Shown here: positions 1-64,000 of the stretch, piece after piece
Numbering within the stretch: the first letter of the stretch is position 1
Layout of the letters: every line of letters starts with the position of its first letter
Assembly: GCA_015058945.1 (NCBI GenBank)
Contig: SVBF01000011.1
Span: 76,527 to 140,526, forward strand
Direction: 5' to 3'
DNA from: Erysipelotrichaceae bacterium
GTDB taxonomy: Bacteria; Bacillota_I; Bacilli_A; RFN20; CAG-826
Length of the DNA stretch: 64,000 bases
Position numbers and translations under genes: made by a program
The notes under the pieces: model-generated
Told to the model about the DNA's origin: nothing
What the model saw: only the letters and a program-made list of their open reading frames with translations
The model's database searches: none

Positions 1-348
1 GACCTTCTCCAAATCGCAGGCGTAACGGAGGCTATTGAGCAAACATAGGCGCTCGGCCTTGGCTTTCTCCTCCCCTAACGCGTCGAAGGCGTCGAATTGC
101 TGCCTCGCCTCATAGAGTTTGGATTCGAAGGCGGCGTATTTGGCCTTAAGCACGGGCGTGAGGGTCAAGGTGAACGGAAGCTGGCTCACCGTGCGTAGCT
201 TCGTGAGCGAACTGTTCTCGAGACGATAGGCGACGACGTTGTCCCATAGGCGCTCCACGAGGGAGGAGCCGAGGGCGGCGAAAAAGCCTTGCTTGGTCAC
301 ATAGTTCTCGTCGGTGTACTTAAGACAAAAGGGAGAGACGTTTGGCAT
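1..348 (-). CDS. Hypothetical protein, 3' end outside the window
   Basis: An open frame of 116 codons runs off the left edge, so only the N-terminus is visible. It begins MPNVSPFCLKYTDENY and continues with a soluble, mixed alpha/beta-looking sequence containing LWDNVVAYRLENSSL and LPFTLTLTPVL. The ATG at 348-346 follows AAGAGGT at the usual distance and lies 18 nt below a clear promoter, which fixes the start. There is no signal peptide or membrane segment. I do not recognise the family. The hydrophobic-TP-hydrophobic stretch loosely recalls the region before the Fic fold in some Fic proteins, but no Fic motif lies within the visible part, so no function is assigned. Confidence 0.6.
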   Translation of the reverse strand, partial: MPNVSPFCLKYTDENYVTKQGFFAALGSSLVERLWDNVVAYRLENSSLTKLRTVSQLPFTLTLTPVLKAKYAAFESKLYEARQQFDAFDALGEEKAKAERLCLLNSLRYACDLEKV

Positions 349-366
349 AGCTTACCTCTTGCTTGA

Positions 367-395
367 ATTATGAGACCGGGACGGGTCCAAATCAA
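367..395 (-). promoter_or_regulatory. Promoter of the partial gene at the left edge
   Basis: Reading the minus strand, TTGATT (390-395) and CATAAT (367-372) are separated by exactly 17 nt and lie just upstream of AAGAGGT and the ATG at 348. It is a standard sigma-A-type promoter by sequence. Confidence 0.6.
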
Positions 396-432
396 CCAAA
401 AAACTACTAATTTCTCGTTTCAATAAATTGGT

Positions 433-2244
433 TTATTCCTCGTTGTCGATGGAGAGGACCGCCATGAAGGCTTCCTGCGGCACCTCGACGGAGCCGATGG
501 CCTTCATGCGCTTCTTGCCCTCTTTCTGCTTTTCAAGGAGCTTCTTCTTACGGGAGATATCGCCGCCATAGCACTTGGCCAAGACGTCTTTGCGCATGCT
601 CTTGATGTCGGCCCTGGCGATGACTTTGCCGCCGATCGCGGCCTGGACGGGGACTTCGAATTGCTGTCTGGGGATGATCTTCTTTAGGCGCGAGACGATC
701 GCGAGGCCGCGCTTATAGGCGCTCGGGCGAAAGACGATCGAGGAGAGGGCGTCGATCTGGTTGCCGTTAAGCAAGATGTCGAGTTTGCATAGCTCGCTCT
801 TGCGATAGTCCTTGAGTTCATAGTCGAGGGAGGCATAGCCCTTCGTGTAGCTCTTTAGCCGGTCGAAGAAATCATAGATGATCTCCGATAGGGGCAGATC
901 GTATTTGAGGATGACCCTGGTGTCGTCGAAATACTCGAGGTCCATATAGACCCCGCGCTTCTCCTGACAAAGTTCCATGATGGGTCCGACGTATTCCTTC
1001 GGCGCCATGATCGAGGCCGTGACAAAAGGTTCTTCAATCGCCAAAACGGTCGATGGATCGGGCAATTTCGAGGGGTTATCGATCTCGATCGTCTCACCGT
1101 TGGTGAGCTTGACGTGGTAGATGACGCTCGGGGCGGTCAAAATCAGGTTGAGGTGGTATTCGCGCTCGAGTCGCTCTTGTATGACGTCCATGTGGAGCAA
1201 GCCTAAGAACCCGCAACGGAAGCCAAAGCCCAAGGCTTGGGAGGTCTCGGGTTCCCATAACAACGAAGCGTCGTTAAGTGAGAGTTTCTCTAGGGCGTCC
1301 TTTAGCGCGCCATATTCCTTCGAATCGACGGGATAGAGGCCGCAATAGACCATGGGGTTGATCTTGCGATAGCCGGGCAACGCCTCCTTCGCGGGGAAGG
1401 ACTTCAAGGTGATGGTCTCGCCGGGATGGACGTCGTGGATGTCCTTGATCTGGGCGGCCAGATAACCGACTTCGCCACAGGTGAGCGATTCGGTCTTGAG
1501 CTCGTTCGGGGTGCGGATGCCGACCTCGGTGACGAAATAGTCCTTATCGGCTTGCATGAGGTGGATGGTATCCCCCACTTTCACCGTGCCGTTTTTGATG
1601 CGGATCAGGACGATGACGCCGCGATAGGAATCGTAATAGGAATCAAAGATCAATGCCTGCAAGGGGCCACTTGGGTCGCCACTAGGCGCCGGGATGTCCT
1701 TGGCAATGCGTTCCAAGACGTCGGGGACGCCTAAACCGGTCTTCGCGGAGACCAAGCAAGCGTCGGAACAATCGACGCCGATGCGGTTTTCGATCTCGTT
1801 CTTTACGAAGTCAGGTTGGGCGCTTGGCAAATCAACTTTGTTGATGACAGGCAAAATCTCGAGGTCGTTATCGATCGCGAGATAGACGTTGGCGAGGGTT
1901 TGGGCCTGCACGCCTTGGGTCGCGTCCACGACCAGCAATGCGCCTTCGCAGGCGGCCAAGGAACGGCTGACTTCATAAGTGAAGTCGACGTGCCCCGGGG
2001 TGTCGATGAGGTTATAGATATAGGTCTCGCCGTCTTTGGCCTTATAGGTGACGGTGACGGCGTTGAGTTTGATGGTGATGCCGCGTTCGCGCTCCAAATC
2101 CATCGAGTCGAGCAATTGTTCCTTCATCTCGCGCTTATCGACGGTGCCGGTCAATTCCAAAATGCGGTCGGCCAAAGTCGACTTGCCATGATCGATGTGG
2201 GCGATGATGGAGAAGTTACGGATGTGGGATTGGTCAAAGCTCAT
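433..2244 (-). CDS. lepA: Elongation factor 4 (LepA), ribosomal back-translocase GTPase
   Basis: LepA binds stalled ribosomes and affects translocation and initiation; it is cytosolic. The 603-residue length is normal for the family. Translational GTPase motifs are intact: G1 AHIDHGKST near residue 15, G3 DTPGHVDF near 80 and G4 NKVDLP near 135. The LepA-specific C-terminal domain is present, with the conserved end region [12 protein letters not shown]. The gene lies 21 nt downstream of the helicase gene. It appears to have its own promoter inside the end of that gene, with TATAAT only 10 nt before the ATG and no Shine-Dalgarno sequence, so it may be translated from a nearly leaderless transcript. 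Identification is secure. Confidence 0.97.
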
Positions 2245-2254
2245 GACGAGCCGA

Positions 2255-2283
2255 ATTATAGCGGTTTATCCCTTCCTATGGAA
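2255..2283 (-). promoter_or_regulatory. Putative lepA promoter giving a near-leaderless mRNA
   Basis: On the minus strand TATAAT (2255-2260) is preceded at 17 nt by TTCCAT (2278-2283). Only 10 nt separate the -10 box from the lepA ATG, so transcription would start within about 4 nt of the start codon. No ribosome binding site fits in between. The -35 match is weak. Confidence 0.45.
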
Positions 2284-4614
2284 GAGGGCCAGGTTCTCTT
2301 CGACTTCCGCGGGGGAGAAGACGACCTCGTAATCGCGATAGATGCGTTGGAAGAGGTCGCGGTACTCGTTTTGGAGGAAGCGGTCGTCGATGAGTAAGGC
2401 CGCCCCGCGGTCGGTCTCGCTGCGGATGAGCCTTCCGACGGCTTGGAGGACCTTGTTCATGCCCGGGTCCTTATAGGCGTAATCGAAGCCTTTGCCGTCG
2501 CGTCGGTCATGATAATCGCGGATCAGATCGTTCTCTAACCCGATCTGAGGTAAGCCAACCCCCACCACCGCCACGCCGATGAGGCGGTCGGCGACGAGGT
2601 CGATGCCCTCGCTGAAAGCGCCACCTAAAATCAATAGGCCAACCCGGCTCACGGTCGGGTTCGGCATGAAGAGGTCAAGGAAAGAGGAACGCTCCTCGGG
2701 ATTCATCTGACGTTGCTGGGCATAGACCTCCGCCTCCCCGAAATCGAGTTCGGGCAAGATCGATTGCATGTATTCGTAGCTTGGGAAATAGACGAAATAG
2801 TTTCCCCTCTTCCCCTGCACGAAGGACTTCAGGTATTTGGCGACTTCCTTATAGGAAGTTGCGCGATCTTTGTACCGCACCGAGATCTTCGGGGCGATCA
2901 TCAAATCGATGTTTTCTTTGGGGAAAGGCGAGGAGAGCAAAAGGTAAGGATGGTCCACCCCACCGAGGATCGAATCCATGTAATAGTCGATCGGCGAAAG
3001 GGTCGCGGAGAAGAAGACCGCCCCTTTGATCTTATGGACCGAGTCATTGAGCTTCTCTGAGGGGTCGACGCAATATACGCGGATCAAGACGTCATCCCCC
3101 TTCTTCGCCCCATACACGCGGTAATGGGAATCGAAATGTTCCTTGCTGATGCGCTCAAAGCGGTTGGCCTCGCGGGAAAGGTCCTTGTATTCGGGCGAGG
3201 TCTTCGTCGTCCCTTTTTTGGCCGCGCGTTGGAACGAACCCTTAAGCGCGGCGATGGCCTTGAGGATGGCGTCTGGGGGTTCAGGCAAATTAAAGACGTT
3301 CTCTTCTTGCTCCATCGCCACTTCGTCGAAGGCTTCGCTTAGTTTCCTTAACGCTTTGCGCAAGGTCTTGAAGCCATCGCCCTTTAAGGATTTCCTCGCG
3401 GCGATCACTTGGTCTTTGGTGAGGGCGCAGGAATACATGTCGCGCCCGCGGTCCAAGACGTTATGGGCCTCATCGATCAAGGCGAGGTAGGTCGAGGAAT
3501 CGACGGTCTCGTCGAAATAACGCTCCAAATGGACGATGGGATCGAAGAAATAGTTGTAGTCCCCGATGACGAGGTCGCAGTGATTGGAGAGGTCGAGTTG
3601 GAACTCAAAGGGGCATAGCTCATGTTTGAGGGCCATGTCTTTGACGAAATCGGCGTCGAAGGCCTCGTCCAAAGACAAAGATTCGTTGATCGCGGTCCGA
3701 AGCTTCCCATAGTAGCCGCGGGCAAAGGGGCATTCGTCGGGGTTGCAGCCGCTGCCGGGACAAAAGCAGATCTTCTCCTTCGCTAAGAGCTGGACGAACC
3801 ATAGGTCCATCCCCGCCTTGCGCAGATCCATCGCCGCGCTTGATGCGCTATTCGCGCCGGTGTTCTTCGCGGTGAGATAGAAGATCTTGTCGAGGCGACC
3901 GGTCTGGTACGCCTTCGAGGCGGGGTAAAGGGTCGACATCGTCTTGCCGATGCCCGTCGGGGCCTCGACGAAGAGGGTGCCGCCGCGCTTAGCAAGACCA
4001 TAGACATATTTCGCGAGGTCGCGTTGTCCCGCACGGAACGAGGCATAAGGGAAAGGCGCGCTTTTCGCACTTTCGTCGCGCTTAGCTTGATGGGCGAAGG
4101 TGGACTCGAGGAAACGAAGGTAATCCCGCACGTATCCTTCGACCGCCGAAGTGAGTTCCTCCCGGGTGAACTCATAGTCTTTGATTAATTTATCGTCAGT
4201 GTTAATTTGATGGAAATAGGTTAGGCGAACCCCTGCTTTATCCCCACCTTGCATATTTAGATACATATAGGCATAGCAAATGGCTTGCCCTAAGTGCCAC
4301 GCTTCCTGCGTCGCGGCGAATTCCTCGACTGGGGCAATCGTTGTCTTGATCTCGTCGATGATGGGTTTCTCGCCACCGAGGATCACCCCGTCGGCCCTGC
4401 CGCTAAGGACGATCGTCCCTTCCTCCACCTCGATGCGGGCGGAAAGGAACATCTCGGAAACATAGTCGCTGCCTTGCTCAGCTTGGTATACGGAATGTAA
4501 CCTCGACCCGGCGTTCATCGTCTCCTGGTTATAGACGCGGTCATCGATGTCACCCTCGCGCAGCAAAAAGTCCACCAGTTGATGGACGCTGAGGCTCAGG
4601 TAACGCTTGGCCAT
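2266..4614 (-). CDS. Nuclease-helicase: PD-(D/E)XK domain fused to XPD/DinG-type helicase
   Basis: Predicted ATP-dependent 5'-3' DNA helicase for repair. The first ~180 residues carry a Cas4/RecB-like nuclease core: GRADG, then IIDEIKTT (the E-x-K pair), then QAICYAYMY. The helicase part follows, with Walker A EAPTGIGKT near residue 215 and the DEAH-type box IDEAHN near 380. Between them cysteines in ICFCPGSGC, DECPF and HELCPF are placed like the Fe-S cluster ligands of XPD/DinG proteins. The C-terminal helicase motifs include AVGRLIRSETDRG. The gene starts 1 nt after the fmt stop, so the two are probably cotranscribed. The fused architecture is known in Firmicutes; the substrate is inferred. 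It is 782 residues long with no sign of damage. Confidence 0.85.
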   Translation of the reverse strand: MAKRYLSLSVHQLVDFLLREGDIDDRVYNQETMNAGSRLHSVYQAEQGSDYVSEMFLSARIEVEEGTIVLSGRADGVILGGEKPIIDEIKTTIAPVEEFAATQEAWHLGQAICYAYMYLNMQGGDKAGVRLTYFHQINTDDKLIKDYEFTREELTSAVEGYVRDYLRFLESTFAHQAKRDESAKSAPFPYASFRAGQRDLAKYVYGLAKRGGTLFVEAPTGIGKTMSTLYPASKAYQTGRLDKIFYLTAKNTGANSASSAAMDLRKAGMDLWFVQLLAKEKICFCPGSGCNPDECPFARGYYGKLRTAINESLSLDEAFDADFVKDMALKHELCPFEFQLDLSNHCDLVIGDYNYFFDPIVHLERYFDETVDSSTYLALIDEAHNVLDRGRDMYSCALTKDQVIAARKSLKGDGFKTLRKALRKLSEAFDEVAMEQEENVFNLPEPPDAILKAIAALKGSFQRAAKKGTTKTSPEYKDLSREANRFERISKEHFDSHYRVYGAKKGDDVLIRVYCVDPSEKLNDSVHKIKGAVFFSATLSPIDYYMDSILGGVDHPYLLLSSPFPKENIDLMIAPKISVRYKDRATSYKEVAKYLKSFVQGKRGNYFVYFPSYEYMQSILPELDFGEAEVYAQQRQMNPEERSSFLDLFMPNPTVSRVGLLILGGAFSEGIDLVADRLIGVAVVGVGLPQIGLENDLIRDYHDRRDGKGFDYAYKDPGMNKVLQAVGRLIRSETDRGAALLIDDRFLQNEYRDLFQRIYRDYEVVFSPAEVEENLALFHRKG

Positions 4615-4615
4615 A

Positions 4616-5554
4616 TCAATTCAATATCTTTCCTTCGAGGTCGCGGTAGCCGTTGACGAAGGATTTGCCATCCGTCTCCTTCTTGCCCTCGAGTTGGATA
4701 GAATCGAGGGAAAGCACGCCATCGCGGCACGAGACGAAGAAACCTTTCTTAGCCTTCACAACTTCCCTGGGTTTTCCAAAAGGAAGGTCAGCCTTTGAGG
4801 CGGCATAGATCTTTAACTTCAACCCATCGATATAGACATAGCCGCCCGGGGTATGGGACAAAGCGCGGATGCGTAAGAGCAAGCGCTCAAGGGGCATGGA
4901 GAAATCTAGTTTTTCATCCTCGGGTTTGATCTTCGCGGCGAAGCTCACTTCGCTTTCGTCTTGGGGGATGCCTTCGAGTTCGTCATTGAGGTATGGGATG
5001 AGGTCTTTGACGATCAAATCCCTCGCGGCGATGCCGATTTTCTCCGCCAAGGAAGTGTAATTGTCCGTGTCTAAGATGGCGACTTCGGCTTTGTCGTACA
5101 TCCTTCCCGCGTCCATCGCCTCGACCATTTCCATCAAGGTGACGCCAGTGACTTTCTTCCCTTCGTCGATGCTACGCTGGATCGGCGCGGCGCCACGAAG
5201 CTCGGGAAGCAAGGAACCATGCAGGTTGACGCATCCTTTCCTAGGACAATCCAAGACGGCTTTGGGGACGATTTGGCCATAGGCCATCGTGACGATGACG
5301 TCCGGTTTCAAATCGTTAAGGAATTCATTCTCGAGTCGGATCTTCGCCGGCTGATAGACGGGGATATCGTGAGATAAGGCGACCTCTTTGACCGGGGAAG
5401 GCGTGAGGATGCCTTTTCGGCCCACGGGCTTATCGGGGTTGGTGATGACGGCGATGACGTTGAAGCCCTCATCCAAAAGGCCGCGAAGCACGGTCGCGGA
5501 AATCTCTGGGGTGCCCATGTAGACGATGCGGGCGTTAGTTTTGTCGAATGCCAT
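4616..5554 (-). CDS. fmt: Methionyl-tRNA formyltransferase
   Basis: Transfers a formyl group from 10-formyltetrahydrofolate to initiator Met-tRNA. The 312-residue length is typical. The family motif HGSLLPELRGAAPIQRSI is present near residue 110, with the catalytic Asn-His-Asp set represented by MAYGQIVP, the N/H pair in VNLHGSLLP and D in TGVTLMEMVEAMDAG. The ATG at 5554 follows a strong GGAGGGGA site. It is the first gene of a minus-strand run fmt-helicase-lepA and has a good promoter upstream. It ends with TGA, which shows that TGA is a stop codon in this organism. Confidence 0.96.
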   Translation of the reverse strand: MAFDKTNARIVYMGTPEISATVLRGLLDEGFNVIAVITNPDKPVGRKGILTPSPVKEVALSHDIPVYQPAKIRLENEFLNDLKPDVIVTMAYGQIVPKAVLDCPRKGCVNLHGSLLPELRGAAPIQRSIDEGKKVTGVTLMEMVEAMDAGRMYDKAEVAILDTDNYTSLAEKIGIAARDLIVKDLIPYLNDELEGIPQDESEVSFAAKIKPEDEKLDFSMPLERLLLRIRALSHTPGGYVYIDGLKLKIYAASKADLPFGKPREVVKAKKGFFVSCRDGVLSLDSIQLEGKKETDGKSFVNGYRDLEGKILN

Positions 5555-5581
5555 CTTATCTCCCCTCCACTTTGCCCCAAT

Positions 5582-5610
5582 ATTCTATGGCTCGATGGGC
5601 TTAGGCGCAA
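5582..5610 (-). promoter_or_regulatory. Promoter of the fmt-helicase run
   Basis: Minus strand TTGCGC (5605-5610), 17-nt spacer, TAGAAT (5582-5587), followed by a 5' UTR with a GGAGGGGA site before the fmt ATG. It is divergent from the promoter of the acyl-activating enzyme. Confidence 0.6.
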
Positions 5611-5649
5611 TTCGCTTAAGCGAAAAACCGCAGCGACGATAACGAAATG

Positions 5650-5678
5650 TTCCTACGCGTGGGAAAGTGCGTGATAAT
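5650..5678 (+). promoter_or_regulatory. Promoter of the acyl-activating enzyme gene
   Basis: TTCCTA (5650-5655), 17-nt spacer, GATAAT (5673-5678). Transcription from here would begin near 5685, downstream of the first in-frame ATG at 5681, which supports the later start at 5747. Confidence 0.5.
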
Positions 5679-5746
5679 ATATGCGTCGTATCGACCCATC
5701 GAGCCTTAGGCCGATGGTCACCTACATCCTTTTTCCGGAGCACATC

Positions 5747-7741
5747 ATGAAAAAAGACAATTACGAAGCCGTTAAAGCCTTCATGGGCGAGACCGCGAAG
5801 CTCGCGAAAACCTCGCAGACCATGGAGGATATCTATAATGCCATCGTCGAGCGTAATCCCAACGCCTGGATCAGCATCTACTTCGACGATTCGGGCAAAG
5901 CCCGTCACCAGACCTACGACGAATTCCGCAACCGGGTCTTCCGCACCGCGAGCAAGCTCTCGGCCCTCTTCTCCAACACCGCCCCGCGCACCGTGGTCGG
6001 TCTAAAGTTAAAGAACTCGCCCCGTTGGCCCGTCATGTTCTGGGCCATCCTCATGTCCGGGCATATCCCCCTGCTCATCGACGCGCGCCTTCCCAAAGAG
6101 AACGCGAACAACCTCTTGAAGCAGGCTAAGGCCGTCGCCCTCATCACCAATGACGAAGAGGAATTCGTCTGCCCCAACTACCGCGTCAACGAAATCGCCA
6201 ACCGCGACGCCAACTATGGTTTCAACCCCGACTGGGCCGATAATGTCATCTTCTGCTCCTCCGGCACCACCGGCGACGCGAAGATGATGGTCTTCTCAGG
6301 CAAGAATCTCTGCGCCCAGATCCTCGGCTCGCTTTCGATGCCCGAATGCACCCTCGACCTCATGTACCCGGGAACCATCCACATCTTGGCCATGCTTCCC
6401 TTTCACCACATCTTCGGCTTCGTCGCGGTCCTTCTTTGGTACACCTATTACGGCAAGACGTTGGTCTATCCGTCCTCCCTCGCCACGAGCGACCTATTAA
6501 GCGCGTGCCGCCTTGGCAAATGCACCCATATCTATTCCGTGCCTTTGTTCTGGGACGGTTTGGCGCAGACCATCAACCGCACCATCGCCTCCCTTAAGCC
6601 TTCCAAGAGCGACCTCGTCTCCAAGATGATCGCCTATAACACCCATAAGATCAGCCGTCGCGAAGCCGGCTTTGCCGCGCGCAAAGTCGCGATCCACGCC
6701 TTCCAGAAGAAGGTCCTTGGCAAACACGTCCGTTATTGCATCTCCGGCGGCGGTTTCCTCTCGCCCAAGACCCAAGCCTTAGTCAACGGCTTAGGCTATA
6801 ACCTCTATAACGGCTTCGGCATGACCGAGATCGGCGTCGTCTGCGTCGATATGTCCACCCGCGTCGAGCAGCGCATGAAAGGTTCCATCGGCCGTCCGAT
6901 CCACGGCGTCGAGATGAAGATCGACTGCAAAGAGGGCGAGACCCAGGGCGAAGTCCTCGTCAAATCCCCGATCACCCATTTGGAGGAGATCATCGGCGGA
7001 AAGAAGCGCGTCACCCCCCTTACCGAAGACGGCTACTTCCGCACCGGTGATATCGGTGTAACCGATAACCATGGCAATTTCTTCCTTAAGGGTCGCCTTA
7101 AGGACACCATCATCTTGGCCAATGGCGAGAACGTCTTCCCCGACGAGATCGAGTACTACTTCAAAGACGTCGCCCTCCTCAACAACGTCGTCTGCTTGGG
7201 CGCCAAGCGTCCGGGCGAAACCGAGGAGAAGATCACCCTCGTCTGCGAGGTCGATAACTCCGTCACCGAGGAACAGATCGAAAAGATCTTCGCCGACATC
7301 CGCGCGATCAACGACACCCTCCCCTCCGAGAAGAAGGTTCAGGACATCCTCATCGACAAGCGCCCCTTGCCGATGTCCTCTTCCATGAAGGTCAAGCGTT
7401 TCGTCCTCAAGGAAGCCATCGAGAAAGGTTCCTCCGACTTTGTCGGACTTAACGCCCCGCAGAAACCGGCCGTCTCCTTCGAAGGTTATGACCCCGAAGA
7501 GGTCGCCAAGACCCTAAAGCGCGTCACCAAGGTCTTCTCCAAAGTCCTCATGCTCCCCGAATTCAAGATCGATCCGGAAGCCGTGTGGACCACCGACCTC
7601 GGCGGCGATTCGATGAGCTACATCGAGATGTGCCAGTCCCTCGATAAGGAATTCAAAATCCATATCCCCGAGGAACAATACGGCATCCTTGCTAACGTCA
7701 ACGACTTCACCAAGCAGGTCCTCGACCTGCTCCACGAGTAA
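5747..7741 (+). CDS. AMP-forming acyl ligase with C-terminal acyl carrier domain
   Basis: An ANL-superfamily adenylating enzyme of 664 residues. Adenylation motifs: SSGTTGDAK near residue 171, GFGMTEIG, then TGDIG and KGRLKD around 410-430. The C-terminal ~80 residues form a carrier domain with the phosphopantetheine serine in GGDSMSY. It should activate a carboxylic or fatty acid with ATP and load it on its own carrier arm. The substrate cannot be read from the sequence. An in-frame ATG 66 nt upstream (5681) was rejected: CCGGAG sits 6 nt before ATG 5747 and the promoter would start transcription after 5681. It is monocistronic, with its own promoter and terminator. No partner acyltransferase or thioesterase is adjacent, which is unusual for a carrier-bearing ligase. 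Confidence 0.85.
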   Translation: MKKDNYEAVKAFMGETAKLAKTSQTMEDIYNAIVERNPNAWISIYFDDSGKARHQTYDEFRNRVFRTASKLSALFSNTAPRTVVGLKLKNSPRWPVMFWAILMSGHIPLLIDARLPKENANNLLKQAKAVALITNDEEEFVCPNYRVNEIANRDANYGFNPDWADNVIFCSSGTTGDAKMMVFSGKNLCAQILGSLSMPECTLDLMYPGTIHILAMLPFHHIFGFVAVLLWYTYYGKTLVYPSSLATSDLLSACRLGKCTHIYSVPLFWDGLAQTINRTIASLKPSKSDLVSKMIAYNTHKISRREAGFAARKVAIHAFQKKVLGKHVRYCISGGGFLSPKTQALVNGLGYNLYNGFGMTEIGVVCVDMSTRVEQRMKGSIGRPIHGVEMKIDCKEGETQGEVLVKSPITHLEEIIGGKKRVTPLTEDGYFRTGDIGVTDNHGNFFLKGRLKDTIILANGENVFPDEIEYYFKDVALLNNVVCLGAKRPGETEEKITLVCEVDNSVTEEQIEKIFADIRAINDTLPSEKKVQDILIDKRPLPMSSSMKVKRFVLKEAIEKGSSDFVGLNAPQKPAVSFEGYDPEEVAKTLKRVTKVFSKVLMLPEFKIDPEAVWTTDLGGDSMSYIEMCQSLDKEFKIHIPEEQYGILANVNDFTKQVLDLLHE

Positions 7742-7753
7742 GTCTCAAACCAT

Positions 7754-7783
7754 AAAAGCGGCATACACTGCCGCTTTTCCTTT
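7754..7783 (+). terminator. Rho-independent terminator after the acyl ligase
   Basis: A 10-bp perfect stem, AAAAGCGGCA (7754-7763) with TGCCGCTTTT (7769-7778), loop TACAC, followed by CCTTTTC. Confidence 0.85.
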
Positions 7784-7820
7784 TCTAAGAATTGCATATT
7801 GGGTCGCGCTAAGGCAAATG

Positions 7821-8090
7821 TCAGTCAAGATAGATCTCTCTTCGGTGACCGATCGCGATGACGAGAATGACCAGACGTCCATCCTCGATTTTGGCGATGA
7901 TCCGATAGTCACCGACGCGATATCGCCATTGTCCTGCCCTATTCGCGGTCAACGGTTTTCCATGGATCCGAGGGTCGGCGCAGCCAACGAGGTTTTTTTC
8001 GATCCATTCGAGGAGAATCCGCTTCGTGTATTTATCCATCTTCTCAAGCGTTTTCACGACTTGAGGCAAATACTCGACTTGATACTTCAT
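7821..8090 (-). CDS. RelE/ParE-superfamily toxin of a type II toxin-antitoxin pair
   Basis: An 89-residue basic protein with the RelE fold pattern: MKYQVEYLPQVVKTLEKMD at the start, HGKPLTANRAGQWRYRVGDYRI in the middle and VIAIGHRREIYLD at the end. The R-Y-R-V-G-D-Y-R-I strand and the terminal H-R-R-x-I-Y are family hallmarks; known RelE relatives cleave ribosome-bound mRNA. The gene overlaps the antitoxin gene by 4 nt, so translation is probably coupled. No inactivating change is visible. Whether it acts on ribosomes or on gyrase (ParE-like) is not certain; RelE is favoured. Confidence 0.9.
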   Translation of the reverse strand: MKYQVEYLPQVVKTLEKMDKYTKRILLEWIEKNLVGCADPRIHGKPLTANRAGQWRYRVGDYRIIAKIEDGRLVILVIAIGHRREIYLD

Positions 8091-8305
8091 AATCCAAGCA
8101 TCTTTTTGACCTCTTCGTGGGAATAGGTCTTCGGATTTTTCTCATATTCGCGCAAAGCCATATCGGCCAAGGCAATATCGTATTCGTCTTCGATTTTTTC
8201 GAAATAGGCGCGTTTGATGGCCTCACTCAAAGATACTCCATTGAGCTTGGCATAAGCGTCGGCCAATTTCTTTTCTTCTTCTGTCATTCTGATCGAGACA
8301 ACCAT
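8087..8305 (-). CDS. RelB-type antitoxin with ribbon-helix-helix N-terminus
   Basis: A 72-residue acidic protein that begins MVVSIRMTEEEKKLADAYAK, a ribbon-helix-helix DNA-binding pattern (beta strand VVSIRMT, then GVSLSEAIKRAYF). Its C-terminal half, rich in E, D and Y, should wrap the toxin. It precedes and overlaps the toxin gene. The start at 8305 has AAGGAA at good spacing. The promoter in front carries a 10-bp tandem repeat over the -10 box, which fits autorepression by the antitoxin or the complex. Confidence 0.88.
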   Translation of the reverse strand: MVVSIRMTEEEKKLADAYAKLNGVSLSEAIKRAYFEKIEDEYDIALADMALREYEKNPKTYSHEEVKKMLGL

Positions 8306-8321
8306 AATCTTTCCTTCTTTC

Positions 8322-8357
8322 GTAATACATTGTAATACATCGCTTAGCCGTTCTCAA
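8322..8357 (-). promoter_or_regulatory. Promoter and likely operator of the toxin-antitoxin pair
   Basis: Minus strand TTGAGA (8352-8357), 17-nt spacer, TACAAT (8329-8334). GTAATACAT occurs twice in tandem at 8322-8330 and 8332-8340, one helical turn apart and overlapping the -10 box, with a TACA-n-TGTA palindrome at the junction. This is what a ribbon-helix-helix repressor site is expected to look like. Confidence 0.65.
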
Positions 8358-8377
8358 GGGACCATGGTCCGGTTCAT

Positions 8378-8402
8378 AAAGAAAAGACCTCTGAAGAGGT
8401 CT
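8378..8402 (-). terminator. Terminator of the amylase gene
   Basis: An 8-bp stem AGACCTCT/AGAGGTCT (8385-8402) followed on the minus strand by TTTTCTTT. Confidence 0.75.
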
Positions 8403-8419
8403 CTCGATATGGTTGTGGT

Positions 8420-10345
8420 TTAGGCCCTGAAGGTGACTTCGCCACCCTTGAGGACGGCAACGCTATAGGCGGGCATGGAAACCTCACCACCAGATTCGGT
8501 GACCTTGCCACCGTCTTTGCCCGTGAGCGAGAAGTCGAGGGTGTGGGTGCCGGTCGCGGTGACTTGGGCGGCGTTTCCGGTCGCGTTGACGAGGAGATAG
8601 TAGTTCGACCCGTTGCCGGCGACCTTGAGGACGCCGATCTTCTTGTCCCCAGTTTCAACTTGGGTGGCCGCCCCACTATAGAGGTATGGGTTGGCGTTTT
8701 TGTAATTGATGGCCGCGGCGGTCTTACTGAAGATCGAATTCTTGTCGGCTTTGTCCTGGTCGGCGTTCTTGCCGGAGAAGGTGTTGCTTGAAGAACTGTT
8801 GCCCTCCATATACGCCTGACTGTTGGTCCTTCCAGAAGCGAAGGGCATCGGGGTACGGTAGGACATGTCCTTGTAGCCACTGCTAGTGCCGGTCATGCCA
8901 AGCTCATCGCCATAATAGACGTAGGAACCGCCCGGGGAGAGGACGTTGAGGGCGTTGGCGAGGACCAATTGCTCTTTGTTGTTGGTTTGGCTCGCGAACC
9001 TGCCGGTGTCGTGGTTGGAAAGGAAGCTCGCCTCGACGCCATTCGGATCTTTTTGGCGAATCCTTTTTTGGTGTCCGGCCACCTCTTCGACCCATTTAGC
9101 TGAGTCGTTCGCGTTCCAGGAATTGCCAGGCCAATAAGAAGCGGAGAAATTGAAGGCGTTCATGCCAGAAGCATAGAACTGCTCGACATAAACGAGGTCG
9201 GTATAGACTTCGCCGATGAGGTAGACGTCGCTCTTTTTAACCTTCATCGCATCGGAGAATTCCTTCCACCAGGCGATGGATTTCTGGAATTTGTCCTGTT
9301 CGACGCGATAGTCGCCTCCACCCCCGTAAATCCAGGTAGCAGCGTCACAACGGAAGCCGTCGACACCCTTGTTCAGCCAATAATTACCGACGTCTTTGAT
9401 GGCTGCGCGGAGATTCTTGTTGTCGTAATTGAGGTCGGGCATGCTATCACCAAAGATTCTTTCGTTCGAATACCAATCAGGATGTTCCGTGCGCCACGGA
9501 TGGTCGTCAGAAGTATGGTTAAAGACCATGTCAAGAATGACTTTGATTCCGCGCTTATGGCAGTCGGCAAGGAGATTCTCGAATTTGTAGTTGTTGACCT
9601 CGTAACGGGATTCGACTGCCTTATAGTTTCTAACGTTATAACCGTGATAATTCTTCGCGGGATGGATCGGCGAGAGCCAAAGCCCGCCGATACCGAGGGC
9701 TTGCAGGTAATCGAGATGGTTCGCGATGCCCTTGAAATCGCCCCAGCCGTCGCCATTGCTATCCGCGAAGGAATAGACCAGTAACTGATACCAGGTGCGG
9801 TGGCGGTTATCGAGTTCTCCCGAGGGGACATATGAAGTTTGGGCGGGTTCGGAGGTCGGTTCCTCTTCAGAGGATTCTTCCGGTTTGATCGGGTTTTCTT
9901 GGTACCACTGGTCCTGGTAATACCACCAATAACCCTTGGAAGTGATCGTGAGGTCCGGGGTCTTGTTCGCGTCGCTGCCTTCGTTGAAGATGAGGTTCAG
10001 GCTGGTCTTGCCCTCGAAATCGAAGGTCTTCCAGTCGGAATCGTAAACGCTAAGCTCCGCGCCGGGCCATTTGTCGAAGAGATTGCCTCCGGCGTCCCAT
10101 GCCCAGACATTGGTCCAATGGCTTTCGCAGAAGACTTTGATGTAATCGATCTCCGGTAAGGAGGTGCCTTGGCTCTTCGAGGTGGTCTTAGAGGAAGAAG
10201 AGGACGGCATGGCGGAGCTCTGGGAGCTTACTTGAGGCGCGCTGGAGTCCTGCTGAGTAGACTGCGAAGACGATGTCGGCGCCGTGGTGGCGCAGGAAAG
10301 CAATAAGCCCGTCATGGATAAGGGCAGGATCAGTTTTCTCTTCAT
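8420..10345 (-). CDS. Surface lipoprotein alpha-amylase (GH13) with starch-binding module
   Basis: Hydrolyses alpha-1,4 links in starch or related glucans outside the cell. A lipoprotein signal ends LLLSC, with Cys18 as the lipid anchor, followed by a Ser/Thr/Gln-rich tether to ~residue 62. Residues ~65-150 resemble a CBM26-type starch-binding module, with aromatic residues in WTNVWAWDAGG and WWYYQDQWY. The GH13 barrel starts near 183. The conserved regions are intact: DMVFNH (272-277), nucleophile D334 in GFRCDAA, acid/base E379 in LIGEVYTD, and D446 in FLSNHDTGR. A C-terminal beta domain follows. The ATG at 10345 has AAGGAG before it. The gene is alone, with its own terminator. With the pullulanase at 29.9 kb it points to starch use. 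Confidence 0.92.
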   Translation of the reverse strand: MKRKLILPLSMTGLLLSCATTAPTSSSQSTQQDSSAPQVSSQSSAMPSSSSSKTTSKSQGTSLPEIDYIKVFCESHWTNVWAWDAGGNLFDKWPGAELSVYDSDWKTFDFEGKTSLNLIFNEGSDANKTPDLTITSKGYWWYYQDQWYQENPIKPEESSEEEPTSEPAQTSYVPSGELDNRHRTWYQLLVYSFADSNGDGWGDFKGIANHLDYLQALGIGGLWLSPIHPAKNYHGYNVRNYKAVESRYEVNNYKFENLLADCHKRGIKVILDMVFNHTSDDHPWRTEHPDWYSNERIFGDSMPDLNYDNKNLRAAIKDVGNYWLNKGVDGFRCDAATWIYGGGGDYRVEQDKFQKSIAWWKEFSDAMKVKKSDVYLIGEVYTDLVYVEQFYASGMNAFNFSASYWPGNSWNANDSAKWVEEVAGHQKRIRQKDPNGVEASFLSNHDTGRFASQTNNKEQLVLANALNVLSPGGSYVYYGDELGMTGTSSGYKDMSYRTPMPFASGRTNSQAYMEGNSSSSNTFSGKNADQDKADKNSIFSKTAAAINYKNANPYLYSGAATQVETGDKKIGVLKVAGNGSNYYLLVNATGNAAQVTATGTHTLDFSLTGKDGGKVTESGGEVSMPAYSVAVLKGGEVTFRA

Positions 10346-10442
10346 GGCAATCTCCTTAGAAAAGATGTGGTACGGGATTTAGTATATATCAATTCCCTTT
10401 TGCGGGGGTAGCGCATACGCATAATGCGCGCTTAAAAAAGGG

Positions 10443-10471
10443 TTGCGAAGGCGTGGGGTTATCGCTAAACT
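10443..10471 (+). promoter_or_regulatory. rpsT promoter
   Basis: TTGCGA (10443-10448), 17-nt spacer, TAAACT (10466-10471), with rpsT starting 30 nt further on. Confidence 0.6.
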
Positions 10472-10501
10472 ATTGCACGCAAATAAGTAAGGAAGAAAAC
10501 C

Positions 10502-10759
10502 ATGCCGAATATCAAATCCCAAATCAAGCGCGACAAGACCAACGAAGAAGCGCGCCAAGTCAACGCCTCCAAGAAGTCCGAGGCCCGCACCGCCATCAAG
10601 AAAGTCGAGACCCTCGTCGCCGAAGGCAAGAAAGAGGAAGCCCTCGTCGCCCTCAAGGAAGCCATCTCCCTTCTCGATAAGCTCGCCCAGGCCGGCGTCA
10701 TCGCGAAGAACTCCGCCGATCGCAAGAAAGCCCACTTGCAGGCCATCTGCGCGAAGTAA
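10502..10759 (+). CDS. rpsT: 30S ribosomal protein S20
   Basis: An 85-residue, strongly basic, helical protein beginning MPNIKSQIKRDKTNEEARQ, the usual S20 start, and ending with GVIAKNSADRKKAHLQ. It binds 16S rRNA at the base of the 30S body. AAGGAAG lies 6-12 nt before the ATG. It is monocistronic, as S20 often is, between its own promoter and a UUCG-loop terminator. Confidence 0.96.
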   Translation: MPNIKSQIKRDKTNEEARQVNASKKSEARTAIKKVETLVAEGKKEEALVALKEAISLLDKLAQAGVIAKNSADRKKAHLQAICAK

Positions 10760-10778
10760 TCCTTCATCAAGAAACCAC

Positions 10779-10806
10779 GGCCATCTTCGGATGGCCTTTT
10801 CCTTTT
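10779..10806 (+). terminator. rpsT terminator
   Basis: Stem GGCCATC/GATGGCC with a TTCG tetraloop (10779-10796), then TTTTCCTTTT. Confidence 0.9.
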
Positions 10807-10823
10807 ATATGCCGCGACGCTAT

Positions 10824-11525
10824 CTAGGAGAGCTCTCCGCTAGAAATAGCGACGACTTTTCCTTCTTCTTTGAAGAGAAGGCGATACTCTTCGTCGACGC
10901 CTAAGACATCGACTTCTTTTAGATCGCCATCGATGTGGGTCTTGGCCTTTTTGCCGCTTAAGGCGTCGTGGTAATGGTAATACGAAAGCGATTCGGCCGG
11001 TTTTAAGCCGTCGAAGATCAGGCGACGCAATTCTTCCCGCACGACTTCATAAAACGCCCCTACGTCCGTTTTTCGCCCCGTTTCGAGGGCGATGGAGGTC
11101 GGAGGGAGACGATAATCCCCGTCAAAAGAGGTTTGATTTACATTGATACCGATCCCAACCACGCAATAAGAGGGCAAGGATCCTTCAAGGAGGATGCCAC
11201 ACACTTTCTTGCCGTTAACCAAAACGTCATTGGGCCATTTGATGGTCACGTTAGCCACGTCAAAGCGCTCTAATGCCCTACTGACCGCGACGGCGCAAGA
11301 AAGCGACAAGATGCCGAGGCGTTCATAAAGCTTTGGGTCCTTCAGCAAAAAGGAAAAGGTCAGATTCTCCCCTTTTTGGCTAAGCCAAACCCTTTCTTCC
11401 CTGCCCTTGCCTTTAGTTTGGTTCAAAGCACGGACAAAGACAAAAGGGACCAAGCGGTCCCAGTTCGTTTTGAGGTAATCGTTCGTGGATTCCAAAGAAT
11501 CGAATTCGAGTAACGTTTCGTCCAT
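10824..11525 (-). CDS. birA: Biotin-protein ligase without DNA-binding domain
   Basis: Joins biotin to the lysine of biotin carrier proteins, using ATP. The 233 residues hold only the catalytic BPL/LplA fold: the biotin/AMP loop is represented by NQTKGKGREERVW near residue 35, KWPNDVLVNGKKVCGILLE near 100 and VGIGINVN near 125. The N-terminal winged helix of bifunctional BirA is absent, so it cannot be the biotin repressor. It is the last gene of the pckA-oad operon, 3 nt after oadB. The obvious substrate is the carrier protein encoded three genes upstream. Confidence 0.92.
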   Translation of the reverse strand: MDETLLEFDSLESTNDYLKTNWDRLVPFVFVRALNQTKGKGREERVWLSQKGENLTFSFLLKDPKLYERLGILSLSCAVAVSRALERFDVANVTIKWPNDVLVNGKKVCGILLEGSLPSYCVVGIGINVNQTSFDGDYRLPPTSIALETGRKTDVGAFYEVVREELRRLIFDGLKPAESLSYYHYHDALSGKKAKTHIDGDLKEVDVLGVDEEYRLLFKEEGKVVAISSGELS

Positions 11526-11528
11526 AGA

Positions 11529-12722
11529 TCAAAGGAAGAGTAAGAGCAAGACGCCCGCGGCGACGGCAGAGCCGATGACGCCGGCGACGTTTGGACCCAT
11601 CGCGTGCATGAGCAAGAAGTTGGTCGGGTCTTCCTTGACACCTTCCTTATGGACGACGCGGGCCGCCATAGGGACGGCGCTGACGCCAGCCGCGCCGATC
11701 ATCGGATTGACCTTACCTTTGGTAAAGAAGCACATGAGCTTGCCACCGAGCACGCCCGAAGCGGTCGCGATGGAGAAGGCGAGGATGCCTAAGACAAAGA
11801 TGAGGATCGTATCGAGGGTCAGGAAGGTCGCCGCGTCGGCGGTGCAGCCCACGCAAATGCCGAGCAAGATCGTGACGATGTACATCAAGGTCTTCGAGAG
11901 CGTCTCCGTGATCTGGGGGACGACGCCGGATTCCTTGATGAGATTGCCGAGCATCAAGCAGCCGATCAAGGCACCCGCGCTAGGGACGATCAAGACGGTG
12001 ACGATGGTGACGATGATCGGGAAGAGGATCTTCTCGGTCTTGGAGACCTCACGCGGGGTCTCCATCTTGATGAGGCGTTCCTTCTTCGTGGTCAAAAGGC
12101 GGATGATCGGAGGCTGGATGACCGGCACCAAAGCCATGTAGGAATAGGCGACGATCGCGATGGAGGAAAGATATTCCGGGGCGAGCTTGGAGGTGACCAA
12201 GATGGCCGTGGGCCCGTCCGCCCCACCGATGATGCCGATGGAGGAGGCGATCTTCGCGTCGAAATTGGTCCATCCTAGGCCGTTTTTGCCGATCGCGATG
12301 GCGCCGATGAAGGTGATGAAGATACCGAGCTGCGCCGCCGCGCCAAGAAGCATCGTCTTCTTGTTCGCAATCAGCGGGCCGAAGTCGGTGGTCGCGCCGA
12401 TGCAAAGGAAGATGAGGCACGGATAAATGCCCCATTTCACGCCGTAATAAAGGAATCCGAAGATGCCTTCGTAATGGGTGACGCCCTCCGCGTCGACGGT
12501 TTTGTTGAAGATTTCCTTGCCGACGAAAGGCAGATTGACGAGCAACATGCCAAAGGCGATCGGCAAAAGGAGGTACGGTTCGAATTTCTTCTTGATCGCG
12601 AGGAAGAGCAATAGGCACGCCACCGCGATCATGATGAGGTTCAGATAGCCGCCCTCGGCGAAAAAGCCGGCGATGCCGGAAGAGGCAAAGAAGGCTTTTA
12701 TCGTTTCCCAGAAGGCTTCCAT
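11529..12722 (-). CDS. oadB: Na+-pumping oxaloacetate decarboxylase, beta subunit
   Basis: The integral membrane subunit that decarboxylates carboxybiotin and exports Na+. The 397 residues have about ten hydrophobic segments. The family signature GIIGGADGPTAI, with the ion-coupling aspartate, and the following YSYMALVPVIQPP are intact. The N-terminal amphipathic stretch MEAFWETIKAFFASSG is typical. It follows the biotin carrier gene by 5 nt. Beta subunits of methylmalonyl-CoA and glutaconyl-CoA decarboxylases are homologous, but the neighbouring OadA-type carboxyltransferase and PckA make oxaloacetate the likely substrate. Confidence 0.93.
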   Translation of the reverse strand: MEAFWETIKAFFASSGIAGFFAEGGYLNLIMIAVACLLLFLAIKKKFEPYLLLPIAFGMLLVNLPFVGKEIFNKTVDAEGVTHYEGIFGFLYYGVKWGIYPCLIFLCIGATTDFGPLIANKKTMLLGAAAQLGIFITFIGAIAIGKNGLGWTNFDAKIASSIGIIGGADGPTAILVTSKLAPEYLSSIAIVAYSYMALVPVIQPPIIRLLTTKKERLIKMETPREVSKTEKILFPIIVTIVTVLIVPSAGALIGCLMLGNLIKESGVVPQITETLSKTLMYIVTILLGICVGCTADAATFLTLDTILIFVLGILAFSIATASGVLGGKLMCFFTKGKVNPMIGAAGVSAVPMAARVVHKEGVKEDPTNFLLMHAMGPNVAGVIGSAVAAGVLLLLFL

Positions 12723-12727
12723 CGCAC

Positions 12728-13090
12728 CTACCCGATGATGGCCAAAGGCTGTTTGGCGGCGACGCTAGCTCCCTTTTCGACGAGGATCGATTTCACTTCG
12801 CCATCAAAGGGCGAGACGACCTCGTTCTCGAGCTTCATGGCCTCGATGATGAAGAGCACGTCGCCCTTCTTCACCTTGTCGCCGAGTTTGAGTTTGACCT
12901 GGGTGACCTGCCCCTGGATCGGGGAAAGGACGGATTCGCCTTTCGCGTCGGTTTGGACCGGTTTAGCCTCGGGCTTCTTCTCCGCTTCTTTGGCGGGAAT
13001 GGCCGCGGGGGCGGATGCGCCGACTTCGTCGATGGCCTCGAGCTCGACCTTATAGGTCTTGCCGTTGACTTTGATTTTGTAGATCTTCAT
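12728..13090 (-). CDS. Biotin carboxyl carrier subunit of the decarboxylase
   Basis: A 120-residue carrier: an N-terminal ~25 residues (MKIYKIKVNGKTYKVELE), an Ala/Pro/Lys-rich flexible linker (~25-50) and a biotinyl barrel with the target lysine K86 in EAMKLEN. It shuttles CO2 between OadA and OadB. The start is ATG 13090: GGAGGATT lies just upstream, and an in-frame ATG at 13132 would overlap the preceding gene. In many bacteria this domain is the C-terminus of OadA; here it is a separate protein, as in methylmalonyl-CoA decarboxylases. Confidence 0.93.
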   Translation of the reverse strand: MKIYKIKVNGKTYKVELEAIDEVGASAPAAIPAKEAEKKPEAKPVQTDAKGESVLSPIQGQVTQVKLKLGDKVKKGDVLFIIEAMKLENEVVSPFDGEVKSILVEKGASVAAKQPLAIIG

Positions 13091-13095
13091 GGGAT

Positions 13096-13395
13096 TCAAT
13101 CCTCCGCTCTTTCGATTTTGACCACGCGGCAATCCTTGCCCGTGGCTTTATGGAATTCGATGGTGGCGACGAGCACCGCCACGACCGCGTCTTCGTCCTT
13201 CTCGAGGATCTTATTCTCGGGACGCGGCGAGATGGTCGTGTGCTTTTGGACCACGTCGATGCCCTTTTGGAACAAGAACGTCGCCCCGATGATGATGAGC
13301 AGGGTCAGGAAGACGATGACGATGGCGATGAGGGCGATCAAAAACGCGTCGCCGATGCCGACTTCCTTATCGCCCCACACGCCGAGAACGTTCAT
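13096..13395 (-). CDS. oadG: Oxaloacetate decarboxylase gamma-like subunit
   Basis: 99 residues with one long membrane helix at ~17-42 (GDAFLIALIAIVIVFLTLLI) and a short cytosolic tail with EDAVVAVLVATIEFHKATG. OadG-type proteins anchor OadA to OadB. The position between oadA and the carrier gene, 2 and 5 nt from its neighbours, supports the assignment; sequence similarity in this family is always low. Confidence 0.82.
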   Translation of the reverse strand: MNVLGVWGDKEVGIGDAFLIALIAIVIVFLTLLIIIGATFLFQKGIDVVQKHTTISPRPENKILEKDEDAVVAVLVATIEFHKATGKDCRVVKIERAED

Positions 13396-13397
13396 GG

Positions 13398-14768
13398 TCA
13401 GACCTCCACCTTGATGAGGGTGGGTTTGGCATCCTCGTTACGCTTGTTGATGAACTTGAGCGCGACGTCGCCGAAAAGGGCGATGGAGAGGACGTCCTCA
13501 TCGCTTTTAGCGATGCCTTTGTATTGCTTCTTTAGTTCCGCGAATTCCGGCTTCAAATCGTCGGCGGGACGATAGGTGATGACCGGGTCGTCGCCGATGA
13601 TCTTCTTGCGGATCTCCTCGTTGACCGGAGCGGGAGAGGCGCCATAGCGGCCATGGAGGTATTCGTTGATCTCCTTCGGCACCATCTTGTAGCGTTCGCC
13701 GGAGATGACATTGAGGACGGCTTGGGTGCCGACCATCTGCGATAAGGGAGTGACGAGCGGCGGATATCCCATGTCCTTACGGACGTTCGGGACTTCGCGC
13801 AAGACGTCGTCGAGCTTATCGGAGGCGCCCTGCTGCTTCAGCTGGTTGATGAGGTTGGAGAGCATGCCGCCGGGGACTTGGTATTTGATGATGTTGGCGT
13901 TGACCGAAAGGACTTTGGGGTTCAAGAGGCCGTTGGCTAGGTATTTGGCGCGCACCGATTGCATCTTCGCCGCGGCGGCGTTAAGCATGTCGACGTTGAG
14001 CTTGGGGTCGAATTCGGTGCCCTGCAAGGCGAAGTTAAGCGACTCGGTGCAAGGCTGTGAGGTGCCGCCGCTTAGGGGCGAAAGGGCGCAGTCGACGATG
14101 TCGACGCCGGCCTCGATGGCCTTGAGGTAGGTCATCTCGCAAAGTCCGCCGGTGCAGTGGCTATGGAGCTCGATGGGGAGCTTGGTGTTCTTCTTTAACG
14201 CCGAGATGAGCTCATAGGCGTCTTTGGGAAGCATGACGCCCGCCATGTCCTTGATGCAGATGCTATCCGCGCCGAGGGCCTCGATCTTCTTGGCGAGCTC
14301 GACGTAATAGGAAACCGTATGGACCGGGGAGGTCGTGTAAGAGAGGGCGATTTGGCATTCGCCGCCGTACTTCTTGGTCGCGCGGACGGCGCATTCGAGG
14401 TTACGGATGTCGTTGAGCGCATCAAAGATGCGGATGACGTCGATGCCGTTTTTGATGGACTTCTCGACGAACTTCTCGACGACGTCGTCGGCGTAATGGC
14501 GGTAGCCCAAGATGTTCTGACCGCGGAAAAGCATCTGCAACTTGGTGTTCTTGCAGACTTTCCTCGCGGCGCGGAGACGTTCCCAGGGATCTTCGTCGAG
14601 GAAGCGGAGACAGGCGTCGAAAGTGGCGCCGCCCCAGATCTCGATCGCGCGGTAACCGACTTGGTCCAACTCCTTTAGGGCGAGGAGGACTTCCTCGGTC
14701 GTCATGCGCGTGGCGAAGAGGGATTGGTGCCCGTCGCGTAGACAGGTCTCGGTGACTTGGACGCCCAT
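13398..14768 (-). CDS. oadA: Oxaloacetate decarboxylase alpha (carboxyltransferase) subunit
   Basis: Moves the carboxyl group of oxaloacetate to biotin, leaving pyruvate. The 456 residues form the TIM barrel and PYC_OADA domain only. Visible key residues are metal ligand D12 in RDGHQS, the barrel lysine K173 in CIKDMAGVM, and the H202/H204 metal pair in LHSHCTGG. The C-terminal biotinyl domain of classical OadA is missing and is supplied by the separate carrier gene. The gene starts 1 nt after the pckA stop. Pyruvate carboxylase subunit B is homologous, but the beta and gamma pump subunits make the decarboxylase role clear. Confidence 0.94.
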   Translation of the reverse strand: MGVQVTETCLRDGHQSLFATRMTTEEVLLALKELDQVGYRAIEIWGGATFDACLRFLDEDPWERLRAARKVCKNTKLQMLFRGQNILGYRHYADDVVEKFVEKSIKNGIDVIRIFDALNDIRNLECAVRATKKYGGECQIALSYTTSPVHTVSYYVELAKKIEALGADSICIKDMAGVMLPKDAYELISALKKNTKLPIELHSHCTGGLCEMTYLKAIEAGVDIVDCALSPLSGGTSQPCTESLNFALQGTEFDPKLNVDMLNAAAAKMQSVRAKYLANGLLNPKVLSVNANIIKYQVPGGMLSNLINQLKQQGASDKLDDVLREVPNVRKDMGYPPLVTPLSQMVGTQAVLNVISGERYKMVPKEINEYLHGRYGASPAPVNEEIRKKIIGDDPVITYRPADDLKPEFAELKKQYKGIAKSDEDVLSIALFGDVALKFINKRNEDAKPTLIKVEV

Positions 14769-14769
14769 T

Positions 14770-16461
14770 TTACGCTAGGGTCTCGGCCTCTTTGACGACT
14801 TTCTCGAGGGCTTCCTTCGCTTCCTCGGGGAGTTCGTCGAAGCCGCCTTTGACGGTCTTCCTGCTTTCGACGAAGGCCACGCGGTCCTTCATGCGGGCGA
14901 TGAGCTGTTTGACGTATTCCCCGTCCTTGAGGTTCGGGACGAAGCCGGGCCATTCCATGATCTCGATGTCGCTGAAGGGGCCCCACTTCTCGAATTTGGC
15001 GCGTCCTTCGACGACGGCCTCGATGACGCCGAGGGTGTCTTCCTTCTGGACTTTTTTGCCGTAGAAGTCGCCGGTGTTGATGATGTAGCAATCGACGTTC
15101 TTCTCCTCGACGAGGTGTTTGAACTTCTTGTAGTCGTTGACGAGCGGATAGGTGCGGAACGGGTTCGCATAGGGCTCGACGACGAGGGCGTTGGGATCGA
15201 CGCCGGGGGCGAGGCGCTCCGCGGAGCTCCTCTTAGTGGCCAAAGTGGCGCCCATGACGGAAGCGAGGGCCGGTCCTTTGATCTTGACGATCGGCGGGAT
15301 GGTCGGGTCCTTCATGATCCAGAAGATGGCGTTGACCGGCGATTCGATCTTGTCGACGCGGTTTGGCGACCAAAGTTTGGACTTGATGGCACGGCCGTTG
15401 CCGTTACGGATATCCTCGGTCACGAGGACGATCTTTCCTTCGGAGTCACGGGTGCAGGAGCAATTCTGGACCGTGATGAGGTATTTGTTGTCCGGGCAGC
15501 CGGTGGGATAGTCGTTGGTCTTGTCGAAATAGGTCGGCTCGAGGGCGATCGAGGCGCAGGTCTCGTCGTTGATGATGAAGGCATCGTCGTGAAGGACCTT
15601 GATCGCGGGGTATTTGCCGCCGTGCTTGGCGTGGGTGATCGTGGATTTGCCCGAGCCGGAGAGCCCATAGACCGAGGCGACGAACTTACGGCCGTCGGCG
15701 AGGGTGTATTCCTTTTGGCCGCCATGGCAAGAGGCATAGCCGTTGCGGTTGGCGATAGCCCAGGCGATGGTGAGGGTGCCCTTCTTATGCTCGCCGAAAT
15801 AACGCATGCCCAAGATGGCGGCGCAGTTGGTCGGCGTGGAGAAATAGGCCAAGCACTTGCCTTCGCAGATGTCGGTCTGGTCCGGGGCGCCCTTCCAGGC
15901 GGGGTCGGAGAAGATGTAGATGTCGGGTTCCTTGCCACCGCCGACGGGGATGGAACGCTGATACATCTTGTAGTATTCGTCGTTGATGTATTGGAAGTTG
16001 AGGAGCCAGTTATAGGCGATCATCTCGAATCCTTCGGGGATGAGAAGGTGCGCCTTGACCATGAACTCGGGGTCGAGTCCGATGTAGGCTTCCGCGTGGT
16101 AAAGCTTACGGAAACGGGTGTCGTAGACGGCTTCCATGAGCAACTTGTCGAGGCGATCGGCGTCGACGCCGGGTTCGCCTTGGATGCGACGCGCGGCGGC
16201 ATAGCGGCCGGTGATCGCGCCATCGTTGAAGAGCAAGACCTTCGCGTCGCGGTCGAGGCCGATCTTCTCGGCTTCGAACACCGGCATGTCGGTGACGACG
16301 GTGCCCGGCGAATTCTTCGCGAGTTCGTACGCCTCCTTCAGCGAGTTGATCTTGACGACGTTATTGCCGTAGAAAGCCGCTTCGATGATGGAGCGGGTTT
16401 TGGAAAAACCGGGCTTGCCTTTGCCGATTTCTTCCGTCGGGTAGAATGCCTTCGTGGACAT
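14770..16461 (-). CDS. pckA: ATP-type phosphoenolpyruvate carboxykinase
   Basis: Interconverts oxaloacetate + ATP and PEP + CO2 + ADP. The 563 residues include YFGEHKKGTLTIAWAIANRN, the kinase P-loop GLSGSGKST near 266, the metal/nucleotide region LHDDAFIINDE and the C-terminal PYANPFRTYPL, all typical of the ATP-dependent class, though somewhat longer than the usual ~530. The start is ATG 16461, which has AGGAGGTT at ideal spacing; the 37 in-frame codons upstream are 5' UTR. It heads the operon with the Na+-pumping decarboxylase. In that setting it should run towards oxaloacetate, making ATP from PEP. That direction is inferred. Confidence 0.95.
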   Translation of the reverse strand: MSTKAFYPTEEIGKGKPGFSKTRSIIEAAFYGNNVVKINSLKEAYELAKNSPGTVVTDMPVFEAEKIGLDRDAKVLLFNDGAITGRYAAARRIQGEPGVDADRLDKLLMEAVYDTRFRKLYHAEAYIGLDPEFMVKAHLLIPEGFEMIAYNWLLNFQYINDEYYKMYQRSIPVGGGKEPDIYIFSDPAWKGAPDQTDICEGKCLAYFSTPTNCAAILGMRYFGEHKKGTLTIAWAIANRNGYASCHGGQKEYTLADGRKFVASVYGLSGSGKSTITHAKHGGKYPAIKVLHDDAFIINDETCASIALEPTYFDKTNDYPTGCPDNKYLITVQNCSCTRDSEGKIVLVTEDIRNGNGRAIKSKLWSPNRVDKIESPVNAIFWIMKDPTIPPIVKIKGPALASVMGATLATKRSSAERLAPGVDPNALVVEPYANPFRTYPLVNDYKKFKHLVEEKNVDCYIINTGDFYGKKVQKEDTLGVIEAVVEGRAKFEKWGPFSDIEIMEWPGFVPNLKDGEYVKQLIARMKDRVAFVESRKTVKGGFDELPEEAKEALEKVVKEAETLA

Positions 16462-16516
16462 AGATGTTTGAACCTCCTGACCTCTAGATAGGTCGAATGT
16501 TTCCGAAATTTGACTT

Positions 16517-16525
16517 ATGATAGCA
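16517..16525 (-). promoter_or_regulatory. Extended -10 promoter of the pckA-oad-birA operon
   Basis: Minus strand TGCTATCAT gives an extended -10 element about 55 nt before the pckA ATG. No good -35 is visible, which is common with extended -10 promoters. Confidence 0.45.
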
Positions 16526-16586
16526 CGTTTTGGCGGTTTTATGAGGATAGTTCTTAAGAAAAATCTACGCATCTTTCGGCGAGGAA

Positions 16587-16613
16587 AACAAAAAGCCCAT
16601 CGGGAGGATGGGC
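16587..16613 (-). terminator. holA terminator
   Basis: Stem GCCCATC/GATGGGC (16595-16613) followed on the minus strand by TTTTTGTTTT. It separates the holA run from the pckA operon. Confidence 0.8.
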
Positions 16614-16628
16614 GTTAAGGCTTTTGGC

Positions 16629-17609
16629 TTAGATTTGGTAGTTCGCGAGGAAGAGCGAGAAGGCGAATTCGGGCGTCATTTTACCGCTTAGGATGTTCTT
16701 CTCGCACTGATAGAGTTCCTCGAGGATCCGGGGCAAGGCCTCTGGCATGACGCGATAGAGGTTACGCAGGGTTACCTCTACCCTTTTCGGCGAGGTGTAA
16801 AGCTCCTTGGCGATGTCATAGGACGAGCTCCCCTTCGCGTCGAGGTAACGGACCTGATCCATGAACGTGAACTGGTTGGCCAAGAGGTTGATGAGGCGGA
16901 TCTCGTCGACCGAATGGGACTTGAGGTCGCGATAGATCGCCATCGCTTTGGCGACGTCGCCGCGGGTGAGGGCGTTGCTCATGGCGAAGGCGTCTTCCTC
17001 GGCCCTCGGGGCGACGAGGTTCTTGATGGCCTGAAGGCGGATGTTCTCCCCATTGGCGTAAGCGACAAGCTTCTCAAGTTCGTTGATGAAACGGCCATAG
17101 TCCCCATCGACGCGGCTTACGAGTTCTCGCGCGGCGTCGTTATCGATCGCGCAGCCCTTGGCCTTGCAATATTTGTCCGCGTAGGTCACCCACTCCTCGG
17201 GCTTAGGCATGGGGATGCCCTTGATCTGCCCGCTTTTCATGATGGCTTTGACGAGAGGGTTCTTTTCGTCGACTTCCTCGGCATAGACCAAAAGGTAAAG
17301 GTCCACGAAATCGCTCGGGTTATTCAGATATTCGAGCAATTTGTCCGGGCCGTCGTCCTTTTGGTATTTGTATTTGGTCTTGCTCTTGGCCAAGAAGGCG
17401 CAGTCGGCGGCGAGGACGCACTTCCTCTCCGTGCCTAGGGGCAAGAAAGAGCATTCGTCCGCGAGTTCGTTGAGGGTGCTCACGGCCATGTTGAAGCTCG
17501 CGTAGTTGAATTCGTCGCGCTCAGGGAAGCTTTTACGGATGCCCTTCATGGCCACATGACGGGCCATTTGGGGGTCTGGGGAATACAATGCGAGGATCAT
17601 GCTATGCAT
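16629..17609 (-). CDS. holA: DNA polymerase III delta subunit (clamp loader)
   Basis: Opens the sliding clamp and links it to the gamma/tau clamp-loader ring. The 326-residue length and the order of regions fit HolA: an N-terminal AAA-like domain without Walker motifs (DFVDLYLLVYAEEVDEKNPL near residue 100), a lid region with AIDNDAARELVSRVDGDYGRFINELEKL near 155-182, and a C-terminal helical collar. The start codon overlaps the end of comEC (the TAA is directly followed by TATG), so translation is coupled. comEC-holA is a frequent order in Firmicutes. Confidence 0.9.
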   Translation of the reverse strand: MHSMILALYSPDPQMARHVAMKGIRKSFPERDEFNYASFNMAVSTLNELADECSFLPLGTERKCVLAADCAFLAKSKTKYKYQKDDGPDKLLEYLNNPSDFVDLYLLVYAEEVDEKNPLVKAIMKSGQIKGIPMPKPEEWVTYADKYCKAKGCAIDNDAARELVSRVDGDYGRFINELEKLVAYANGENIRLQAIKNLVAPRAEEDAFAMSNALTRGDVAKAMAIYRDLKSHSVDEIRLINLLANQFTFMDQVRYLDAKGSSSYDIAKELYTSPKRVEVTLRNLYRVMPEALPRILEELYQCEKNILSGKMTPEFAFSLFLANYQI

Positions 17610-17612
17610 ATA

Positions 17613-19646
17613 TTACGCCCATCGCCTCATTCGGGCATAGGTTATCGTTCCTTCTAGGTCGGTTCTCCTTATCTTGATGCCCCTCTTCTCTAGCGCGGCG
17701 ATCACGGAAGGCTTCGGGTGGCCGAATTTGTTCTTCGCGCCGCAGGAGATGACGGCTTCCTCGGGGGTCAAGGCGTCGAGGAATTCGTCACTAGTTGAGG
17801 TGTCGCTGCCATGATGCCCCACTTTGATGACGTCGCAATCGAGGTTTGGGTGGTCATCGACGATGCGCCGCTCTACCCATTTTGGGGCATCGCCGGTAAA
17901 GGCCCACTTCTTGTCCATGAAGGAGACGAAGAGGACCAACGATTTGTCGTTTTCCTCGGTCGCGTCGTAGACGTTGTAGTTTTCGAAGCGCAGCCGACCG
18001 ATGTTCAAAGGGAATTCAGCCTTGTCTTTGACGTAACGCCGGACGTCGAAGGAGGTTTGCAACGAGGACAGCGCCCCGACATGGTCGTAGTCCTGATGGG
18101 AGGCAATCACGCAGTCGATATGGTAGATCCGCCTCTTTCTTAAATAAGGTATTAGGGATTCGTTAGCCAGATCCATCCCCACGATGCCGCCGGTATCGAT
18201 CATCACCGTCGTTAGGCCGTCTTGGATCAAGGCGCAGTCCCCCTGGCCGACGTTGATGAAGCTCACCGACTCGCTTAAGGCGGGCACGATGGGGATGAGG
18301 CTAACGCAATAGACGCCCAAGATGGCGAGAAGCAGCACGTTTCTGGCCTTTTGGAAGCCCGTTTCCGAGAAATAGATGACCGCCAGGACGACGAGATAGA
18401 AAACGACGACAAAGACGAAGCTAGGCACCGGTAAAGGGATGGATAAATCGATGTGTGAGAAGCCATGGACCAAGCCCGACGTCGCTTGGCCTAAGGCGCC
18501 TAGGACATGGGTGAAGGGAAAAGTGAAGAAGCTTAGGTAACCTAACGCAAGCGTCAGCAGCGATAACGGCATCAAGACCAAGCTGAAAACCACCCCAAAG
18601 AGATGGATGCCTCCCCCACTGGAAACGCTCATGGGGAGCAAGAACAAACGGATGGATATCATCCCTAGAAGCAAGGTGAGGATTTTGTTTTTCTTTTGCC
18701 ATAACCGCGAACCGAAATAGGTGAAAAGCGAGATACCTAAACCGGAGAGAAAACCGGTTTGTATCGCGAGGCGAAAGTCGAAGAAAAGCAATAGGCCCAT
18801 CGCGAGGCATAACCGCCATAAATAAGGTAGATCCTTATGCAAAACCCGCGCGTCCAAACACTTGATAAGCCGCATCAAATAGACGCGCAATATGCCTACC
18901 TTTGCAAAGCCAAAAGGCAGGAATGCCGCCCCGACGAAAAGTGCGATCACATCGGAATATTTTCGTATTTTGCGCGGCAAGATCCGTTCGAATGAACGCA
19001 AGAAAAGCGAATAGAAGAAACCAGAGGTCGAAAGGACGAAAAGCAAGTTCATCTCGCTCGCCTTGTCGATGAGGGATGAAGAGTAATCCTTCTTGCCGAA
19101 AAGGAGCGAGTCTAGTAACGCCTTGGTGTCGCCCTCGAAATGCGATAGAAACCGCAGTTCATACGCCCTTAGCCGGAATGGATTCTGGAATAAAGTCGTC
19201 TCTTTGTACGAAGTGATCTCCGCCCGCACCCCCATATCCTTTAGATAAGAGGCGAAGTCAAAGCGTGACTCATAGCTCGTCATCTTTAAATCCACCAAGG
19301 TGCCCTTAAGCGAGACATAGTCCCCCACTTCATGTCCATGGCCCGACGAACTCACGTAATAACGGAGGAAAAGGTGTTCGACGACGTAATAGTTGTCGCC
19401 CGTTTTGACGACGAAACCCGAGATTTCCCCTTTGCCTAGACCGATGGGGACATAAAACAGGATCAAGCCGAGGCAAAGGGAAACCCCGAATGGGACGACG
19501 AAGCGCCAGAGTTTTTGGGAGCGGAACGCATACCAAAAGAGGACGAGGGCCCCTAACGAAGACATGACGATGCGGCCAATGTCCCCTCCCCGGCTTAAGC
19601 CAAAGCCAAGTATCGCGCCAAAAAGAGGGAGCAAAGGGCCCATCAA
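17613..19646 (-). CDS. comEC: ComEC/Rec2 DNA uptake channel
   Basis: The membrane channel that passes single-stranded DNA into the cell during transformation. 677 residues: N-terminal membrane helices with a small extracellular OB-like domain, the Competence domain with many hydrophobic segments (~180-430), and a C-terminal metallo-beta-lactamase domain with ASHQDYDHVGAL, FTGDAP and VGHHGSDTS. In the first metal motif the usual H-x-H-x-D-H reads S-H-Q-D-Y-D-H, as in other ComEC proteins. It overlaps comEA by 4 nt. Other competence genes are outside the window, so competence itself is not proven. Confidence 0.92.
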   Translation of the reverse strand: MMGPLLPLFGAILGFGLSRGGDIGRIVMSSLGALVLFWYAFRSQKLWRFVVPFGVSLCLGLILFYVPIGLGKGEISGFVVKTGDNYYVVEHLFLRYYVSSSGHGHEVGDYVSLKGTLVDLKMTSYESRFDFASYLKDMGVRAEITSYKETTLFQNPFRLRAYELRFLSHFEGDTKALLDSLLFGKKDYSSSLIDKASEMNLLFVLSTSGFFYSLFLRSFERILPRKIRKYSDVIALFVGAAFLPFGFAKVGILRVYLMRLIKCLDARVLHKDLPYLWRLCLAMGLLLFFDFRLAIQTGFLSGLGISLFTYFGSRLWQKKNKILTLLLGMISIRLFLLPMSVSSGGGIHLFGVVFSLVLMPLSLLTLALGYLSFFTFPFTHVLGALGQATSGLVHGFSHIDLSIPLPVPSFVFVVVFYLVVLAVIYFSETGFQKARNVLLLAILGVYCVSLIPIVPALSESVSFINVGQGDCALIQDGLTTVMIDTGGIVGMDLANESLIPYLRKRRIYHIDCVIASHQDYDHVGALSSLQTSFDVRRYVKDKAEFPLNIGRLRFENYNVYDATEENDKSLVLFVSFMDKKWAFTGDAPKWVERRIVDDHPNLDCDVIKVGHHGSDTSTSDEFLDALTPEEAVISCGAKNKFGHPKPSVIAALEKRGIKIRRTDLEGTITYARMRRWA

Positions 19647-20182
19647 GCCGATCTGAGGGTTACTTTGGTCTTCACTTTCTCAAACGTCGCCGAACCGATG
19701 CCGGAGACGTTCTTGAGTTCCTCGATCGCCTTAAAAGGCGCGGAGGAACGGTAGGAGGCGATCGCGTTGGCGACCGTCTTGGTGAAGCCCGCGACCGCTT
19801 GCATGGTCTCGACGTCGTCGGCGTTGATGTTGGTCTTTACGATGGGCGAGGTGGAACAGGTGTTCGAGTTGTCGAATAAGGGCGCGATGTAATAGGTCCC
19901 TTTGTTCTCGATCGCGTAATCGGTGTTGAAGGCCAATGAATCGGCGTTGCCGGTCGTGCCTTGGGCGGCGTTGATGAGGTCGAGCAGCTTCGCCCCGGTG
20001 CTAAGCACGTAGGTGCCTGGGTAATTGACCTCGCCCGCGATGATGGCCGTGAGCGAATCGCCATCCACCGAGACGAGGCTATCGACGATCGGATGGTTGG
20101 TGGCGTTGATCATGGCGTATGTCGCCCCGAAGCCGATTAAGGCCACCGCGGTGAGGGCGACGATGATGAGAATGGTTTTCAT
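19643..20182 (-). CDS. comEA: ComEA-like membrane-anchored DNA receptor
   Basis: 179 residues: an N-terminal membrane anchor (residues ~4-25), a SLBB-type domain (AGEVNYPGTYVLSTGAKLLD, ~50-70) and a C-terminal helix-hairpin-helix pair ending VSGIGSATFEKVKTKVTL, the DNA-binding part. Its partner is ComEC, encoded next with a 4-nt overlap. GAAGGAGG lies before the ATG. Domain order and context make the assignment firm. Confidence 0.9.
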   Translation of the reverse strand: MKTILIIVALTAVALIGFGATYAMINATNHPIVDSLVSVDGDSLTAIIAGEVNYPGTYVLSTGAKLLDLINAAQGTTGNADSLAFNTDYAIENKGTYYIAPLFDNSNTCSTSPIVKTNINADDVETMQAVAGFTKTVANAIASYRSSAPFKAIEELKNVSGIGSATFEKVKTKVTLRSA

Positions 20183-20277
20183 AAATGAACCTCCTTCACC
20201 GACATATAGGAGGGCAAAGTCCGATTTGGACCAAAAATCGCACGGCTTTTATACAGTGTATAGGAAAAGCGCCATAA

Positions 20278-20303
20278 ATAAGAAAAGACCGCCGAAGCGG
20301 TCT
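20278..20303 (-). terminator. greA terminator
   Basis: Stem AGACCGC/GCGGTCT with loop TTCG on the minus strand (20286-20303), followed by TTTTCTTATTT. Confidence 0.85.
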
Positions 20304-20317
20304 ATCGTAGGTTTGCC

Positions 20318-20806
20318 TTACTTACGGGAGGAAGAGAGGATCTTGATCTCGTAACGCTCGCCGGACTCGACGAAGACGGACTGTCCGGGCTCGGCGCCGA
20401 TGAGGGCTAAGCCGATGGGCGATTCGTTGGAGATGCTCGGGGGTTCGGCGAAGGGGTCGGCGCCGACCTGTCCGACGATGCGGACGGTGGCTTTCTCACC
20501 GCTGCCCACCTCTTCGAAGGTGACGGTGTCGCCGATGCCGATCTTCTTGGAGTTGCCGCCTAAGCCGGCTTCTTCGGCGCTGACGGCGTTATTGAGGATC
20601 TTCTCGATCTCGGAGATGCGGCCCTCGACCTGGGCCTGGCGGTCACGCGCGGCGTCATAGTCGGCGTTCTCGCTCAAGTCGCCTTGGCTGCGGGCTAAGG
20701 CCAACTTCTCGATGACGTCCGGGCGTTGGACGTCGATGAGGTCGCGGTATTCTTTTTCGAGTTTCTCACGCTCGCCTTGGGTGAGGATGATTTTCTTGTC
20801 TGCCAT
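20318..20806 (-). CDS. greA: Transcript cleavage factor GreA
   Basis: Rescues backtracked RNA polymerase by stimulating transcript cleavage. 162 residues: an N-terminal coiled coil with ARSQGDLSENADYDAARDRQ (the D/E pair at the tip) and a C-terminal FKBP-like domain with ESPIGLALIGAEPGQSVF. It has its own strong promoter and a terminator. Confidence 0.96.
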   Translation of the reverse strand: MADKKIILTQGEREKLEKEYRDLIDVQRPDVIEKLALARSQGDLSENADYDAARDRQAQVEGRISEIEKILNNAVSAEEAGLGGNSKKIGIGDTVTFEEVGSGEKATVRIVGQVGADPFAEPPSISNESPIGLALIGAEPGQSVFVESGERYEIKILSSSRK

Positions 20807-20832
20807 GGTATTACCTCGTTACTTGCCCACGA

Positions 20833-20861
20833 ATTATATGCTTTGCATAGGTCGCGGACAA
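20833..20861 (-). promoter_or_regulatory. greA promoter
   Basis: Minus strand TTGTCC (20856-20861), 17-nt spacer, perfect TATAAT (20833-20838), then ACGAGGT before the ATG at 20806. Confidence 0.75.
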
Positions 20862-20874
20862 GTTTATTCCTTTC

Positions 20875-21147
20875 TTAGTCTTTCTTCAGATCTTGGATCG
20901 CGGGGTCTTGCTCGTAGGCCTCGAAGACTTGCTCGGCTTCGTCGAACTCCTCTTCGCTTAGGTCCTCCAGCGACTCGCCGTCGCTCGTCCCCATGACGAT
21001 CACTTCGTCTTCGTTATCTTCCTCATAAAGGAAGTAATAGTCTTTGTTGCGCTGGTCATTATGGAAATAGAAGAGGATCTTCATCAGCTTTTGGCTGCCG
21101 TCGTCCCTGGTGATGACCATGTCGTTATCGTTACGGATCTCGATCAT
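20875..21147 (-). CDS. DUF1292 protein
   Basis: A 90-residue, very acidic protein (MIEIRNDNDMVITRDDGSQK, then YYFLYEEDNEDEVIVMG) with the DUF1292 pattern of alternating strands found next to alaS in many Firmicutes. Its function is unknown. It starts 20 nt after the alaS stop with a GGAG site, so it is probably cotranscribed with alaS. Confidence 0.85.
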   Translation of the reverse strand: MIEIRNDNDMVITRDDGSQKLMKILFYFHNDQRNKDYYFLYEEDNEDEVIVMGTSDGESLEDLSEEEFDEAEQVFEAYEQDPAIQDLKKD

Positions 21148-21167
21148 AAACGTCTCCTTGGCTATGG

Positions 21168-23771
21168 CTATTTTAACAACGCTTTGACCTCTTCGATAGC
21201 CTTGTCGTAGCCACCGAGGTCCTTAGCGGAACCTTGGGCCATCTCCGGGCGTCCCCCACCGTTGCCGTTAAGGTAAGGTCCGATGAGTTTCATGATCTTG
21301 CCCGCCCCGCCGGTTTTGGCGATGCCTTCGCCGCCGCAGAACACACTGACGGCGTTACTCTCACCTTTGCCGATGAGAATGAGGACATAGGAGGGGTTCT
21401 TGACCTTAAGCGCGTCGCCGATCTTGAGGAGGTCCTCCCTGCCGGTATTCTCGTAAATCGAGGAAAGGAAGGCGACCCCACCGATATCGGTGAATGAGGC
21501 GCTCGAAGCCGAGGAGGAGGCGAGTTTGGCCTTAAGGCCATCGATGGTCTTCCCTTGCTCGAGTATCTCTTCCTTAAGGGAATTGACGCGGCTACCGATC
21601 TCCGCGTCTTTGGCCCCGCCAAGCAACGAGCTCACGTAGCCAAGCGCATCCGCCTTAGCGGATAAATAGCGATAGGCGCCGAGGGAGGTGCGACCCTGGA
21701 TGCGGCGGACGCCAGAGGAGATCGCGGTGTCGTATTCGATGACGAAGAGGCCGATCTCGGCGGTGTTCTTGATGTGGGTGCCACCGCAGAACTCCAACGA
21801 GAAGTCGGAGAAGGTGACGACGCGCACGACGTCGCCGTATTTCTCGGAGAACTCCATCTCGGCGCCGAGCTTCTTGGCTTCCTCGATGGGGAGGACGAGG
21901 GTCTTTTCCTCAATGGACTCGAGGATTTTCTCATTGACGAGCTCTTCGATTTTCTTGAGCTGCTCAGGCGTGGTCTTCGTCAAAGACGAATAGTCGAAGC
22001 GGAGGATGTCCTCATCGACGTAGGAACCCTTTTGGTCGACGTGGGTGCCAAGTACTTCGCCGATTGCGGCATGGAGAAGGTGGGTCGCCGAGTGGTTACG
22101 CGCGGTGAGGCGACGCTTGGTCTCGTCGATCTCGGCATTCACTTCGTCCCCGACATGGATCTCGCCATAGGAGAGGGAGACGTGATGGAGGCGTGCGCCG
22201 CGGGGCGCTTTGCCGACGGCGTTGACGTTCGCGGAGAAATCGCCGTTATAGATGACGCCTTTGTCGCTCACCTGGCCGCCGCTTTCGGCGTAGAACGGGG
22301 TGAGGTCGAGGATGACGTCGCCTTCTTCGTCAAGCGAGGAGACGGAGACGCCGTCTTTGAAAAGTCCGATGACCTTGGCTTTGACCTTGGTCTCTTCATA
22401 GGTGAACTCGGAGGGTTTATCGAAGGCCATGAGGTCTTTGGATTGCTTATGGAAGGATTCGGCGTTTTCCCTGGCCGCACGGGCGCGGTTACGCTGCTCG
22501 AGCATCAGCTCGTCAAAGCGCTTTTGATCCACTTTGACGCCGTTTTCCTCGCAGATTTCCTTGGTCATGTCGAGCGGGAAGCCGAAGGTGTCGTAGAGGC
22601 GGAAGGCGTCTTCGCCAGAAAGCGTGTCCTTGCCTTCGATCGCGGAGAGGAGCATCGCTTCGCCGGAAGAGAGGGTCTTAAGGAACTTCTCCTCCTCGGC
22701 GCGGATCATCTTCATGACGAGTTCCTGCTTTTCTTTAAGCTCGGGGTAAAAATCCGAGGCAGTCTCGACCACTACGGGCACGAGGCGGTACATGAAGGGG
22801 TCTTTGATGCCGAGCTTTTGACCATAACGCATCGCGCGGCGGATGATGCGGCGGAGGACATATCCCCTGCCCTCATTGGAGAAATAGGCGCCATCCGATA
22901 AGGCGAAGGTCAAAGAACGCGCATGGTCGGCGATGACGCGATATGACATCAAATTCTTGCCTTCGTAAGGTTCTTTGGAAAGGGCTTGGGCGGCCTCGAT
23001 GATCGGATAGAAAAGGTCGGTCTCGAAGTTGGTCTCGGTGCCCTGGAGGATGCAGGCGATGCGTTCGAGGCCAGAGCCGGTATCGATGTTCTTGGACGGG
23101 AGTTCCTTATAGTCTTTCCTCGCCACTCCGGCGACGCTATTGAACTGGGAGAAGACGATGTTCCAAATCTCGATGTAACGGTCGTTTTCGATGTCGTTGC
23201 GAAGCAAATCGACGCCGATATGCTCGGGGTCATATTTCTCGCCGCGATCGAAGAACATCTCGGTGTCTGGGCCGCAAGGTCCTTCGCCGATCTCCCAGAA
23301 GTTGGATTCCATCGGAATCATATGGTCCGGCTTCATGCCGCATTTAATCCAAAGGTTCAAGGTCGCCTTATCGTCGGGTTGATAGGTGATATAAAGCTTC
23401 TCGGGGTCGATGCCAAAGCCGACTTTCTCGCTGGTGAGGATCTCAAAGGCCCAGGGGATGACCTCGTCGCGGAAATAATCGCCGATCGAGAAATTGCCCA
23501 GCATCTCGAAGAAGGTATGGTGACGGGCCGTGTGGCCGACGTTTTCGATGTCGTTGGTGCGGATGCACTTTTGGACGTTGACGATGCGGCGGCAAGGCGG
23601 GATCAACGAGCCGTCGAAGTATTTCTTAAGCCCGGTGACGCCAGCGTTGACCCAAAGCAAGGACTTGTCGCCTTGGGGAACGAGGTTCACGCCCGGGATA
23701 TAGGCATGGCCTTTGGATTTGAAGAAGTCGATCCATACGCGACGGATCTCGGCTCCGGAAAGTTTTCTCAT
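21168..23771 (-). CDS. alaS: Alanyl-tRNA synthetase
   Basis: Charges tRNA-Ala. 867 residues with the class II catalytic core (NVGHTARHHTFFEMLGNFSIGDY), the editing domain (HSATHLLHA with the later CGGTHIKNTAEIG zinc site) and the C-terminal DHHA1 part (GGGRPEMAQG). The start is ATG 23771, which gives MRKLSGAEIRRVW and has GGAGGATA in front; an in-frame ATG 15 nt upstream lies before this ribosome site and is rejected. A T-box leader precedes it, so expression should rise when tRNA-Ala is uncharged. Confidence 0.97.
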   Translation of the reverse strand: MRKLSGAEIRRVWIDFFKSKGHAYIPGVNLVPQGDKSLLWVNAGVTGLKKYFDGSLIPPCRRIVNVQKCIRTNDIENVGHTARHHTFFEMLGNFSIGDYFRDEVIPWAFEILTSEKVGFGIDPEKLYITYQPDDKATLNLWIKCGMKPDHMIPMESNFWEIGEGPCGPDTEMFFDRGEKYDPEHIGVDLLRNDIENDRYIEIWNIVFSQFNSVAGVARKDYKELPSKNIDTGSGLERIACILQGTETNFETDLFYPIIEAAQALSKEPYEGKNLMSYRVIADHARSLTFALSDGAYFSNEGRGYVLRRIIRRAMRYGQKLGIKDPFMYRLVPVVVETASDFYPELKEKQELVMKMIRAEEEKFLKTLSSGEAMLLSAIEGKDTLSGEDAFRLYDTFGFPLDMTKEICEENGVKVDQKRFDELMLEQRNRARAARENAESFHKQSKDLMAFDKPSEFTYEETKVKAKVIGLFKDGVSVSSLDEEGDVILDLTPFYAESGGQVSDKGVIYNGDFSANVNAVGKAPRGARLHHVSLSYGEIHVGDEVNAEIDETKRRLTARNHSATHLLHAAIGEVLGTHVDQKGSYVDEDILRFDYSSLTKTTPEQLKKIEELVNEKILESIEEKTLVLPIEEAKKLGAEMEFSEKYGDVVRVVTFSDFSLEFCGGTHIKNTAEIGLFVIEYDTAISSGVRRIQGRTSLGAYRYLSAKADALGYVSSLLGGAKDAEIGSRVNSLKEEILEQGKTIDGLKAKLASSSASSASFTDIGGVAFLSSIYENTGREDLLKIGDALKVKNPSYVLILIGKGESNAVSVFCGGEGIAKTGGAGKIMKLIGPYLNGNGGGRPEMAQGSAKDLGGYDKAIEEVKALLK

Positions 23772-23784
23772 GTGGGTATCCTCC

Positions 23785-23966
23785 AAAAAAATAAAACGCC
23801 CCTACCGAAGGAACGCCGGGAATAGGCGCGGTACCATCCTTCTTCACACGTGGTGCGCTTACTTAACGGTTCTTAACGCGAGCCGACGGCGGCATTACCC
23901 GCAATAAGGGGGAGTGGCAAGTTCCCGATGGGAGTATCTTAGTCCTCCCCTTATAAAAGGGGAAGA
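23785..23966 (-). promoter_or_regulatory. T-box leader controlling alaS
   Basis: The minus strand between mnmA and alaS carries the T-box antiterminator sequence AAGGATGGTACCGCG (within 23825-23844). It is followed by a terminator-type hairpin, whose CGCC-TA and TA-GGCG arms pair around a GC-rich loop, and a TTTTATTTTTTT run ending at 23785. Upstream GC-rich pairs between about 23850 and 23960 would form stem I. Uncharged tRNA-Ala should favour the antiterminator. I could not place the specifier codon with confidence. Confidence 0.85.
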
Positions 23967-23971
23967 GAAAT

Positions 23972-25111
23972 TTATATGTCCGTCCGCTGCTTCCCGCGGT
24001 AGGTCTCCTCGATGATGCCCCCGCCGAGAAGCATGTCGCCGAGGTAAATAGCGGCGATTTGTCCCGGGGTGACGGCCTCCACTGGGTGGAAGGAATATTC
24101 CAATGTGGCGTTGCCATCCTCTTCCACGTGGAGGATGCAGGGCTGATCAGGCTGACGGTAACGGAACTTCACCCCCACTTCGATGTCGTTATGGGGGAGC
24201 TCGCCCTGAAGGTTCAGGTGGGAGATGCGGCAAGAGGTCGAGGAGAGCAATTCGCGGTCCTTGGGCTGAACGACGTAGAGGATATTGTTCTTCACGTCTT
24301 TCTTGTAGACGAAATAGCCGCCTTCCCCTTCGCCTTTGACCCCGCCGATGCCTAAGTCCTTATGCTGGCCGATCGTGTAGAAATAAACGCCCGCATGGGT
24401 ACCAATCTCACGGTTTTGGGGCATCAAGACGACTTTGCCCGGCTTTGCCGGCATATAGTTTTGCAAGAATTCCTTGAAGTGACGCTCGCCGATGAAGCAG
24501 ACCCCGGTGGAGTCTTTCTTGTCCATGACCGAGGTTAGGTCGAGCTCATGGGCGAGGCGACGCACCTCTCCCTTATCGATGTCCCCCAAGGGGAAAAGGC
24601 AGGAAGCGACTTGTTCCTTGGAGATCTGGCAGAGGAAATAGGTCTGGTCCTTGTTCTTGTCCGCGGCCTTGAATAGCCTCGGGTTACCCTCCTTGTCCTT
24701 GCCTAAGCGCGCATAATGCCCCATCGCGATTTTCTCGAATCCTTGGGACTTCGCGAATTCGTAGAAACTGTCGAATTTGATGTATTTGTTGCAAAAGACG
24801 TCGGGATTAGGGGTCCTGCCCTTCTCATATTCGCTTAAGAAAAAGGAAAAGACATGGTCCCAATATTCTTTGACGAAATCGGCCCGCAATAAGGGGATGC
24901 CAAGTTTCTTGGAAACCTCCACCGCGTCCCAATAGTCCTTCTCTTGGGGGCACTGGGGCTCGTTGATGGTGGGATTACCAAGGTAATCGTTATTGGCCAA
25001 AGCGTCCCAGTTACGCATGAAGCCACCGGAGACTTCGTAGCCATCCTTCTTCAAAAGGTATGCCGCGATGGCGCTATCGACGCCGCCGCTAAGACCGACG
25101 AGGACCTTCAT
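23972..25111 (-). CDS. mnmA: tRNA-specific 2-thiouridylase
   Basis: Adds sulfur to U34 of tRNA-Lys, -Glu and -Gln. 379 residues with the PP-loop GLSGGVDSAIAAYLLK at the N-terminus, the first catalytic cysteine in NPDVFCNKYIKF near 107 and the second in STGVCFIGERHF near 208. It overlaps dtd by 4 nt. It is the last gene of the pdp-dtd-mnmA run and ends just before the alaS leader. Confidence 0.96.
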   Translation of the reverse strand: MKVLVGLSGGVDSAIAAYLLKKDGYEVSGGFMRNWDALANNDYLGNPTINEPQCPQEKDYWDAVEVSKKLGIPLLRADFVKEYWDHVFSFFLSEYEKGRTPNPDVFCNKYIKFDSFYEFAKSQGFEKIAMGHYARLGKDKEGNPRLFKAADKNKDQTYFLCQISKEQVASCLFPLGDIDKGEVRRLAHELDLTSVMDKKDSTGVCFIGERHFKEFLQNYMPAKPGKVVLMPQNREIGTHAGVYFYTIGQHKDLGIGGVKGEGEGGYFVYKKDVKNNILYVVQPKDRELLSSTSCRISHLNLQGELPHNDIEVGVKFRYRQPDQPCILHVEEDGNATLEYSFHPVEAVTPGQIAAIYLGDMLLGGGIIEETYRGKQRTDI

Positions 25112-25560
25112 GCGAAAAGCTCCTTCGAATCCAAGATCAGGGTGAAGGGACCGTTATTGGTGAGACCAACGTCCATGTCGGCGTGGAAGACGCCGCTTTG
25201 GGCGCTAGGCATCAAGGTCTTGAGGTAAGCGAAGAATTCTTCGTAAAGCGATTTTGCCTCATCTTTATTCATGCAACTCGTGAACGCGGGGCGGTTTCCC
25301 TCCTTCACCGAGGCGTATAACGTGAACTGCGAAACGCTCAGTATCGTGCCACAAACATCCATCAATGACTTGTTCGTTTTCCCGTTTTCATCGGGTAAAA
25401 CGCGTAACTTACATACTTTCTCCGCCATTTTCTTCGCGATCGTGAGATCGTCGCCTTGGGTGAAACCGACGAAGATCAAAAAACCCTTGTCGATGTGGGC
25501 GACTTTTTCGTGGTCGATGGTCACCGAGGCGTCGGTGACGACTTGGAGGAGAATGCGCAT
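25108..25560 (-). CDS. dtd: D-aminoacyl-tRNA deacylase
   Basis: Removes D-amino acids and glycine wrongly attached to tRNA. 150 residues beginning MRILLQVVTDASVTID, with the active-site motifs LSVSQFTLYA near 80 and the cross-subunit GVFHADMDVGLTNNGPFTLILD (GP loop) near 125. It starts 6 nt after the pdp stop without a clear ribosome site, so coupled translation is likely. The second residue differs from the common MRAVVQ start but the fold pattern is intact. Confidence 0.95.
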   Translation of the reverse strand: MRILLQVVTDASVTIDHEKVAHIDKGFLIFVGFTQGDDLTIAKKMAEKVCKLRVLPDENGKTNKSLMDVCGTILSVSQFTLYASVKEGNRPAFTSCMNKDEAKSLYEEFFAYLKTLMPSAQSGVFHADMDVGLTNNGPFTLILDSKELFA

Positions 25561-25566
25561 AAAGGT

Positions 25567-26868
25567 TTAACGGATATAGGCGTGGACGATCGGCGAGACG
25601 CTGACGGGTTCGTCCGAGAGTTCGAAGGCGTCATGGATTTCGCCGATGATCGCGCCGACGCCGCTCTTGTTCGTGTGGGCGTAGCAAAGGATGTCGCCCT
25701 TATTGACGCGGTCGCCGACTTTTTTGTTGAGCAAGATGCCCGCGGACATGTCGATGACGTCTTGCATGGTCGCGCGTCCGGCGCCGATTTTCATCGCCGA
25801 AAGGCCGATGGCCAAGGAATCGATGCGACGAAGATTGCCGGAACGGTTCGCGTAGACCGGGAAGATATTCTTCGCGAGGGGGAATTTGCTCGGATCCATC
25901 AAATAAGATACGTCGCCGCCTTGGGCTTGGAACATCTCGACGAGTTTATGGAAGCCAGACCCATCCTCGATGGCCCTAGCGATGCGGCGTTCCCCTTCAT
26001 CGAGGTCTTCGACGATGTGGGATTGCTCTAACATGATCGCCCCGGCGCGCTTGACGAGCTCGACGAGGTCGCGCGGACCTTTGCCCTGCAAGGTGAGGAT
26101 GGCTTCTTTCACTTCGAGGGCATTGCCTACGGCAAGACCCAAAGGTTGGTCCATGTCGGTGAGGATGGCGCGGGTATCGCGTCCGAGGTGCGAGCCGATC
26201 TCGACCATCGCGGAAGCGAGTTCCTTCGCGCGTTCCAATGTCTTCATGAAGGCGCCCGAGCCGAACTTGACGTCCAAAAGGATCGCGTTGGAACCCGCGG
26301 CGAGCTTCTTCGACATGATGGAAGAGGCGATGAGGGGGATCGATTCGACGGTGCCGGTAACGTCGCGGAGGGCATAAAGTTTCTTGTCCGCCGGGTCGAT
26401 TTGGGCGGTTTGGCCGATGATCGCGATGCCGATGTCATTGACTTGCTTGATGAATTCCTCGCGGGTGCGCTGAATCTTTGTGCCTGGGACGCTCTCCATT
26501 TTGTCGAGGGTGCCGCCGGTATGGCCTAGTCCCCTACCCGACATCTTCGCGACCTTGCCGCCACAGGCGGAGACCAGAGGTCCGAGGACGAGCGAGGTCT
26601 TGTCGCCGACCCCGCCGGTGCTATGTTTGTCGACTTTGATGCCGTCGATCTCGGAAAGGTCGATCGTCTCGCCCGAATGCATCATCGCGTTGGTGAGGAT
26701 CGAGGTTTCCTTCGCGTCCATGCCGCGGAAATAGATCGCCATGGCTAGCGCCGAGGCCTGATAATCGGGAATCTCGCCCGAGACATAGCCGGAGACGAAG
26801 AAACGGATTTCTTCCTCGCTAAGCGCATGGCCATCGCGCTTGCGTTCAATGATATCAACCATTCTCAT
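25567..26868 (-). CDS. pdp: Pyrimidine-nucleoside phosphorylase
   Basis: Splits uridine, thymidine or deoxyuridine with phosphate for nucleoside salvage. 433 residues: MRMVDIIERKRDGHALSEEEI, the phosphate-binding KHSTGGVGDKTSLVLGPLV region near 80-100 and LYALRDVTGTVESIPLIASSIMSKKLAAG near 165-195. The family start is MRMVDI, at 26868; GGAG is only 2 nt from that ATG but 8 nt from the next one (26862), so either may be used. The 26 codons further upstream are not coding. TACAAT (26876-26881) lies close to the start. It is divergent from the rRNA methyltransferase gene. Confidence 0.93.
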   Translation of the reverse strand: MRMVDIIERKRDGHALSEEEIRFFVSGYVSGEIPDYQASALAMAIYFRGMDAKETSILTNAMMHSGETIDLSEIDGIKVDKHSTGGVGDKTSLVLGPLVSACGGKVAKMSGRGLGHTGGTLDKMESVPGTKIQRTREEFIKQVNDIGIAIIGQTAQIDPADKKLYALRDVTGTVESIPLIASSIMSKKLAAGSNAILLDVKFGSGAFMKTLERAKELASAMVEIGSHLGRDTRAILTDMDQPLGLAVGNALEVKEAILTLQGKGPRDLVELVKRAGAIMLEQSHIVEDLDEGERRIARAIEDGSGFHKLVEMFQAQGGDVSYLMDPSKFPLAKNIFPVYANRSGNLRRIDSLAIGLSAMKIGAGRATMQDVIDMSAGILLNKKVGDRVNKGDILCYAHTNKSGVGAIIGEIHDAFELSDEPVSVSPIVHAYIR

Positions 26869-26890
26869 GGCTCCAATTGTACCATAGCCC

Positions 26891-26905
26891 AAAGCATAAT
26901 GCTTT
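26891..26905. promoter_or_regulatory. Palindrome between the divergent pdp and methyltransferase genes
   Basis: A perfect inverted repeat AAAGCAT-A-ATGCTTT in the 94-bp divergent intergenic region, just upstream of the pdp -10 box. It looks like a repressor or activator site. No regulator is encoded beside it. Confidence 0.4.
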
Positions 26906-26927
26906 GCCGATATGCGCGAGGGGAGAA

Positions 26928-26956
26928 TTGACTTAAGTCCCGTCACTCCCTAGGAT
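26928..26956 (+). promoter_or_regulatory. Promoter giving a leaderless methyltransferase mRNA
   Basis: TTGACT (26928-26933), 17-nt spacer, TAGGAT (26951-26956). Only 6 nt follow before the ATG at 26963, so the predicted transcription start coincides with the start codon. There is no room for a ribosome binding site. Confidence 0.6.
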
Positions 26957-26962
26957 TAACCC

Positions 26963-28261
26963 ATGGATTTCTTTTCTTCCTTACGCCCCTTTTACCCCGA
27001 AGAAGTCGTTTTTGGCTTAGAAAGGGCACTATGGGAGAAAAGGGTATATGGCCTTTATCTCAACACCGAGAAGATGAGCGATGAGGAACTCTTGTCTCGT
27101 TTTCCTTTCCTTACGGCCCACCCGATCCTCCCCCACGCCTATCTTTATGACGGCGAGGCTTATCCTCTAGGCAAATCGATGGAACATAACCTTGGCGTCT
27201 TCTATTGCATGGACCCGGCCTCGATGGTCGTCCCCTATTTCCTCGCCCCTAGAATTGGTGAGCGCGTCCTCGATTATTGCGCGGCCCCCGGGGGCAAGAC
27301 CATCGTCGCCTCACTCCTCATGGGCAACGAAGGCGCGATTCTTTCCAATGACCTCTCCTATACCCGTAGCCTTGAGACCTCCCATAACGTGGAACGGCTT
27401 GGACGAAGAAACGTCGCCGTCACTTCCGGTGACCTATCCTTAGTTCCCCCTCACGTCTACGAAGGCTATTTCGACCGCATCCTCCTCGACGCCCCTTGCA
27501 GCGGCTCCGCCATGTTCCGAAAAGAACCGAAGATGATGGCGGATTGGACGGAAGAGAAAGTCCTTCGCCAAGCTAAGATCCAAGCCGAATTGTTAGACGT
27601 GGCATCCCGATATGTCCGTAACGGCGGACTTATCGCCTATTCGACCTGTTCCTTTTCCTACGAAGAGGATGAGGCCGTCGTCTTGGATTTTTTATCGAAG
27701 CACCCCGATTTCAAAGCCGTCCATATCTCCGATAGCCCTTTGTTTTATTCTCACCCCGATTTACCGGAAGCGATCCACGTTTTCCCCTATCTCCATCCGG
27801 GCGAAGGTCAGTTCCTCGCCTTGCTTAAAAAGTGCGGCGAAGAAACGGAGCGCAGCGAAGGGCACTATGGCATTTTGCCCCCTAAAATCGCCGCATCTTT
27901 AACTTCTTATGGCCTAGGGAAGCTCGATTATCTATGCCATAAAGGCGCCTATTATGGCCTTTCGATGCCCTTAAGGATCCCCGAGAAGGTTTCCTTGCTC
28001 CGTTATGGCGTCAAGCTATGCGAGGACAAAGAGCCGTTCATCCCTGATCACGCCCTATCTTCCTTCGCTCCGAAGGAAATGTGCATCGAGTTATCCGAGG
28101 ACCTCGCGAAAAAATACCTTCGCGGCGAAACCTTCCCCCTAAAAGAAAAAGACGGCTTTGCCGTCGTCACGTACTTAGGGTTGCCCTTAGGTTTCGTGAA
28201 GGTCGCGAAGGGTATCGCGAAGAACCATTATCCCAAAGGCCTTCGCCGCGATTACCGTTGA
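26963..28261 (+). CDS. RsmF-type rRNA cytosine-C5 methyltransferase
   Basis: An S-adenosylmethionine-dependent RNA m5C methyltransferase, 432 residues. SAM site DYCAAPGGKT near 107; catalytic cysteines in DAPCSGSAMFRKEP near 177 and YSTCSFSYEEDEAVV near 222. The C-terminal ~150 residues form the RNA-binding region seen in RsmF/YebU relatives (NHYPKGLRRDYR near the end). The target is probably 16S rRNA, but the position is not deducible. The ATG sits directly under a promoter with no ribosome site. The last 10 nt overlap the convergent gene at 28252. Confidence 0.9.
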   Translation: MDFFSSLRPFYPEEVVFGLERALWEKRVYGLYLNTEKMSDEELLSRFPFLTAHPILPHAYLYDGEAYPLGKSMEHNLGVFYCMDPASMVVPYFLAPRIGERVLDYCAAPGGKTIVASLLMGNEGAILSNDLSYTRSLETSHNVERLGRRNVAVTSGDLSLVPPHVYEGYFDRILLDAPCSGSAMFRKEPKMMADWTEEKVLRQAKIQAELLDVASRYVRNGGLIAYSTCSFSYEEDEAVVLDFLSKHPDFKAVHISDSPLFYSHPDLPEAIHVFPYLHPGEGQFLALLKKCGEETERSEGHYGILPPKIAASLTSYGLGKLDYLCHKGAYYGLSMPLRIPEKVSLLRYGVKLCEDKEPFIPDHALSSFAPKEMCIELSEDLAKKYLRGETFPLKEKDGFAVVTYLGLPLGFVKVAKGIAKNHYPKGLRRDYR

Positions 28262-28674
28262 TCTTCCTTTAAGGAGGCTAGGCCTAATGCGGCGATCACC
28301 ACGACGCAGGCGCCGATCACCATCATCGAGATCATGAACTCGACGTTATGGAAGAAGATCACCTGCGGAATCGCCTCGGCGAAAAGGATGGCGCCGCAGA
28401 CGATGCCGACGATGTCACCTGGCTTATATAATCCGGGCTTTTCTTTCGATAACGTCGTGCCGATGACGCCAAAGACGGCCATCGTAAGATTAGTGATGCC
28501 ATAGCTTAGGCACCATGGCAAATAATAGGAGGCGTCCGCCCCGGCGGGACGATTTTGATGAAGCGGCCAAAACATGGCCGCGAAGCCGATGAAGCCGCCG
28601 ATGATGAGCGAGATCGCCATCGTGCGGAAGAGCGATTCGCCCTTATGTGTCTCTGGTGCCTTAACCGCGCGCAT
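28252..28674 (-). CDS. Small four-helix membrane protein, unknown
   Basis: 140 residues with four predicted membrane helices (around 20-40, 53-75, 85-105 and 112-132) and a short charged end. No motif is recognised. AGGA is placed 8 nt before the ATG. It follows the plsC-like gene by 10 nt in the same direction and is probably cotranscribed. Its stop lies inside the end of the convergent methyltransferase gene. Confidence 0.7.
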   Translation of the reverse strand: MRAVKAPETHKGESLFRTMAISLIIGGFIGFAAMFWPLHQNRPAGADASYYLPWCLSYGITNLTMAVFGVIGTTLSKEKPGLYKPGDIVGIVCGAILFAEAIPQVIFFHNVEFMISMMVIGACVVVIAALGLASLKEDQR

Positions 28675-28684
28675 ATCTAAATTC

Positions 28685-29497
28685 CTATTTGGTCACGGGA
28701 AGATTCTTCCACCATTTGACCGGTTTGTCTTTGTTTTTCTTACTGTCGAAATAGGCGCGGTCGTTTTCTACGAGGGTTGGCATGACGTTAGCTATCTCCT
28801 CACGAAGCAAATCCGCGAGCTCGACGGTCTTCATCTCCTGGAAGGAAGGATATTCGAGCTCCTTGAGCTTTTGGACCTGCAACAGTCTTCCCTTGCCCTT
28901 GCTCTCATCGAAGGTATGGAAGACGCCGAAATGGGCGAAGAGGATGATGGGCGATTTGGCCATGTAGGCGAGCTTAAGACTGCCCGGATGGAAGGGCAAC
29001 ACCTTCCCGTCATAAGGGTTTTTGTTCCTCGTGCCCTCGGGGAAGATGCAATAGGAATAGCCGTTTTGGAGCATCTTCACCTTCGCGGTCTTGAAGACGC
29101 GGACGGCTTGGAAGGCGTCGTCGCGGTCGAGGAAAAGCCCGTCGATGGCCGTGATGAAACGACCCGCGATGGGAATCTTCTTCGCCTCCATCTTCGCGAT
29201 GAAGGAGACCGGGCGCGGGGATAAGGCGATGAGGACCAAGGGGTCTAGGGCCGAAAGGTGGTTGGCGCAATAGACGCAGGGCCGGTCGGATTCTAATGAA
29301 GGGACGTCCACCTCCGCCATATCGATATGCATGTGGCGCAAAAGGAAAACGACGAGGGAGCGCGCCTTTCGATAACGGTATTCCACGCTCTTCCTTTCGG
29401 GATGGCGGGAACAGGGCAAAATCCACTGGAAATACTCGAAGAATACCCGCGGCAAGCAGAGCAATCCGATTCGAATGTACTTCAGCAACTTTCGCAT
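28685..29497 (-). CDS. 1-acyl-sn-glycerol-3-phosphate acyltransferase family (PlsC-like)
   Basis: Likely adds an acyl chain to lysophosphatidate at the inner face of the membrane. 270 residues with the acyltransferase motifs NHLSALDPLVL (H-x4-D) near 80 and FPEGTRNKNP near 155, plus hydrophobic N-terminal residues for membrane contact. Substrates other than glycerol-3-phosphate esters are possible for this large family. The -10-like TATGCT lies 6 nt before the ATG with no clear ribosome site. Confidence 0.88.
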   Translation of the reverse strand: MRKLLKYIRIGLLCLPRVFFEYFQWILPCSRHPERKSVEYRYRKARSLVVFLLRHMHIDMAEVDVPSLESDRPCVYCANHLSALDPLVLIALSPRPVSFIAKMEAKKIPIAGRFITAIDGLFLDRDDAFQAVRVFKTAKVKMLQNGYSYCIFPEGTRNKNPYDGKVLPFHPGSLKLAYMAKSPIILFAHFGVFHTFDESKGKGRLLQVQKLKELEYPSFQEMKTVELADLLREEIANVMPTLVENDRAYFDSKKNKDKPVKWWKNLPVTK

Positions 29498-29545
29498 ATC
29501 TAAAGCATATACCCCTTCGTCGCTTTCGCTAAGGGGAACGAACTA

Positions 29546-29833
29546 TTATTCGTTCATTTCGTCGCGTTTGGCGTTCGGGGCGTAGATTTCCTCGATTTCC
29601 AAAGCGATGTAAAGGCCGAGGGGCTTTTCCTCCTCTAGGCGGCCCTTAAGGATGATGAGGCTCCCATTCTTGGCGAGGAAGAAGGAAGAGAGTGGGCTCC
29701 GCGAGGAACGCACAGGGATGTTGAAGACCCGGAATTCGCCCCGGGTCGGCAAAAGCGAATCCACCTCCACGAGGCGGGTTTGATCGTCGATCCGTTCGCC
29801 GAGGCGACCGGACAGAAAGACACTAGACAACAT
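29546..29833 (-). CDS. Small OB-fold-like protein, possible single-strand binding
   Basis: 95 residues whose strand pattern (MLSSVFLSGRLGER near 1-14, FRVFNIPVRSS near 34, GSLIILKGRLEEE near 57) matches SSB/PriB-type OB folds: an opening V-x-L-x-G-R-L strand, then a second G-R-L strand. The usual acidic SSB tail is replaced by NAKRDEMNE. AAGGAG precedes the ATG. The role is inferred from pattern only; the usual SSB length is greater. Confidence 0.55.
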   Translation of the reverse strand: MLSSVFLSGRLGERIDDQTRLVEVDSLLPTRGEFRVFNIPVRSSRSPLSSFFLAKNGSLIILKGRLEEEKPLGLYIALEIEEIYAPNAKRDEMNE

Positions 29834-29885
29834 GTCTACTCCTTTTCGTTTGCGTAGATCGGCCTCGACGCGGGCGAAGGGAAGA

Positions 29886-31985
29886 TTATCCGCGGCGGAG
29901 CAAAACCACGCTGCGCGGCGGGATATGGGCTTGCGCCCCGTTTTCGAAACACGTGATCTCGGCAGTCCCGAAACTCACGGAGGTTTGCGGTTCGACCGGC
30001 ACGACGACTTCATGGCCGGTGACGTTGATATAGACGGAGAGTTCCTTGATGGGGGCGATGAGGTTAGAGTCGACGAAACTTAGGCGGATCGCATCCCCCA
30101 CCTCCTCAACATTGATGGAAGGTCCGATGACCCTCGGGTCGAAGATATGAAAGCAACGGAGGTTCTTGCGAAGCTTGATGGCCTCGGCGAGACGCTTGGA
30201 CATATCGAAACGCTTATCGAGCAATGCATAATCCATCTGGTTAAAATGGTCGCCTTTGTTATAGGTGTTGTCCTCGCCATACTTCGTAAGGCCGATCTCC
30301 TGGCCCATGTGGATGAAAGGGATGCCGATAGAGAAGATCACGGCGGCGTTGATGGCCTCCACGAGGCGGAGGCGTTCCTCTTCGGAAAGGTCGCCGCGAC
30401 GCCTGGCGAAATGGTCGAAGATCGTGCCGTTATCGTGGCATTCAACATAGTTGACGGTTTGGTTCGCGGAGAGGAATTTGGCGCCGACGTTGAAGTCGGT
30501 GCAGCTGCCGACGAGGACGTTTTCGACATTGCCGGTCACCCCGCGGTTCTCGCAGAAATACTCCTTGAGGGATTCGCGGTAGAAATCGTTGAAGAAGCCG
30601 TATTCGGGAAGGAGGCGATAATTGCCCATGTGGCCTAAGGGCTGCTTGACTTCGCCGCCCATGTTCCAGCCTTCGCCATAGAGGATGAAGCTCTTGTGCT
30701 TAGCTAGGCCATAAGCGGAGATTTCTTTGAGGGTATCGCAGTCGATGATGCCCATGAGGTCGAAGCGGAAACCGTCGATCCCATATTCGTCGATCCACCA
30801 CTTGCAGGCGTCGACGATGAGCTTGCGCACCATCGGGCGTTCGGAGGCGAGGTCATCGCCGCAACCGGAAGTGTTGGCCATTTTGCCGTTATTGCGGTGG
30901 CGGAAGTAATAATTGGGGACGATGCGTTCGAAGGTCGACTTCTCGTATTCGAACACGTGGTTATAAACCACGTCCATGATGACACGGAGGCCGTGCTTAT
31001 GGAATTCGGCCACCATCTTCTTGCAATCGCGGATGCGGGAAAGCGGATCGAGCAAGACCGAGGCATAGGAGCCTTCGGGGACGAAGTACTGATAGGGATC
31101 GTAACCCCAGTTATAGCCGGTCTCGGGATGTTCCTCATCGACCGTCTTGTAGTCGTAGATCGGGAGCAATTGGACGTGGGTGACGCCGAGGGAGAGTAGG
31201 TAATCTAAACCCGCTGGATTGCCGCCTTTGGTCTTCCTCCCCTGCTCCACCATGCCGAGGAATCGTCCTTTATGGACGATGTTGGTGCCCGAATGGATGG
31301 TGAAGTCGCGGACGTGGGTCTCGTAGATCACGGCGTCGCTATAGGACTCGCACACCGGCAAACATTCGCGGTGGAAATCTTCCTTGAGGCGCGAGAAATC
31401 GGCGACGACCGATTCCCGACCGTTAGCGATCGAGGCCTTGGCGTAAGGATCGGGGGTGCGATGGGTGACTTCGCTGTTGGTGACGTAATAATGGTATTCG
31501 GCCCCGGCATGGTCGCCCTTTAAGACGCAGCGGAAGACGCCGGCATCGGTACGGATCATGTTGACGGGTTGGAATGGCTCTTTGGGGCTATCACGATAGC
31601 CGAGGATGACCTTTGAGGCCAAAGGGGCCCATAAGGCGAAGCGCGTCTCCTTCTTGGAGTAGACCGCCCCGAGGTCATCGCCATCATAGAAAAAGCGTTC
31701 GTCGAAATCGGGGAAATAGGTCGCGTCGGTCACGTCCAAGGCCACCGAGCCATATTGGGCCATGCAGAGGAAATAACTGCGCCCTAGCTCAAGAGGCGCG
31801 TCGAGGCGAAAATCGGCGATCGCAAGCGTCGACAAAGTGTTGAGGCGCGTCGGGGTCAGCTTTTGACGGGCGACGCCATCGACGATCAAGGTCGGCTCGA
31901 TGCGTTCCCAGGAAAGGGACGAAAAAACGACGAGTCGAATCAGGTCCGGTTGGACCAATTTGGCATTGAGGAAGGTTTCTTTCAT
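29886..31985 (-). CDS. pulA: Type I pullulanase (GH13), debranching enzyme
   Basis: Hydrolyses alpha-1,6 branches in pullulan, limit dextrins or glycogen. 699 residues, no signal peptide, so probably intracellular. A beta-rich N-terminal part and a CBM48-like region (~100-170) precede the barrel. The type I signature YNWGYDP is at 291-297. Catalytic regions: MDVVYNH (337-343), nucleophile D409 in GFRFDLMG, acid/base E438 in ILYGEGW, and YVECHDNGT. A strong promoter lies 17 nt before the ATG, but no ribosome site is visible. It complements the secreted amylase by processing imported branched fragments. Confidence 0.92.
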   Translation of the reverse strand: MKETFLNAKLVQPDLIRLVVFSSLSWERIEPTLIVDGVARQKLTPTRLNTLSTLAIADFRLDAPLELGRSYFLCMAQYGSVALDVTDATYFPDFDERFFYDGDDLGAVYSKKETRFALWAPLASKVILGYRDSPKEPFQPVNMIRTDAGVFRCVLKGDHAGAEYHYYVTNSEVTHRTPDPYAKASIANGRESVVADFSRLKEDFHRECLPVCESYSDAVIYETHVRDFTIHSGTNIVHKGRFLGMVEQGRKTKGGNPAGLDYLLSLGVTHVQLLPIYDYKTVDEEHPETGYNWGYDPYQYFVPEGSYASVLLDPLSRIRDCKKMVAEFHKHGLRVIMDVVYNHVFEYEKSTFERIVPNYYFRHRNNGKMANTSGCGDDLASERPMVRKLIVDACKWWIDEYGIDGFRFDLMGIIDCDTLKEISAYGLAKHKSFILYGEGWNMGGEVKQPLGHMGNYRLLPEYGFFNDFYRESLKEYFCENRGVTGNVENVLVGSCTDFNVGAKFLSANQTVNYVECHDNGTIFDHFARRRGDLSEEERLRLVEAINAAVIFSIGIPFIHMGQEIGLTKYGEDNTYNKGDHFNQMDYALLDKRFDMSKRLAEAIKLRKNLRCFHIFDPRVIGPSINVEEVGDAIRLSFVDSNLIAPIKELSVYINVTGHEVVVPVEPQTSVSFGTAEITCFENGAQAHIPPRSVVLLRRG

Positions 31986-32002
31986 AGGGGAAAATCAGTT
32001 CA

Positions 32003-32032
32003 ATTATACGCGTAGGCGCGCATAGTGGTAAA
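32003..32032 (-). promoter_or_regulatory. pulA promoter
   Basis: Minus strand TTTACC (32027-32032), 18-nt spacer, TATAAT (32003-32008). The leader would be about 10 nt and contains no purine-rich ribosome site. Confidence 0.6.
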
Positions 32033-34963
32033 TCACGAGTTTTGCTGGGGCAGTTCGCTTTCGTCATGGACTAGCACGCGGCAGCCTTTGGAGTTATTCG
32101 CCGTGCCGTCGGGGGCGGCGACGATGCCTTCTTGCTGCAAGCGCGAGAGGATCTTGCCCGCGCGAGGGAATCCGACCTCGAATTCGCGTTGGATCATCGA
32201 GATCGAGCAATATTCGCGGGTCATGATGACGGATTTGACGTAGTTGTACTTTTCGTCGTCGGAGATCTTCTTGAGTTCGGCGCTGCTAAGGGTCGGGACC
32301 GGGGCGTAGCCGCCGTCGCGGATCTCGGGTCCTTTGTCCTCATCCTCGTCCTCGAGGTTAAGGAAATCGGGGTCGTACATCGGGGCCATCTGGTTGCGCA
32401 CGAAGTCGCAGACGTTCTTCATCTCGCGGTGGGTGGCTAAGCAGCCCTGGGCGCGGACGAAATCGCGCTTGGAGAGTTCTTGGCAATCGATGAGCATGTC
32501 GCCGTAGCCATAGAGGTCTTCCGCCCCGCCTTGGCCCAAGATCGTGACCGAGTCTTGGGAGGAAGCAACGGTCAAGGCGACGCGGCAAAGGAGGTTCGAC
32601 TTGATCGTGCCGGTGATGACTTTGACGTCGGGGCGCTGGGTGGCGACGATGAGGTGGATGCCGCAGGCCCTGGCTTTCTGCGCAATGCGCAGGACATGGT
32701 CGGAGATCTCTTTGCATTCCCCGACCAAATCGGCGAATTCGTCGACGAAGACGACGATGTACGACATGCGCTTCTTATGGTTAGGCAAGGCGTATTCGGC
32801 GTTGTAGTCGACGATGTTCGAGACACCCGCGTCAGCGAGCATGACGTAACGCTCGTCCATGAGCTTGCAGAGCTTCGCGAGGCAGTTTTTTGCCGGAATC
32901 GCCTCTTTGACGATCGGGCAGAGCAAGTGCGGCATGTCCTTATATGGGGCCATTTCGACGCCGCGCTTGGGGTCGATCAAAACGAGTTTGAGGTCCTCGG
33001 GGCGGTTGCGCATGATGAGCGTCATCAAAATGCCATGGGCAAAGACCGATTTACCAGAGCCGGAAGTACCGGCGACGAGCATGTGCGGGAACTTGGCGAG
33101 GTCGGCTTGTTTTAAAGAGCCATCGATCGCTAAGCCGAAAGGAATGCGTAGATCCGCCGTCTCGCGTCTAGGCGGCAAAGCGACGAACATCTCCTTGAAG
33201 GAAACGATGCGTCTAGTGTCGTTAGCGACTTCGAGCGCGCTGCAAGCAAGGCCGAGGACACGCTCCACGAAACGCACGGGCACGCCGCCTAAGCGCACCT
33301 CGAGGTCGGGGATGATGCGGGCGATGGCTTGGACGGAGACGCCGGGGTCCGCCTCGATCGAATAACGGGTGATCGAAGGGCCGACGAGGTATTCGGTCAC
33401 GTGGGCGCCGACGCGGAAGTCGACGAAGATTTGGTTGATGGCCTCCGCTTTCTTGCGGCACTCCTCCTTGATGGTCTCGCTCTCGGAGGAGGCATTGCCT
33501 TCGTCAAGGAGGTCGGCGGAAGGGAAAACGTAGGGAGGAAGCGGCTTTTCGATGTCGTCGTCCTCAGGTTTGGGCTCTTCCTTCACTTCCGGCTCACTCT
33601 CGGGTTTAGGAGGTAAGGTCTCCTCGGGCGCCAAGGTCTCGGGGGTCAAGATCAACTTATCTTTCGGGGCGAGGACGATCGGATCGTTATTCACCGCCTC
33701 AAAGGGGTGCTCGTCCTCTTCTTCCTCAAGGGGGGCGTCCGCGGTTAGGGCCTCAAAGGTTTCCGCTTCTTCTTCCTCTTTTTCGAAGTCCGGCATATGA
33801 ATCGGTTCGTCGGTGAAGGCGGGGGTGGCTTGGACCGGCGCCTCTTGCGACATGGCGATCGATTCGGCAGCGGCGGGTTTAGCGATGTTCGTCGAGGTCA
33901 AAAAGGAAGGCGCGGCGACAAGATGCGGCGATTCTTCCACCGCTTTCGGAACCGGTTTTTCCTGCGCCACCTTGGCGACTTGCTCGACATGGAAGTCCGG
34001 GGAAGGTTCCTTGACCGTGCTCTCCATCGGTCCGGGATCGAAGAAAGCTTCCTTAAGTCCGGAGGTGCGGATCGGGTTATTCGCGTAGGAATCGAATTTG
34101 GGGTTCTCGAGTTCCCGTGGGGAGGAGGAAGGATAGGAGCTTTGTTCAAAGCGCGGCGAGGCGGGCATGGGTGACTTGGCGTGCTCGACGCGCAGGCTCT
34201 TGCGGCTAGGCAAGGTCGATCCGCCAGCCGGGGCGAAGACATATTCGCCCATCGGGCTCGTCGGAGCGGGCGTTTCCGGGGTTTCTTCCTTCGGGGCGAA
34301 GCTTAGTTTCGGCGCCTCGCGCTTCGGCTCGGGTTCGCCGGCCTCAAAGACGTATTCGCGCTCGTCTTCCTCGCGTTTCTCCCGCGCTTTCTCGCGTCGC
34401 GCCTTCTTCACCGCGCCTTCGGCATGAGCAAAGCGGAAGAAACGCTTGATGAACGGGAAGAAAACGAGGAATAGGCCGAGGAGAAGGAACGGGATGAGGA
34501 TGAGGTAAGGTAGCCAAATCCCCGCTTTGTTGAGTGCGGCGAGGATGATGTTGCCAAGATACCCTCCGGCGATCTCTGAGCCTATGTAGAGGGCGATGCC
34601 ATTTCCGGCGTAAGCGTCATTGAGGGCGGTGAAGAAAGCGCCGCTTTCGTCGTTGAAGACCCCGTTAGCGAGGATTTCTGCGATAAGCAGCCATCCCGCG
34701 AGTAGCGAGATCAGGATGCCGAAATTGACGCGGAAGGAATATTTCTTCCAGACCTTGTGGAAGATGAGGTGGAGGCCGCCGATCACAAAGAGGACGGAGA
34801 CGAACCAAAAACCCACGCTTCCAAAGAGGAAATGGAGGGGGTAAGTGACGTAGCGGAGCCTCGTGCGGCAGGAAAGAAGCAGCAAAACCGCGAAGAGGAA
34901 GAGGACGATCCCACCGGTGGAGATCAAGCCGTCTTTGGTGATTTTCTTAGGTTGTTTGGACAT
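32033..34963 (-). CDS. FtsK/SpoIIIE DNA translocase
   Basis: A septum-located motor that clears chromosomal DNA at division. 976 residues: four N-terminal membrane helices (~15-170), a long acidic, Pro/Glu-rich linker (~190-490), then the motor with Walker A AGTSGSGKSVFAHG, Walker B VVFVDEFADLVGE and RACGIHLIVATQRPDV. The C-terminal gamma winged helix that reads KOPS/SRS sites is present (MTREYCSISMIQREFEVGFPRAG). The linker is longer than in B. subtilis SpoIIIE. The start at 34963 has no clear ribosome site. Confidence 0.93.
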   Translation of the reverse strand: MSKQPKKITKDGLISTGGIVLFLFAVLLLLSCRTRLRYVTYPLHFLFGSVGFWFVSVLFVIGGLHLIFHKVWKKYSFRVNFGILISLLAGWLLIAEILANGVFNDESGAFFTALNDAYAGNGIALYIGSEIAGGYLGNIILAALNKAGIWLPYLILIPFLLLGLFLVFFPFIKRFFRFAHAEGAVKKARREKAREKREEDEREYVFEAGEPEPKREAPKLSFAPKEETPETPAPTSPMGEYVFAPAGGSTLPSRKSLRVEHAKSPMPASPRFEQSSYPSSSPRELENPKFDSYANNPIRTSGLKEAFFDPGPMESTVKEPSPDFHVEQVAKVAQEKPVPKAVEESPHLVAAPSFLTSTNIAKPAAAESIAMSQEAPVQATPAFTDEPIHMPDFEKEEEEAETFEALTADAPLEEEEDEHPFEAVNNDPIVLAPKDKLILTPETLAPEETLPPKPESEPEVKEEPKPEDDDIEKPLPPYVFPSADLLDEGNASSESETIKEECRKKAEAINQIFVDFRVGAHVTEYLVGPSITRYSIEADPGVSVQAIARIIPDLEVRLGGVPVRFVERVLGLACSALEVANDTRRIVSFKEMFVALPPRRETADLRIPFGLAIDGSLKQADLAKFPHMLVAGTSGSGKSVFAHGILMTLIMRNRPEDLKLVLIDPKRGVEMAPYKDMPHLLCPIVKEAIPAKNCLAKLCKLMDERYVMLADAGVSNIVDYNAEYALPNHKKRMSYIVVFVDEFADLVGECKEISDHVLRIAQKARACGIHLIVATQRPDVKVITGTIKSNLLCRVALTVASSQDSVTILGQGGAEDLYGYGDMLIDCQELSKRDFVRAQGCLATHREMKNVCDFVRNQMAPMYDPDFLNLEDEDEDKGPEIRDGGYAPVPTLSSAELKKISDDEKYNYVKSVIMTREYCSISMIQREFEVGFPRAGKILSRLQQEGIVAAPDGTANNSKGCRVLVHDESELPQQNS

Positions 34964-35013
34964 GGTTGGTGAAAAAAGGCGAATGGGGATAAAGGGGGTT
35001 AGTCAGTCGAGAA

Positions 35014-36687
35014 TCAATCGACTTCGACGAAGAGGGGGAGCACCATCGGTTCTTTGCCCGTGGTGCGGCGGATCATGCGCAGGATCTTCTCGTAGGCGTT
35101 TTGCTTGATCTCGTCGATCGAGTAGAGCGGGTTCTCGAGGAATTCGTGGGCGGTCTGGACGGCGATGCGCTCAGATTCGCGGAGGATCCCCTCGGCGTCC
35201 TTGGCGACCAAGAGGCCTCTCATCTGTCCGCTTGGGCCGGCGATGACCGCGCGGCGCGACTTCGAGATGGTGAGGGTGATGACCACGACGCCCTCGGCGA
35301 GCTTCTGACGGTCCTGAAGGACGTTAGCGGAGACATCCCCTACCCCTTCGCCGTCGATCATGAGGTCGCCGTGGGGTATCTTCTCGTCAAAGACGCGTCC
35401 GCCCGTCTCGTCGATGAGGACGGACATGCCGTTTTCGACGACGAAGACGTTCTGGTGGTTGAGGTTGATGCCCATGGAGAGGGCGCTCATGGCGTTATGG
35501 AGCAAGGATTTGTAGAAGCCCTTGATGGGAACGTAGTAACGGGGTTTGAAGATCGAGGCCATCATGCGGAGGTCTTCCTCGGATGCGTGCATGCGAAGGA
35601 AGTTCTTTTTTGGGACGACGATGACGCTCGCGCCGGTGCGGAAGAGCTCGTCGGCGGCGTCGGTGTATTCGATCTCGGTGTTGTCGTCGCTTGGGGAAGC
35701 GATGACGAAGGTGTCGGTGGTCTTGAGCTTGATGCGCTTATCCTCGTTTTGTCCCGAGGCCAATAAGGCGATCTTGCGGAAGAGTTTGGAACCAAAGCCG
35801 GTCATGAGGATGACGAGGTCCTGGTCGCGTTGGCGCAAGATGTCGTCGGTGGAGACGAACGAATCGCGCGGAATGGCGTGGTTGCCCGCGGTTTGGACGG
35901 CTTTGAGGGTATCGTAGGTCGCGGCGTCATAGCAGGCGACCTTGCGCTTCTCCTTCACGGCGAGGCGGATGATCTCGGTGATGTTATAGAGGTTATTGGA
36001 ATAGATGGAGACGAAGATGCGCCCCTCGGCGTTTTTGAAGGCTTCGGAGATATGGGGCGTGAGCTTATATAACGGGGCGGTATAGCCGCTGCGCTCGGCA
36101 TAGATCGATTCGGGTAAGAGGGCCAAAGTCGGTTTCTCGGCGAGCTGGGCGATCGCGTTCATGTCGTTGAGGAAGGCGGGGTCGGCCGCGTTCTCGACGA
36201 CGAAATCGCCGGTGATGATGATGTTGCCCATCGAAGTGGAGATCGCCATGCCGGAGCTATCGGCGATGTTATGGGCGGTATGGAAATAGTAGATATCGCG
36301 TCCGGCGACCTTGAAGGTGCTCGTTGGCTCGACCACGTGAAGGTCGTACATCTTGGGGTCTTTCTTGACGTGCTCGGTGAAGAGCTTGAGCATCGCCAAG
36401 GTGACGTGGGAGCCATATACCGGCGCCGGGGCGTCGGGATAGATGTAGGCCAAAGCCCCCACTTCGTCGTCATGGCCATGGAGGAGGAAGTAGGCGCGGA
36501 TGCGGTCTTTGTTCTCCACGAGGTAGTCGTAACGGGGGATGACGTAATCCACGCCCGGCATGGTCTTGTCGGGTTGCATGATGCCGGCCTCGACGACGAA
36601 GATGTCCTGATTGATTTCGATGACGTAGCAGTTCTTGCCGTCTTCGTCGAGTCCGCCGAGAGCGAATATCCTGATTTTGTCGTTCAT
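35014..36687 (-). CDS. Ribonuclease J2-like protein with degenerate active site
   Basis: An RNase J family metallo-beta-lactamase/beta-CASP protein, 557 residues, the usual length. The first metal motif reads HGHDDEVGA, where active RNase J has H-x-H-x-D-H followed by IG, so the last histidine is Glu. Near the end, the conserved P-V-H-G-E-Y-R reads PIKGFYK, losing another histidine. TGDFV is kept. Such losses are typical of RNase J2, which works as a partner of J1 in mRNA decay. J1 is not in the window. The start is ATG 36687 (AAGGAA upstream); 115 in-frame codons upstream overlap the next gene and are rejected. It is cotranscribed with the phosphodiesterase 17 nt before it. Confidence 0.85.
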   Translation of the reverse strand: MNDKIRIFALGGLDEDGKNCYVIEINQDIFVVEAGIMQPDKTMPGVDYVIPRYDYLVENKDRIRAYFLLHGHDDEVGALAYIYPDAPAPVYGSHVTLAMLKLFTEHVKKDPKMYDLHVVEPTSTFKVAGRDIYYFHTAHNIADSSGMAISTSMGNIIITGDFVVENAADPAFLNDMNAIAQLAEKPTLALLPESIYAERSGYTAPLYKLTPHISEAFKNAEGRIFVSIYSNNLYNITEIIRLAVKEKRKVACYDAATYDTLKAVQTAGNHAIPRDSFVSTDDILRQRDQDLVILMTGFGSKLFRKIALLASGQNEDKRIKLKTTDTFVIASPSDDNTEIEYTDAADELFRTGASVIVVPKKNFLRMHASEEDLRMMASIFKPRYYVPIKGFYKSLLHNAMSALSMGINLNHQNVFVVENGMSVLIDETGGRVFDEKIPHGDLMIDGEGVGDVSANVLQDRQKLAEGVVVITLTISKSRRAVIAGPSGQMRGLLVAKDAEGILRESERIAVQTAHEFLENPLYSIDEIKQNAYEKILRMIRRTTGKEPMVLPLFVEVD

Positions 36688-36704
36688 AGTCGTAAGTTCC
36701 TTCG

Positions 36705-37247
36705 TTAGTAGAGATCCACGGTCATGATGGGCGAGTCGTCGTCGAGCTTTCGTATCTCGATGCGGCCTCCGTCCATGACGCCGTAAGAGGCGGGGTAGCC
36801 GTTTTTGGGGAAGGCGATGGAGCCGGGGTTGACGTAGACGACGCCGTCGCTCTTCTTGAGCATGGGCACATGGGTATGGCCATACATCAGCACGTCGCCG
36901 CGCTCGACCTCGAGCAGATCGGAGGTGAGGAGGTCGCCATGGATCAAATCGCAGCGGAAGCCGTTGAGATAGGCGATCTTCGAATCCTCCATCGTGAAGC
37001 GGAGCAAGGTCTGATCGACGCGGGAATCGCAATTGCCGCGCACCCCGAGGGTCATGTGGGCGAAACGGTTGAGGATGCTCGCCGTGCCCATGGGATCATA
37101 ATCGGAGGGGACGCCGTTGCGCGGGCCGTTATAGAGATAGTCGCCAAGCAAAATGAGCCGCTCGGGCTGATAGGCGGTGATGACTTGCTCGAGGCGCTTA
37201 GCCGCGAGAAGCCGACCATGGATGTCACTGGCGATCAAAATACGCAA
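36705..37247 (-). CDS. YfcE/MJ0936-type metallophosphodiesterase
   Basis: A calcineurin-like phosphoesterase of 180 residues: MRILIASDIHG, LILLGDYLYNG, GVRGNCDS, DLIHGDLL and MYGHTHVP are the five metal-binding motifs in order. It hydrolyses phosphodiesters; the natural substrate is unknown. The start codon is TTG (37247-37245) with AGAGGT at 7-8 nt; there is no better ATG. An inverted repeat lies in the upstream region. Confidence 0.88.
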   Translation of the reverse strand: MRILIASDIHGRLLAAKRLEQVITAYQPERLILLGDYLYNGPRNGVPSDYDPMGTASILNRFAHMTLGVRGNCDSRVDQTLLRFTMEDSKIAYLNGFRCDLIHGDLLTSDLLEVERGDVLMYGHTHVPMLKKSDGVVYVNPGSIAFPKNGYPASYGVMDGGRIEIRKLDDDSPIMTVDLY

Positions 37248-37273
37248 AAAAGTTACCTCTTTGGAATTGTAAT

Positions 37274-37286
37274 CGAACTATGTTCG
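37274..37286. repeat. Inverted repeat upstream of the phosphodiesterase-RNase J run
   Basis: CGAAC-TAT-GTTCG lies between the likely promoter elements of the run. It resembles a Firmicutes LexA box, but the spacer is 3 nt instead of 4, so it is only reported as a possible operator. Confidence 0.3.
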
Positions 37287-37393
37287 TTACAAAAGAACAA
37301 TCGACATTTTTTGGCGGTTTTTCGTCTATTTAGACGAGTCGGAAACCCTAAGGGAAAACCTTCATCGCGTTAATTCACCTTGCCAAAGAGCGA

Positions 37394-37424
37394 GGAAAAA
37401 GCCGCCCGAGGTGAATCGGACGGC
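37394..37424 (-). terminator. Terminator of the flavoprotein operon
   Basis: Stem GCCGTCCG/CGGGCGGC (37401-37424, one G-U pair), then TTTTTCC on the minus strand. Confidence 0.8.
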
Positions 37425-37459
37425 TATGCATCAAAATATGCAGGAAACGGATTTCGTGC

Positions 37460-37807
37460 TTATTTCTCGATATCGCGTGTCGCAACCAAATCGATGCCGG
37501 CGCCGGCGATATTGGCTTTTACGACGTCACCGATATGGACGGGCGGGACCAAAACCACTTCGTTGACTTCTTTCATCGCGTCAAAGACTTTGCCCTTGGG
37601 AATCGGGGCGATGGTCTTCACCGGGCACACCTCGAGTAGCTCGCTATGGCAGCGGACGGTGGTCGTCAAGGTGCGACGAGGGTCCGTCACTTCTTGCCTA
37701 GCGTAGGCCGCCCCACGGGGGCAGGAATTGCCGGTGACGTTAAGGTCGTCGTCGATATGGAGATGGCATCCGCGGGGGCAGATGATGCAGGTCATGTCGG
37801 TCGCCAT
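37460..37807 (-). CDS. DUF1667 protein, partner of GlpA-like flavoproteins
   Basis: 115 residues with cysteine motifs CIICPRGC and NSCPRGAAYA near the N-terminus and a later CHSELLEVCPVKT. DUF1667 proteins are usually encoded with anaerobic-glycerol-3-phosphate-dehydrogenase-like flavoproteins; the cysteines suggest a metal or Fe-S site. GGAGG lies 10 nt before the ATG. An in-frame ATG four codons later (MTCIICPRGC) is an alternative start. Confidence 0.85.
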   Translation of the reverse strand: MATDMTCIICPRGCHLHIDDDLNVTGNSCPRGAAYARQEVTDPRRTLTTTVRCHSELLEVCPVKTIAPIPKGKVFDAMKEVNEVVLVPPVHIGDVVKANIAGAGIDLVATRDIEK

Positions 37808-37809
37808 GG

Positions 37810-39069
37810 TTATTTGGCCTCCTTGTCCACGAGGGACACGGTGAGTTCCCCTTCTCCTTCGAGGAGGGATTTGTCGAGGGAGATGATTTCCATCTCGCTC
37901 GGGATGATCGCGGGCTTAAGCATGCGCTTGAGCAGCTTGTCACCGAGGCGATATTCGACGTAGACGTCTTTCCTGGGCTTACGGACGCGGAACTTGAGCT
38001 GGACCTTGTCCTCGGCGTTAAGCAAGTCGATGGCGGCGGGAACGACGTAGCCGATCCCATCGCCCGCTTTGGTATGAAGGAGCTTCTCGTGACGCTTGAG
38101 TTCGCCCTTAAGGTATTTGGCGGCGCCCAAGCCGGCGACCTTACCTTCCTCGACGACATAGTCGACGAGGTCATGGACATGGAGGACGTTGCCGCAGGAG
38201 AAGATGCCTTCGACCTCGGTCTCCATGTGCTCGTTGACCTTTGAGCCCCTGGTGGAGGACATCGGGACGCCGATTTTGTCGAGCAGATCGTTATTGGGGA
38301 TCAAACCGATGGAAAGCATCAAGGTGTCGACCTCAAAGCGCTCTGCGGTACCCGGGATAACGTTGAGCTTATCGTCGACTTCGGAGATCTCGATGGCCTC
38401 GAGTTTGCCCTTGCCGATGACCTTCGAGACCGTATGGCTCAGGTAGAGAGGGATGCCGAAATCGATGAGGCATTGCTGGATGTTGCGGTTCAAGCCGTTG
38501 CTATAGGGCATGATCTCGGCGACGCCGAGGACCTTCGCGCCCTCCAGCGTCATGCGCCGAGCCATGATGAGGCCGATGTCGCCGGAACCTAAGATAAAGA
38601 CCTTCTTGCCGACGAGATAGCCGTATTCGTTGAGGTAAAGTTGGGCTTGGCCGGCGGTGATGACGCCGGCAGGACGCTCGCCGGGGATGCCGATCGCGCC
38701 GGCGTTACGCTCATAGCATCCCGCGGCCATGACGATGGCCCTAGCTTGGATGACATGGGCGCCTTTTTGGCTCACGTAGGACACTTGCTTGTCCTTGCTG
38801 ATCGCGGTGACGTTGGCGTTAAGCTCATAGGCGATGCCGCGCTCCTGCACCTGTTTGACGAAGCGGGTGAGGAATTCGGGGCCGGTGAGCTCTTCTTTGA
38901 AATAGGTGAGGCCGAAGCCGTTATGGATGCATTGGTTGAGGATGCCACCCAAGAAGGGTCCGCGTTCCAAGATGAGGATGTCGCGGATGCCTTGGTCGTA
39001 GGCCGAGACGGCCGCGGCCATGCCGGCGGATCCACCGCCGATGATGACGAGTTCGCGGTTTTCCATCAT
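37810..39069 (-). CDS. FAD-dependent NAD(P)-type oxidoreductase
   Basis: 419 residues. N-terminal FAD-binding Rossmann motif VIIGGGSAGMAAAVSAYDQG, a second dinucleotide motif KVFILGSGDIGLIMARRM near 155 and the FAD-closing GIFSCGNVLHVHDLVD near 290. This is the pyridine-nucleotide-disulfide-oxidoreductase fold lacking a CxxxxC redox pair. It is the middle gene of a trio with a GlpA-like dehydrogenase (4-nt overlap) and DUF1667, and probably passes electrons between glycerol 3-phosphate oxidation and an acceptor. The exact reaction is inferred. Confidence 0.85.
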   Translation of the reverse strand: MMENRELVIIGGGSAGMAAAVSAYDQGIRDILILERGPFLGGILNQCIHNGFGLTYFKEELTGPEFLTRFVKQVQERGIAYELNANVTAISKDKQVSYVSQKGAHVIQARAIVMAAGCYERNAGAIGIPGERPAGVITAGQAQLYLNEYGYLVGKKVFILGSGDIGLIMARRMTLEGAKVLGVAEIMPYSNGLNRNIQQCLIDFGIPLYLSHTVSKVIGKGKLEAIEISEVDDKLNVIPGTAERFEVDTLMLSIGLIPNNDLLDKIGVPMSSTRGSKVNEHMETEVEGIFSCGNVLHVHDLVDYVVEEGKVAGLGAAKYLKGELKRHEKLLHTKAGDGIGYVVPAAIDLLNAEDKVQLKFRVRKPRKDVYVEYRLGDKLLKRMLKPAIIPSEMEIISLDKSLLEGEGELTVSLVDKEAK

Positions 39070-40493
39070 TTGCTCTCCTTATCGAGGATTTGGCTGCCGT
39101 TACGGTCATAGAGGACATCTAGAGGCGAAACGCCGAGGTGTTTGGCCAAGAGGAAGAGGACCTTGGGCTGGCAGAAGCCGCCTTGGCATTTGCCAAAGCC
39201 CGCCCTGGTGCGCTTTTTGACGGCTTTGATGGTGAGTGCCGGCAAGGAACGGGACAAGACGTCCTCGATCTCGCCGAGGCTCACTTTCTCGCAGTTGCAG
39301 ATCATCTCGCCATAATGGGGGTTTTCCTTGATGAGACGCTCCTTCTCCTCCTCGGGGAGTTTGGCGACGCTCACGTACTTTTTGACGCGGGGGTTGAAGT
39401 CTTTCTTCTCCTTCAGCGGGAGTTTGGCGCGGACGAGTTCCTCGACCACGTAACGCCCGATCGCCGGGGAAGAGACGAGGCCGGGCGATTCGATGCCGGC
39501 GCAGTTGATGAAGCCGGGGGTATGCTCGCTCTCCTCGATGATGAAGTCGTGGGTACTCGGGGTGGCGCGAAGTCCGGCGAAGGTGCGGATCTGTTCCCTG
39601 AAGGGAATATTAGGCACCATCATGGTCGCCTGGGCACGGACGTTATTGAGTGTCTCTTTGTCGGTGCTATGGTCGTCCTTGTCCTCGACCCATTCGGAGG
39701 AGGGGCCGACAAGATAGTTGCCGGAAGTCGTATGGGTGACGAGGATGCCTTTGCCTTTCTCGCTTGGAAGCGGGAAGAGGACATGGTTCACGAAGCCCGG
39801 GGCGAAATGGTCCAAGACGTAATATTCTCCTTTGCGGGGATGCACGGTCCAAGGGATGTCATCCACCATCTTGGCGATCTCCTCCGAGGCGACGCCGGCG
39901 CAGTTGATGACGAGCTTGGCTTCGTAAAGGCCTTTATTAGTCTTGACCACAAAGTGGTCGCCCTTCTTTTCAATGCCAAGAACCTCTTCGCTAAGATGGA
40001 GTTTGACGCCGTTATCGATCGCGTTCTCGAAGGCGTGGGCGACGAGGGTAAAGGGATTGACGATGCCCGCGGTGGGGCAGAGCAAGCCACCCTTGACCTC
40101 GGGGGTCACGTTCGGTTCCAAGGCTTTGACTTCGTCACCGCTAAGGAGCTGGACGGGGACGCCGTTTTCCTTGCCTCTTGCTTCGAGGTCTTTGAGCATT
40201 TGGAGTTGCTTGTCCTCGATCGCGAGGGTCAATGAGCCACATTGCTCAAATTCGACGTCGAGTTCTTCGCATAGCTTTGGGAACATCTTGTTCCCCTCGA
40301 CATTAAAACGCGCCTTTTTGGTTCCTGGGACGGGATCGTAGCCGGAGTGGACGATCGCGGAGTTGGCCATGGAAGTCGCGTCGCCAACGTCGTTTTCTTT
40401 TTCGAGTACGAGGACGTTGAGCTCATACCGGGAGAGGTTGCGGGCGACGAAAGCGCCTACGGCTCCCCCACCAATAATGATGATGTCTTCCAT
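39066..40493 (-). CDS. GlpA-like glycerol-3-phosphate dehydrogenase with BFD-type Fe-S domain
   Basis: 475 residues: FAD site IIIIGGGAVGAFVARNLSR at the start, the DAO fold, and a C-terminal BFD-like domain with CNCEKVS and CQGGFC cysteines for a [2Fe-2S] cluster. It probably oxidises glycerol 3-phosphate to dihydroxyacetone phosphate. The start is ATG 40493; 18 in-frame codons upstream are in the promoter. TATAAT lies 10 nt before this ATG and no ribosome site is present, suggesting a near-leaderless mRNA. No glpK or glpF is in the window. Confidence 0.85.
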   Translation of the reverse strand: MEDIIIIGGGAVGAFVARNLSRYELNVLVLEKENDVGDATSMANSAIVHSGYDPVPGTKKARFNVEGNKMFPKLCEELDVEFEQCGSLTLAIEDKQLQMLKDLEARGKENGVPVQLLSGDEVKALEPNVTPEVKGGLLCPTAGIVNPFTLVAHAFENAIDNGVKLHLSEEVLGIEKKGDHFVVKTNKGLYEAKLVINCAGVASEEIAKMVDDIPWTVHPRKGEYYVLDHFAPGFVNHVLFPLPSEKGKGILVTHTTSGNYLVGPSSEWVEDKDDHSTDKETLNNVRAQATMMVPNIPFREQIRTFAGLRATPSTHDFIIEESEHTPGFINCAGIESPGLVSSPAIGRYVVEELVRAKLPLKEKKDFNPRVKKYVSVAKLPEEEKERLIKENPHYGEMICNCEKVSLGEIEDVLSRSLPALTIKAVKKRTRAGFGKCQGGFCQPKVLFLLAKHLGVSPLDVLYDRNGSQILDKESK

Positions 40494-40503
40494 AAGTGCG
40501 TTT

Positions 40504-40532
40504 ATTATAAACGCCCCTTTGTGGTAAGTTAA
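40504..40532 (-). promoter_or_regulatory. Promoter of the GlpA-like operon, near-leaderless
   Basis: Minus strand TTAACT (40527-40532), 17-nt spacer, TATAAT (40504-40509), then 10 nt to the ATG at 40493. Confidence 0.65.
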
Positions 40533-40569
40533 TGAGGAACGAACCAAAAATTAGTGGGGATAATTCACC

Positions 40570-41670
40570 ATGAAACTCAAACTGTATCAAGATATCGTCG
40601 AGGAGTTGCTCGAGGAGAACGCCGAAAGCGAAATCGCCGACGCGATCTGCAATGAAGCCTACTTCGCCCTTTCGCCCTTGGAACGGGAAAAAGTCGGCGA
40701 AGACATCCGCAAAGGGACCAAGCCATCCGAGGCTTACCGCAAAGCGGTCCTCTCCCATATGGATGAGGGGGCGAAAGAGGATTTCGCCTCGGTGCAGGTC
40801 GGCTTTGGCTTTGAGGAAATCAAGGCGTTGGACCCCGCTTCTTATCTTAACGACCCCTACTATCAACGCGTCGTCTCTTCCTTCAAAGGCAAACGCGCCC
40901 TCGGCTCCTGGGTCATGGAGATGAAGCGTTATGAGCCCTATGAATGCTTCGTCTATGACGAAGTGAAGGAATCCTCGTTGATCCCAAGCGTCACCTATAG
41001 CCCCATCGGTTTCTTTGAAAAGACGTTTCCTTACCCCGCCTTAAGGCAGGGCGACCGGGTTTATATGCCCTTGATCCCCCATGAGATGAACACGATGGCC
41101 GCGGCGATCAAAAAGGCCAAAGGCGATGTCTGCACGATGGGCCTAGGCATGGGCTATTTCGCCTTTATGGCGAGTCAAAAGGACGAAGTCTCTTCCCTCA
41201 TCATCCTCGAGCGCGACCAAAACGTCATCAAGCTCTTCAAGGAATTCTTCTTGCCCTTATTCGACCATCCGGAGAAGATCAAAGTCCTCCGCGTCGAGGA
41301 CGCCTTGGAATATGTGTCAGAGAAGCCCTTCGACTATCTTTTCGCCGACCTCCACCATGACGCGGTCGATGGTCTTCCCCTCTATATATCCTTATTAAAG
41401 AAAGAAGGACTCTCCAAGGAGACCGACGTCTGGATCGAGAAGGCGATCCTCACCTACTTCCGCCGCCACGTGATCGCCCTCATCGAGGAAGCGGTGTCTG
41501 GCTATGGCGATGAGGATTACAAAGCCTATTCCGATTTCTCTTCCCGCCTGCTTTGCTCGTTATATTTCCATCTCAAAAACGTCGTCATCGAAACCGAGGA
41601 TGACTTGAACCGACTCCTTTCCGACGCCTCGTTAAAAGCGATCGCGAAAGACTTAAAACTCGTCGAGTAG
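40570..41670 (+). CDS. SAM-methyltransferase-like protein, unknown target
   Basis: 366 residues. A helical N-terminal part (~1-80) is followed by a Rossmann-type region with VCTMGLGMGYFAFMAS near 195 (motif I), SSLIILERDQNVIKLF near 215 (motif II with the acidic E) and DYLFADLHHDAVDG near 260 (motif IV). This fits a class I methyltransferase-like fold; the substrate is unknown and activity is not certain. GATAAT lies 5 nt before the ATG, but GGGG in the same stretch may serve as a weak ribosome site. It diverges from the GlpA-like operon. Confidence 0.7.
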   Translation: MKLKLYQDIVEELLEENAESEIADAICNEAYFALSPLEREKVGEDIRKGTKPSEAYRKAVLSHMDEGAKEDFASVQVGFGFEEIKALDPASYLNDPYYQRVVSSFKGKRALGSWVMEMKRYEPYECFVYDEVKESSLIPSVTYSPIGFFEKTFPYPALRQGDRVYMPLIPHEMNTMAAAIKKAKGDVCTMGLGMGYFAFMASQKDEVSSLIILERDQNVIKLFKEFFLPLFDHPEKIKVLRVEDALEYVSEKPFDYLFADLHHDAVDGLPLYISLLKKEGLSKETDVWIEKAILTYFRRHVIALIEEAVSGYGDEDYKAYSDFSSRLLCSLYFHLKNVVIETEDDLNRLLSDASLKAIAKDLKLVE

Positions 41671-41687
41671 ATAGTCAAACAATAAAG

Positions 41688-41716
41688 TTACGCACATTCG
41701 ATAGACAGTGTATATT
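41688..41716 (+). promoter_or_regulatory. Candidate promoter of the small-peptide locus
   Basis: TTACGC (41688-41693), 17-nt spacer, TATATT (41711-41716). It would give a ~100-nt leader before the first small ORF. A second -10-like TATGAT at 41792-41797 lacks a -35. Confidence 0.4.
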
Positions 41717-41824
41717 TTCGTTCGTTTTCCTTCGATGTTTAGCCACTTTTGAATTTAGGGTGCTCGCTAACAGGTTCAATCCGAAATCGGTTATGATTTA
41801 GGCGTAGTCGAAAGGAGTGAAACC

Positions 41825-41884
41825 TTGCGACTGATCATCCGACAAGTGGGCCGTCTGACTCTTGAGGATGACGGAGGCCCATAG
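41825..41884 (+). CDS. 19-codon leader ORF of the small-peptide locus
   Basis: TTG start with AAAGGAG 7 nt upstream; the peptide begins MRLIIRQVGRL and ends EDDGGP. Its TAG touches the ATG of the hydrophobic peptide (TAGATG), and it contains that gene's GGAGG site (41873-41877). That site is folded into a hairpin, GGGCC-GTC (41848-41855) against GAC-GGCCC (41870-41880). A ribosome reading the leader would open the hairpin, so it is probably a coupling or attenuation ORF rather than a functional protein. Confidence 0.45.
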   Translation: MRLIIRQVGRLTLEDDGGP

Positions 41885-41962
41885 ATGCTGGAGTTGATAC
41901 TCTTGCTTCTCGTGGTCATCCTATTCCTTAAAGAAGTAAAAGAAATCCGCCCTAAGAAATAG
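41885..41962 (+). CDS. 25-residue hydrophobic peptide, candidate type I toxin
   Basis: The peptide starts MLELILLLLVVILF (one membrane helix) and ends with a charged tail, KEVKEIRPKK. GGAGG is 7 nt before the ATG but lies in a hairpin. The stop codon is inside another stem (TCCG-CCTA with TAGG-CGGA, 41946-41970). An excellent promoter faces back into the ORF from 42014, predicting an antisense RNA over its 3' half. Small size, helix plus basic tail, sequestered ribosome site and antisense promoter are features of type I toxins. I know no matching named family. Confidence 0.55.
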   Translation: MLELILLLLVVILFLKEVKEIRPKK

Positions 41963-41979
41963 GACGGAAATCTGAAACC
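41885..41979 (-). ncRNA. Predicted antisense RNA over the hydrophobic-peptide gene
   Basis: Transcription from the minus-strand promoter at 41986-42014 should begin near 41979 and run through the whole 25-codon ORF in antisense. The 3' end is not defined by a clear terminator; the given end only marks the ORF start. The GGGCC/GGCCC hairpin at 41848-41880 may stop it. Confidence 0.4.
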
Positions 41980-42003
41980 ACAAGGAGTATAACACTCCAC
42001 CAC
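41939..42003. repeat. Duplicated unit, copy 1 (peptide tail, hairpin, antisense -10)
   Basis: 65 bp starting AAAGAAATCCGCCC and ending ACTCCACCAC. A 67-bp near-identical copy is at 42172-42238. The unit contains the stem TCCG-CCTA/TAGG-CGGA and the GGAGT-ATAAC-ACTCC hairpin, which on the minus strand supplies TATACT. Confidence 0.85.
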
Positions 42004-42014
42004 GGTCTCCGCAA
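41986..42014 (-). promoter_or_regulatory. Antisense promoter of the small-peptide locus
   Basis: Minus strand TTGCGG (42009-42014), 17-nt spacer, TATACT (41986-41991). Its -10 lies in the symmetrical GGAGTATAACACTCC element that recurs at 42219-42233 and 42241-42255. Confidence 0.6.
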
Positions 42015-42040
42015 CAGACGGTGCGCCCGTGGGCTCTCGG

Positions 42041-42130
42041 ATGGCTCTGCGCGAAAAATATCCGGAAGGAACTCTTTTTGGCGTCTTTGCCTCCGACTCA
42101 TACCATCGATTCACTTTAGTTTCGTCATAA
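42041..42130 (+). CDS. Possible 29-codon ORF between the duplicated units
   Basis: ATG 42041 to TAA 42130, starting MALREKYPEGTLFGVF and ending YHRFTLVSS. The open frame extends 14 codons further upstream without a start. Composition looks protein-like, but there is no good ribosome site. It could be a gene remnant carried between the two repeat copies. Confidence 0.25.
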   Translation: MALREKYPEGTLFGVFASDSYHRFTLVSS

Positions 42131-42171
42131 AGAATGCTGTTATCGGCAATGAAGGTATCGAAAGAGCAAAA

Positions 42172-42260
42172 AAAGAAATCCGCCCTAAGAAATAGGACGG
42201 AAATCTAACCCACAAGGAGGAGTATAACACTCCACCACTAGGAGTATAACGCTCCACCAC
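42172..42260. repeat. Duplicated unit, copy 2, plus a third hairpin
   Basis: 42172-42238 repeats 41939-42003. The frame ending KKEIRPKK is kept, but the hydrophobic part and start codon are missing, so this is a 3' fragment. A third hairpin, GGAGT-ATAAC-GCTCC, follows at 42241-42255 with one A-to-G change that keeps pairing as G-U. Confidence 0.8.
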
Positions 42261-42275
42261 AAAGTGCGGAATCCC

Positions 42276-42692
42276 CTATTCGGCTTTCAAGCCTTCAAGG
42301 AAGGCCTCAAGGCGCGCGAAATCCTCTTCGTTGGGCCTACCTTTGTTCAAGAAGATCCAGCTCGCGACGGTATGGAATTCTTTGTCGCTGACGGCGATGC
42401 CGTTTTTGTCGCAGGCTTTCTTCACCGCCTTTAACGTGGATGCCCCACTGGCGGCGCTATTGATGTTGACGACCTCACCGATCTTGTCTTTGTTTTCGTG
42501 CAGGAAGAGTTTGATCTCCTTATCGATGTCGGTGGCGTACATCGCGTTGATCAAAATCAGGCGGTCCACCTTCTCCTCCAACGGGCTTTCGACGGTCAAG
42601 GCCTCGAGGCCGAGCTTCTCGCTGACGAAATCGGCGATCTTCTTCGTGTTCCCCTTCTTGCTCTTGGTGAAATATCGTATGGCTTGTTTCAT
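42276..42692 (-). CDS. Flavodoxin-family protein
   Basis: 138 residues beginning MKQAIRYFTKSKKGNTKKIADF, the flavodoxin phosphate loop (S/T-x-x-G-N-T), followed by a strand with RLILINAMYATDID and the loop INSAASGASTLKAVK. It is expected to bind FMN and carry electrons in the cytosol. The start is ATG 42692, 8 nt after GGAGG; an ATG 15 nt upstream is rejected. It has its own good promoter. Confidence 0.85.
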   Translation of the reverse strand: MKQAIRYFTKSKKGNTKKIADFVSEKLGLEALTVESPLEEKVDRLILINAMYATDIDKEIKLFLHENKDKIGEVVNINSAASGASTLKAVKKACDKNGIAVSDKEFHTVASWIFLNKGRPNEEDFARLEAFLEGLKAE

Positions 42693-42712
42693 GGATTTAT
42701 CCTCCAAGGATG

Positions 42713-42740
42713 TTTATAAATTCCGTCGGTTATTCGTCAA
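42713..42740 (-). promoter_or_regulatory. Flavodoxin gene promoter
   Basis: Minus strand TTGACG (42735-42740), 16-nt spacer, TATAAA (42713-42718), then GGAGG and the ATG at 42692. Confidence 0.65.
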
Positions 42741-42754
42741 CCGATTTGCTCCAT

Positions 42755-42783
42755 GGAAAAGGCCTCTAGTCATCCTAGAGGCC
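42755..42783 (-). terminator. pnp terminator
   Basis: 9-bp stem GGCCTCTAG/CTAGAGGCC (42761-42783), then TTTTCC on the minus strand. Confidence 0.85.
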
Positions 42784-42800
42784 GATTCGATTGCGGTTAA

Positions 42801-45026
42801 TTAGCGACGTCCGCCGCGGGGACCGCCTTTGTGGTCGCCATGACGGTCGCCGTGTCCATGGGGCTTATCGCCATGGGGACGGGAGGGACGCTCGGGGCGC
42901 TCGACATAGCCTTCGGGCTTATCCTCGAATTCGCGGTGGGACACTTTGACTTTGCCCATCTCGAGGCCGATGACGACGACCTTGAGGGTGTCGCCGACCT
43001 TGACGACGTCGTTGGCGTTATCGACGTAATCCCATTTGAGGCGGGAGACGTGGCAGAGGCCGTCGGTGTCGCCGAAGAGGTTGACGAAGGCGCCATAGTC
43101 CTCGACGCGGGTGACGGTGCCCTCGTAAATCTCACCGATCTGGGCTTCCTTGCAGATGGCGTCGATCATGGCTTTCGCCTTGTCGATCATCTCTTGGTTG
43201 TTATGGTAGATGGTGATGGTGCCGTCTTCCTCGACGTCGATCGCGGCGTTATCGCACTCGCGGATCATGTTTTGGATGGTCTCGCCACCTTTGCCGATGA
43301 CCTCGCGGATCTTGGAGGTGTCGATCTTGAAGGTGAGCATCTTCGGGGCGTACTTGGAGACTTCCTTGCGCGGCTCGGGGATGACTTTGGCGATGGCTTC
43401 GCGGATCTCGGCGCGGGCCTTGTTGGCCTGGGCGAGGGCTTCGGCCAAGACCTCACGGGTGACGCCGTGGATCTTGATGTCCATCTGGAGGGCGGTGAGG
43501 CCCTTCGCGGTGCCGGCGCACTTGAAGTCCATGTCGCCGAAGTGGTCTTCGAGACCCTGGATGTCGGTGAGGATGGTGTAGGGATGCTTGCCATCAAGCG
43601 GGCCGGAGGAGATGAGACCCATGGCGATGCCGGAGACGATGCCCTTGATGGGGACGCCGGCGGCCATGAGCGACATGCAGTTGGCGCAGATGGAGGCTTG
43701 GGAGGAGGAACCGTTGGACTCGACGACGTCGGCGACGCAACGGATGGTGTACGGGAATTCGGATTCGCTCGGCAAGACATAGCTCAAAGCGCGTTCGCCG
43801 AGTTTGCCATGGCCGATCTCACGACGGCCGGGGGCGCCCATCCTGCCGATTTCGCCGACGGAATAAGGCGGGAAGTTGTAGTGATGCATGAAGCGACGCT
43901 CGGTCTCGCCGGTGAGGTTGTCGATGAGCTGTTTGTCGCTTAAGGGGCCGAGGGTCGTGGTGCCGATGACCTGGGTTTGGCCACGGGTGAACATGGCAGA
44001 GCCATGGGCGCGGGGCAAGAGGTCGACTTGGCAATCGAGCGGACGGATCTCGTCGACCTTGCGGCCGTCGGGACGGATCTTCTCGTCGGTGATGAGGCGG
44101 CGGACTTCCGCGGCGACCATCGATTCGAGGATGTCGTTGACCATGAGCATGGACATCTTGTAGTCGTGCTCGTCCTCGTATTCGCGCTTTTCGTAGTCGT
44201 CGAGGATCTCTTTCTTGAGGGCGTCGACGGCGTCTTGGCGCTCGAGCTTATCGAAGATCGAGATGGCCTTGACGAGGCGGGCGCCGATGCGGGATTCGAT
44301 GTCGGCTTTGACCTTCGGATCTGGTGCATAGAGCTGGATCTCGCGCTTTGGCTTGCCGATCTCTTTGATGATCTTCTTCTGGAAGGCGCAGAGTTCCTTG
44401 ATGGCCTCGTGGCCGAACATGATGGCGTCGAGCATCTCTTCTTCGGGGACTTCGGCGGCGCCGGCTTCGACCATCATGATGGCATCGCTGGTACCGGCGA
44501 CGGCGAGGTCGATGTCGGAACGCTCACGCTCTTCCTCGGTCGGGTCGATGATGAGCTTGCCGTCCACCCTGCCGACGTAGACTCCGGCAACCGGGCCATC
44601 GAAGGGGATGTCCGAGGTGCAGAGGGCCAAGGAGGCGCCGAGCATGCCGGTCATCTCGGGGGTATTGTCGCGATCGCAGGACATGACCGTGGCGACGATT
44701 TGGACTTCGTTGCGGAAGCCATCGGCGAATAACGGACGGATCGGGCGATCGATCAGACGCGCGGCGAGGGTCGCGTGTTCCCCTGCCCTGCCTTCGCGGC
44801 GGAGGAAGGAACCCGGGATCTTGCCCACAGCGTAGGATTTTTCTTCGTAGTTGACGGTGAGGGGGAAGAAGTCGCCCTCTTTGGGTTCGTCGGCGCAGCA
44901 GGCGGTGGCTAAGACCACGGTGTCGCCGAAGCGAACGAAGGCCGAGCCGTCGGCCTGTTTTGCGATTTCGCCAAACTCGACGCTGAGCTTGCGTCCGGCG
45001 AATTCGGTTTCAAACACTTTTTTCAT
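42801..45026 (-). CDS. pnp: Polynucleotide phosphorylase
   Basis: A 3'-5' phosphorolytic exoribonuclease of mRNA decay. 741 residues: two RNase PH domains (first with KSYAVGKIPGSFLRREGR; second with HYNFPPYSVGEIGRMGAPGRREIGHG), a KH domain with VIGKGGETIQ near 560, and S1 with EGTVTRVEDYGAFVNLFG near 620. It ends in a His/Gly/Arg-rich tail. The start is ATG 45026 (AAAGAGAG upstream); an earlier in-frame ATG at 45050 is rejected. TTACCC/GGGTAA inverted arms lie in the upstream region (about 45059-45076). Confidence 0.97.
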   Translation of the reverse strand: MKKVFETEFAGRKLSVEFGEIAKQADGSAFVRFGDTVVLATACCADEPKEGDFFPLTVNYEEKSYAVGKIPGSFLRREGRAGEHATLAARLIDRPIRPLFADGFRNEVQIVATVMSCDRDNTPEMTGMLGASLALCTSDIPFDGPVAGVYVGRVDGKLIIDPTEEERERSDIDLAVAGTSDAIMMVEAGAAEVPEEEMLDAIMFGHEAIKELCAFQKKIIKEIGKPKREIQLYAPDPKVKADIESRIGARLVKAISIFDKLERQDAVDALKKEILDDYEKREYEDEHDYKMSMLMVNDILESMVAAEVRRLITDEKIRPDGRKVDEIRPLDCQVDLLPRAHGSAMFTRGQTQVIGTTTLGPLSDKQLIDNLTGETERRFMHHYNFPPYSVGEIGRMGAPGRREIGHGKLGERALSYVLPSESEFPYTIRCVADVVESNGSSSQASICANCMSLMAAGVPIKGIVSGIAMGLISSGPLDGKHPYTILTDIQGLEDHFGDMDFKCAGTAKGLTALQMDIKIHGVTREVLAEALAQANKARAEIREAIAKVIPEPRKEVSKYAPKMLTFKIDTSKIREVIGKGGETIQNMIRECDNAAIDVEEDGTITIYHNNQEMIDKAKAMIDAICKEAQIGEIYEGTVTRVEDYGAFVNLFGDTDGLCHVSRLKWDYVDNANDVVKVGDTLKVVVIGLEMGKVKVSHREFEDKPEGYVERPERPSRPHGDKPHGHGDRHGDHKGGPRGGRR

Positions 45027-45222
45027 TCGTTTCTCTCTTTCTATTTGCAACGGGCATATCTTACCCCTTTAAGGGTAAAGAGAGAAGAGCGAAGTTCGGC
45101 GCACGGAAGTCGCCGTAAAAAGGGTAGCGCATAATAGGGAGGAAGCCAAATTTTTCTTAAAAACGTTCATTTCGTATCATTGCAACGATATTTTTTGCTA
45201 ATGGTCCGAACGAGTCTTACTT

Positions 45223-45307
45223 ATTGGAAAATTCCCGAAAAGGACTGTTTTTCGGATTGGAAAATTCCCGAAAACGGCTGTTTTTCGGATTGGATAATTC
45301 CTGAAGG
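45223..45307 (+). repeat. 33-bp tandem repeats in front of an AAA_14 gene remnant
   Basis: Unit starts at 45223, 45256 and 45289: two full copies and a 19-bp third. Each unit begins ATTGGAAAATTCCCG and ends GTTTTTCGG; arms CCGAAAA and TTTTCGG can pair within a unit. Copies 1 and 2 differ at a few positions in the loop. The period is 11 codons, so a short frame passes through, but it is not judged coding. Confidence 0.9.
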
Positions 45308-45319
45308 TGCCTCTTTAGG

Positions 45320-45517
45320 AAACTAAAAAGAAAGATAGAATCGGACTTATTGCGCTGGATCGATACGGATTATTCCTTGCTTTTTACCGGAAGGAGGCAA
45401 GTAGGCAAAACCTACATTCTTTCCGCCTTCGTCTCAGCTCACTTTCCTAGCCACTGCATCCTGACGATGCAAAATAACGTCGGCTTGGTCAAAACGATTC
45501 TCGCTTCGCGCGATTAA
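45320..45517 (+). pseudogene. Remnant of an AAA_14/DUF4143 ATPase gene
   Basis: 65 open codons: KLKRKIESDLLRWIDTDYS then LLFTGRRQVGKTYILSAF, the N-terminus and Walker A region of AAA_14 ATPases. A stop follows at 45515, where a full gene has ~400-450 codons. There is no ATG or ribosome site in frame, and the C-terminal domains are absent. It stands 12 bp after tandem repeats, the same arrangement as the complete gene at 52332. It is a decayed member of that family. Confidence 0.8.
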
Positions 45518-45611
45518 AAGGACTTTTTTGCTTCGTCTAAGCGCCTATTCCCCCAGCCCAATCGAACGAGGGACCTGCGTTTTCCTCGGGGAAAAAGCCA
45601 TGGATCCATTA

Positions 45612-45642
45612 CGAAAACCCGCGGGCCAAAGGGCACGCGGGT
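45612..45642 (-). terminator. Terminator of the M13 peptidase gene
   Basis: Stem ACCCGCG/CGCGGGT (45617-45642), then TTTTCG on the minus strand. Confidence 0.75.
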
Positions 45643-45663
45643 ATGAAGGCTTTTGGTTGAAGG

Positions 45664-47565
45664 CTACCAGATGTTGACGCGCTTTTCCGGCGGGAGGTAC
45701 ATCTGATCGGTTTCCTTCACGTCGAAGGCCTCGTACCATTCCGGGAAGTTCCGCGGTTGCATGTTCGCGCGCAGTTCCGCGGGGCTATGGACGTCGTTTT
45801 GGAGCAGGTAATTCATGTATTGCTCCTTGGCCTTGCGGCACCAGACTTTGGCCCAGTTGACGAAGAAGGCTTGATAATCCGCGTCGGGGATTTCCTTCAT
45901 GAGCTCGAGGGCGGCCGCCATGCCGCCGTTATCGGCGATGTTCTCGCTGACGACGAGTTTGCCGGAGAGTTTGCCGCCATGGATCTCGATGCCGTCGAAT
46001 TGCTCGATCATGCGCTCGGTCTCCTTTTGGAAGGCGGCGTAGTCCTCGGGGGTCCACCACTGGTTCAGGCAGCCCTTCTCGTCGAACTGGGCGCCGTTGT
46101 TGTCGAAGGCGTGGGAGATCTCGTGGGCGATGACCGCGCCGATGCCGCCGAGGTTTTCCTCCCTCTTTTGCTTGAGGGAATAGAACGGCTTCTGGAGGAT
46201 GGCCGCGGGGAAGGTGATGTCGTTCATCGAGGGGTTATAGCAGGCGTTGACCATGTGGCCGGGCATGCCCCACTCGCTGCGGTCGACGTCCTTGAAAAGC
46301 TCGGAGAAATTGTCCTCTAAGCGCACCGCCATGATCTTGCGGATCGCCGCGAAATAGGAATCCTCGGGATCGACCTTGCACCGCTTATAGATGTCGTGGA
46401 CGAAGTCGGGATAGCCCATCTTGATCTCGATCGTGGAGAGCTTCTCGATGGCTTTGTCCTGGGTGGGTTTGCTCAAGAACCCGCGACGGATGCGCTTCTC
46501 GTAGACGCCGATGATGGATTTGACCAGGGCCACGACGTCCTTCTTGGCCTCTTCTCCGAAATAGGTACGGCCATAATAGACGCCGATCGGCTCACCATAG
46601 TAACGCGAGACGGTGCGGTAGGCGTCCTTCTCCAAGGTCGGGTCCTTGGCGATGCCGAGCATCGCGCGGCGGAAGGTCGACCCGATCGCGCGCAGTTCCA
46701 AGGAGAGGAACGGCGTCGCCTTGAGGAGCGTGCGGACATAGGCCCAATGCTTATAGGCCTCGAAGTTGCCCTCGTTGAAATAGGTGTTGAATTCCTTGAT
46801 CGCGCGAGGGTCATAGACGATGACGCGGTCGAGCTCCTTCTCGCCATAAATGGAGTGAAGCAAGGCCTTGAAGTCAAAGGGCTTCAATAATTCGGCGACC
46901 TCGTCCACCCCCATCGGGTTATGGTTCTTGACGTAATCGGCCCACTCTAACTGCGACTTGACGCACTTGGCGATCGCGGCATCGACCTCAAAGAGGTCCT
47001 TGATGAAAAGGGCTTGCTCCTCCTCGCTTAGCGGGGTGCGCTTCAAGGCCTCTTTGGCCATGCCTTCGTAGACGGCGAGCAATTGCTTGCCGGCGGGATG
47101 TCCCTCCGCGTAATAGGAGGTATCGGGCAAGATGATGTTCGGACCGAGGATAACGAAGCAATGCTTGGTCGCATCGTCCATCGCGGTCTCGACCCCGAAC
47201 TGGAACGGGAGTTCCGCCCCTTCTTCCAAGAGTTCCTTCGCCTGGAGGGAAAGGTCTTTGGGGTCCTTGAGGGCGAGGATGCGGGAAAGCAACGGCAAAA
47301 CGGGCTTAATCCCCTGCTCGTCGCGCGCCTTCGCGTCGATGGCTTTTTCGTAGAGGCGAATGGCGTCGCCCATGGCCTCGACGTCAGTGGCTTTCTCTTT
47401 CTTGGAGAACGCCTCGAAGTCCGCCATCAAAAGCTTCTCGACGCCTTCGTCAAGGTCGGCAAAACCGCCGGTGAGAGGCTTGTCGTCGGGGATCACGGCC
47501 TTCTCGAGCCAATCCCCGTTGACGGCCATGTAGAGGTCGTCTTGTATGCGTGGTTTGTTGTCCAT
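45664..47565 (-). CDS. pepO: M13-family zinc endopeptidase (PepO-like)
   Basis: Cleaves oligopeptides. 633 residues with no signal sequence, so cytosolic as in lactobacterial PepO. The N-terminal domain begins with QDDLYMAVNGDWLEKAVIP, typical of M13_N. The catalytic domain holds AHEISHAFDNNGAQFD (HExxH zinc site) and ENIADNGGM (third ligand and general acid pair E-x3-D). A TATAAT box and AAGGAC precede the ATG at 47565. Confidence 0.93.
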   Translation of the reverse strand: MDNKPRIQDDLYMAVNGDWLEKAVIPDDKPLTGGFADLDEGVEKLLMADFEAFSKKEKATDVEAMGDAIRLYEKAIDAKARDEQGIKPVLPLLSRILALKDPKDLSLQAKELLEEGAELPFQFGVETAMDDATKHCFVILGPNIILPDTSYYAEGHPAGKQLLAVYEGMAKEALKRTPLSEEEQALFIKDLFEVDAAIAKCVKSQLEWADYVKNHNPMGVDEVAELLKPFDFKALLHSIYGEKELDRVIVYDPRAIKEFNTYFNEGNFEAYKHWAYVRTLLKATPFLSLELRAIGSTFRRAMLGIAKDPTLEKDAYRTVSRYYGEPIGVYYGRTYFGEEAKKDVVALVKSIIGVYEKRIRRGFLSKPTQDKAIEKLSTIEIKMGYPDFVHDIYKRCKVDPEDSYFAAIRKIMAVRLEDNFSELFKDVDRSEWGMPGHMVNACYNPSMNDITFPAAILQKPFYSLKQKREENLGGIGAVIAHEISHAFDNNGAQFDEKGCLNQWWTPEDYAAFQKETERMIEQFDGIEIHGGKLSGKLVVSENIADNGGMAAALELMKEIPDADYQAFFVNWAKVWCRKAKEQYMNYLLQNDVHSPAELRANMQPRNFPEWYEAFDVKETDQMYLPPEKRVNIW

Positions 47566-47673
47566 AATGAAGTCCTTTCGTTCGAGTGCGCATTATAACG
47601 CGCGTCGAAAAGAAGAAAAGCCCCGGCGACCGGTGAGGTAGCCGAGGATGCTCCCCCACCGCTTTCTTCACCG

Positions 47674-47701
47674 AAGAAAAAGCCACGGGCGAGCCGTGGC
47701 T
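47674..47701 (-). terminator. Terminator of the leucine-rich-repeat lipoprotein gene
   Basis: Stem AGCCACGG/CCGTGGCT (47681-47701), then TTTTCTTC on the minus strand. Confidence 0.75.
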
Positions 47702-47722
47702 GGTAGGTTTGATGGGGAAGGG

Positions 47723-50700
47723 TTAGGCTTCGACTTTGCTCCACGCCATGCGGAGAGACCAGCTGATGGTGGGCAAGGAACCGACCTTGTTCCCGTAGCA
47801 CACAATCTTCCAGACGTAGCCCCAGGTATCGACGATGACGCAGAGCCTGCCGTTACCGTTTTTGGCTTCGAAGCGGGCTTCGTAGAAGAACGTGTCGCGC
47901 GAACCGGAGGGCTGGTCCAAGTTCCAGTAACCGCCGACGAGGCAATCGCTGTCGAGGAAGCCGTAGCCTTCGCCACCGGTCCAGTTTGAACTGCCCCAGA
48001 AGGTTTCCCAGTCGGCATCGTAGAACACGACCGGCTTAACGGTCGAGTTGTTCAACGGATCGTCGATGATGGAGGGGGAACCCTCGGAGCCCGAGGCACC
48101 CTCTTTGTAGTAGGTCTTGACGCGGTTGTACTGCGGATCGGGTAGGGTCTCGCTCGAGCGGGCCTTGTTCGTCCCGACCAACATGTTATGACGCGAGGTA
48201 GCGTAGGCACTGCCGACCCTGGCTTCTTGGACGTCCCCGCAATACTCACAGGTCTTCTTGCGAAGGCCGCCGTATTTGCCATAGCCGTTGTCGTGGGACG
48301 GATCGCAGTCGAAGTCGGCGTCCTGGGAGGCGAGCTCGGCGGAGCAGGGAGTGACGATCTCCCACTCACCGTAGGAGTGTTCGGCGTGTTTCTCAATGGT
48401 TTCGGTCTCGGTTTCGCCGCAGACGTCGCAGGAGCGGGTCTTTTCGCCGTCATGGTCGCCGCAGACGGGCTCTTCGGTGACTTCCCATTCGGACCAGGTA
48501 TGGACGTGCTCCTCTTGGGTGTAGTTGACGATGGTGTCCTGATAGGTATAGCTATCGGGAACGTAATTGTTGTCGAAGAGGGTACGCCACTGATACCAGT
48601 CGCCGGCGTAATGGACTTCGACCTGACCGTAGAACATGTTCATGAACTCGCGGTGGGCGTGGGTGACGGTCAGCGGGATGTTGATTTTGGTGAGCCGATC
48701 CGCGCGAGCGAAGACGCTTCTGTCGAGGATTTGAACGCTGGCGGGGATAGTGACGGTGGTCTCGGAACCAACGTAATCGATGAGGTGGACCTTATCGTCG
48801 TCATCGCGGTAGGTCACAAAGCCCTCGTCGCTGATCGAGAAGTGGGATTCGCTCTTGGAGGTGACGATGTAGCTGCCGTTGTTGTAGTTGTCCTCGAGTT
48901 TGAGATCGACGGAACCGCTATAGATGATCTCGAGGTTGCCCATACCGGTGAACGGGATGTCCGCTTTCTCAAGGCCATCGGGCAAAACAACGCGGTAAAG
49001 CGGGTTGCTGCTGAGGCAGTACCTACCAAGGTAGGTAACGGTTTCGGGGAGTTCGAGCGAACGCAAAGCGTTATTGTTCAAGGCATAGCTCTCAAGGCGC
49101 TTAAGGCCCTGCGGGAAATGGAAATCGGTGAGGATCTGATTGCCGCGGATGCCGTCATAAGGCAAGACCTCAATGGTTGCGGCGGAAAGGTCGAGGGCGC
49201 GCAATCTGAAGTTATTCTCAATGCAATCCCTGCTCAGGGTCTTGAGTTCGCTGTTGGCGACCAATTTGACGAGTTCCGTGTTATCGATGGCATGTTCCTC
49301 AAGTCTCACGATGCCATCGGGGAGAGTATAGGCACCATCGATCTCGCCGGAGAGAAGGATGAGGCTCTTTTTGTCCTTTGACAAGAGGCTCCCCGCGCTA
49401 TCGGAAGCGTAGACCGGGTTGTCTTCGGAAACGATGAAGGAGGCATGGAGGAAGGCATTAGGCGCGATTTCGACCAATGTGGACGGGAGCCTGATCTTGC
49501 CCTCCGTCTCTTGGGTGAAATTATATTCACCGATGCTCTTGAGGCCCTCGGGGAGGGCGTTGACTTTCAGCGTAGCGCCGCAGAAGGATTCGTTGCCAAT
49601 CGTTTCCAAGCCTTCGGGGAAAGCGGTAAGCTCCAGTTTGTTCGAATAACGGAACATGCTTTGGGGCACGTTCTTGAAGGGCTTGTTGAATATAACTGAG
49701 GTGAGCTCATAGCAGGATTGGAACACTTCGCGGCCGAAGGGTTCGGATCCGCAATTGATCGTCACGCTGGTGAGGGAGCGGCAATAGAAGAAGGCGTCTT
49801 CACCGACTTTCTCGATGCTCGCGGGGATCGTGACGGATTCGATGTGGGTGTCGTAGAAGGCATATTCGCCGATGGTCTTCAGGCCTTCGGGCAAAATGAC
49901 TTCGGTGATGCTGGTGGCATAGAAAGCGCGATCGCCGATGGTGAGAAGGGAATTCGGCAACGTGATCGCGTTGATGTTGCTCAGGTCGTAGAAAGCGCGA
50001 TTGCCGATGGTGATCAATCCTTCGGGAAGGACCACTTTGGTGATGCGATCCGCTCCGTAGAACGCGTTAGCGGCGATGGACTTGACGCCGGCTTTGACGG
50101 TGAAGAAGCCCACATAGTCCTTGTTCACACTATAGAGGATGGCCTTCTCATTGTCGCCGACGGCGAAATAATATCCGTCACCGATCTTTTTGGCCGAGAC
50201 GGCGAGGTCGGTCAAGGCGTTCGCCCCGATGTTGACCGCCGGGTTGTCGATGACGAGTTCGTCCACGTGACGGTCGCCTTTGAAGGCTTCGGAAGGAACC
50301 TTCGTGCAGTATTCGCCGAGGTGGATGGAGGTCAAATAGTTCAGATCCTGCGCGAAGACTTGGATCGGGCCGTTAATGGTGAGACTCTCAAGCGCTTTGA
50401 ATTGGCCGAGATTGGCGGTTCCGGTGGCATTGGGACCGAACGTGAATTCGGTGACGCCAGAGACATAGGAAGCGCTGTACCAGCTGAACGAGGTGCAACC
50501 ACCGATGTAAATCTTGGTGACGGTCGAGGTTAGGATGTGGCTCAAGCAATCGCTGTTGAACCAAACGACGCTATCGGGGATTTCGATCTCGGTGAACTTG
50601 GGGTCACTGATGTAGATGTACGGAACCACGACGCGACAACCATCCTCGACCTTGAAGACGGTGTTCTCCTCGAAGTAATCGGTGTTATCGTCGTCGATGC

Positions 50701-52075
50701 ACATAACGTACGGGTTTTGCGCGTTGCCGAGATAACGAAGGCCATTCTTTTCATTGGTCTTGATTCGATACGGATAGTTGAACGAGTTCCCGGAAGTATA
50801 GGTGCTCAACGAGTTGGGAAGGCTAACTTTGATATCCTTGCTCGTCCTCATGTAGTAGAAGGGGCTGCATCCGATGTGGGTATATCCTTCGGGGATGATC
50901 AATTCAGTGACGTTCTCCATGCCGCGGCAACCGAGATCCGGAAGGGTGGTATAGCCCTCGGGATAAGTGACCGTGTCTCCTTTGCCGACGTAGCCATGGA
51001 CCTCTTTACGGTCATCGCGGACGATGAAGCCACTGTCGGTGATGCGGTAATGGCATTCCGCCATGGAGCTCACGCACACGGTGGCGTAGTAATCGAAGAG
51101 GCTCGGGTCGAGCGAGGGCGCCACGACTTCGAGAATGTGGGAGTTGAACGAAGGGTTCTCACCCTTGATCGAGGTCACGCTCGCGGGGAAGATGACGACG
51201 ATCGCATCGGTGGTGTTGAAGAACTCAGGACCGATTGCGGTGACGGGCTTGCCAAGATAGGTAGTGGGAACCTCGAGGAAATGATCTTCGCTCATCGTGC
51301 CGACGATGGTGTAGGATTCCTCGTCCTCGTTAAGCTCATAGGAGAATTCCTCATAGACGCGGTAATCCGAAGGCATGTTCACCGGATCCGTGAATCTCGG
51401 ATCGAAATGGAAATCGTATTCCGCACCGTCGTATTTGAGGTAGATTTCGGTCATTTCAAAGGAACCGCTCGAGCGATGGAATTCGACGGCGGCGGAGGCG
51501 AGATAGTTCGCATCGCCAACCCTGATGGAGATGTTTTGGGCCTCGTAACGGACGTGGTAGTAGCCCTTCTCCGATGCGACCTTAGTAAAGTCATTAAGAG
51601 CGAAATCGATTTGAGGGAGCTCAACCTCTTCAATAAAGGACTGAAGGCTGATTTCTTCCTCGGTCTTCTCGTATCCATGGTAGTTGGCGCGCTCAACGTA
51701 CTCGTAACGGCTCGCGGTGACGACCTCGCTGGGGGACGTGGGCACCTTGCTATAAGAGAGGTAACTGGCGTACCTGTTGTTGGACGTGAAACGCACATTC
51801 TTACCGACGAAATCAAATGATTCGTAGAGGGGCCCGCTGCTGATGTTGATCCGGCCTTCCTTGAGGTAGATGGCGTTGCCTTTCATCCATTGGTTCCAGA
51901 TCTTCTCGTCGACCACGAAACCTTCCTCGGTTTTCTCGGAGGACGAGATGGTCTTCTCACCGCCACCACCACCGGAGTAGGCGGAAGAGGAACCGCCGCC
52001 GGCGAAATTACACGCCGAAAGCCCCATTGCGGACAAAGCCAGCAATAAAGGCAAGATCTTCTTGCTTTGTTTCAT
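47723..52075 (-). CDS. Giant surface lipoprotein with BspA-type leucine-rich repeats
   Basis: 1450 residues. A lipoprotein signal ends LSAC, with the anchor Cys near 22, followed by a Gly/Ser linker. From ~250 to ~1100 there are many LRR_5/BspA-type repeats (for example VVLPEGLITIGNRAFYDLSN and ITEVILPEGLKTIGEYAFYD). Then come two His/Cys-rich units (HTWSEWEVTEEPVCGDHDGE with CDVCGETE, and later CEYCGDVQEA), which look like small zinc-binding or disulfide-stabilised folds. The end is an aromatic-rich beta module (WETFWGSSNWTGGEGYGF). It probably binds host or food surfaces. GGGGGG precedes the ATG. It is monocistronic. Confidence 0.88.
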   Translation of the reverse strand: MKQSKKILPLLLALSAMGLSACNFAGGGSSSAYSGGGGGEKTISSSEKTEEGFVVDEKIWNQWMKGNAIYLKEGRINISSGPLYESFDFVGKNVRFTSNNRYASYLSYSKVPTSPSEVVTASRYEYVERANYHGYEKTEEEISLQSFIEEVELPQIDFALNDFTKVASEKGYYHVRYEAQNISIRVGDANYLASAAVEFHRSSGSFEMTEIYLKYDGAEYDFHFDPRFTDPVNMPSDYRVYEEFSYELNEDEESYTIVGTMSEDHFLEVPTTYLGKPVTAIGPEFFNTTDAIVVIFPASVTSIKGENPSFNSHILEVVAPSLDPSLFDYYATVCVSSMAECHYRITDSGFIVRDDRKEVHGYVGKGDTVTYPEGYTTLPDLGCRGMENVTELIIPEGYTHIGCSPFYYMRTSKDIKVSLPNSLSTYTSGNSFNYPYRIKTNEKNGLRYLGNAQNPYVMCIDDDNTDYFEENTVFKVEDGCRVVVPYIYISDPKFTEIEIPDSVVWFNSDCLSHILTSTVTKIYIGGCTSFSWYSASYVSGVTEFTFGPNATGTANLGQFKALESLTINGPIQVFAQDLNYLTSIHLGEYCTKVPSEAFKGDRHVDELVIDNPAVNIGANALTDLAVSAKKIGDGYYFAVGDNEKAILYSVNKDYVGFFTVKAGVKSIAANAFYGADRITKVVLPEGLITIGNRAFYDLSNINAITLPNSLLTIGDRAFYATSITEVILPEGLKTIGEYAFYDTHIESVTIPASIEKVGEDAFFYCRSLTSVTINCGSEPFGREVFQSCYELTSVIFNKPFKNVPQSMFRYSNKLELTAFPEGLETIGNESFCGATLKVNALPEGLKSIGEYNFTQETEGKIRLPSTLVEIAPNAFLHASFIVSEDNPVYASDSAGSLLSKDKKSLILLSGEIDGAYTLPDGIVRLEEHAIDNTELVKLVANSELKTLSRDCIENNFRLRALDLSAATIEVLPYDGIRGNQILTDFHFPQGLKRLESYALNNNALRSLELPETVTYLGRYCLSSNPLYRVVLPDGLEKADIPFTGMGNLEIIYSGSVDLKLEDNYNNGSYIVTSKSESHFSISDEGFVTYRDDDDKVHLIDYVGSETTVTIPASVQILDRSVFARADRLTKINIPLTVTHAHREFMNMFYGQVEVHYAGDWYQWRTLFDNNYVPDSYTYQDTIVNYTQEEHVHTWSEWEVTEEPVCGDHDGEKTRSCDVCGETETETIEKHAEHSYGEWEIVTPCSAELASQDADFDCDPSHDNGYGKYGGLRKKTCEYCGDVQEARVGSAYATSRHNMLVGTNKARSSETLPDPQYNRVKTYYKEGASGSEGSPSIIDDPLNNSTVKPVVFYDADWETFWGSSNWTGGEGYGFLDSDCLVGGYWNLDQPSGSRDTFFYEARFEAKNGNGRLCVIVDTWGYVWKIVCYGNKVGSLPTISWSLRMAWSKVEA

Positions 52076-52204
52076 GTTGCCCCCCTTTTTTGATAGATAG
52101 GTCGAATTGGTCGTATCTAAATAGGCTATTTAACTATATCAACACTTTCGTCATCTGCAAAGCGCACTGGCGCAAACGATGGATCCGTCTTGCCGGCTGA
52201 GATT

Positions 52205-52287
52205 ACTTTTGAGTTTGTGCAGTTTTTCGCTATTTTTACTTTTGAGTTTGTGCAGTTTTTCGCTATTTTTACTTTTGAGTTTGTGCA
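52205..52287 (+). repeat. 33-bp tandem repeats in front of the complete AAA_14 gene
   Basis: Unit starts at 52205, 52238 and 52271: two identical full copies and a 17-bp third. Each begins ACTTTTGAGTTTGTGCA and includes GTTTTTCGC. The array ends 10 bp before the -35 box of the ATPase gene. Confidence 0.95.
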
Positions 52288-52296
52288 AGTTCACAC

Positions 52297-52325
52297 TTTA
52301 AAAACGGCTGTTAATCGAATAAAAT
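52297..52325 (+). promoter_or_regulatory. Promoter of the AAA_14 gene, leaderless
   Basis: TTTAAA (52297-52302), 17-nt spacer, TAAAAT (52320-52325), then 6 nt to the ATG at 52332. The start of transcription should fall on the ATG. Confidence 0.55.
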
Positions 52326-52331
52326 TACGTC

Positions 52332-53693
52332 ATGGAAGAAATTAAGGTTTTTAAACGCAAAATCTATGATGCGTTGTTGGAATGGAAGGATTCCCCAATC
52401 CAGAATTCCGCTTTGCTCATCGAGGGCGCCCGCCGCATCGGCAAATCCACGATCGTCGAGGAATTCGCCAAAAACGAATTCGGCGACAACTATCTCATGA
52501 TCGATTTTCGCAAAGCCGATGAGGGGCTGAAAGAACTCTTTAAAAAGATTGGCGACATCGATGTTTTCTTTCAAAAACTGTTCCTATACCAAAACAAGGT
52601 TCTGAAAAGTGGCGGCCTGATCATTTTCGACGAGATCCAGTTCTGCCCCAAAGCCAGGGAATGCATCAAGGATTTCGTCGCCGATGGGAGGTTCCGCTAC
52701 ATCGAGACCGGTTCGCTCATCTCCTTGAAGGAGAATACACAGGGCATCATGATCCCCTCGGAAGAAAGGCGGATCGATATGTATCCCATGGATTTTGAGG
52801 AGTATCTTTGGGCTGCCGAAAGCAATGATTCGTTTTCTCTCATCAAAGGCTTCATCGACAGGAAGGAACCCATCCCCCAAGGAATCCACGAACACTACCT
52901 TGAGGCTTTCCGCTCTTACATGATTCTTGGAGGGATGCCGAAGGTGCTTTCCATTTTCCTGCAGACCTCCTCCTATAAGCTCGCCAACGACGAAAAGCTC
53001 GATATCCTGAAACTCTATCGGGATGACCTCCGCAAGCATGATGACAAACACGGCACCGTCTGCGGTCCCATTTTCGATTCCATCCCGACCCAATTGGCTC
53101 AAGCAAAGAGACGGTTCGTCCTCAGTAGCGTCCCGGGAACCAAACGTTATTATCAAATCGCCAAATCCCTCTCGGATCTGGAGGACTTCAGGATTGTCCA
53201 ACGGATCAATGCCATCTCTTCCTTGGAATCGCCGATTGCCCTACATGCCGAAGAAGACCGCTTCAAACTCTATTTCTGCGATACCGGGCTGCTGTTTTCG
53301 ATGCTCGTCAAAGTCTCGAACACGAAAATGAACTCCACCTTCTTTGACTTCATCGTGGGGAAGAAGGTTTTGAACATGGGCGCCCTTTTCGAATCGATCG
53401 TCGCTCAAGAACTCGCGACAAATGGACATAAGCTTTATTACCATCCCTATATCCTTTTGGACAAAGCGACGGGCAAGAAAAAAGCCTATGAGCTCGACAT
53501 CGTCACCGAAATCGATTTCCGCGTGTTCGTGATTGAGGTGAAGAGTTCCAAAAACTACACCACCTCTTCTCTCGACCACATCAAGGCGAAATACCCCCAA
53601 ATCAAAACGAGCCGATACGTATTTGGCATCAAAAACGCATCATTCGGAGCGGATAAGACCACGTTGCCGGTCTATCTCCTTTCTTTTCTTTAA
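52332..53693 (+). CDS. AAA_14 ATPase with DUF4143 C-terminal nuclease-like domain
   Basis: 453 residues. Walker A EGARRIGKST at 31-40 and Walker B GGLIIFDEIQFCP near 92-104, followed by ETGSLIS (sensor-like) and the winged-helix region. The C-terminal DUF4143 domain has YELDIVTEI and VFVIEVKSSKN near 390-407, which fit the D...E-x-K core of the PD-(D/E)XK fold. Such genes are numerous in gut bacteria and their role is unknown. The start has no ribosome site and lies directly below a promoter and a 33-bp repeat array. All key motifs are intact, unlike the related remnant at 45320. Confidence 0.9.
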   Translation: MEEIKVFKRKIYDALLEWKDSPIQNSALLIEGARRIGKSTIVEEFAKNEFGDNYLMIDFRKADEGLKELFKKIGDIDVFFQKLFLYQNKVLKSGGLIIFDEIQFCPKARECIKDFVADGRFRYIETGSLISLKENTQGIMIPSEERRIDMYPMDFEEYLWAAESNDSFSLIKGFIDRKEPIPQGIHEHYLEAFRSYMILGGMPKVLSIFLQTSSYKLANDEKLDILKLYRDDLRKHDDKHGTVCGPIFDSIPTQLAQAKRRFVLSSVPGTKRYYQIAKSLSDLEDFRIVQRINAISSLESPIALHAEEDRFKLYFCDTGLLFSMLVKVSNTKMNSTFFDFIVGKKVLNMGALFESIVAQELATNGHKLYYHPYILLDKATGKKKAYELDIVTEIDFRVFVIEVKSSKNYTTSSLDHIKAKYPQIKTSRYVFGIKNASFGADKTTLPVYLLSFL

Positions 53694-53731
53694 TTCACTT
53701 TTCGCATAATTTTATTAACGGAGGAACACAC

Positions 53732-54052
53732 ATGTCCGTAAGAGATAAATGGAAGGCCTTTGGCGTGAACACCGGCAAGGCGTTCGCCTCTTTTGGCAAA
53801 TCCATGGCCACGACCGCCAAAGTGGTGGTCGGCAAGCAAGAGCGCGTCGATGAGGAAGGCCACTCCACCCTCAAGAGATCCTGGACCGCGACCGGCAAGG
53901 GTTTTGGGCAAGCGGGAGCCTCTTTAGGCAAGGCCGCCTCCGCCACCGCGAAGAAAGTCGTGGGGAAAGATGAGCCCAACATCATCGACGCCGAGGTGGT
54001 CTCCGAGACCGACGCCGAAGAAGGGCCTACCCCCACCGAGGAAGCCAAGTAA
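53732..54052 (+). CDS. Small amphipathic protein with internal duplication, unknown
   Basis: 106 residues. The segment WKAFGVNTGKAFASFGKSM with TAKVVVGKQE recurs as WTATGKGFGQAGASLGKA with TAKKVVGKDE, so two ~40-residue repeats make up the protein, with an acidic tail. The Gly/Ala/Lys helices look amphipathic and could lie on a membrane. GGAGG precedes the ATG. It is 38 bp after the ATPase gene and may be read from the same transcript. Confidence 0.75.
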   Translation: MSVRDKWKAFGVNTGKAFASFGKSMATTAKVVVGKQERVDEEGHSTLKRSWTATGKGFGQAGASLGKAASATAKKVVGKDEPNIIDAEVVSETDAEEGPTPTEEAK

Positions 54053-54072
54053 TTATATTTATATAAAGTAAC

Positions 54073-54104
54073 GAAAAAGCCACCCGCGAAGGTGGCTTGT
54101 TTTG
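54073..54104. terminator. Bidirectional terminator between the small protein and rpsO
   Basis: 8-bp stem AAGCCACC/GGTGGCTT (54077-54098). The plus side has GTTTT after it, the minus side TTTCG after a run of paired A/T. Confidence 0.8.
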
Positions 54105-54113
54105 GTCTTCCGA

Positions 54114-54380
54114 TTACTTACGGATGCCGAGCTTTTTGATGAGCTCGAGATAACCCTCGGGGTCGTTCTTGTTGAGGTAATCGAGCAAGGAACGGCGCTT
54201 ACCGACGAGGATCAAGAGGGAACGCCTGGCGCCCGCGTCTTGCTGATTGGCCTTGAGGTGGGCGGTGAGGTCCTTGATGCGCTCGGTGAGAAGGGCGATC
54301 TGGACTTCGGTGGAACCGGTGTCCTTCTCGTTCTTGCCGAACTTCTTGACGATGGAAGAGGTCTCTTCTTTGGACAACAT
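54114..54380 (-). CDS. rpsO: 30S ribosomal protein S15
   Basis: 88 residues, MLSKEETSSIVKKFGKNEKD at the start, then the S15 signature GSTEVQIALLTERIKDLTAHL and RRSLLILVGKRRSLLDYL. It binds the 16S central domain. The start is ATG 54380 with AAAGGAG; 48 in-frame codons upstream are not coding. Between 54381 and 54608 I see no gene. Confidence 0.96.
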   Translation of the reverse strand: MLSKEETSSIVKKFGKNEKDTGSTEVQIALLTERIKDLTAHLKANQQDAGARRSLLILVGKRRSLLDYLNKNDPEGYLELIKKLGIRK

Positions 54381-54608
54381 CGTGAATTTCTCCTTTCTTT
54401 TGAACTTAGCTGAAGCAAGGCCGGATGCAGGAGAGGCGTCTCGACTTCGCTTAGCCGCAGGCATAATCATAGGGAAAACGGCGCAGGATGCAACAAAATT
54501 CGTTCTCTTTAGAGAGAAAGGCATTGCATTTCGACATGGAACATGGTTTATTGCGTTGGATTCACCCGTGGTAGTTCGACTACCGCCTAGTGGGAATCCT
54601 TTTTCTTT

Positions 54609-55952
54609 TCAGGCTTTCTTGCCCCCATAACCATATTTGGAGGCGAAGGCTTGCATGGTCCCGAGGTTCAGGAACACCCCTAGCCCTTCCGCGAGGACGA
54701 CGCCATAGAAGATACCATAACCGCCCACGAGCAAAGGGAGCACGACGACGCAGACGATCTCCAAGGCGGCCAAACGGGTGACGGCGAGGAACACCGAGAC
54801 CACCCCGTTATTGAGGGCCGTGAAGAAGGCGCTGCCGAACATGTTGATGCCGAGGAAGAGATAGACGAAGGCATAGATTCGGCTCGCCTTAACGGTCAAG
54901 TCGAGCAGTCCGGGATCATAACCGGCATAAGCCTCTGAAAGCGGGACCGCCAAAGCTTCGGCCAAGGCAGTCTGAACCACCCCTAGAATCAATAGAATCA
55001 GCAACGATTTACGGTACAAACTCCGCAGTTCGTCCTTATTTTCCGCCCCATAATGGAACGAGATCCTCGCGGAGACGGACATGTTGAAGCCGATGAACAC
55101 CGCGGCGTAGATGAGCCAGACGTAGCAGATGATGCCATAGGCGCTGACGCCGTTTTGACCATAGTACTTCATGAGCAAGGCGTTCATGACCATGCTGACG
55201 GCGGAGGCGCTGACGTTATTGAAGAACTCACTCATGCCGTTAGCGGCCATCTTGCCGAGCGACTTCCACTCAAAGCGCGTCGCCGCAAGCCTTAGGCGCG
55301 ACTTATTGGGCAAAGAAAAATAGATCAAGGGAATGACCGCCCCCACCGCTTGCCCGGACACCGTGCCGATCGCGGCCCCGACCGCCCCCATCTTCGCCCC
55401 GACGATCAGCGCGGCGTCGAGGACGATGTTCGTGATCCCGGCGAGCAAGGTCACCAAGAAACCAAGCGTCGGCTTTTCCGCGGCCATGAAGAAGGATTGG
55501 AAGAGGTTTTGCAGATTAAAGGCGGTGATGCCCATCACCAAGATGCGCCCATAGGAGACGCAATAAGGGAGCATCTCCTCGTCGCTGCCTAGCCAGCGGG
55601 CGATCTGCGGCAACAAAGGATAGGTGATCGCGCTGCTTAGGATTCCTAAGAGCAAAGAGAAGATGACGCAATTGCTGAAATGGCGGTTGGCCCGTTCGGG
55701 ATCGCCTTCGCCTAGCCGCTTCGCCACAAGCGCGGCGCCGCCGGTGCCCATCATGAAGCCGAGGGAACCGATCACCATGATCAAGGGATAGATCAGGTTA
55801 ACCGCCGCAAAGGACGTCTTGCCCGCGAAGTTGGAGACGAAGAAACCGTCCACCACCGAATAGACGGAGATGGAGATCATCATGAAGACCGAGGGAAGGG
55901 CTCCGAGGAAGAGCTTCCGCGCGGTCATATGTTCGGCTAAGGAGGTCTTCAT
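54609..55952 (-). CDS. MATE-family multidrug/Na+ antiporter
   Basis: 447 residues with about 12 membrane helices and no signal peptide. The N-terminal LFLGALPSVFMMISISVYSVVDGFFVSNFAG is the MatE pattern (P and D in helices 1 and 2), and an internal repeat begins near residue 235. It probably exports cationic compounds in exchange for Na+ or H+. TATAAT lies 8 nt before the ATG with a good -35 and no ribosome site, so the mRNA is likely leaderless. Confidence 0.9.
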   Translation of the reverse strand: MKTSLAEHMTARKLFLGALPSVFMMISISVYSVVDGFFVSNFAGKTSFAAVNLIYPLIMVIGSLGFMMGTGGAALVAKRLGEGDPERANRHFSNCVIFSLLLGILSSAITYPLLPQIARWLGSDEEMLPYCVSYGRILVMGITAFNLQNLFQSFFMAAEKPTLGFLVTLLAGITNIVLDAALIVGAKMGAVGAAIGTVSGQAVGAVIPLIYFSLPNKSRLRLAATRFEWKSLGKMAANGMSEFFNNVSASAVSMVMNALLMKYYGQNGVSAYGIICYVWLIYAAVFIGFNMSVSARISFHYGAENKDELRSLYRKSLLILLILGVVQTALAEALAVPLSEAYAGYDPGLLDLTVKASRIYAFVYLFLGINMFGSAFFTALNNGVVSVFLAVTRLAALEIVCVVVLPLLVGGYGIFYGVVLAEGLGVFLNLGTMQAFASKYGYGGKKA

Positions 55953-55960
55953 GCGGTGAG

Positions 55961-55989
55961 ATTATACGGGCGCGAAGCCAAAACCCCAA
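55961..55989 (-). promoter_or_regulatory. Promoter of the MATE gene, leaderless
   Basis: Minus strand TTGGGG (55984-55989), 17-nt spacer, TATAAT (55961-55966), then 8 nt to the ATG at 55952. Confidence 0.65.
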
Positions 55990-55995
55990 CACAAA

Positions 55996-56016
55996 GAAAA
56001 GACGGCCTAAGCCGCC
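55996..56016 (-). terminator. Terminator overlapping the end of the phosphatase gene
   Basis: Stem GGCGGC/GCCGTC with one G-U pair (56001-56016); the TAG stop codon is in the loop, and TTTTC follows on the minus strand. Confidence 0.6.
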
Positions 56017-56765
56017 TTCACCATGTATTTCGCCTTGAAGGCGTCGATCTCGTCCTGGCTTATCTTAAGCCTTTGATGGACGTAATCCTTGATCGAGCCG
56101 GCGACCTCGATCATCGCGTCAAAGGCGCTATGGAGGTATTCTTTGTCCGCCCTCATCGCCTTATAGACGCCCTGAGCGAGCTTTTTCTTCCAAAGGAAGA
56201 CGAGGATCAAGGCGCGGTATCTTGCGCCCCGCTTCCGGTTGATCTTGTCGCTACGGACATAATCGGCGACGATGTCCTCTTCCTTGTAGCCTAAGGCGGA
56301 GAGGAACAAGGCGGTCAATAACCCCGCCCGATCTTTGCCGGCGGTGCAATGCCATAGCCTCGCCCCTTCGACGGTGAGAAGTTTCCGTAACGCCTCCCCC
56401 ATCGCTTCGCTCGAATGCTCGTCGAGCACGATGCGGCGATAGAGCTCGTTCATCTCCGGCGGGCGCTTATAGGCCTTGAGTCCCCGTTCGTGGGTGATGC
56501 CTAACGTCTCCGCGCGAAGGATCGGCACCTCATGGCCACGGGAAAGAAACGGTTCGTCGTCGGGTTTCTTGCCACGTTCCCCCGAGGTTCTTAGATCGAG
56601 GATGTTCTCTAAGTGGAGCCCCTGGAAGAAACGGCGTTCTTTTTTGGATAGCCCATAGAGGTGCCCCGAGCGGAAAAACAATCCTTCTTTGAGGCGAAGC
56701 CCTTCCTCGTTCACGAGGTAGGAGAGGTCGCGGAAGTTGCGTTTCTTGGGTGAAAAAGGGGCCAT
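56007..56765 (-). CDS. Tyrosine-phosphatase-like protein (Y_phosphatase3 type)
   Basis: 252 residues. The phosphatase loop is HCTAGKDRAG, with catalytic C140 and R146 (C-x5-R), preceded by the N-terminal NFRDLSYL and FFRSGHLYGLS features of this family. Likely dephosphorylates phosphotyrosine or phosphoinositide-like substrates; the natural target is unknown. TAAAAT with an upstream TG (extended -10) lies 9 nt before the ATG, with no ribosome site. Confidence 0.87.
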   Translation of the reverse strand: MAPFSPKKRNFRDLSYLVNEEGLRLKEGLFFRSGHLYGLSKKERRFFQGLHLENILDLRTSGERGKKPDDEPFLSRGHEVPILRAETLGITHERGLKAYKRPPEMNELYRRIVLDEHSSEAMGEALRKLLTVEGARLWHCTAGKDRAGLLTALFLSALGYKEEDIVADYVRSDKINRKRGARYRALILVFLWKKKLAQGVYKAMRADKEYLHSAFDAMIEVAGSIKDYVHQRLKISQDEIDAFKAKYMVKAA

Positions 56766-56774
56766 GATTGGCCC

Positions 56775-56783
56775 ATTTTACCA
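56775..56783 (-). promoter_or_regulatory. Extended -10 promoter of the phosphatase gene, leaderless
   Basis: Minus strand TGGTAAAAT, 9 nt before the ATG at 56765; no clear -35. Confidence 0.45.
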
Positions 56784-56815
56784 TTTGGAGCGATTCCGCA
56801 TAGAGTCCTGATGGC

Positions 56816-57223
56816 TCAAAGGCGTTTCTTTAGGGTCAACGAATTGCACCCCTCTTCGTAGGAATAGGCGCAATCGTCCATGATCATGCGCACCAAAGGG
56901 ATGCCGAGCCCGCCGATATGAAGCGGCACTTCCGGGGCGTCGGGTAGTTCCAAGGGATTAAAAGGGGCCGAACGGTCTTTGACGTTCATCTCGAAGAAGG
57001 CTTCGCTAGGATGGAAGGATAGGCTCACTCGGATCAGCCCGCCTTGGTCATGGTAGCCGTGGTTGATGATGTTGGAGAAAAGCTCGTCCCCCACGATGAG
57101 GAGTTGGTTGACGAAGGCGGATGGGAGACGGCATTCCGTCCCAAAGGACTCGATGAAGCCGAGCATCGCCTTGGTGTTCTCATGCCGGGCGTCGAAGTCT
57201 TTTTGGACGAAGGAAGGTTCCAT
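56816..57223 (-). CDS. RsbW/SpoIIAB-like ATP-binding kinase or anti-sigma factor
   Basis: 135 residues of the GHKL ATPase fold: N box GDELFSNIINHGY near 48, G1 region VKDRSAPFNP near 87, G2 GGLGIPLVRMIMDD near 110. Such proteins bind a sigma factor or phosphorylate an STAS antagonist. The start is ATG 57223; 31 in-frame codons upstream would cross the promoter-like TACAAT and are rejected. No sigma factor or STAS partner is encoded in the window. Confidence 0.85.
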   Translation of the reverse strand: MEPSFVQKDFDARHENTKAMLGFIESFGTECRLPSAFVNQLLIVGDELFSNIINHGYHDQGGLIRVSLSFHPSEAFFEMNVKDRSAPFNPLELPDAPEVPLHIGGLGIPLVRMIMDDCAYSYEEGCNSLTLKKRL

Positions 57224-57290
57224 CTTTGTTCGTCTACATTGTATCCATATTCGGGGAAACGAGGCAGGTATAAGGTTCGCGATGAGGCAG

Positions 57291-57899
57291 TTATTGACGC
57301 TCTTCTTCCGCTTCACTCGGTTTATCCGCGGTTTCTTGGGGCTCTTTCGGGGTCGTCTTTCTCTTTTTCTCGATGCCCGTGATAAAGGGAGGCAACAGAT
57401 AGACGATCAGCGTCGCGACCACGATCTTCGCCGCATCGAAGGGAAGATAGGGCACGACCGTGATGAGCAGCATCTTGCCAAGATCCCATCGGGAAAGGTA
57501 GGCCATCATGAACACCGTCCCGATCGCATAGCAGACCAATAACCCCGTCACGCAGGCGATGGCCATGCGGGGAAGCGGATGGATCTTGGGGATCTTGTTC
57601 ATGAAATGGATGATCGGGCAGATGACGACGAAGGCGATGACATAGCCAAACGTCGGCGACACCCCTACCGTGAACCCAGCGTAGATCGGTAGGAATAGCC
57701 CAAGGAGCAAATAGCAGCCCGTGACCGCCACCGCGTCGATGAAACTCTTCGCGATCAACGCGATCAAAAAGACCACGAATAACTGCAAAGACACTTTGAT
57801 GTTGTCGCCTAGGGGGAACGAGAACATGCCAAGCACGCACAAAAGCGCGAGCATCATCGCGTCTTGGGCAATCCTTAGAGTTGGGGAAGAGCGTCGCAT
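57291..57899 (-). CDS. bioY: BioY biotin transporter S component
   Basis: 202 residues with about six membrane helices. It fits BioY: an N-terminal helix with SLQLFVVFLIALIAK, the LGLFLPIYAGF and VSPTFGYVIAF loop that lines the biotin pocket, and a C-terminal VPYLPFDAAKIVVATLI. It should bring in biotin with the energy-coupling EcfAT module, which is not in the window. It extends into a Lys/Glu-rich tail. Biotin is needed by the decarboxylase carrier at 12.7 kb. Other vitamin S components are possible, but the P-x-D-x-x-K end favours BioY. Confidence 0.85.
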   Translation of the reverse strand: MRRSSPTLRIAQDAMMLALLCVLGMFSFPLGDNIKVSLQLFVVFLIALIAKSFIDAVAVTGCYLLLGLFLPIYAGFTVGVSPTFGYVIAFVVICPIIHFMNKIPKIHPLPRMAIACVTGLLVCYAIGTVFMMAYLSRWDLGKMLLITVVPYLPFDAAKIVVATLIVYLLPPFITGIEKKRKTTPKEPQETADKPSEAEEERQ

Positions 57900-58184
57900 A
57901 AACTTAGAAATATCGGACCGTGGCCTTCAGCATTGCGGCAAGGCCATCCTGAAAGGAGATGAATTTGGTGAGACAGGCGCGGATGCGTTTATGGCAAGGA
58001 CGGCAATCGTTCTCGCGGAGATTCAAAGCAAGACTTCTCATAAGGCCACCTCGGTCCGAATCGAAACGGAATGTACCCCTGCAGTTTACACTCTCTCACA
58101 TGCATCCACCAACAAAGTCGATCGGCATTTATTCTCATTGTTCCCCTTTGTTGCGGATTTGTGCGCCCGCGTCGTTATGATTAA
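57900..58184. other. Gene-free stretch upstream of bioY
   Basis: About 285 bp with no supported ORF on either strand. It must contain the bioY promoter and leader on the minus strand. I see no TPP- or other known riboswitch core and no complete BirA operator. The right part leads into the plus-strand RNA below. Confidence 0.4.
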
Positions 58185-58297
58185 GCCGTACCCCTCTAGC
58201 GCTCATAGAGGCGTACAAAGGCACCATTTGGGGTTCCACGATCTCCAATTGTCCAAATGGCGTCGGCGCGCCTATCCCCCCCTTAGGCGCGCTTTTT
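58185..58297 (+). ncRNA. Candidate structured small RNA ending in a terminator
   Basis: Three stems in a row: (1) GCC-GTAC-CCTCT (58185-58197) with AGAGG-GTAC-GGC (58207-58222); (2) CCATTTGG (58224-58231) with CCAAATGG (58253-58260); (3) a 9-bp terminator stem. A TATGAT at 58177-58182 with TTGCGG 19 nt before it could start it. No plus-strand gene lies upstream for the terminator to serve. It does not match SRP, 6S, tmRNA or RNase P features. Confidence 0.5.
58266..58297 (+). terminator. Orphan plus-strand terminator
   Basis: GCGCGCCTA (58266-58274) pairs with TAGGCGCGC (58284-58292), followed by TTTTT. Only the plus orientation has the U run. Confidence 0.85.
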
Positions 58298-58300
58298 CAT

Positions 58301-58330
58301 AAAAAACCGGCGCCCTGATGGGAACCGGTT
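58301..58330 (-). terminator. Terminator of the NmrA-like gene
   Basis: Stem AACCGG/CCGGTT (58305-58330) with an inner CCC/GGG pair, then TTTTTAT on the minus strand. Confidence 0.7.
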
Positions 58331-58340
58331 CGTCGCGAAC

Positions 58341-59291
58341 TTATTTGTCCTTGGAGTGGCGGGCGCCGATTTGATATTCGTCGGCGTGCTCGAACATCTC
58401 AAGGACGGTGATCGGCTCATCGCCGGTCAGTTTCTTGAAGTCGTCGGTATGGACGGCCATCTTGCCCTCGCGGATCGCTTGGGCGAAGGTCACCATGCCA
58501 TCGCTGGAGAAGGGAGCCTCGCTGTCTTTCTTGAAGACGCCGTCGGTCGTGCGCGGAACGCCCATCGCGTCGAAGACTTGGTAGTTCTCCTCGTCGGTGA
58601 GTTCCTTATAGGAAACCTTGTTCCCCGTAGCTTGGTTGCCGTATTCGATGAACTTCGAGATGGTCATGAGTTCCTTGCCGTTGATGTCGAGGGTCGCTTT
58701 CTCGTAACCCTTCTCGAAGGCGCGGTGCAAGGCGTAGGCGAGCGCCTTGGCGCAGTCCTTGCGGGAGATATAGGCCATCAAGCCGTCGCCCTGGCTGTTT
58801 TTGAGGACGCCGTCTAAGTGGACGTAGGTGAAGTAATTGGTGATCATCGCCTCGGCGTACTGCGAGTTGCGGAGGAAGATGTAATCCAAACCGGAGGCGA
58901 TGATGTAACGCTCGGTGTAGATGTGGTCCTTCTTCTCGACGCTGGGGTTGGTCTCGTCGCCCGCGTTGACGAGGGAGGTGTAGACGATCTTCTTCACGCC
59001 CGCCTTCTTCGCGGCGTCGACGACGTTGCGCTGGGCGGCTTGGCGCTTGGGCCCGACGAAGGGCATCGAGATGAGGCCGAGGACGTCCGCTCCTTTGAAG
59101 GCTTCCTCTAAGCCCTCGTATTCGTTGAAGTTCGCGACGCGGGTCTCCACCCCCATCGCGGCGAAACGCTCCAAGGATTTGGGGGAATAGCCCACGAAGA
59201 TGAGCTCGCTTTTGTCCCGTAGCTTAAGCAAGGTTTCGGCGGCGAAAGAACCCAGGTTTCCATCGACGCCGGTGAGTAATATTTTTCCCAT
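58341..59291 (-). CDS. NmrA/QOR2-like NAD(P)H-binding oxidoreductase
   Basis: 316 residues of the atypical short-chain dehydrogenase type: MGKILLTGVDGNLGSFAAETLLK (nucleotide loop), VKKIVYTSLVNAGDETNPS near 105, and a C-terminal substrate region. Related proteins reduce quinones or sense NADP. The start is ATG 59291 with AAAGGAGAA; eight in-frame codons upstream are rejected. TATAAT is at 59314-59319. It is a separate unit with its own terminator. Confidence 0.85.
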   Translation of the reverse strand: MGKILLTGVDGNLGSFAAETLLKLRDKSELIFVGYSPKSLERFAAMGVETRVANFNEYEGLEEAFKGADVLGLISMPFVGPKRQAAQRNVVDAAKKAGVKKIVYTSLVNAGDETNPSVEKKDHIYTERYIIASGLDYIFLRNSQYAEAMITNYFTYVHLDGVLKNSQGDGLMAYISRKDCAKALAYALHRAFEKGYEKATLDINGKELMTISKFIEYGNQATGNKVSYKELTDEENYQVFDAMGVPRTTDGVFKKDSEAPFSSDGMVTFAQAIREGKMAVHTDDFKKLTGDEPITVLEMFEHADEYQIGARHSKDK

Positions 59292-59375
59292 GGTTTGGTT
59301 CTCCTTTGCCCGCATTATATCAAGAGGGCGTCAGGCATCGTAAACAATATGCTTATCTTAAGATTGGATGGAAGG

Positions 59376-60749
59376 CTATTCTTCCTCTGGGATCGGTTTT
59401 TCTTTCGTGTCCTTCACCAAGACCTTGGATTCCCATTTGCCAGTCCGCCAACGCAAGACCATGAGCCCGGCGCGCGCCACTTCGTCCAAAGTGAATCCCA
59501 CGAACACGCCAAGCACCTTCCAACCGAGGACCACGCCGAATAAATAGGAACCCCCGATGATGAAGAGGGCGTTGAAGATCAAGGCCAAAACCGCGGGATA
59601 GATCGAGTCGCCCGTGGACTTTAAGGTCGTGCCATAGACGAGGTTGATCGCCCTACCGACCTCTAAGGCGATGTCGAGGAAGAGCAGGTTACGGACGAGG
59701 TTCACGAGTTCCTTGTCCGGGGTCAAGCGGTCGAGGACGAAGGGAGAGACCACCGCGAGCAGCAATTCCACGAGCACCCCTGCCCCGAGGGCGATTAGGG
59801 CGGCGTTGCGGGTCAAGCGGTAGCAGCTCTTTAGCTCGCCCTTTCCGATGCGCCATCCGGCGAGGATGACGTTGGCTTGGGCGAAGGCGAAGGAGGCGCA
59901 ATAGGCAAACGAGGAGATCTGTTGGGCGTAGGTCTTCGCGGTGGAGTTGAACCCATCCGCGTCCATCCTTCCCACAAAGATCATCGCCACCCCCATCGCG
60001 GCCGAATAGATCGCCGTCTCCAAAGCGGCTGGGAAGCCGACGCGCAGGATGCTCTTAAGGAGGCGCTTAAGGTCCTCCCGTTCCTCGTATTGGCCACCCC
60101 GCACGAAGATTCGGCCGAACAAAACGCACAAGGCGAAGTTGACGATTTTGCCGAGCACCGTCCCAAAGGCGACCCCGGGGACGCCAGAGAAAAAACCCGT
60201 CTTGATGACGAAGATGGCCAGGACGTTAAAGAGGATATTCACCACGTTTCCGCTAAAAGCGGCTATTAAGGACATCCGCGATTTATCGAAGGAGCGGAGG
60301 TAACAGGAAAAGACGGGGATCAAGGCGTCGAGGACGCAGCCGATGCCGACGATGCGTAGATATTTCGCCGCGTCGGGCCGTAATGCCTCAGACACCCCAA
60401 GGGCGTCGATGATCGGACGCGCGGCGAAGCCAAGGATCAAGGCTAGGGCCAAGCCGATGCCGCCGTTGATGAAGACGGAGACGTTTCGCGCCTGCACCGC
60501 GACCCCTTTCTTGCCATGGCCGATATATTGGGTCATGACGGCGATGAGGCCGCTGGAGATGATGCCGAAGAAGATGAGGAAGAGGCCGAGGTAAGTGTTC
60601 GCCGAGCCTACCGCCCCCACCGCCGCGTCCCCAAGATGGGAGAGCATGAAGGTGTCCATCATCCCGGCGAGCATCAAAAAGAAGGTCTCGAGGAAGATCG
60701 GGACGAAGAGGCGGAAGAGTTTTTTGTCCACGAACGGTGTCTTGCCCAT
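59376..60749 (-). CDS. MATE-family efflux transporter
   Basis: 457 residues with 12 membrane helices, beginning KKLFRLFVPIFLETFFLMLAG then MMDTFMLSHLGDAAVGAVG, the MatE N-terminal pattern; the second half repeats it near 240. It differs clearly from the MATE protein at 54.6 kb. It starts 5 nt after the AMP-ligase stop and is the third gene of a minus-strand run with the acyltransferase and ligase. Substrate unknown. Confidence 0.9.
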   Translation of the reverse strand: MGKTPFVDKKLFRLFVPIFLETFFLMLAGMMDTFMLSHLGDAAVGAVGSANTYLGLFLIFFGIISSGLIAVMTQYIGHGKKGVAVQARNVSVFINGGIGLALALILGFAARPIIDALGVSEALRPDAAKYLRIVGIGCVLDALIPVFSCYLRSFDKSRMSLIAAFSGNVVNILFNVLAIFVIKTGFFSGVPGVAFGTVLGKIVNFALCVLFGRIFVRGGQYEEREDLKRLLKSILRVGFPAALETAIYSAAMGVAMIFVGRMDADGFNSTAKTYAQQISSFAYCASFAFAQANVILAGWRIGKGELKSCYRLTRNAALIALGAGVLVELLLAVVSPFVLDRLTPDKELVNLVRNLLFLDIALEVGRAINLVYGTTLKSTGDSIYPAVLALIFNALFIIGGSYLFGVVLGWKVLGVFVGFTLDEVARAGLMVLRWRTGKWESKVLVKDTKEKPIPEEE

Positions 60750-60754
60750 AGGAG

Positions 60755-62407
60755 TTACCGATGCTGCCTCTTATTCGATTCCGCCATGAGCTTACGGGTC
60801 TCTTTGGCGAGGGTTTCCTCTTCGAGGAACTTCGCGATCTTGGTCAAACATAGCTCGCGCAAGACCGTCTCGTCGAGTTTGCCGTTGGCCGTCCTTGGGA
60901 AACGCTTCATGTAGACGATGTGCGACGGCACTTTGATGCTCGGCAGGTTCTTCTTCATCGCCTCCAGATATGGCTTCTCGGAGAAATGGGGCGGTTTCTT
61001 CTTGAGCTCGACGCAGCCGATGATGTATTCGCCTTCGTCGATGGAGGGGAAACCGAGGACGCGGGCATCCTCGAAGTCGGGGAACTTCCTTAGTTCGTCC
61101 TCGATCTCCTTGGGGGAGATGTTCTCGCCCTTGCGGATGATGATGTCCTTGAGGCGTCCGCTTAAGACGAGGTAGCCGTCCTCATCGAGATAGCCGATGT
61201 CGCCGGTATGGAGGTAACCGTCCTTATCGAAAGGCTGTTCCTCTTCGGGGTATTTGTAGTAGCCGTTGAAAACGTTATATCCTTTGACGAGGATCTCGCC
61301 CTCTTTGCCTAAAGGTAACATTTCCTTGGTCGCGGGGTTCATGAAGGCCAGTTCGATGCCTTTCATGGGTACCCCCACCGTGCTTTTTTGTTTTTCGCTT
61401 GGGGCGTCAGGATATACCAAGGAGATCATCGGGGAGCATTCGGTCTGCCCATAGCCGTTAAGGAATTTGCCCTTGCCGTATTTGCGTTCCAGGTAGCGGA
61501 ACTCCTCCGCGGAGGTGAACCCTCCACCGACGATGCAATGCCTCACAAAGCGCGCCCGGTGGAACCACCATAAGGGTCCTTTGGCGAGATTGGCGAAGAC
61601 GATGCCGACGGAAGCGTAGTCGCCGCATTTGTTGCGGACGAATTCCATGTAGACCTTGGCCTTGTCGATGAGGGTGCTTAGATAGACCGTGCGACGAAAG
61701 GCCAAATAGGCGTTCACCACGAGTAGCCCGAAGCAATGGAACATGGGCAAAAGGCACATGAAGGTCTTGGGGAAGACCGGGTCGAGGCAGGCGAAATTGA
61801 GGTAGATGAGGTTCAGCATGCCGCTTTGGCTTAGCATCGCGGGCTTTGGCTTCGCGGTCGTGCCGGTGGTGAAGATGATGTAACTCGTCTTCTCACTCAT
61901 CTCTTCCCGGGATAAGGGGGAGGCGAAAGGCTTGATGTCCGCTAGGGACAAAACCTCTTTGAAGTCCAGGTCGGCGTGAGCGATGGAAAAGGCATGGGTG
62001 GGGTCGATGCCGGTCTCTTTGAGCAAAGCGTCGAACTCTTCTTTCCTCTTGGCCTTTGCGGCGTAACCGCCATGGCAAAGGTAGGCGCAGTCGGTGTCCT
62101 TGATGAGGTTCACCAGCGTCTCATGACGGGCCATGTAATTGACCAAGACCGCCACCGCCCCTACCCGGACGATCGCATAAAAGGCGATGAGCCAGTTGAA
62201 GCAATTGACGCCGAGCAAAGCGACGTGATCGCCGCATTTCACACCCTTTTTGACGAGGAAATTCGCGTAAAAGTCGACGCTTTTCTCGATCTCGCCAAAG
62301 GAATATTCGACGCCGTCGAACCAAATCGCGGCGCAGTGCTTCTTCTCTTCTGGGACGACGTAAATATCCTCGAAAAGATAGGGATTGACCTTGATTTCGT
62401 TTTCCAT
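60755..62407 (-). CDS. AMP-forming acid:CoA or acyl:carrier ligase
   Basis: 550 residues of the ANL family: FTTGTTAKPKPAM near 178, NGYGQTECSP near 315, LHTGDIGYLDEDGYLVLSGRLKDIIIRKGENISP (in two parts, near 400-430) and the catalytic lysine of TANGKLDETVL near 515. It adenylates a carboxylic acid; medium- or long-chain fatty acids are likely. No carrier domain is attached, unlike the ligase at 5.7 kb. AGGGGAG precedes the ATG, which overlaps the end of the acyltransferase gene region by spacing of 1 nt. Confidence 0.87.
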   Translation of the reverse strand: MENEIKVNPYLFEDIYVVPEEKKHCAAIWFDGVEYSFGEIEKSVDFYANFLVKKGVKCGDHVALLGVNCFNWLIAFYAIVRVGAVAVLVNYMARHETLVNLIKDTDCAYLCHGGYAAKAKRKEEFDALLKETGIDPTHAFSIAHADLDFKEVLSLADIKPFASPLSREEMSEKTSYIIFTTGTTAKPKPAMLSQSGMLNLIYLNFACLDPVFPKTFMCLLPMFHCFGLLVVNAYLAFRRTVYLSTLIDKAKVYMEFVRNKCGDYASVGIVFANLAKGPLWWFHRARFVRHCIVGGGFTSAEEFRYLERKYGKGKFLNGYGQTECSPMISLVYPDAPSEKQKSTVGVPMKGIELAFMNPATKEMLPLGKEGEILVKGYNVFNGYYKYPEEEQPFDKDGYLHTGDIGYLDEDGYLVLSGRLKDIIIRKGENISPKEIEDELRKFPDFEDARVLGFPSIDEGEYIIGCVELKKKPPHFSEKPYLEAMKKNLPSIKVPSHIVYMKRFPRTANGKLDETVLRELCLTKIAKFLEEETLAKETRKLMAESNKRQHR

Positions 62408-62408
62408 G

Positions 62409-63587
62409 TCACTCCCCTTGACTTGGCGTCATCGACGCCTCTTTCGCATCTTTCCGCTTCTTGATGACATAATCGAGCAACCACGCGAGCAAGGAAAGCA
62501 TCGCCAAAGCGATAAGCACATATACCAGCGACTGCCAAATCCCCCACACCACGTTCTTTTGGAAGAAGGCGATCTGGGCGAAATCGAGGAAGATCGGGTG
62601 GAAGACATAGAACAAGGCCGAATGGGCGCCGATCCACCTTAGCCCAAAGCCAAGCGCGGGGATATGGACGAGCAGACGGCAAAAGGCGTGGAGCGCATAG
62701 ACGCCTAGGAGAGCGAAGGGAAGGGTGACGAAGGCGTCGATGCCGCGGAGATGTTCGTCGAATTTACCGCCCGCTAGGCCACCGATCAGGAAGGAACCGA
62801 ACCTGGCGTTGCTAAAGAGGACCGCCCCGACGACGATCGCTTCGGCGACGATGGCGTTAGCGGCCATAAGGGCAATGTCTTTCTTGGTCTTAAGCTCTTT
62901 GTCCAAGAAGTTCTTTTGCTTTAGGTAAGAACCCACGAGCATCAAGGCGAGGATGACGGGATAAGCGTTCACGCTATAAGGGAGATAGGGCCCGGCGAAT
63001 TCACCGAGGACAAAGCCGAGCAGCAATAGGCCCCCTACCACCGAGACGAGGTTTGGGAGACCCTTATTGGTGAATTTCACCAGCAGGAAGAAAAACACCG
63101 AGCAAACGAACAAGGCGAGCAAGAACCAATGGATGCATAGCCCCAAAACGAGTTCGAAGTTGGCGCTCATAGGATCGGGATAGCCGACCAGCAGCACTAA
63201 CGGCTCCGACATCGCCCCATATAAGGCGGCTTCCCCAAGTGTCCGTAACGTCCCTACCGGGTCATCATGATGGAAGGCGAGTTCCATCGCCGAGATCACG
63301 ATGGCGGAGATGGCAAAGGCCACGACCATCGGGATCAGCAGTTGCTTTGCCCTACGCGCCACGTATTGGCCGAAGGTGCGGTTGCTCGGCTTATGGTTAT
63401 AGCCGGCATAAAAGAAGAAGACGGGCATCAAATACGGCAAGACCGCCATGATGGGGTTGAAGGTGTTCAGTGCCGTAAAACGGTCAGGCAACACCAAAAG
63501 ATAGGCATGGAACAAGACCATGACGATGATCATGATGCCTTTGGCGGCGTCCTGGGCTCCGGATCTCTCTTTGGCCATATACGCCAT
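62409..63587 (-). CDS. Membrane acyltransferase (Acyltransferase_3 family)
   Basis: 392 residues with about ten membrane helices. The first helix has the family histidine in MIIVMVLFHAYLL, followed by YAGYNHKPSNRTFGQYVARR near 70-95. These enzymes transfer acyl groups to sugars of cell-surface polymers. The ligase directly downstream could supply the acyl donor, but that is inference. ATG 63587 is chosen; ATG 63578 (MAKERSG) is an alternative. Ten in-frame codons further upstream are rejected. Confidence 0.85.
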   Translation of the reverse strand: MAYMAKERSGAQDAAKGIMIIVMVLFHAYLLVLPDRFTALNTFNPIMAVLPYLMPVFFFYAGYNHKPSNRTFGQYVARRAKQLLIPMVVAFAISAIVISAMELAFHHDDPVGTLRTLGEAALYGAMSEPLVLLVGYPDPMSANFELVLGLCIHWFLLALFVCSVFFFLLVKFTNKGLPNLVSVVGGLLLLGFVLGEFAGPYLPYSVNAYPVILALMLVGSYLKQKNFLDKELKTKKDIALMAANAIVAEAIVVGAVLFSNARFGSFLIGGLAGGKFDEHLRGIDAFVTLPFALLGVYALHAFCRLLVHIPALGFGLRWIGAHSALFYVFHPIFLDFAQIAFFQKNVVWGIWQSLVYVLIALAMLSLLAWLLDYVIKKRKDAKEASMTPSQGE

Positions 63588-63756
63588 TTTACGCCTATCC
63601 ACTGGGCGTGTGTGCATAATTGAAGGCGATAGAGCGAAGAGTGGAATTCCTTTTGGTTTGGCTTCCGCGCAAAGAATTCGTTCAGACTCTCTTCGGCCAT
63701 GGCGCTTTCATTCCCATCCGCACCGATTCATCATCGAGAACGATACGTGTGCTATG

Positions 63757-63765
63757 TGATATGAT
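63757..63765 (+). promoter_or_regulatory. Extended -10 promoter of the partial membrane gene, leaderless
   Basis: TGATATGAT (TG-n-TATGAT) lies 9 nt before the ATG at 63775; no ribosome site is present. Confidence 0.5.
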
Positions 63766-63774
63766 TGTTTGCTC

Positions 63775-64000
63775 ATGAACTTCTATGATTGGTTCTTCTT
63801 GGAAAAAGGCAGGGCCCCTGCCGGGCTCTTTTCCTGGTCGCACCTTCTGAGCGTCACTTTGATTTTGGGTGCCTTCATCGCCCTCGCGATCATCCTCGGC
63901 AAACGCTTCAAAGGCGACGCCAAGAAGCAGCGCAACACCTTCATGTCCGTCACCGCCGGCATCCTGGGCCTCTTCATCATGAAGATGGGTTTCTTGCTCG
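63775..64000 (+). CDS. Membrane protein, 3' end outside the window
   Basis: 75 codons are visible, beginning MNFYDWFFLEKGRAPAG, then a membrane helix SVTLILGAFIALAIIL, a charged loop GKRFKGDAKKQRN and a second hydrophobic segment. The pattern recalls YwaF/TIGR02206-type integral membrane proteins, but too little is present for a firm call. It reads away from the acyltransferase gene. Confidence 0.7.
   Translation, partial: MNFYDWFFLEKGRAPAGLFSWSHLLSVTLILGAFIALAIILGKRFKGDAKKQRNTFMSVTAGILGLFIMKMGFLL

Follow-up and report, generated by a model that had tools for sequence, protein, structure and literature searches.

Private repeat arrays upstream of PDC-S01 ATPase genes as probable operators of the proteins encoded just downstream

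The locus described here raises the question of what a perfect tandem repeat does directly in front of an ATPase gene, and whether repeat and gene belong together. Within the window (the whole 64,000-nucleotide stretch of DNA that was analysed), TRF reported a period-33 array at 52203-52287 with 2.6 copies, 100% matches and a score of 170, the highest among the window's 12 TRF rows. A reading made earlier from the sequence only had described two identical 33-bp units, and both TRF and a repeat finder confirmed these; the third copy is present as claimed but measures 19 bp instead of 17 bp, and the array does adjoin a -35-like box, at a distance of 9 bp rather than 10 bp (Table 1). The promoter-like site ends 6 bp 5' of the ATG, so that the mRNA of the ATPase may have a short leader or none at all. 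Core TTTTGAGTTTGTGCA recurs without mismatch at three places of the 1.46-Mb genome, all of them inside this array, while near-matches elsewhere occur at 2 places with one mismatch and at 3 places with two mismatches, as compared to 2 places for a reversed control pattern.

Table 1. Positions of the features discussed, numbered from the first letter of the window.
Feature	Position	Strand	Details and basis
Second 33-bp array	45223-45305	+	2.5 copies; TRF score 138, second-best of the window
AAA_14 gene remnant, N-terminal part only	45320-45568	+	tblastn with family members, E down to 2e-7
Array unit 1	52203-52235	+	33 bp; TRF and repeat finder; invariant core TACTTTTGAGTTTGTG at 52204-52219
Array unit 2	52236-52268	+	identical to unit 1; core 52237-52252
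Array unit 3, partial	52269-52287	+	19 bp; core 52270-52285
Promoter-like site TTTAAA-17-TAAAAT	52297-52325	+	consensus scan, prediction
-35-like TTTAAA	52297-52302	+	consensus scan
-10-like TAAAAT	52320-52325	+	consensus scan
AAA_14/DUF4143 ATPase gene, intact	52332-53693	+	453 aa; PADLOC model PDC-S01
AAA+ ATPase part	52332-53060	+	aa 1-243; alignment and AlphaFold model
Winged-helix-like part, candidate DNA-binding region	53061-53321	+	aa ~244-330; fold match to 2qen and 2fna
PD-(D/E)XK nuclease-like part	53376-53690	+	aa 349-453; alignment and AlphaFold model

The gene downstream of the array proved to be an intact AAA_14/DUF4143 gene, as proposed, with both domains matched in its product (AAA_14, E=8e-24; DUF4143, E=1e-15). 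NCBIfam gave no specific match for this protein, and the PADLOC profile PDC-S01 matched it at E=7e-94 and also matched 20/20 aligned members. Across these 20 members, Walker A G37-K38 and Walker B D100-E101 were invariant, as were E354, E387 and E402-x-K404, with D389 nearly so, which bears out the PD-(D/E)XK-like C-terminus of the earlier reading and identifies this part as a putative PD-(D/E)XK nuclease. The AlphaFold model (pLDDT 89, pTM 0.87) predicts an AAA+ core followed by a winged helix, as in ATPases of the SSO1545/PAB2304 type (STAND). Structure comparison of aa 1-326 returned 2qen (Z 16.6, 263 aligned, 4.0 Å) and 2fna (Z 14.5), with CED-4/NLR STAND proteins and A. pernix ORC2 (1w5t, Z 11.5) as further fold matches and 2qby matching in the AAA+ part only (Z 10.8), the ORC2 and 2qby matches at 11-14% identity; Foldseek placed Cdc6/Orc1 on origin DNA at rank 1. 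According to PMC12988326, PDC-S01 is an ATPase fused to PD-(D/E)XK and the fourth commonest defence system across prokaryotes, and most PDCs still await experimental validation. PDC-S01 is a very common antiviral candidate of bacteria and archaea, listed in PADLOC as a single-gene candidate for phage defence.

Scoring the upstream regions of homologues enabled a comparison with other genes. The score was the best ungapped direct repeat in the 230 bp upstream of the start, set against 60 dinucleotide shuffles, which puts the floor of p at 0.016, and p<=0.02 was taken as the pass mark; the window gene scored 52, above all 60 of its shuffles and hence at that floor. The first set was drawn from the 146 genomes of the window's GTDB family, with homologues in 88 and at most 11 matches per genome. 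Here, 77 of the 88 genes passed, with 76 spaced at 32-34 or 65-67 bp, as compared to 17/144 control genes whose intergenic space was 100 bp or longer, and some of the passing controls were divergent genes using the same array, or other ATPases. The second set of 80 genes came from named genomes of many phyla (Lachnospiraceae, Oscillospiraceae, Bacteroidales, Treponema, Coriobacteria, Selenomonas, Succinivibrionaceae, Flexilinea, Verrucomicrobia and Kiritimatiellae) and included archaea (L206, L254); 68 passed, against 24 of 175 controls. After pooling and deduplication, a significant upstream direct repeat was present in 151/182 genes (83%), 145 of the 151 at 32-34 bp or double that, while only 14/175 downstream regions (8%) were significant and 2 had the period; the sampled genes are related, so these counts are not independent trials, many of the genomes are metagenome-assembled, and start codons were assigned by rule. 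Plasmid-borne homologues of isolates mostly carry arrays too, including those of Acinetobacter and Vibrio at ~26-27% identity, the latter with palindromic units at 32 bp. Under the strict test, 12-17% of members were without a significant array.

An array before an AAA_14/DUF4143 gene is not a local curiosity. The earlier reading had asked how often homologues carry such repeats, and the answer was 83-88%, as opposed to 12-14% before other genes and 8% downstream; this contrast strongly supports its suggestion that gene plus array form one unit. It is extremely improbable that chance or neutral tandem duplication between genes produced the pattern: the sequences are AT-rich and 8-14% of controls were significant, but the difference between upstream and downstream regions, the fixed period and the footprint described below all argue against it. 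No account of such arrays turned up in the open-licence papers searched on these families, and the available part of PMC12988326, which deals with PDC-S01, makes no mention of a cis-acting array.

The anatomy of the arrays was then described with a looser unit finder, which has no null model and found arrays in 165 of the 182 genes. Steps from unit to unit measured 32-34 bp in 359/383 cases (33 bp in 264, 32 bp in 49 and 34 bp in 46), 151 of the 165 arrays had 3-6 copies (three in 97, four in 43), and the last unit lay near the start codon, at a median distance of 45 bp. The unit was frequently bipartite, with a variable box and an A/T stretch followed by GTG, GTGTA or TGCA. In the window clade, which spans three genera with proteins 67-68% identical, 16/16 core positions of TACTTTTGAGTTTGTG were invariant in nine copies, while outside the core this was true for 1/17 positions, and each of the three genera had its last core 60-62 bp before the ATG. 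An invariant core between diverged spacers is what a binding site would look like, and the 16-bp core is a putative one.

Geometry differed between subfamilies of PDC-S01. The subfamily with a GPKWCGK P-loop (L271-L300, L060, L106, L153) carried arrays in 30/31 genes, with a spacing of 23 bp in 26, 24 bp in 1 and 46 bp in 3. The GxRRxGKS subfamily (L301-L330) had few direct repeats (8/28), and inverted repeats in 13/28 genes, as compared to 0/31, 8/50 and 4/50 elsewhere (p<=0.05); more inverted repeats were visible below this threshold, and the dyads often had arms of 8-12 bp and a 17-bp loop, for example ccgcaaaa[17]ttttgcgg. Both subfamilies also match PDC-S01 models. Three subfamilies with three geometries imply that the distance between sites is set by the subfamily and the letters by the individual gene.

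How private the letters are can be seen within the host genome (20 contigs), which has five DUF4143 matches. Two further genes of the same subfamily have upstream arrays of their own, one with four copies around AAAAGTCGCTCGGAATTTTTCA (L001) and the other with three copies of TACCTTGCGTTTTAAG (L002). A search of the genome with two units, those of the window and of L002, found exact matches in their own arrays only, and a genome-wide target of the protein was rejected on these grounds. Unit similarity did not exceed 0.45 in 77 within-genome pairs. It was at background (~0.22) below 50% protein identity and reached 0.33, 0.52 and 0.76 at 60-70, 70-80 and >80% identity, although part of the likeness between near relatives stems from shared descent. 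The overall correlation between units and proteins was weak (0.16), since units diverge fast, yet it lay above all 199 permutations, and a windowed correlation, used to place the specificity region, had a weak peak at aa 181-320 (0.19 for aa 166-300, the best region). Avoidance of cross-talk was rejected as a selective signal because, for a given protein identity, units were as similar between genomes as within them. Transposition of gene plus array within a genome was likewise rejected: in genomes that have at least three members, 34/34 of these were nearer to a relative in another genome than to any in their own. The members are orthologous lineages common to several genomes and not local duplicates.

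These results bear on which protein reads the arrays. Fixed spacing shows only that some protein is the reader, which would suit another host-encoded regulator as well. Such a regulator is nevertheless very unlikely, given that units differ within one genome and that geometry tracks the ATPase subfamily across phyla; with private units and subfamily geometry, a host regulator would need to switch with each ATPase gene. Taken together, the subfamily-set spacing, the footprinted core and the private units make binding of the protein to its own array the best inference, in line with the earlier proposal that the array may be the binding site of the protein.

The array is probably the cognate operator of the downstream gene's own product, which would thereby regulate itself. 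Each PDC-S01 ATPase would read a gene-specific site of ~16 bp, probably via its winged-helix part, with one binding entity per unit and the entities placed side by side along the array. The distance between bound molecules would be fixed by the shape of the subfamily, and the 33 bp seen in the window correspond to about three helical turns. Binding would control the protein's own gene, most likely by repression, and the ATPase-nuclease would be kept low until its ATP state, phage DNA or a phage product, or titration removes it from the array. The array, the spacing rule, the private units, the footprint, the conserved ATPase and nuclease residues and the predicted fold are observed, whereas binding by the protein itself, repression through this binding and a role of induction in defence are inferred.

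The position of the arrays relative to promoters suggests repression: in 67/85 genes with a predicted promoter the array extends beyond the point where the -35 box begins, bearing in mind that promoter predictions are rough in AT-rich DNA. No fixed phase between the -10 box and the last unit was found among the genes with a predicted promoter. The window array itself ends upstream of the -35-like box, where repression would need looping or spreading, or else the array would serve activation; from its position, activation or looping is as plausible as repression. As it lies 5' of the predicted promoter, the window array would be read as DNA rather than RNA.

Alternatively, the array may itself work as part of the effector, namely as a loading, nucleation or cutting site on which the ATPase-nuclease assembles, in the way of Orc1/Cdc6 on origin boxes or Rep on iterons, with autoregulation secondary. 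Cutting at the array, which the earlier reading had also proposed, may occur, and the nuclease residues are conserved. The invariant nuclease residues, a predicted fold that may be related to Orc1/Cdc6 and arrays of 5-6 units that reach far beyond a promoter are all compatible with this, and so is the persistence of orphan arrays without a gene. Two arrays of the window type, each with three units at 33 bp, have no window-type gene beside them (L149, 6370-6452, in genome G110; L150, 6218-6300, in genome G159); no homologue was found in G110 at E<=0.001 (the genome is 94% complete), and both arrays are best read as relics. An effector site is nonetheless unlikely: the last unit lies near the start codon, there is usually an overlap between array and predicted promoter, the site in one subfamily is a lone dyad of the kind seen in ordinary operators, and the window locus is chromosomal.

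The earlier reading had also offered a device for varying expression by repeat number. Tandem repeats near promoters act in this way elsewhere and can vary expression, and over long times copy numbers do drift apart: among pairs with at least 70% protein identity, it was equal in 31/85 and differed by one in 43/85. An expression switch between cells or strains is, however, most improbable here, and this part of the earlier reading is not supported. Copies number mostly 3-4, pairs at 95-99% protein identity had equal numbers in 9/11 cases and differed by one in 2/11, and two plasmid pairs were identical over 230 bp. Moreover, the spacers between units have diverged within many arrays, which hinders slippage.

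With the array taken as an operator of its own gene, several known systems are partly alike. RptR (PMC12255303) has proven repression of the operon of a restriction-modification island through three direct repeats, and it represses its own promoter in front of this defence operon; it differs in being a separate 9-kDa repressor with 9-bp repeats containing a TAGCTA palindrome, while in the window the linked gene is the ATPase-nuclease itself and the spacing is 33 bp. An RptR-type repressor was rejected for the window, where the product is a 453-aa ATPase-nuclease with no RM genes beside it. For Orc1/Cdc6 with its origin boxes and for iteron-type Rep, the gene of a DNA-binding protein adjoins its own repeated boxes, and Orc1/Cdc6 may share the combination of AAA+ and winged helix. 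In contrast to both, PDC-S01 has an extra nuclease-like part and can be present in one genome as several members that differ in their units, and no sign of an origin was seen at the window locus, which is chromosomal. An iteron replicon was rejected because the locus sits in a 197-kb contig between pnp- and rpsO-like genes and there are several members per genome. The activators MalT and IniR are STAND-type ATPases that control promoters; MalT reads repeated boxes and IniR binds the iniBAC promoter, but both have another DNA-binding domain, lack a nuclease and target other genes. The archaeal ATPases PAB2304 (2qen) and SSO1545 (2fna), among the best structural matches for aa 1-326, differ in that their chains end before the nuclease part.

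A private DNA site beside most PDC-S01 members is likely to be the natural ligand of each protein, and as PDC-S01 is common, a clue to its recognition and control matters. Comparison of arrays with proteins offers a way to infer specificity residues, the arrays can serve as a mark for spotting members and relics in raw sequence, and they are ready targets for gel-shift and reporter tests.

Arrays also occur outside PDC-S01, in counts that cover family genes only, without matched controls. ATPases of PDC-S27 (ATPase_2; L331-L360, L025, L027) had significant upstream repeats in 20/32 genes, with 15-bp spacing in one subtype and two dyad-like copies, mostly 63-96 bp apart, in another. An nSTAND-like ATPase family of ~350 aa (L361-L390, L026, L075) had arrays in 25/25, made of 10-bp units that often form doublets repeated every 26-30 bp, with the last unit often abutting the ribosome-binding site. 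It is possible, though as yet a tentative generalisation, that several large orphan AAA+/STAND families suspected in immunity have private repeat operators with a geometry of their own (33 bp, 23 bp, dyads, 15 bp or 10-bp doublets), and that the array acts within the immune mechanism, for example by docking the nuclease until invading DNA releases or titrates it.

Some further observations concern the surroundings of the arrays. The second 33-bp array of the window stands before the AAA_14 remnant (Table 1). On its 197-kb contig in the 1.46-Mb genome, the window locus is flanked by pnp- and rpsO-like genes, which are usually neighbours; the stretch 45000-54550 between them holds the AAA_14 relic, a peptidase, a BspA-like LRR gene, the ATPase and a small gene, and it is a possible insertion hotspot. 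The small gene directly 3' of the ATPase gene (53732-54052) encodes a 106-aa protein without a Pfam match that is internally repeated (GKAFASFGKSMATTAKVVVGK / GKGFGQAGASLGKAASATAKKVVGK). In two other loci (L095 in genome G069, L098 in G140), a lone window-type unit occurs ~200 bp in front of another PDC-S01 gene, directly before that gene's own, different array. Finally, a non-ATPase gene beside a PDC-S01 gene in L096, Fic-like by eye, has an 11-bp tandem repeat, AAATAGTGAAAT, upstream.
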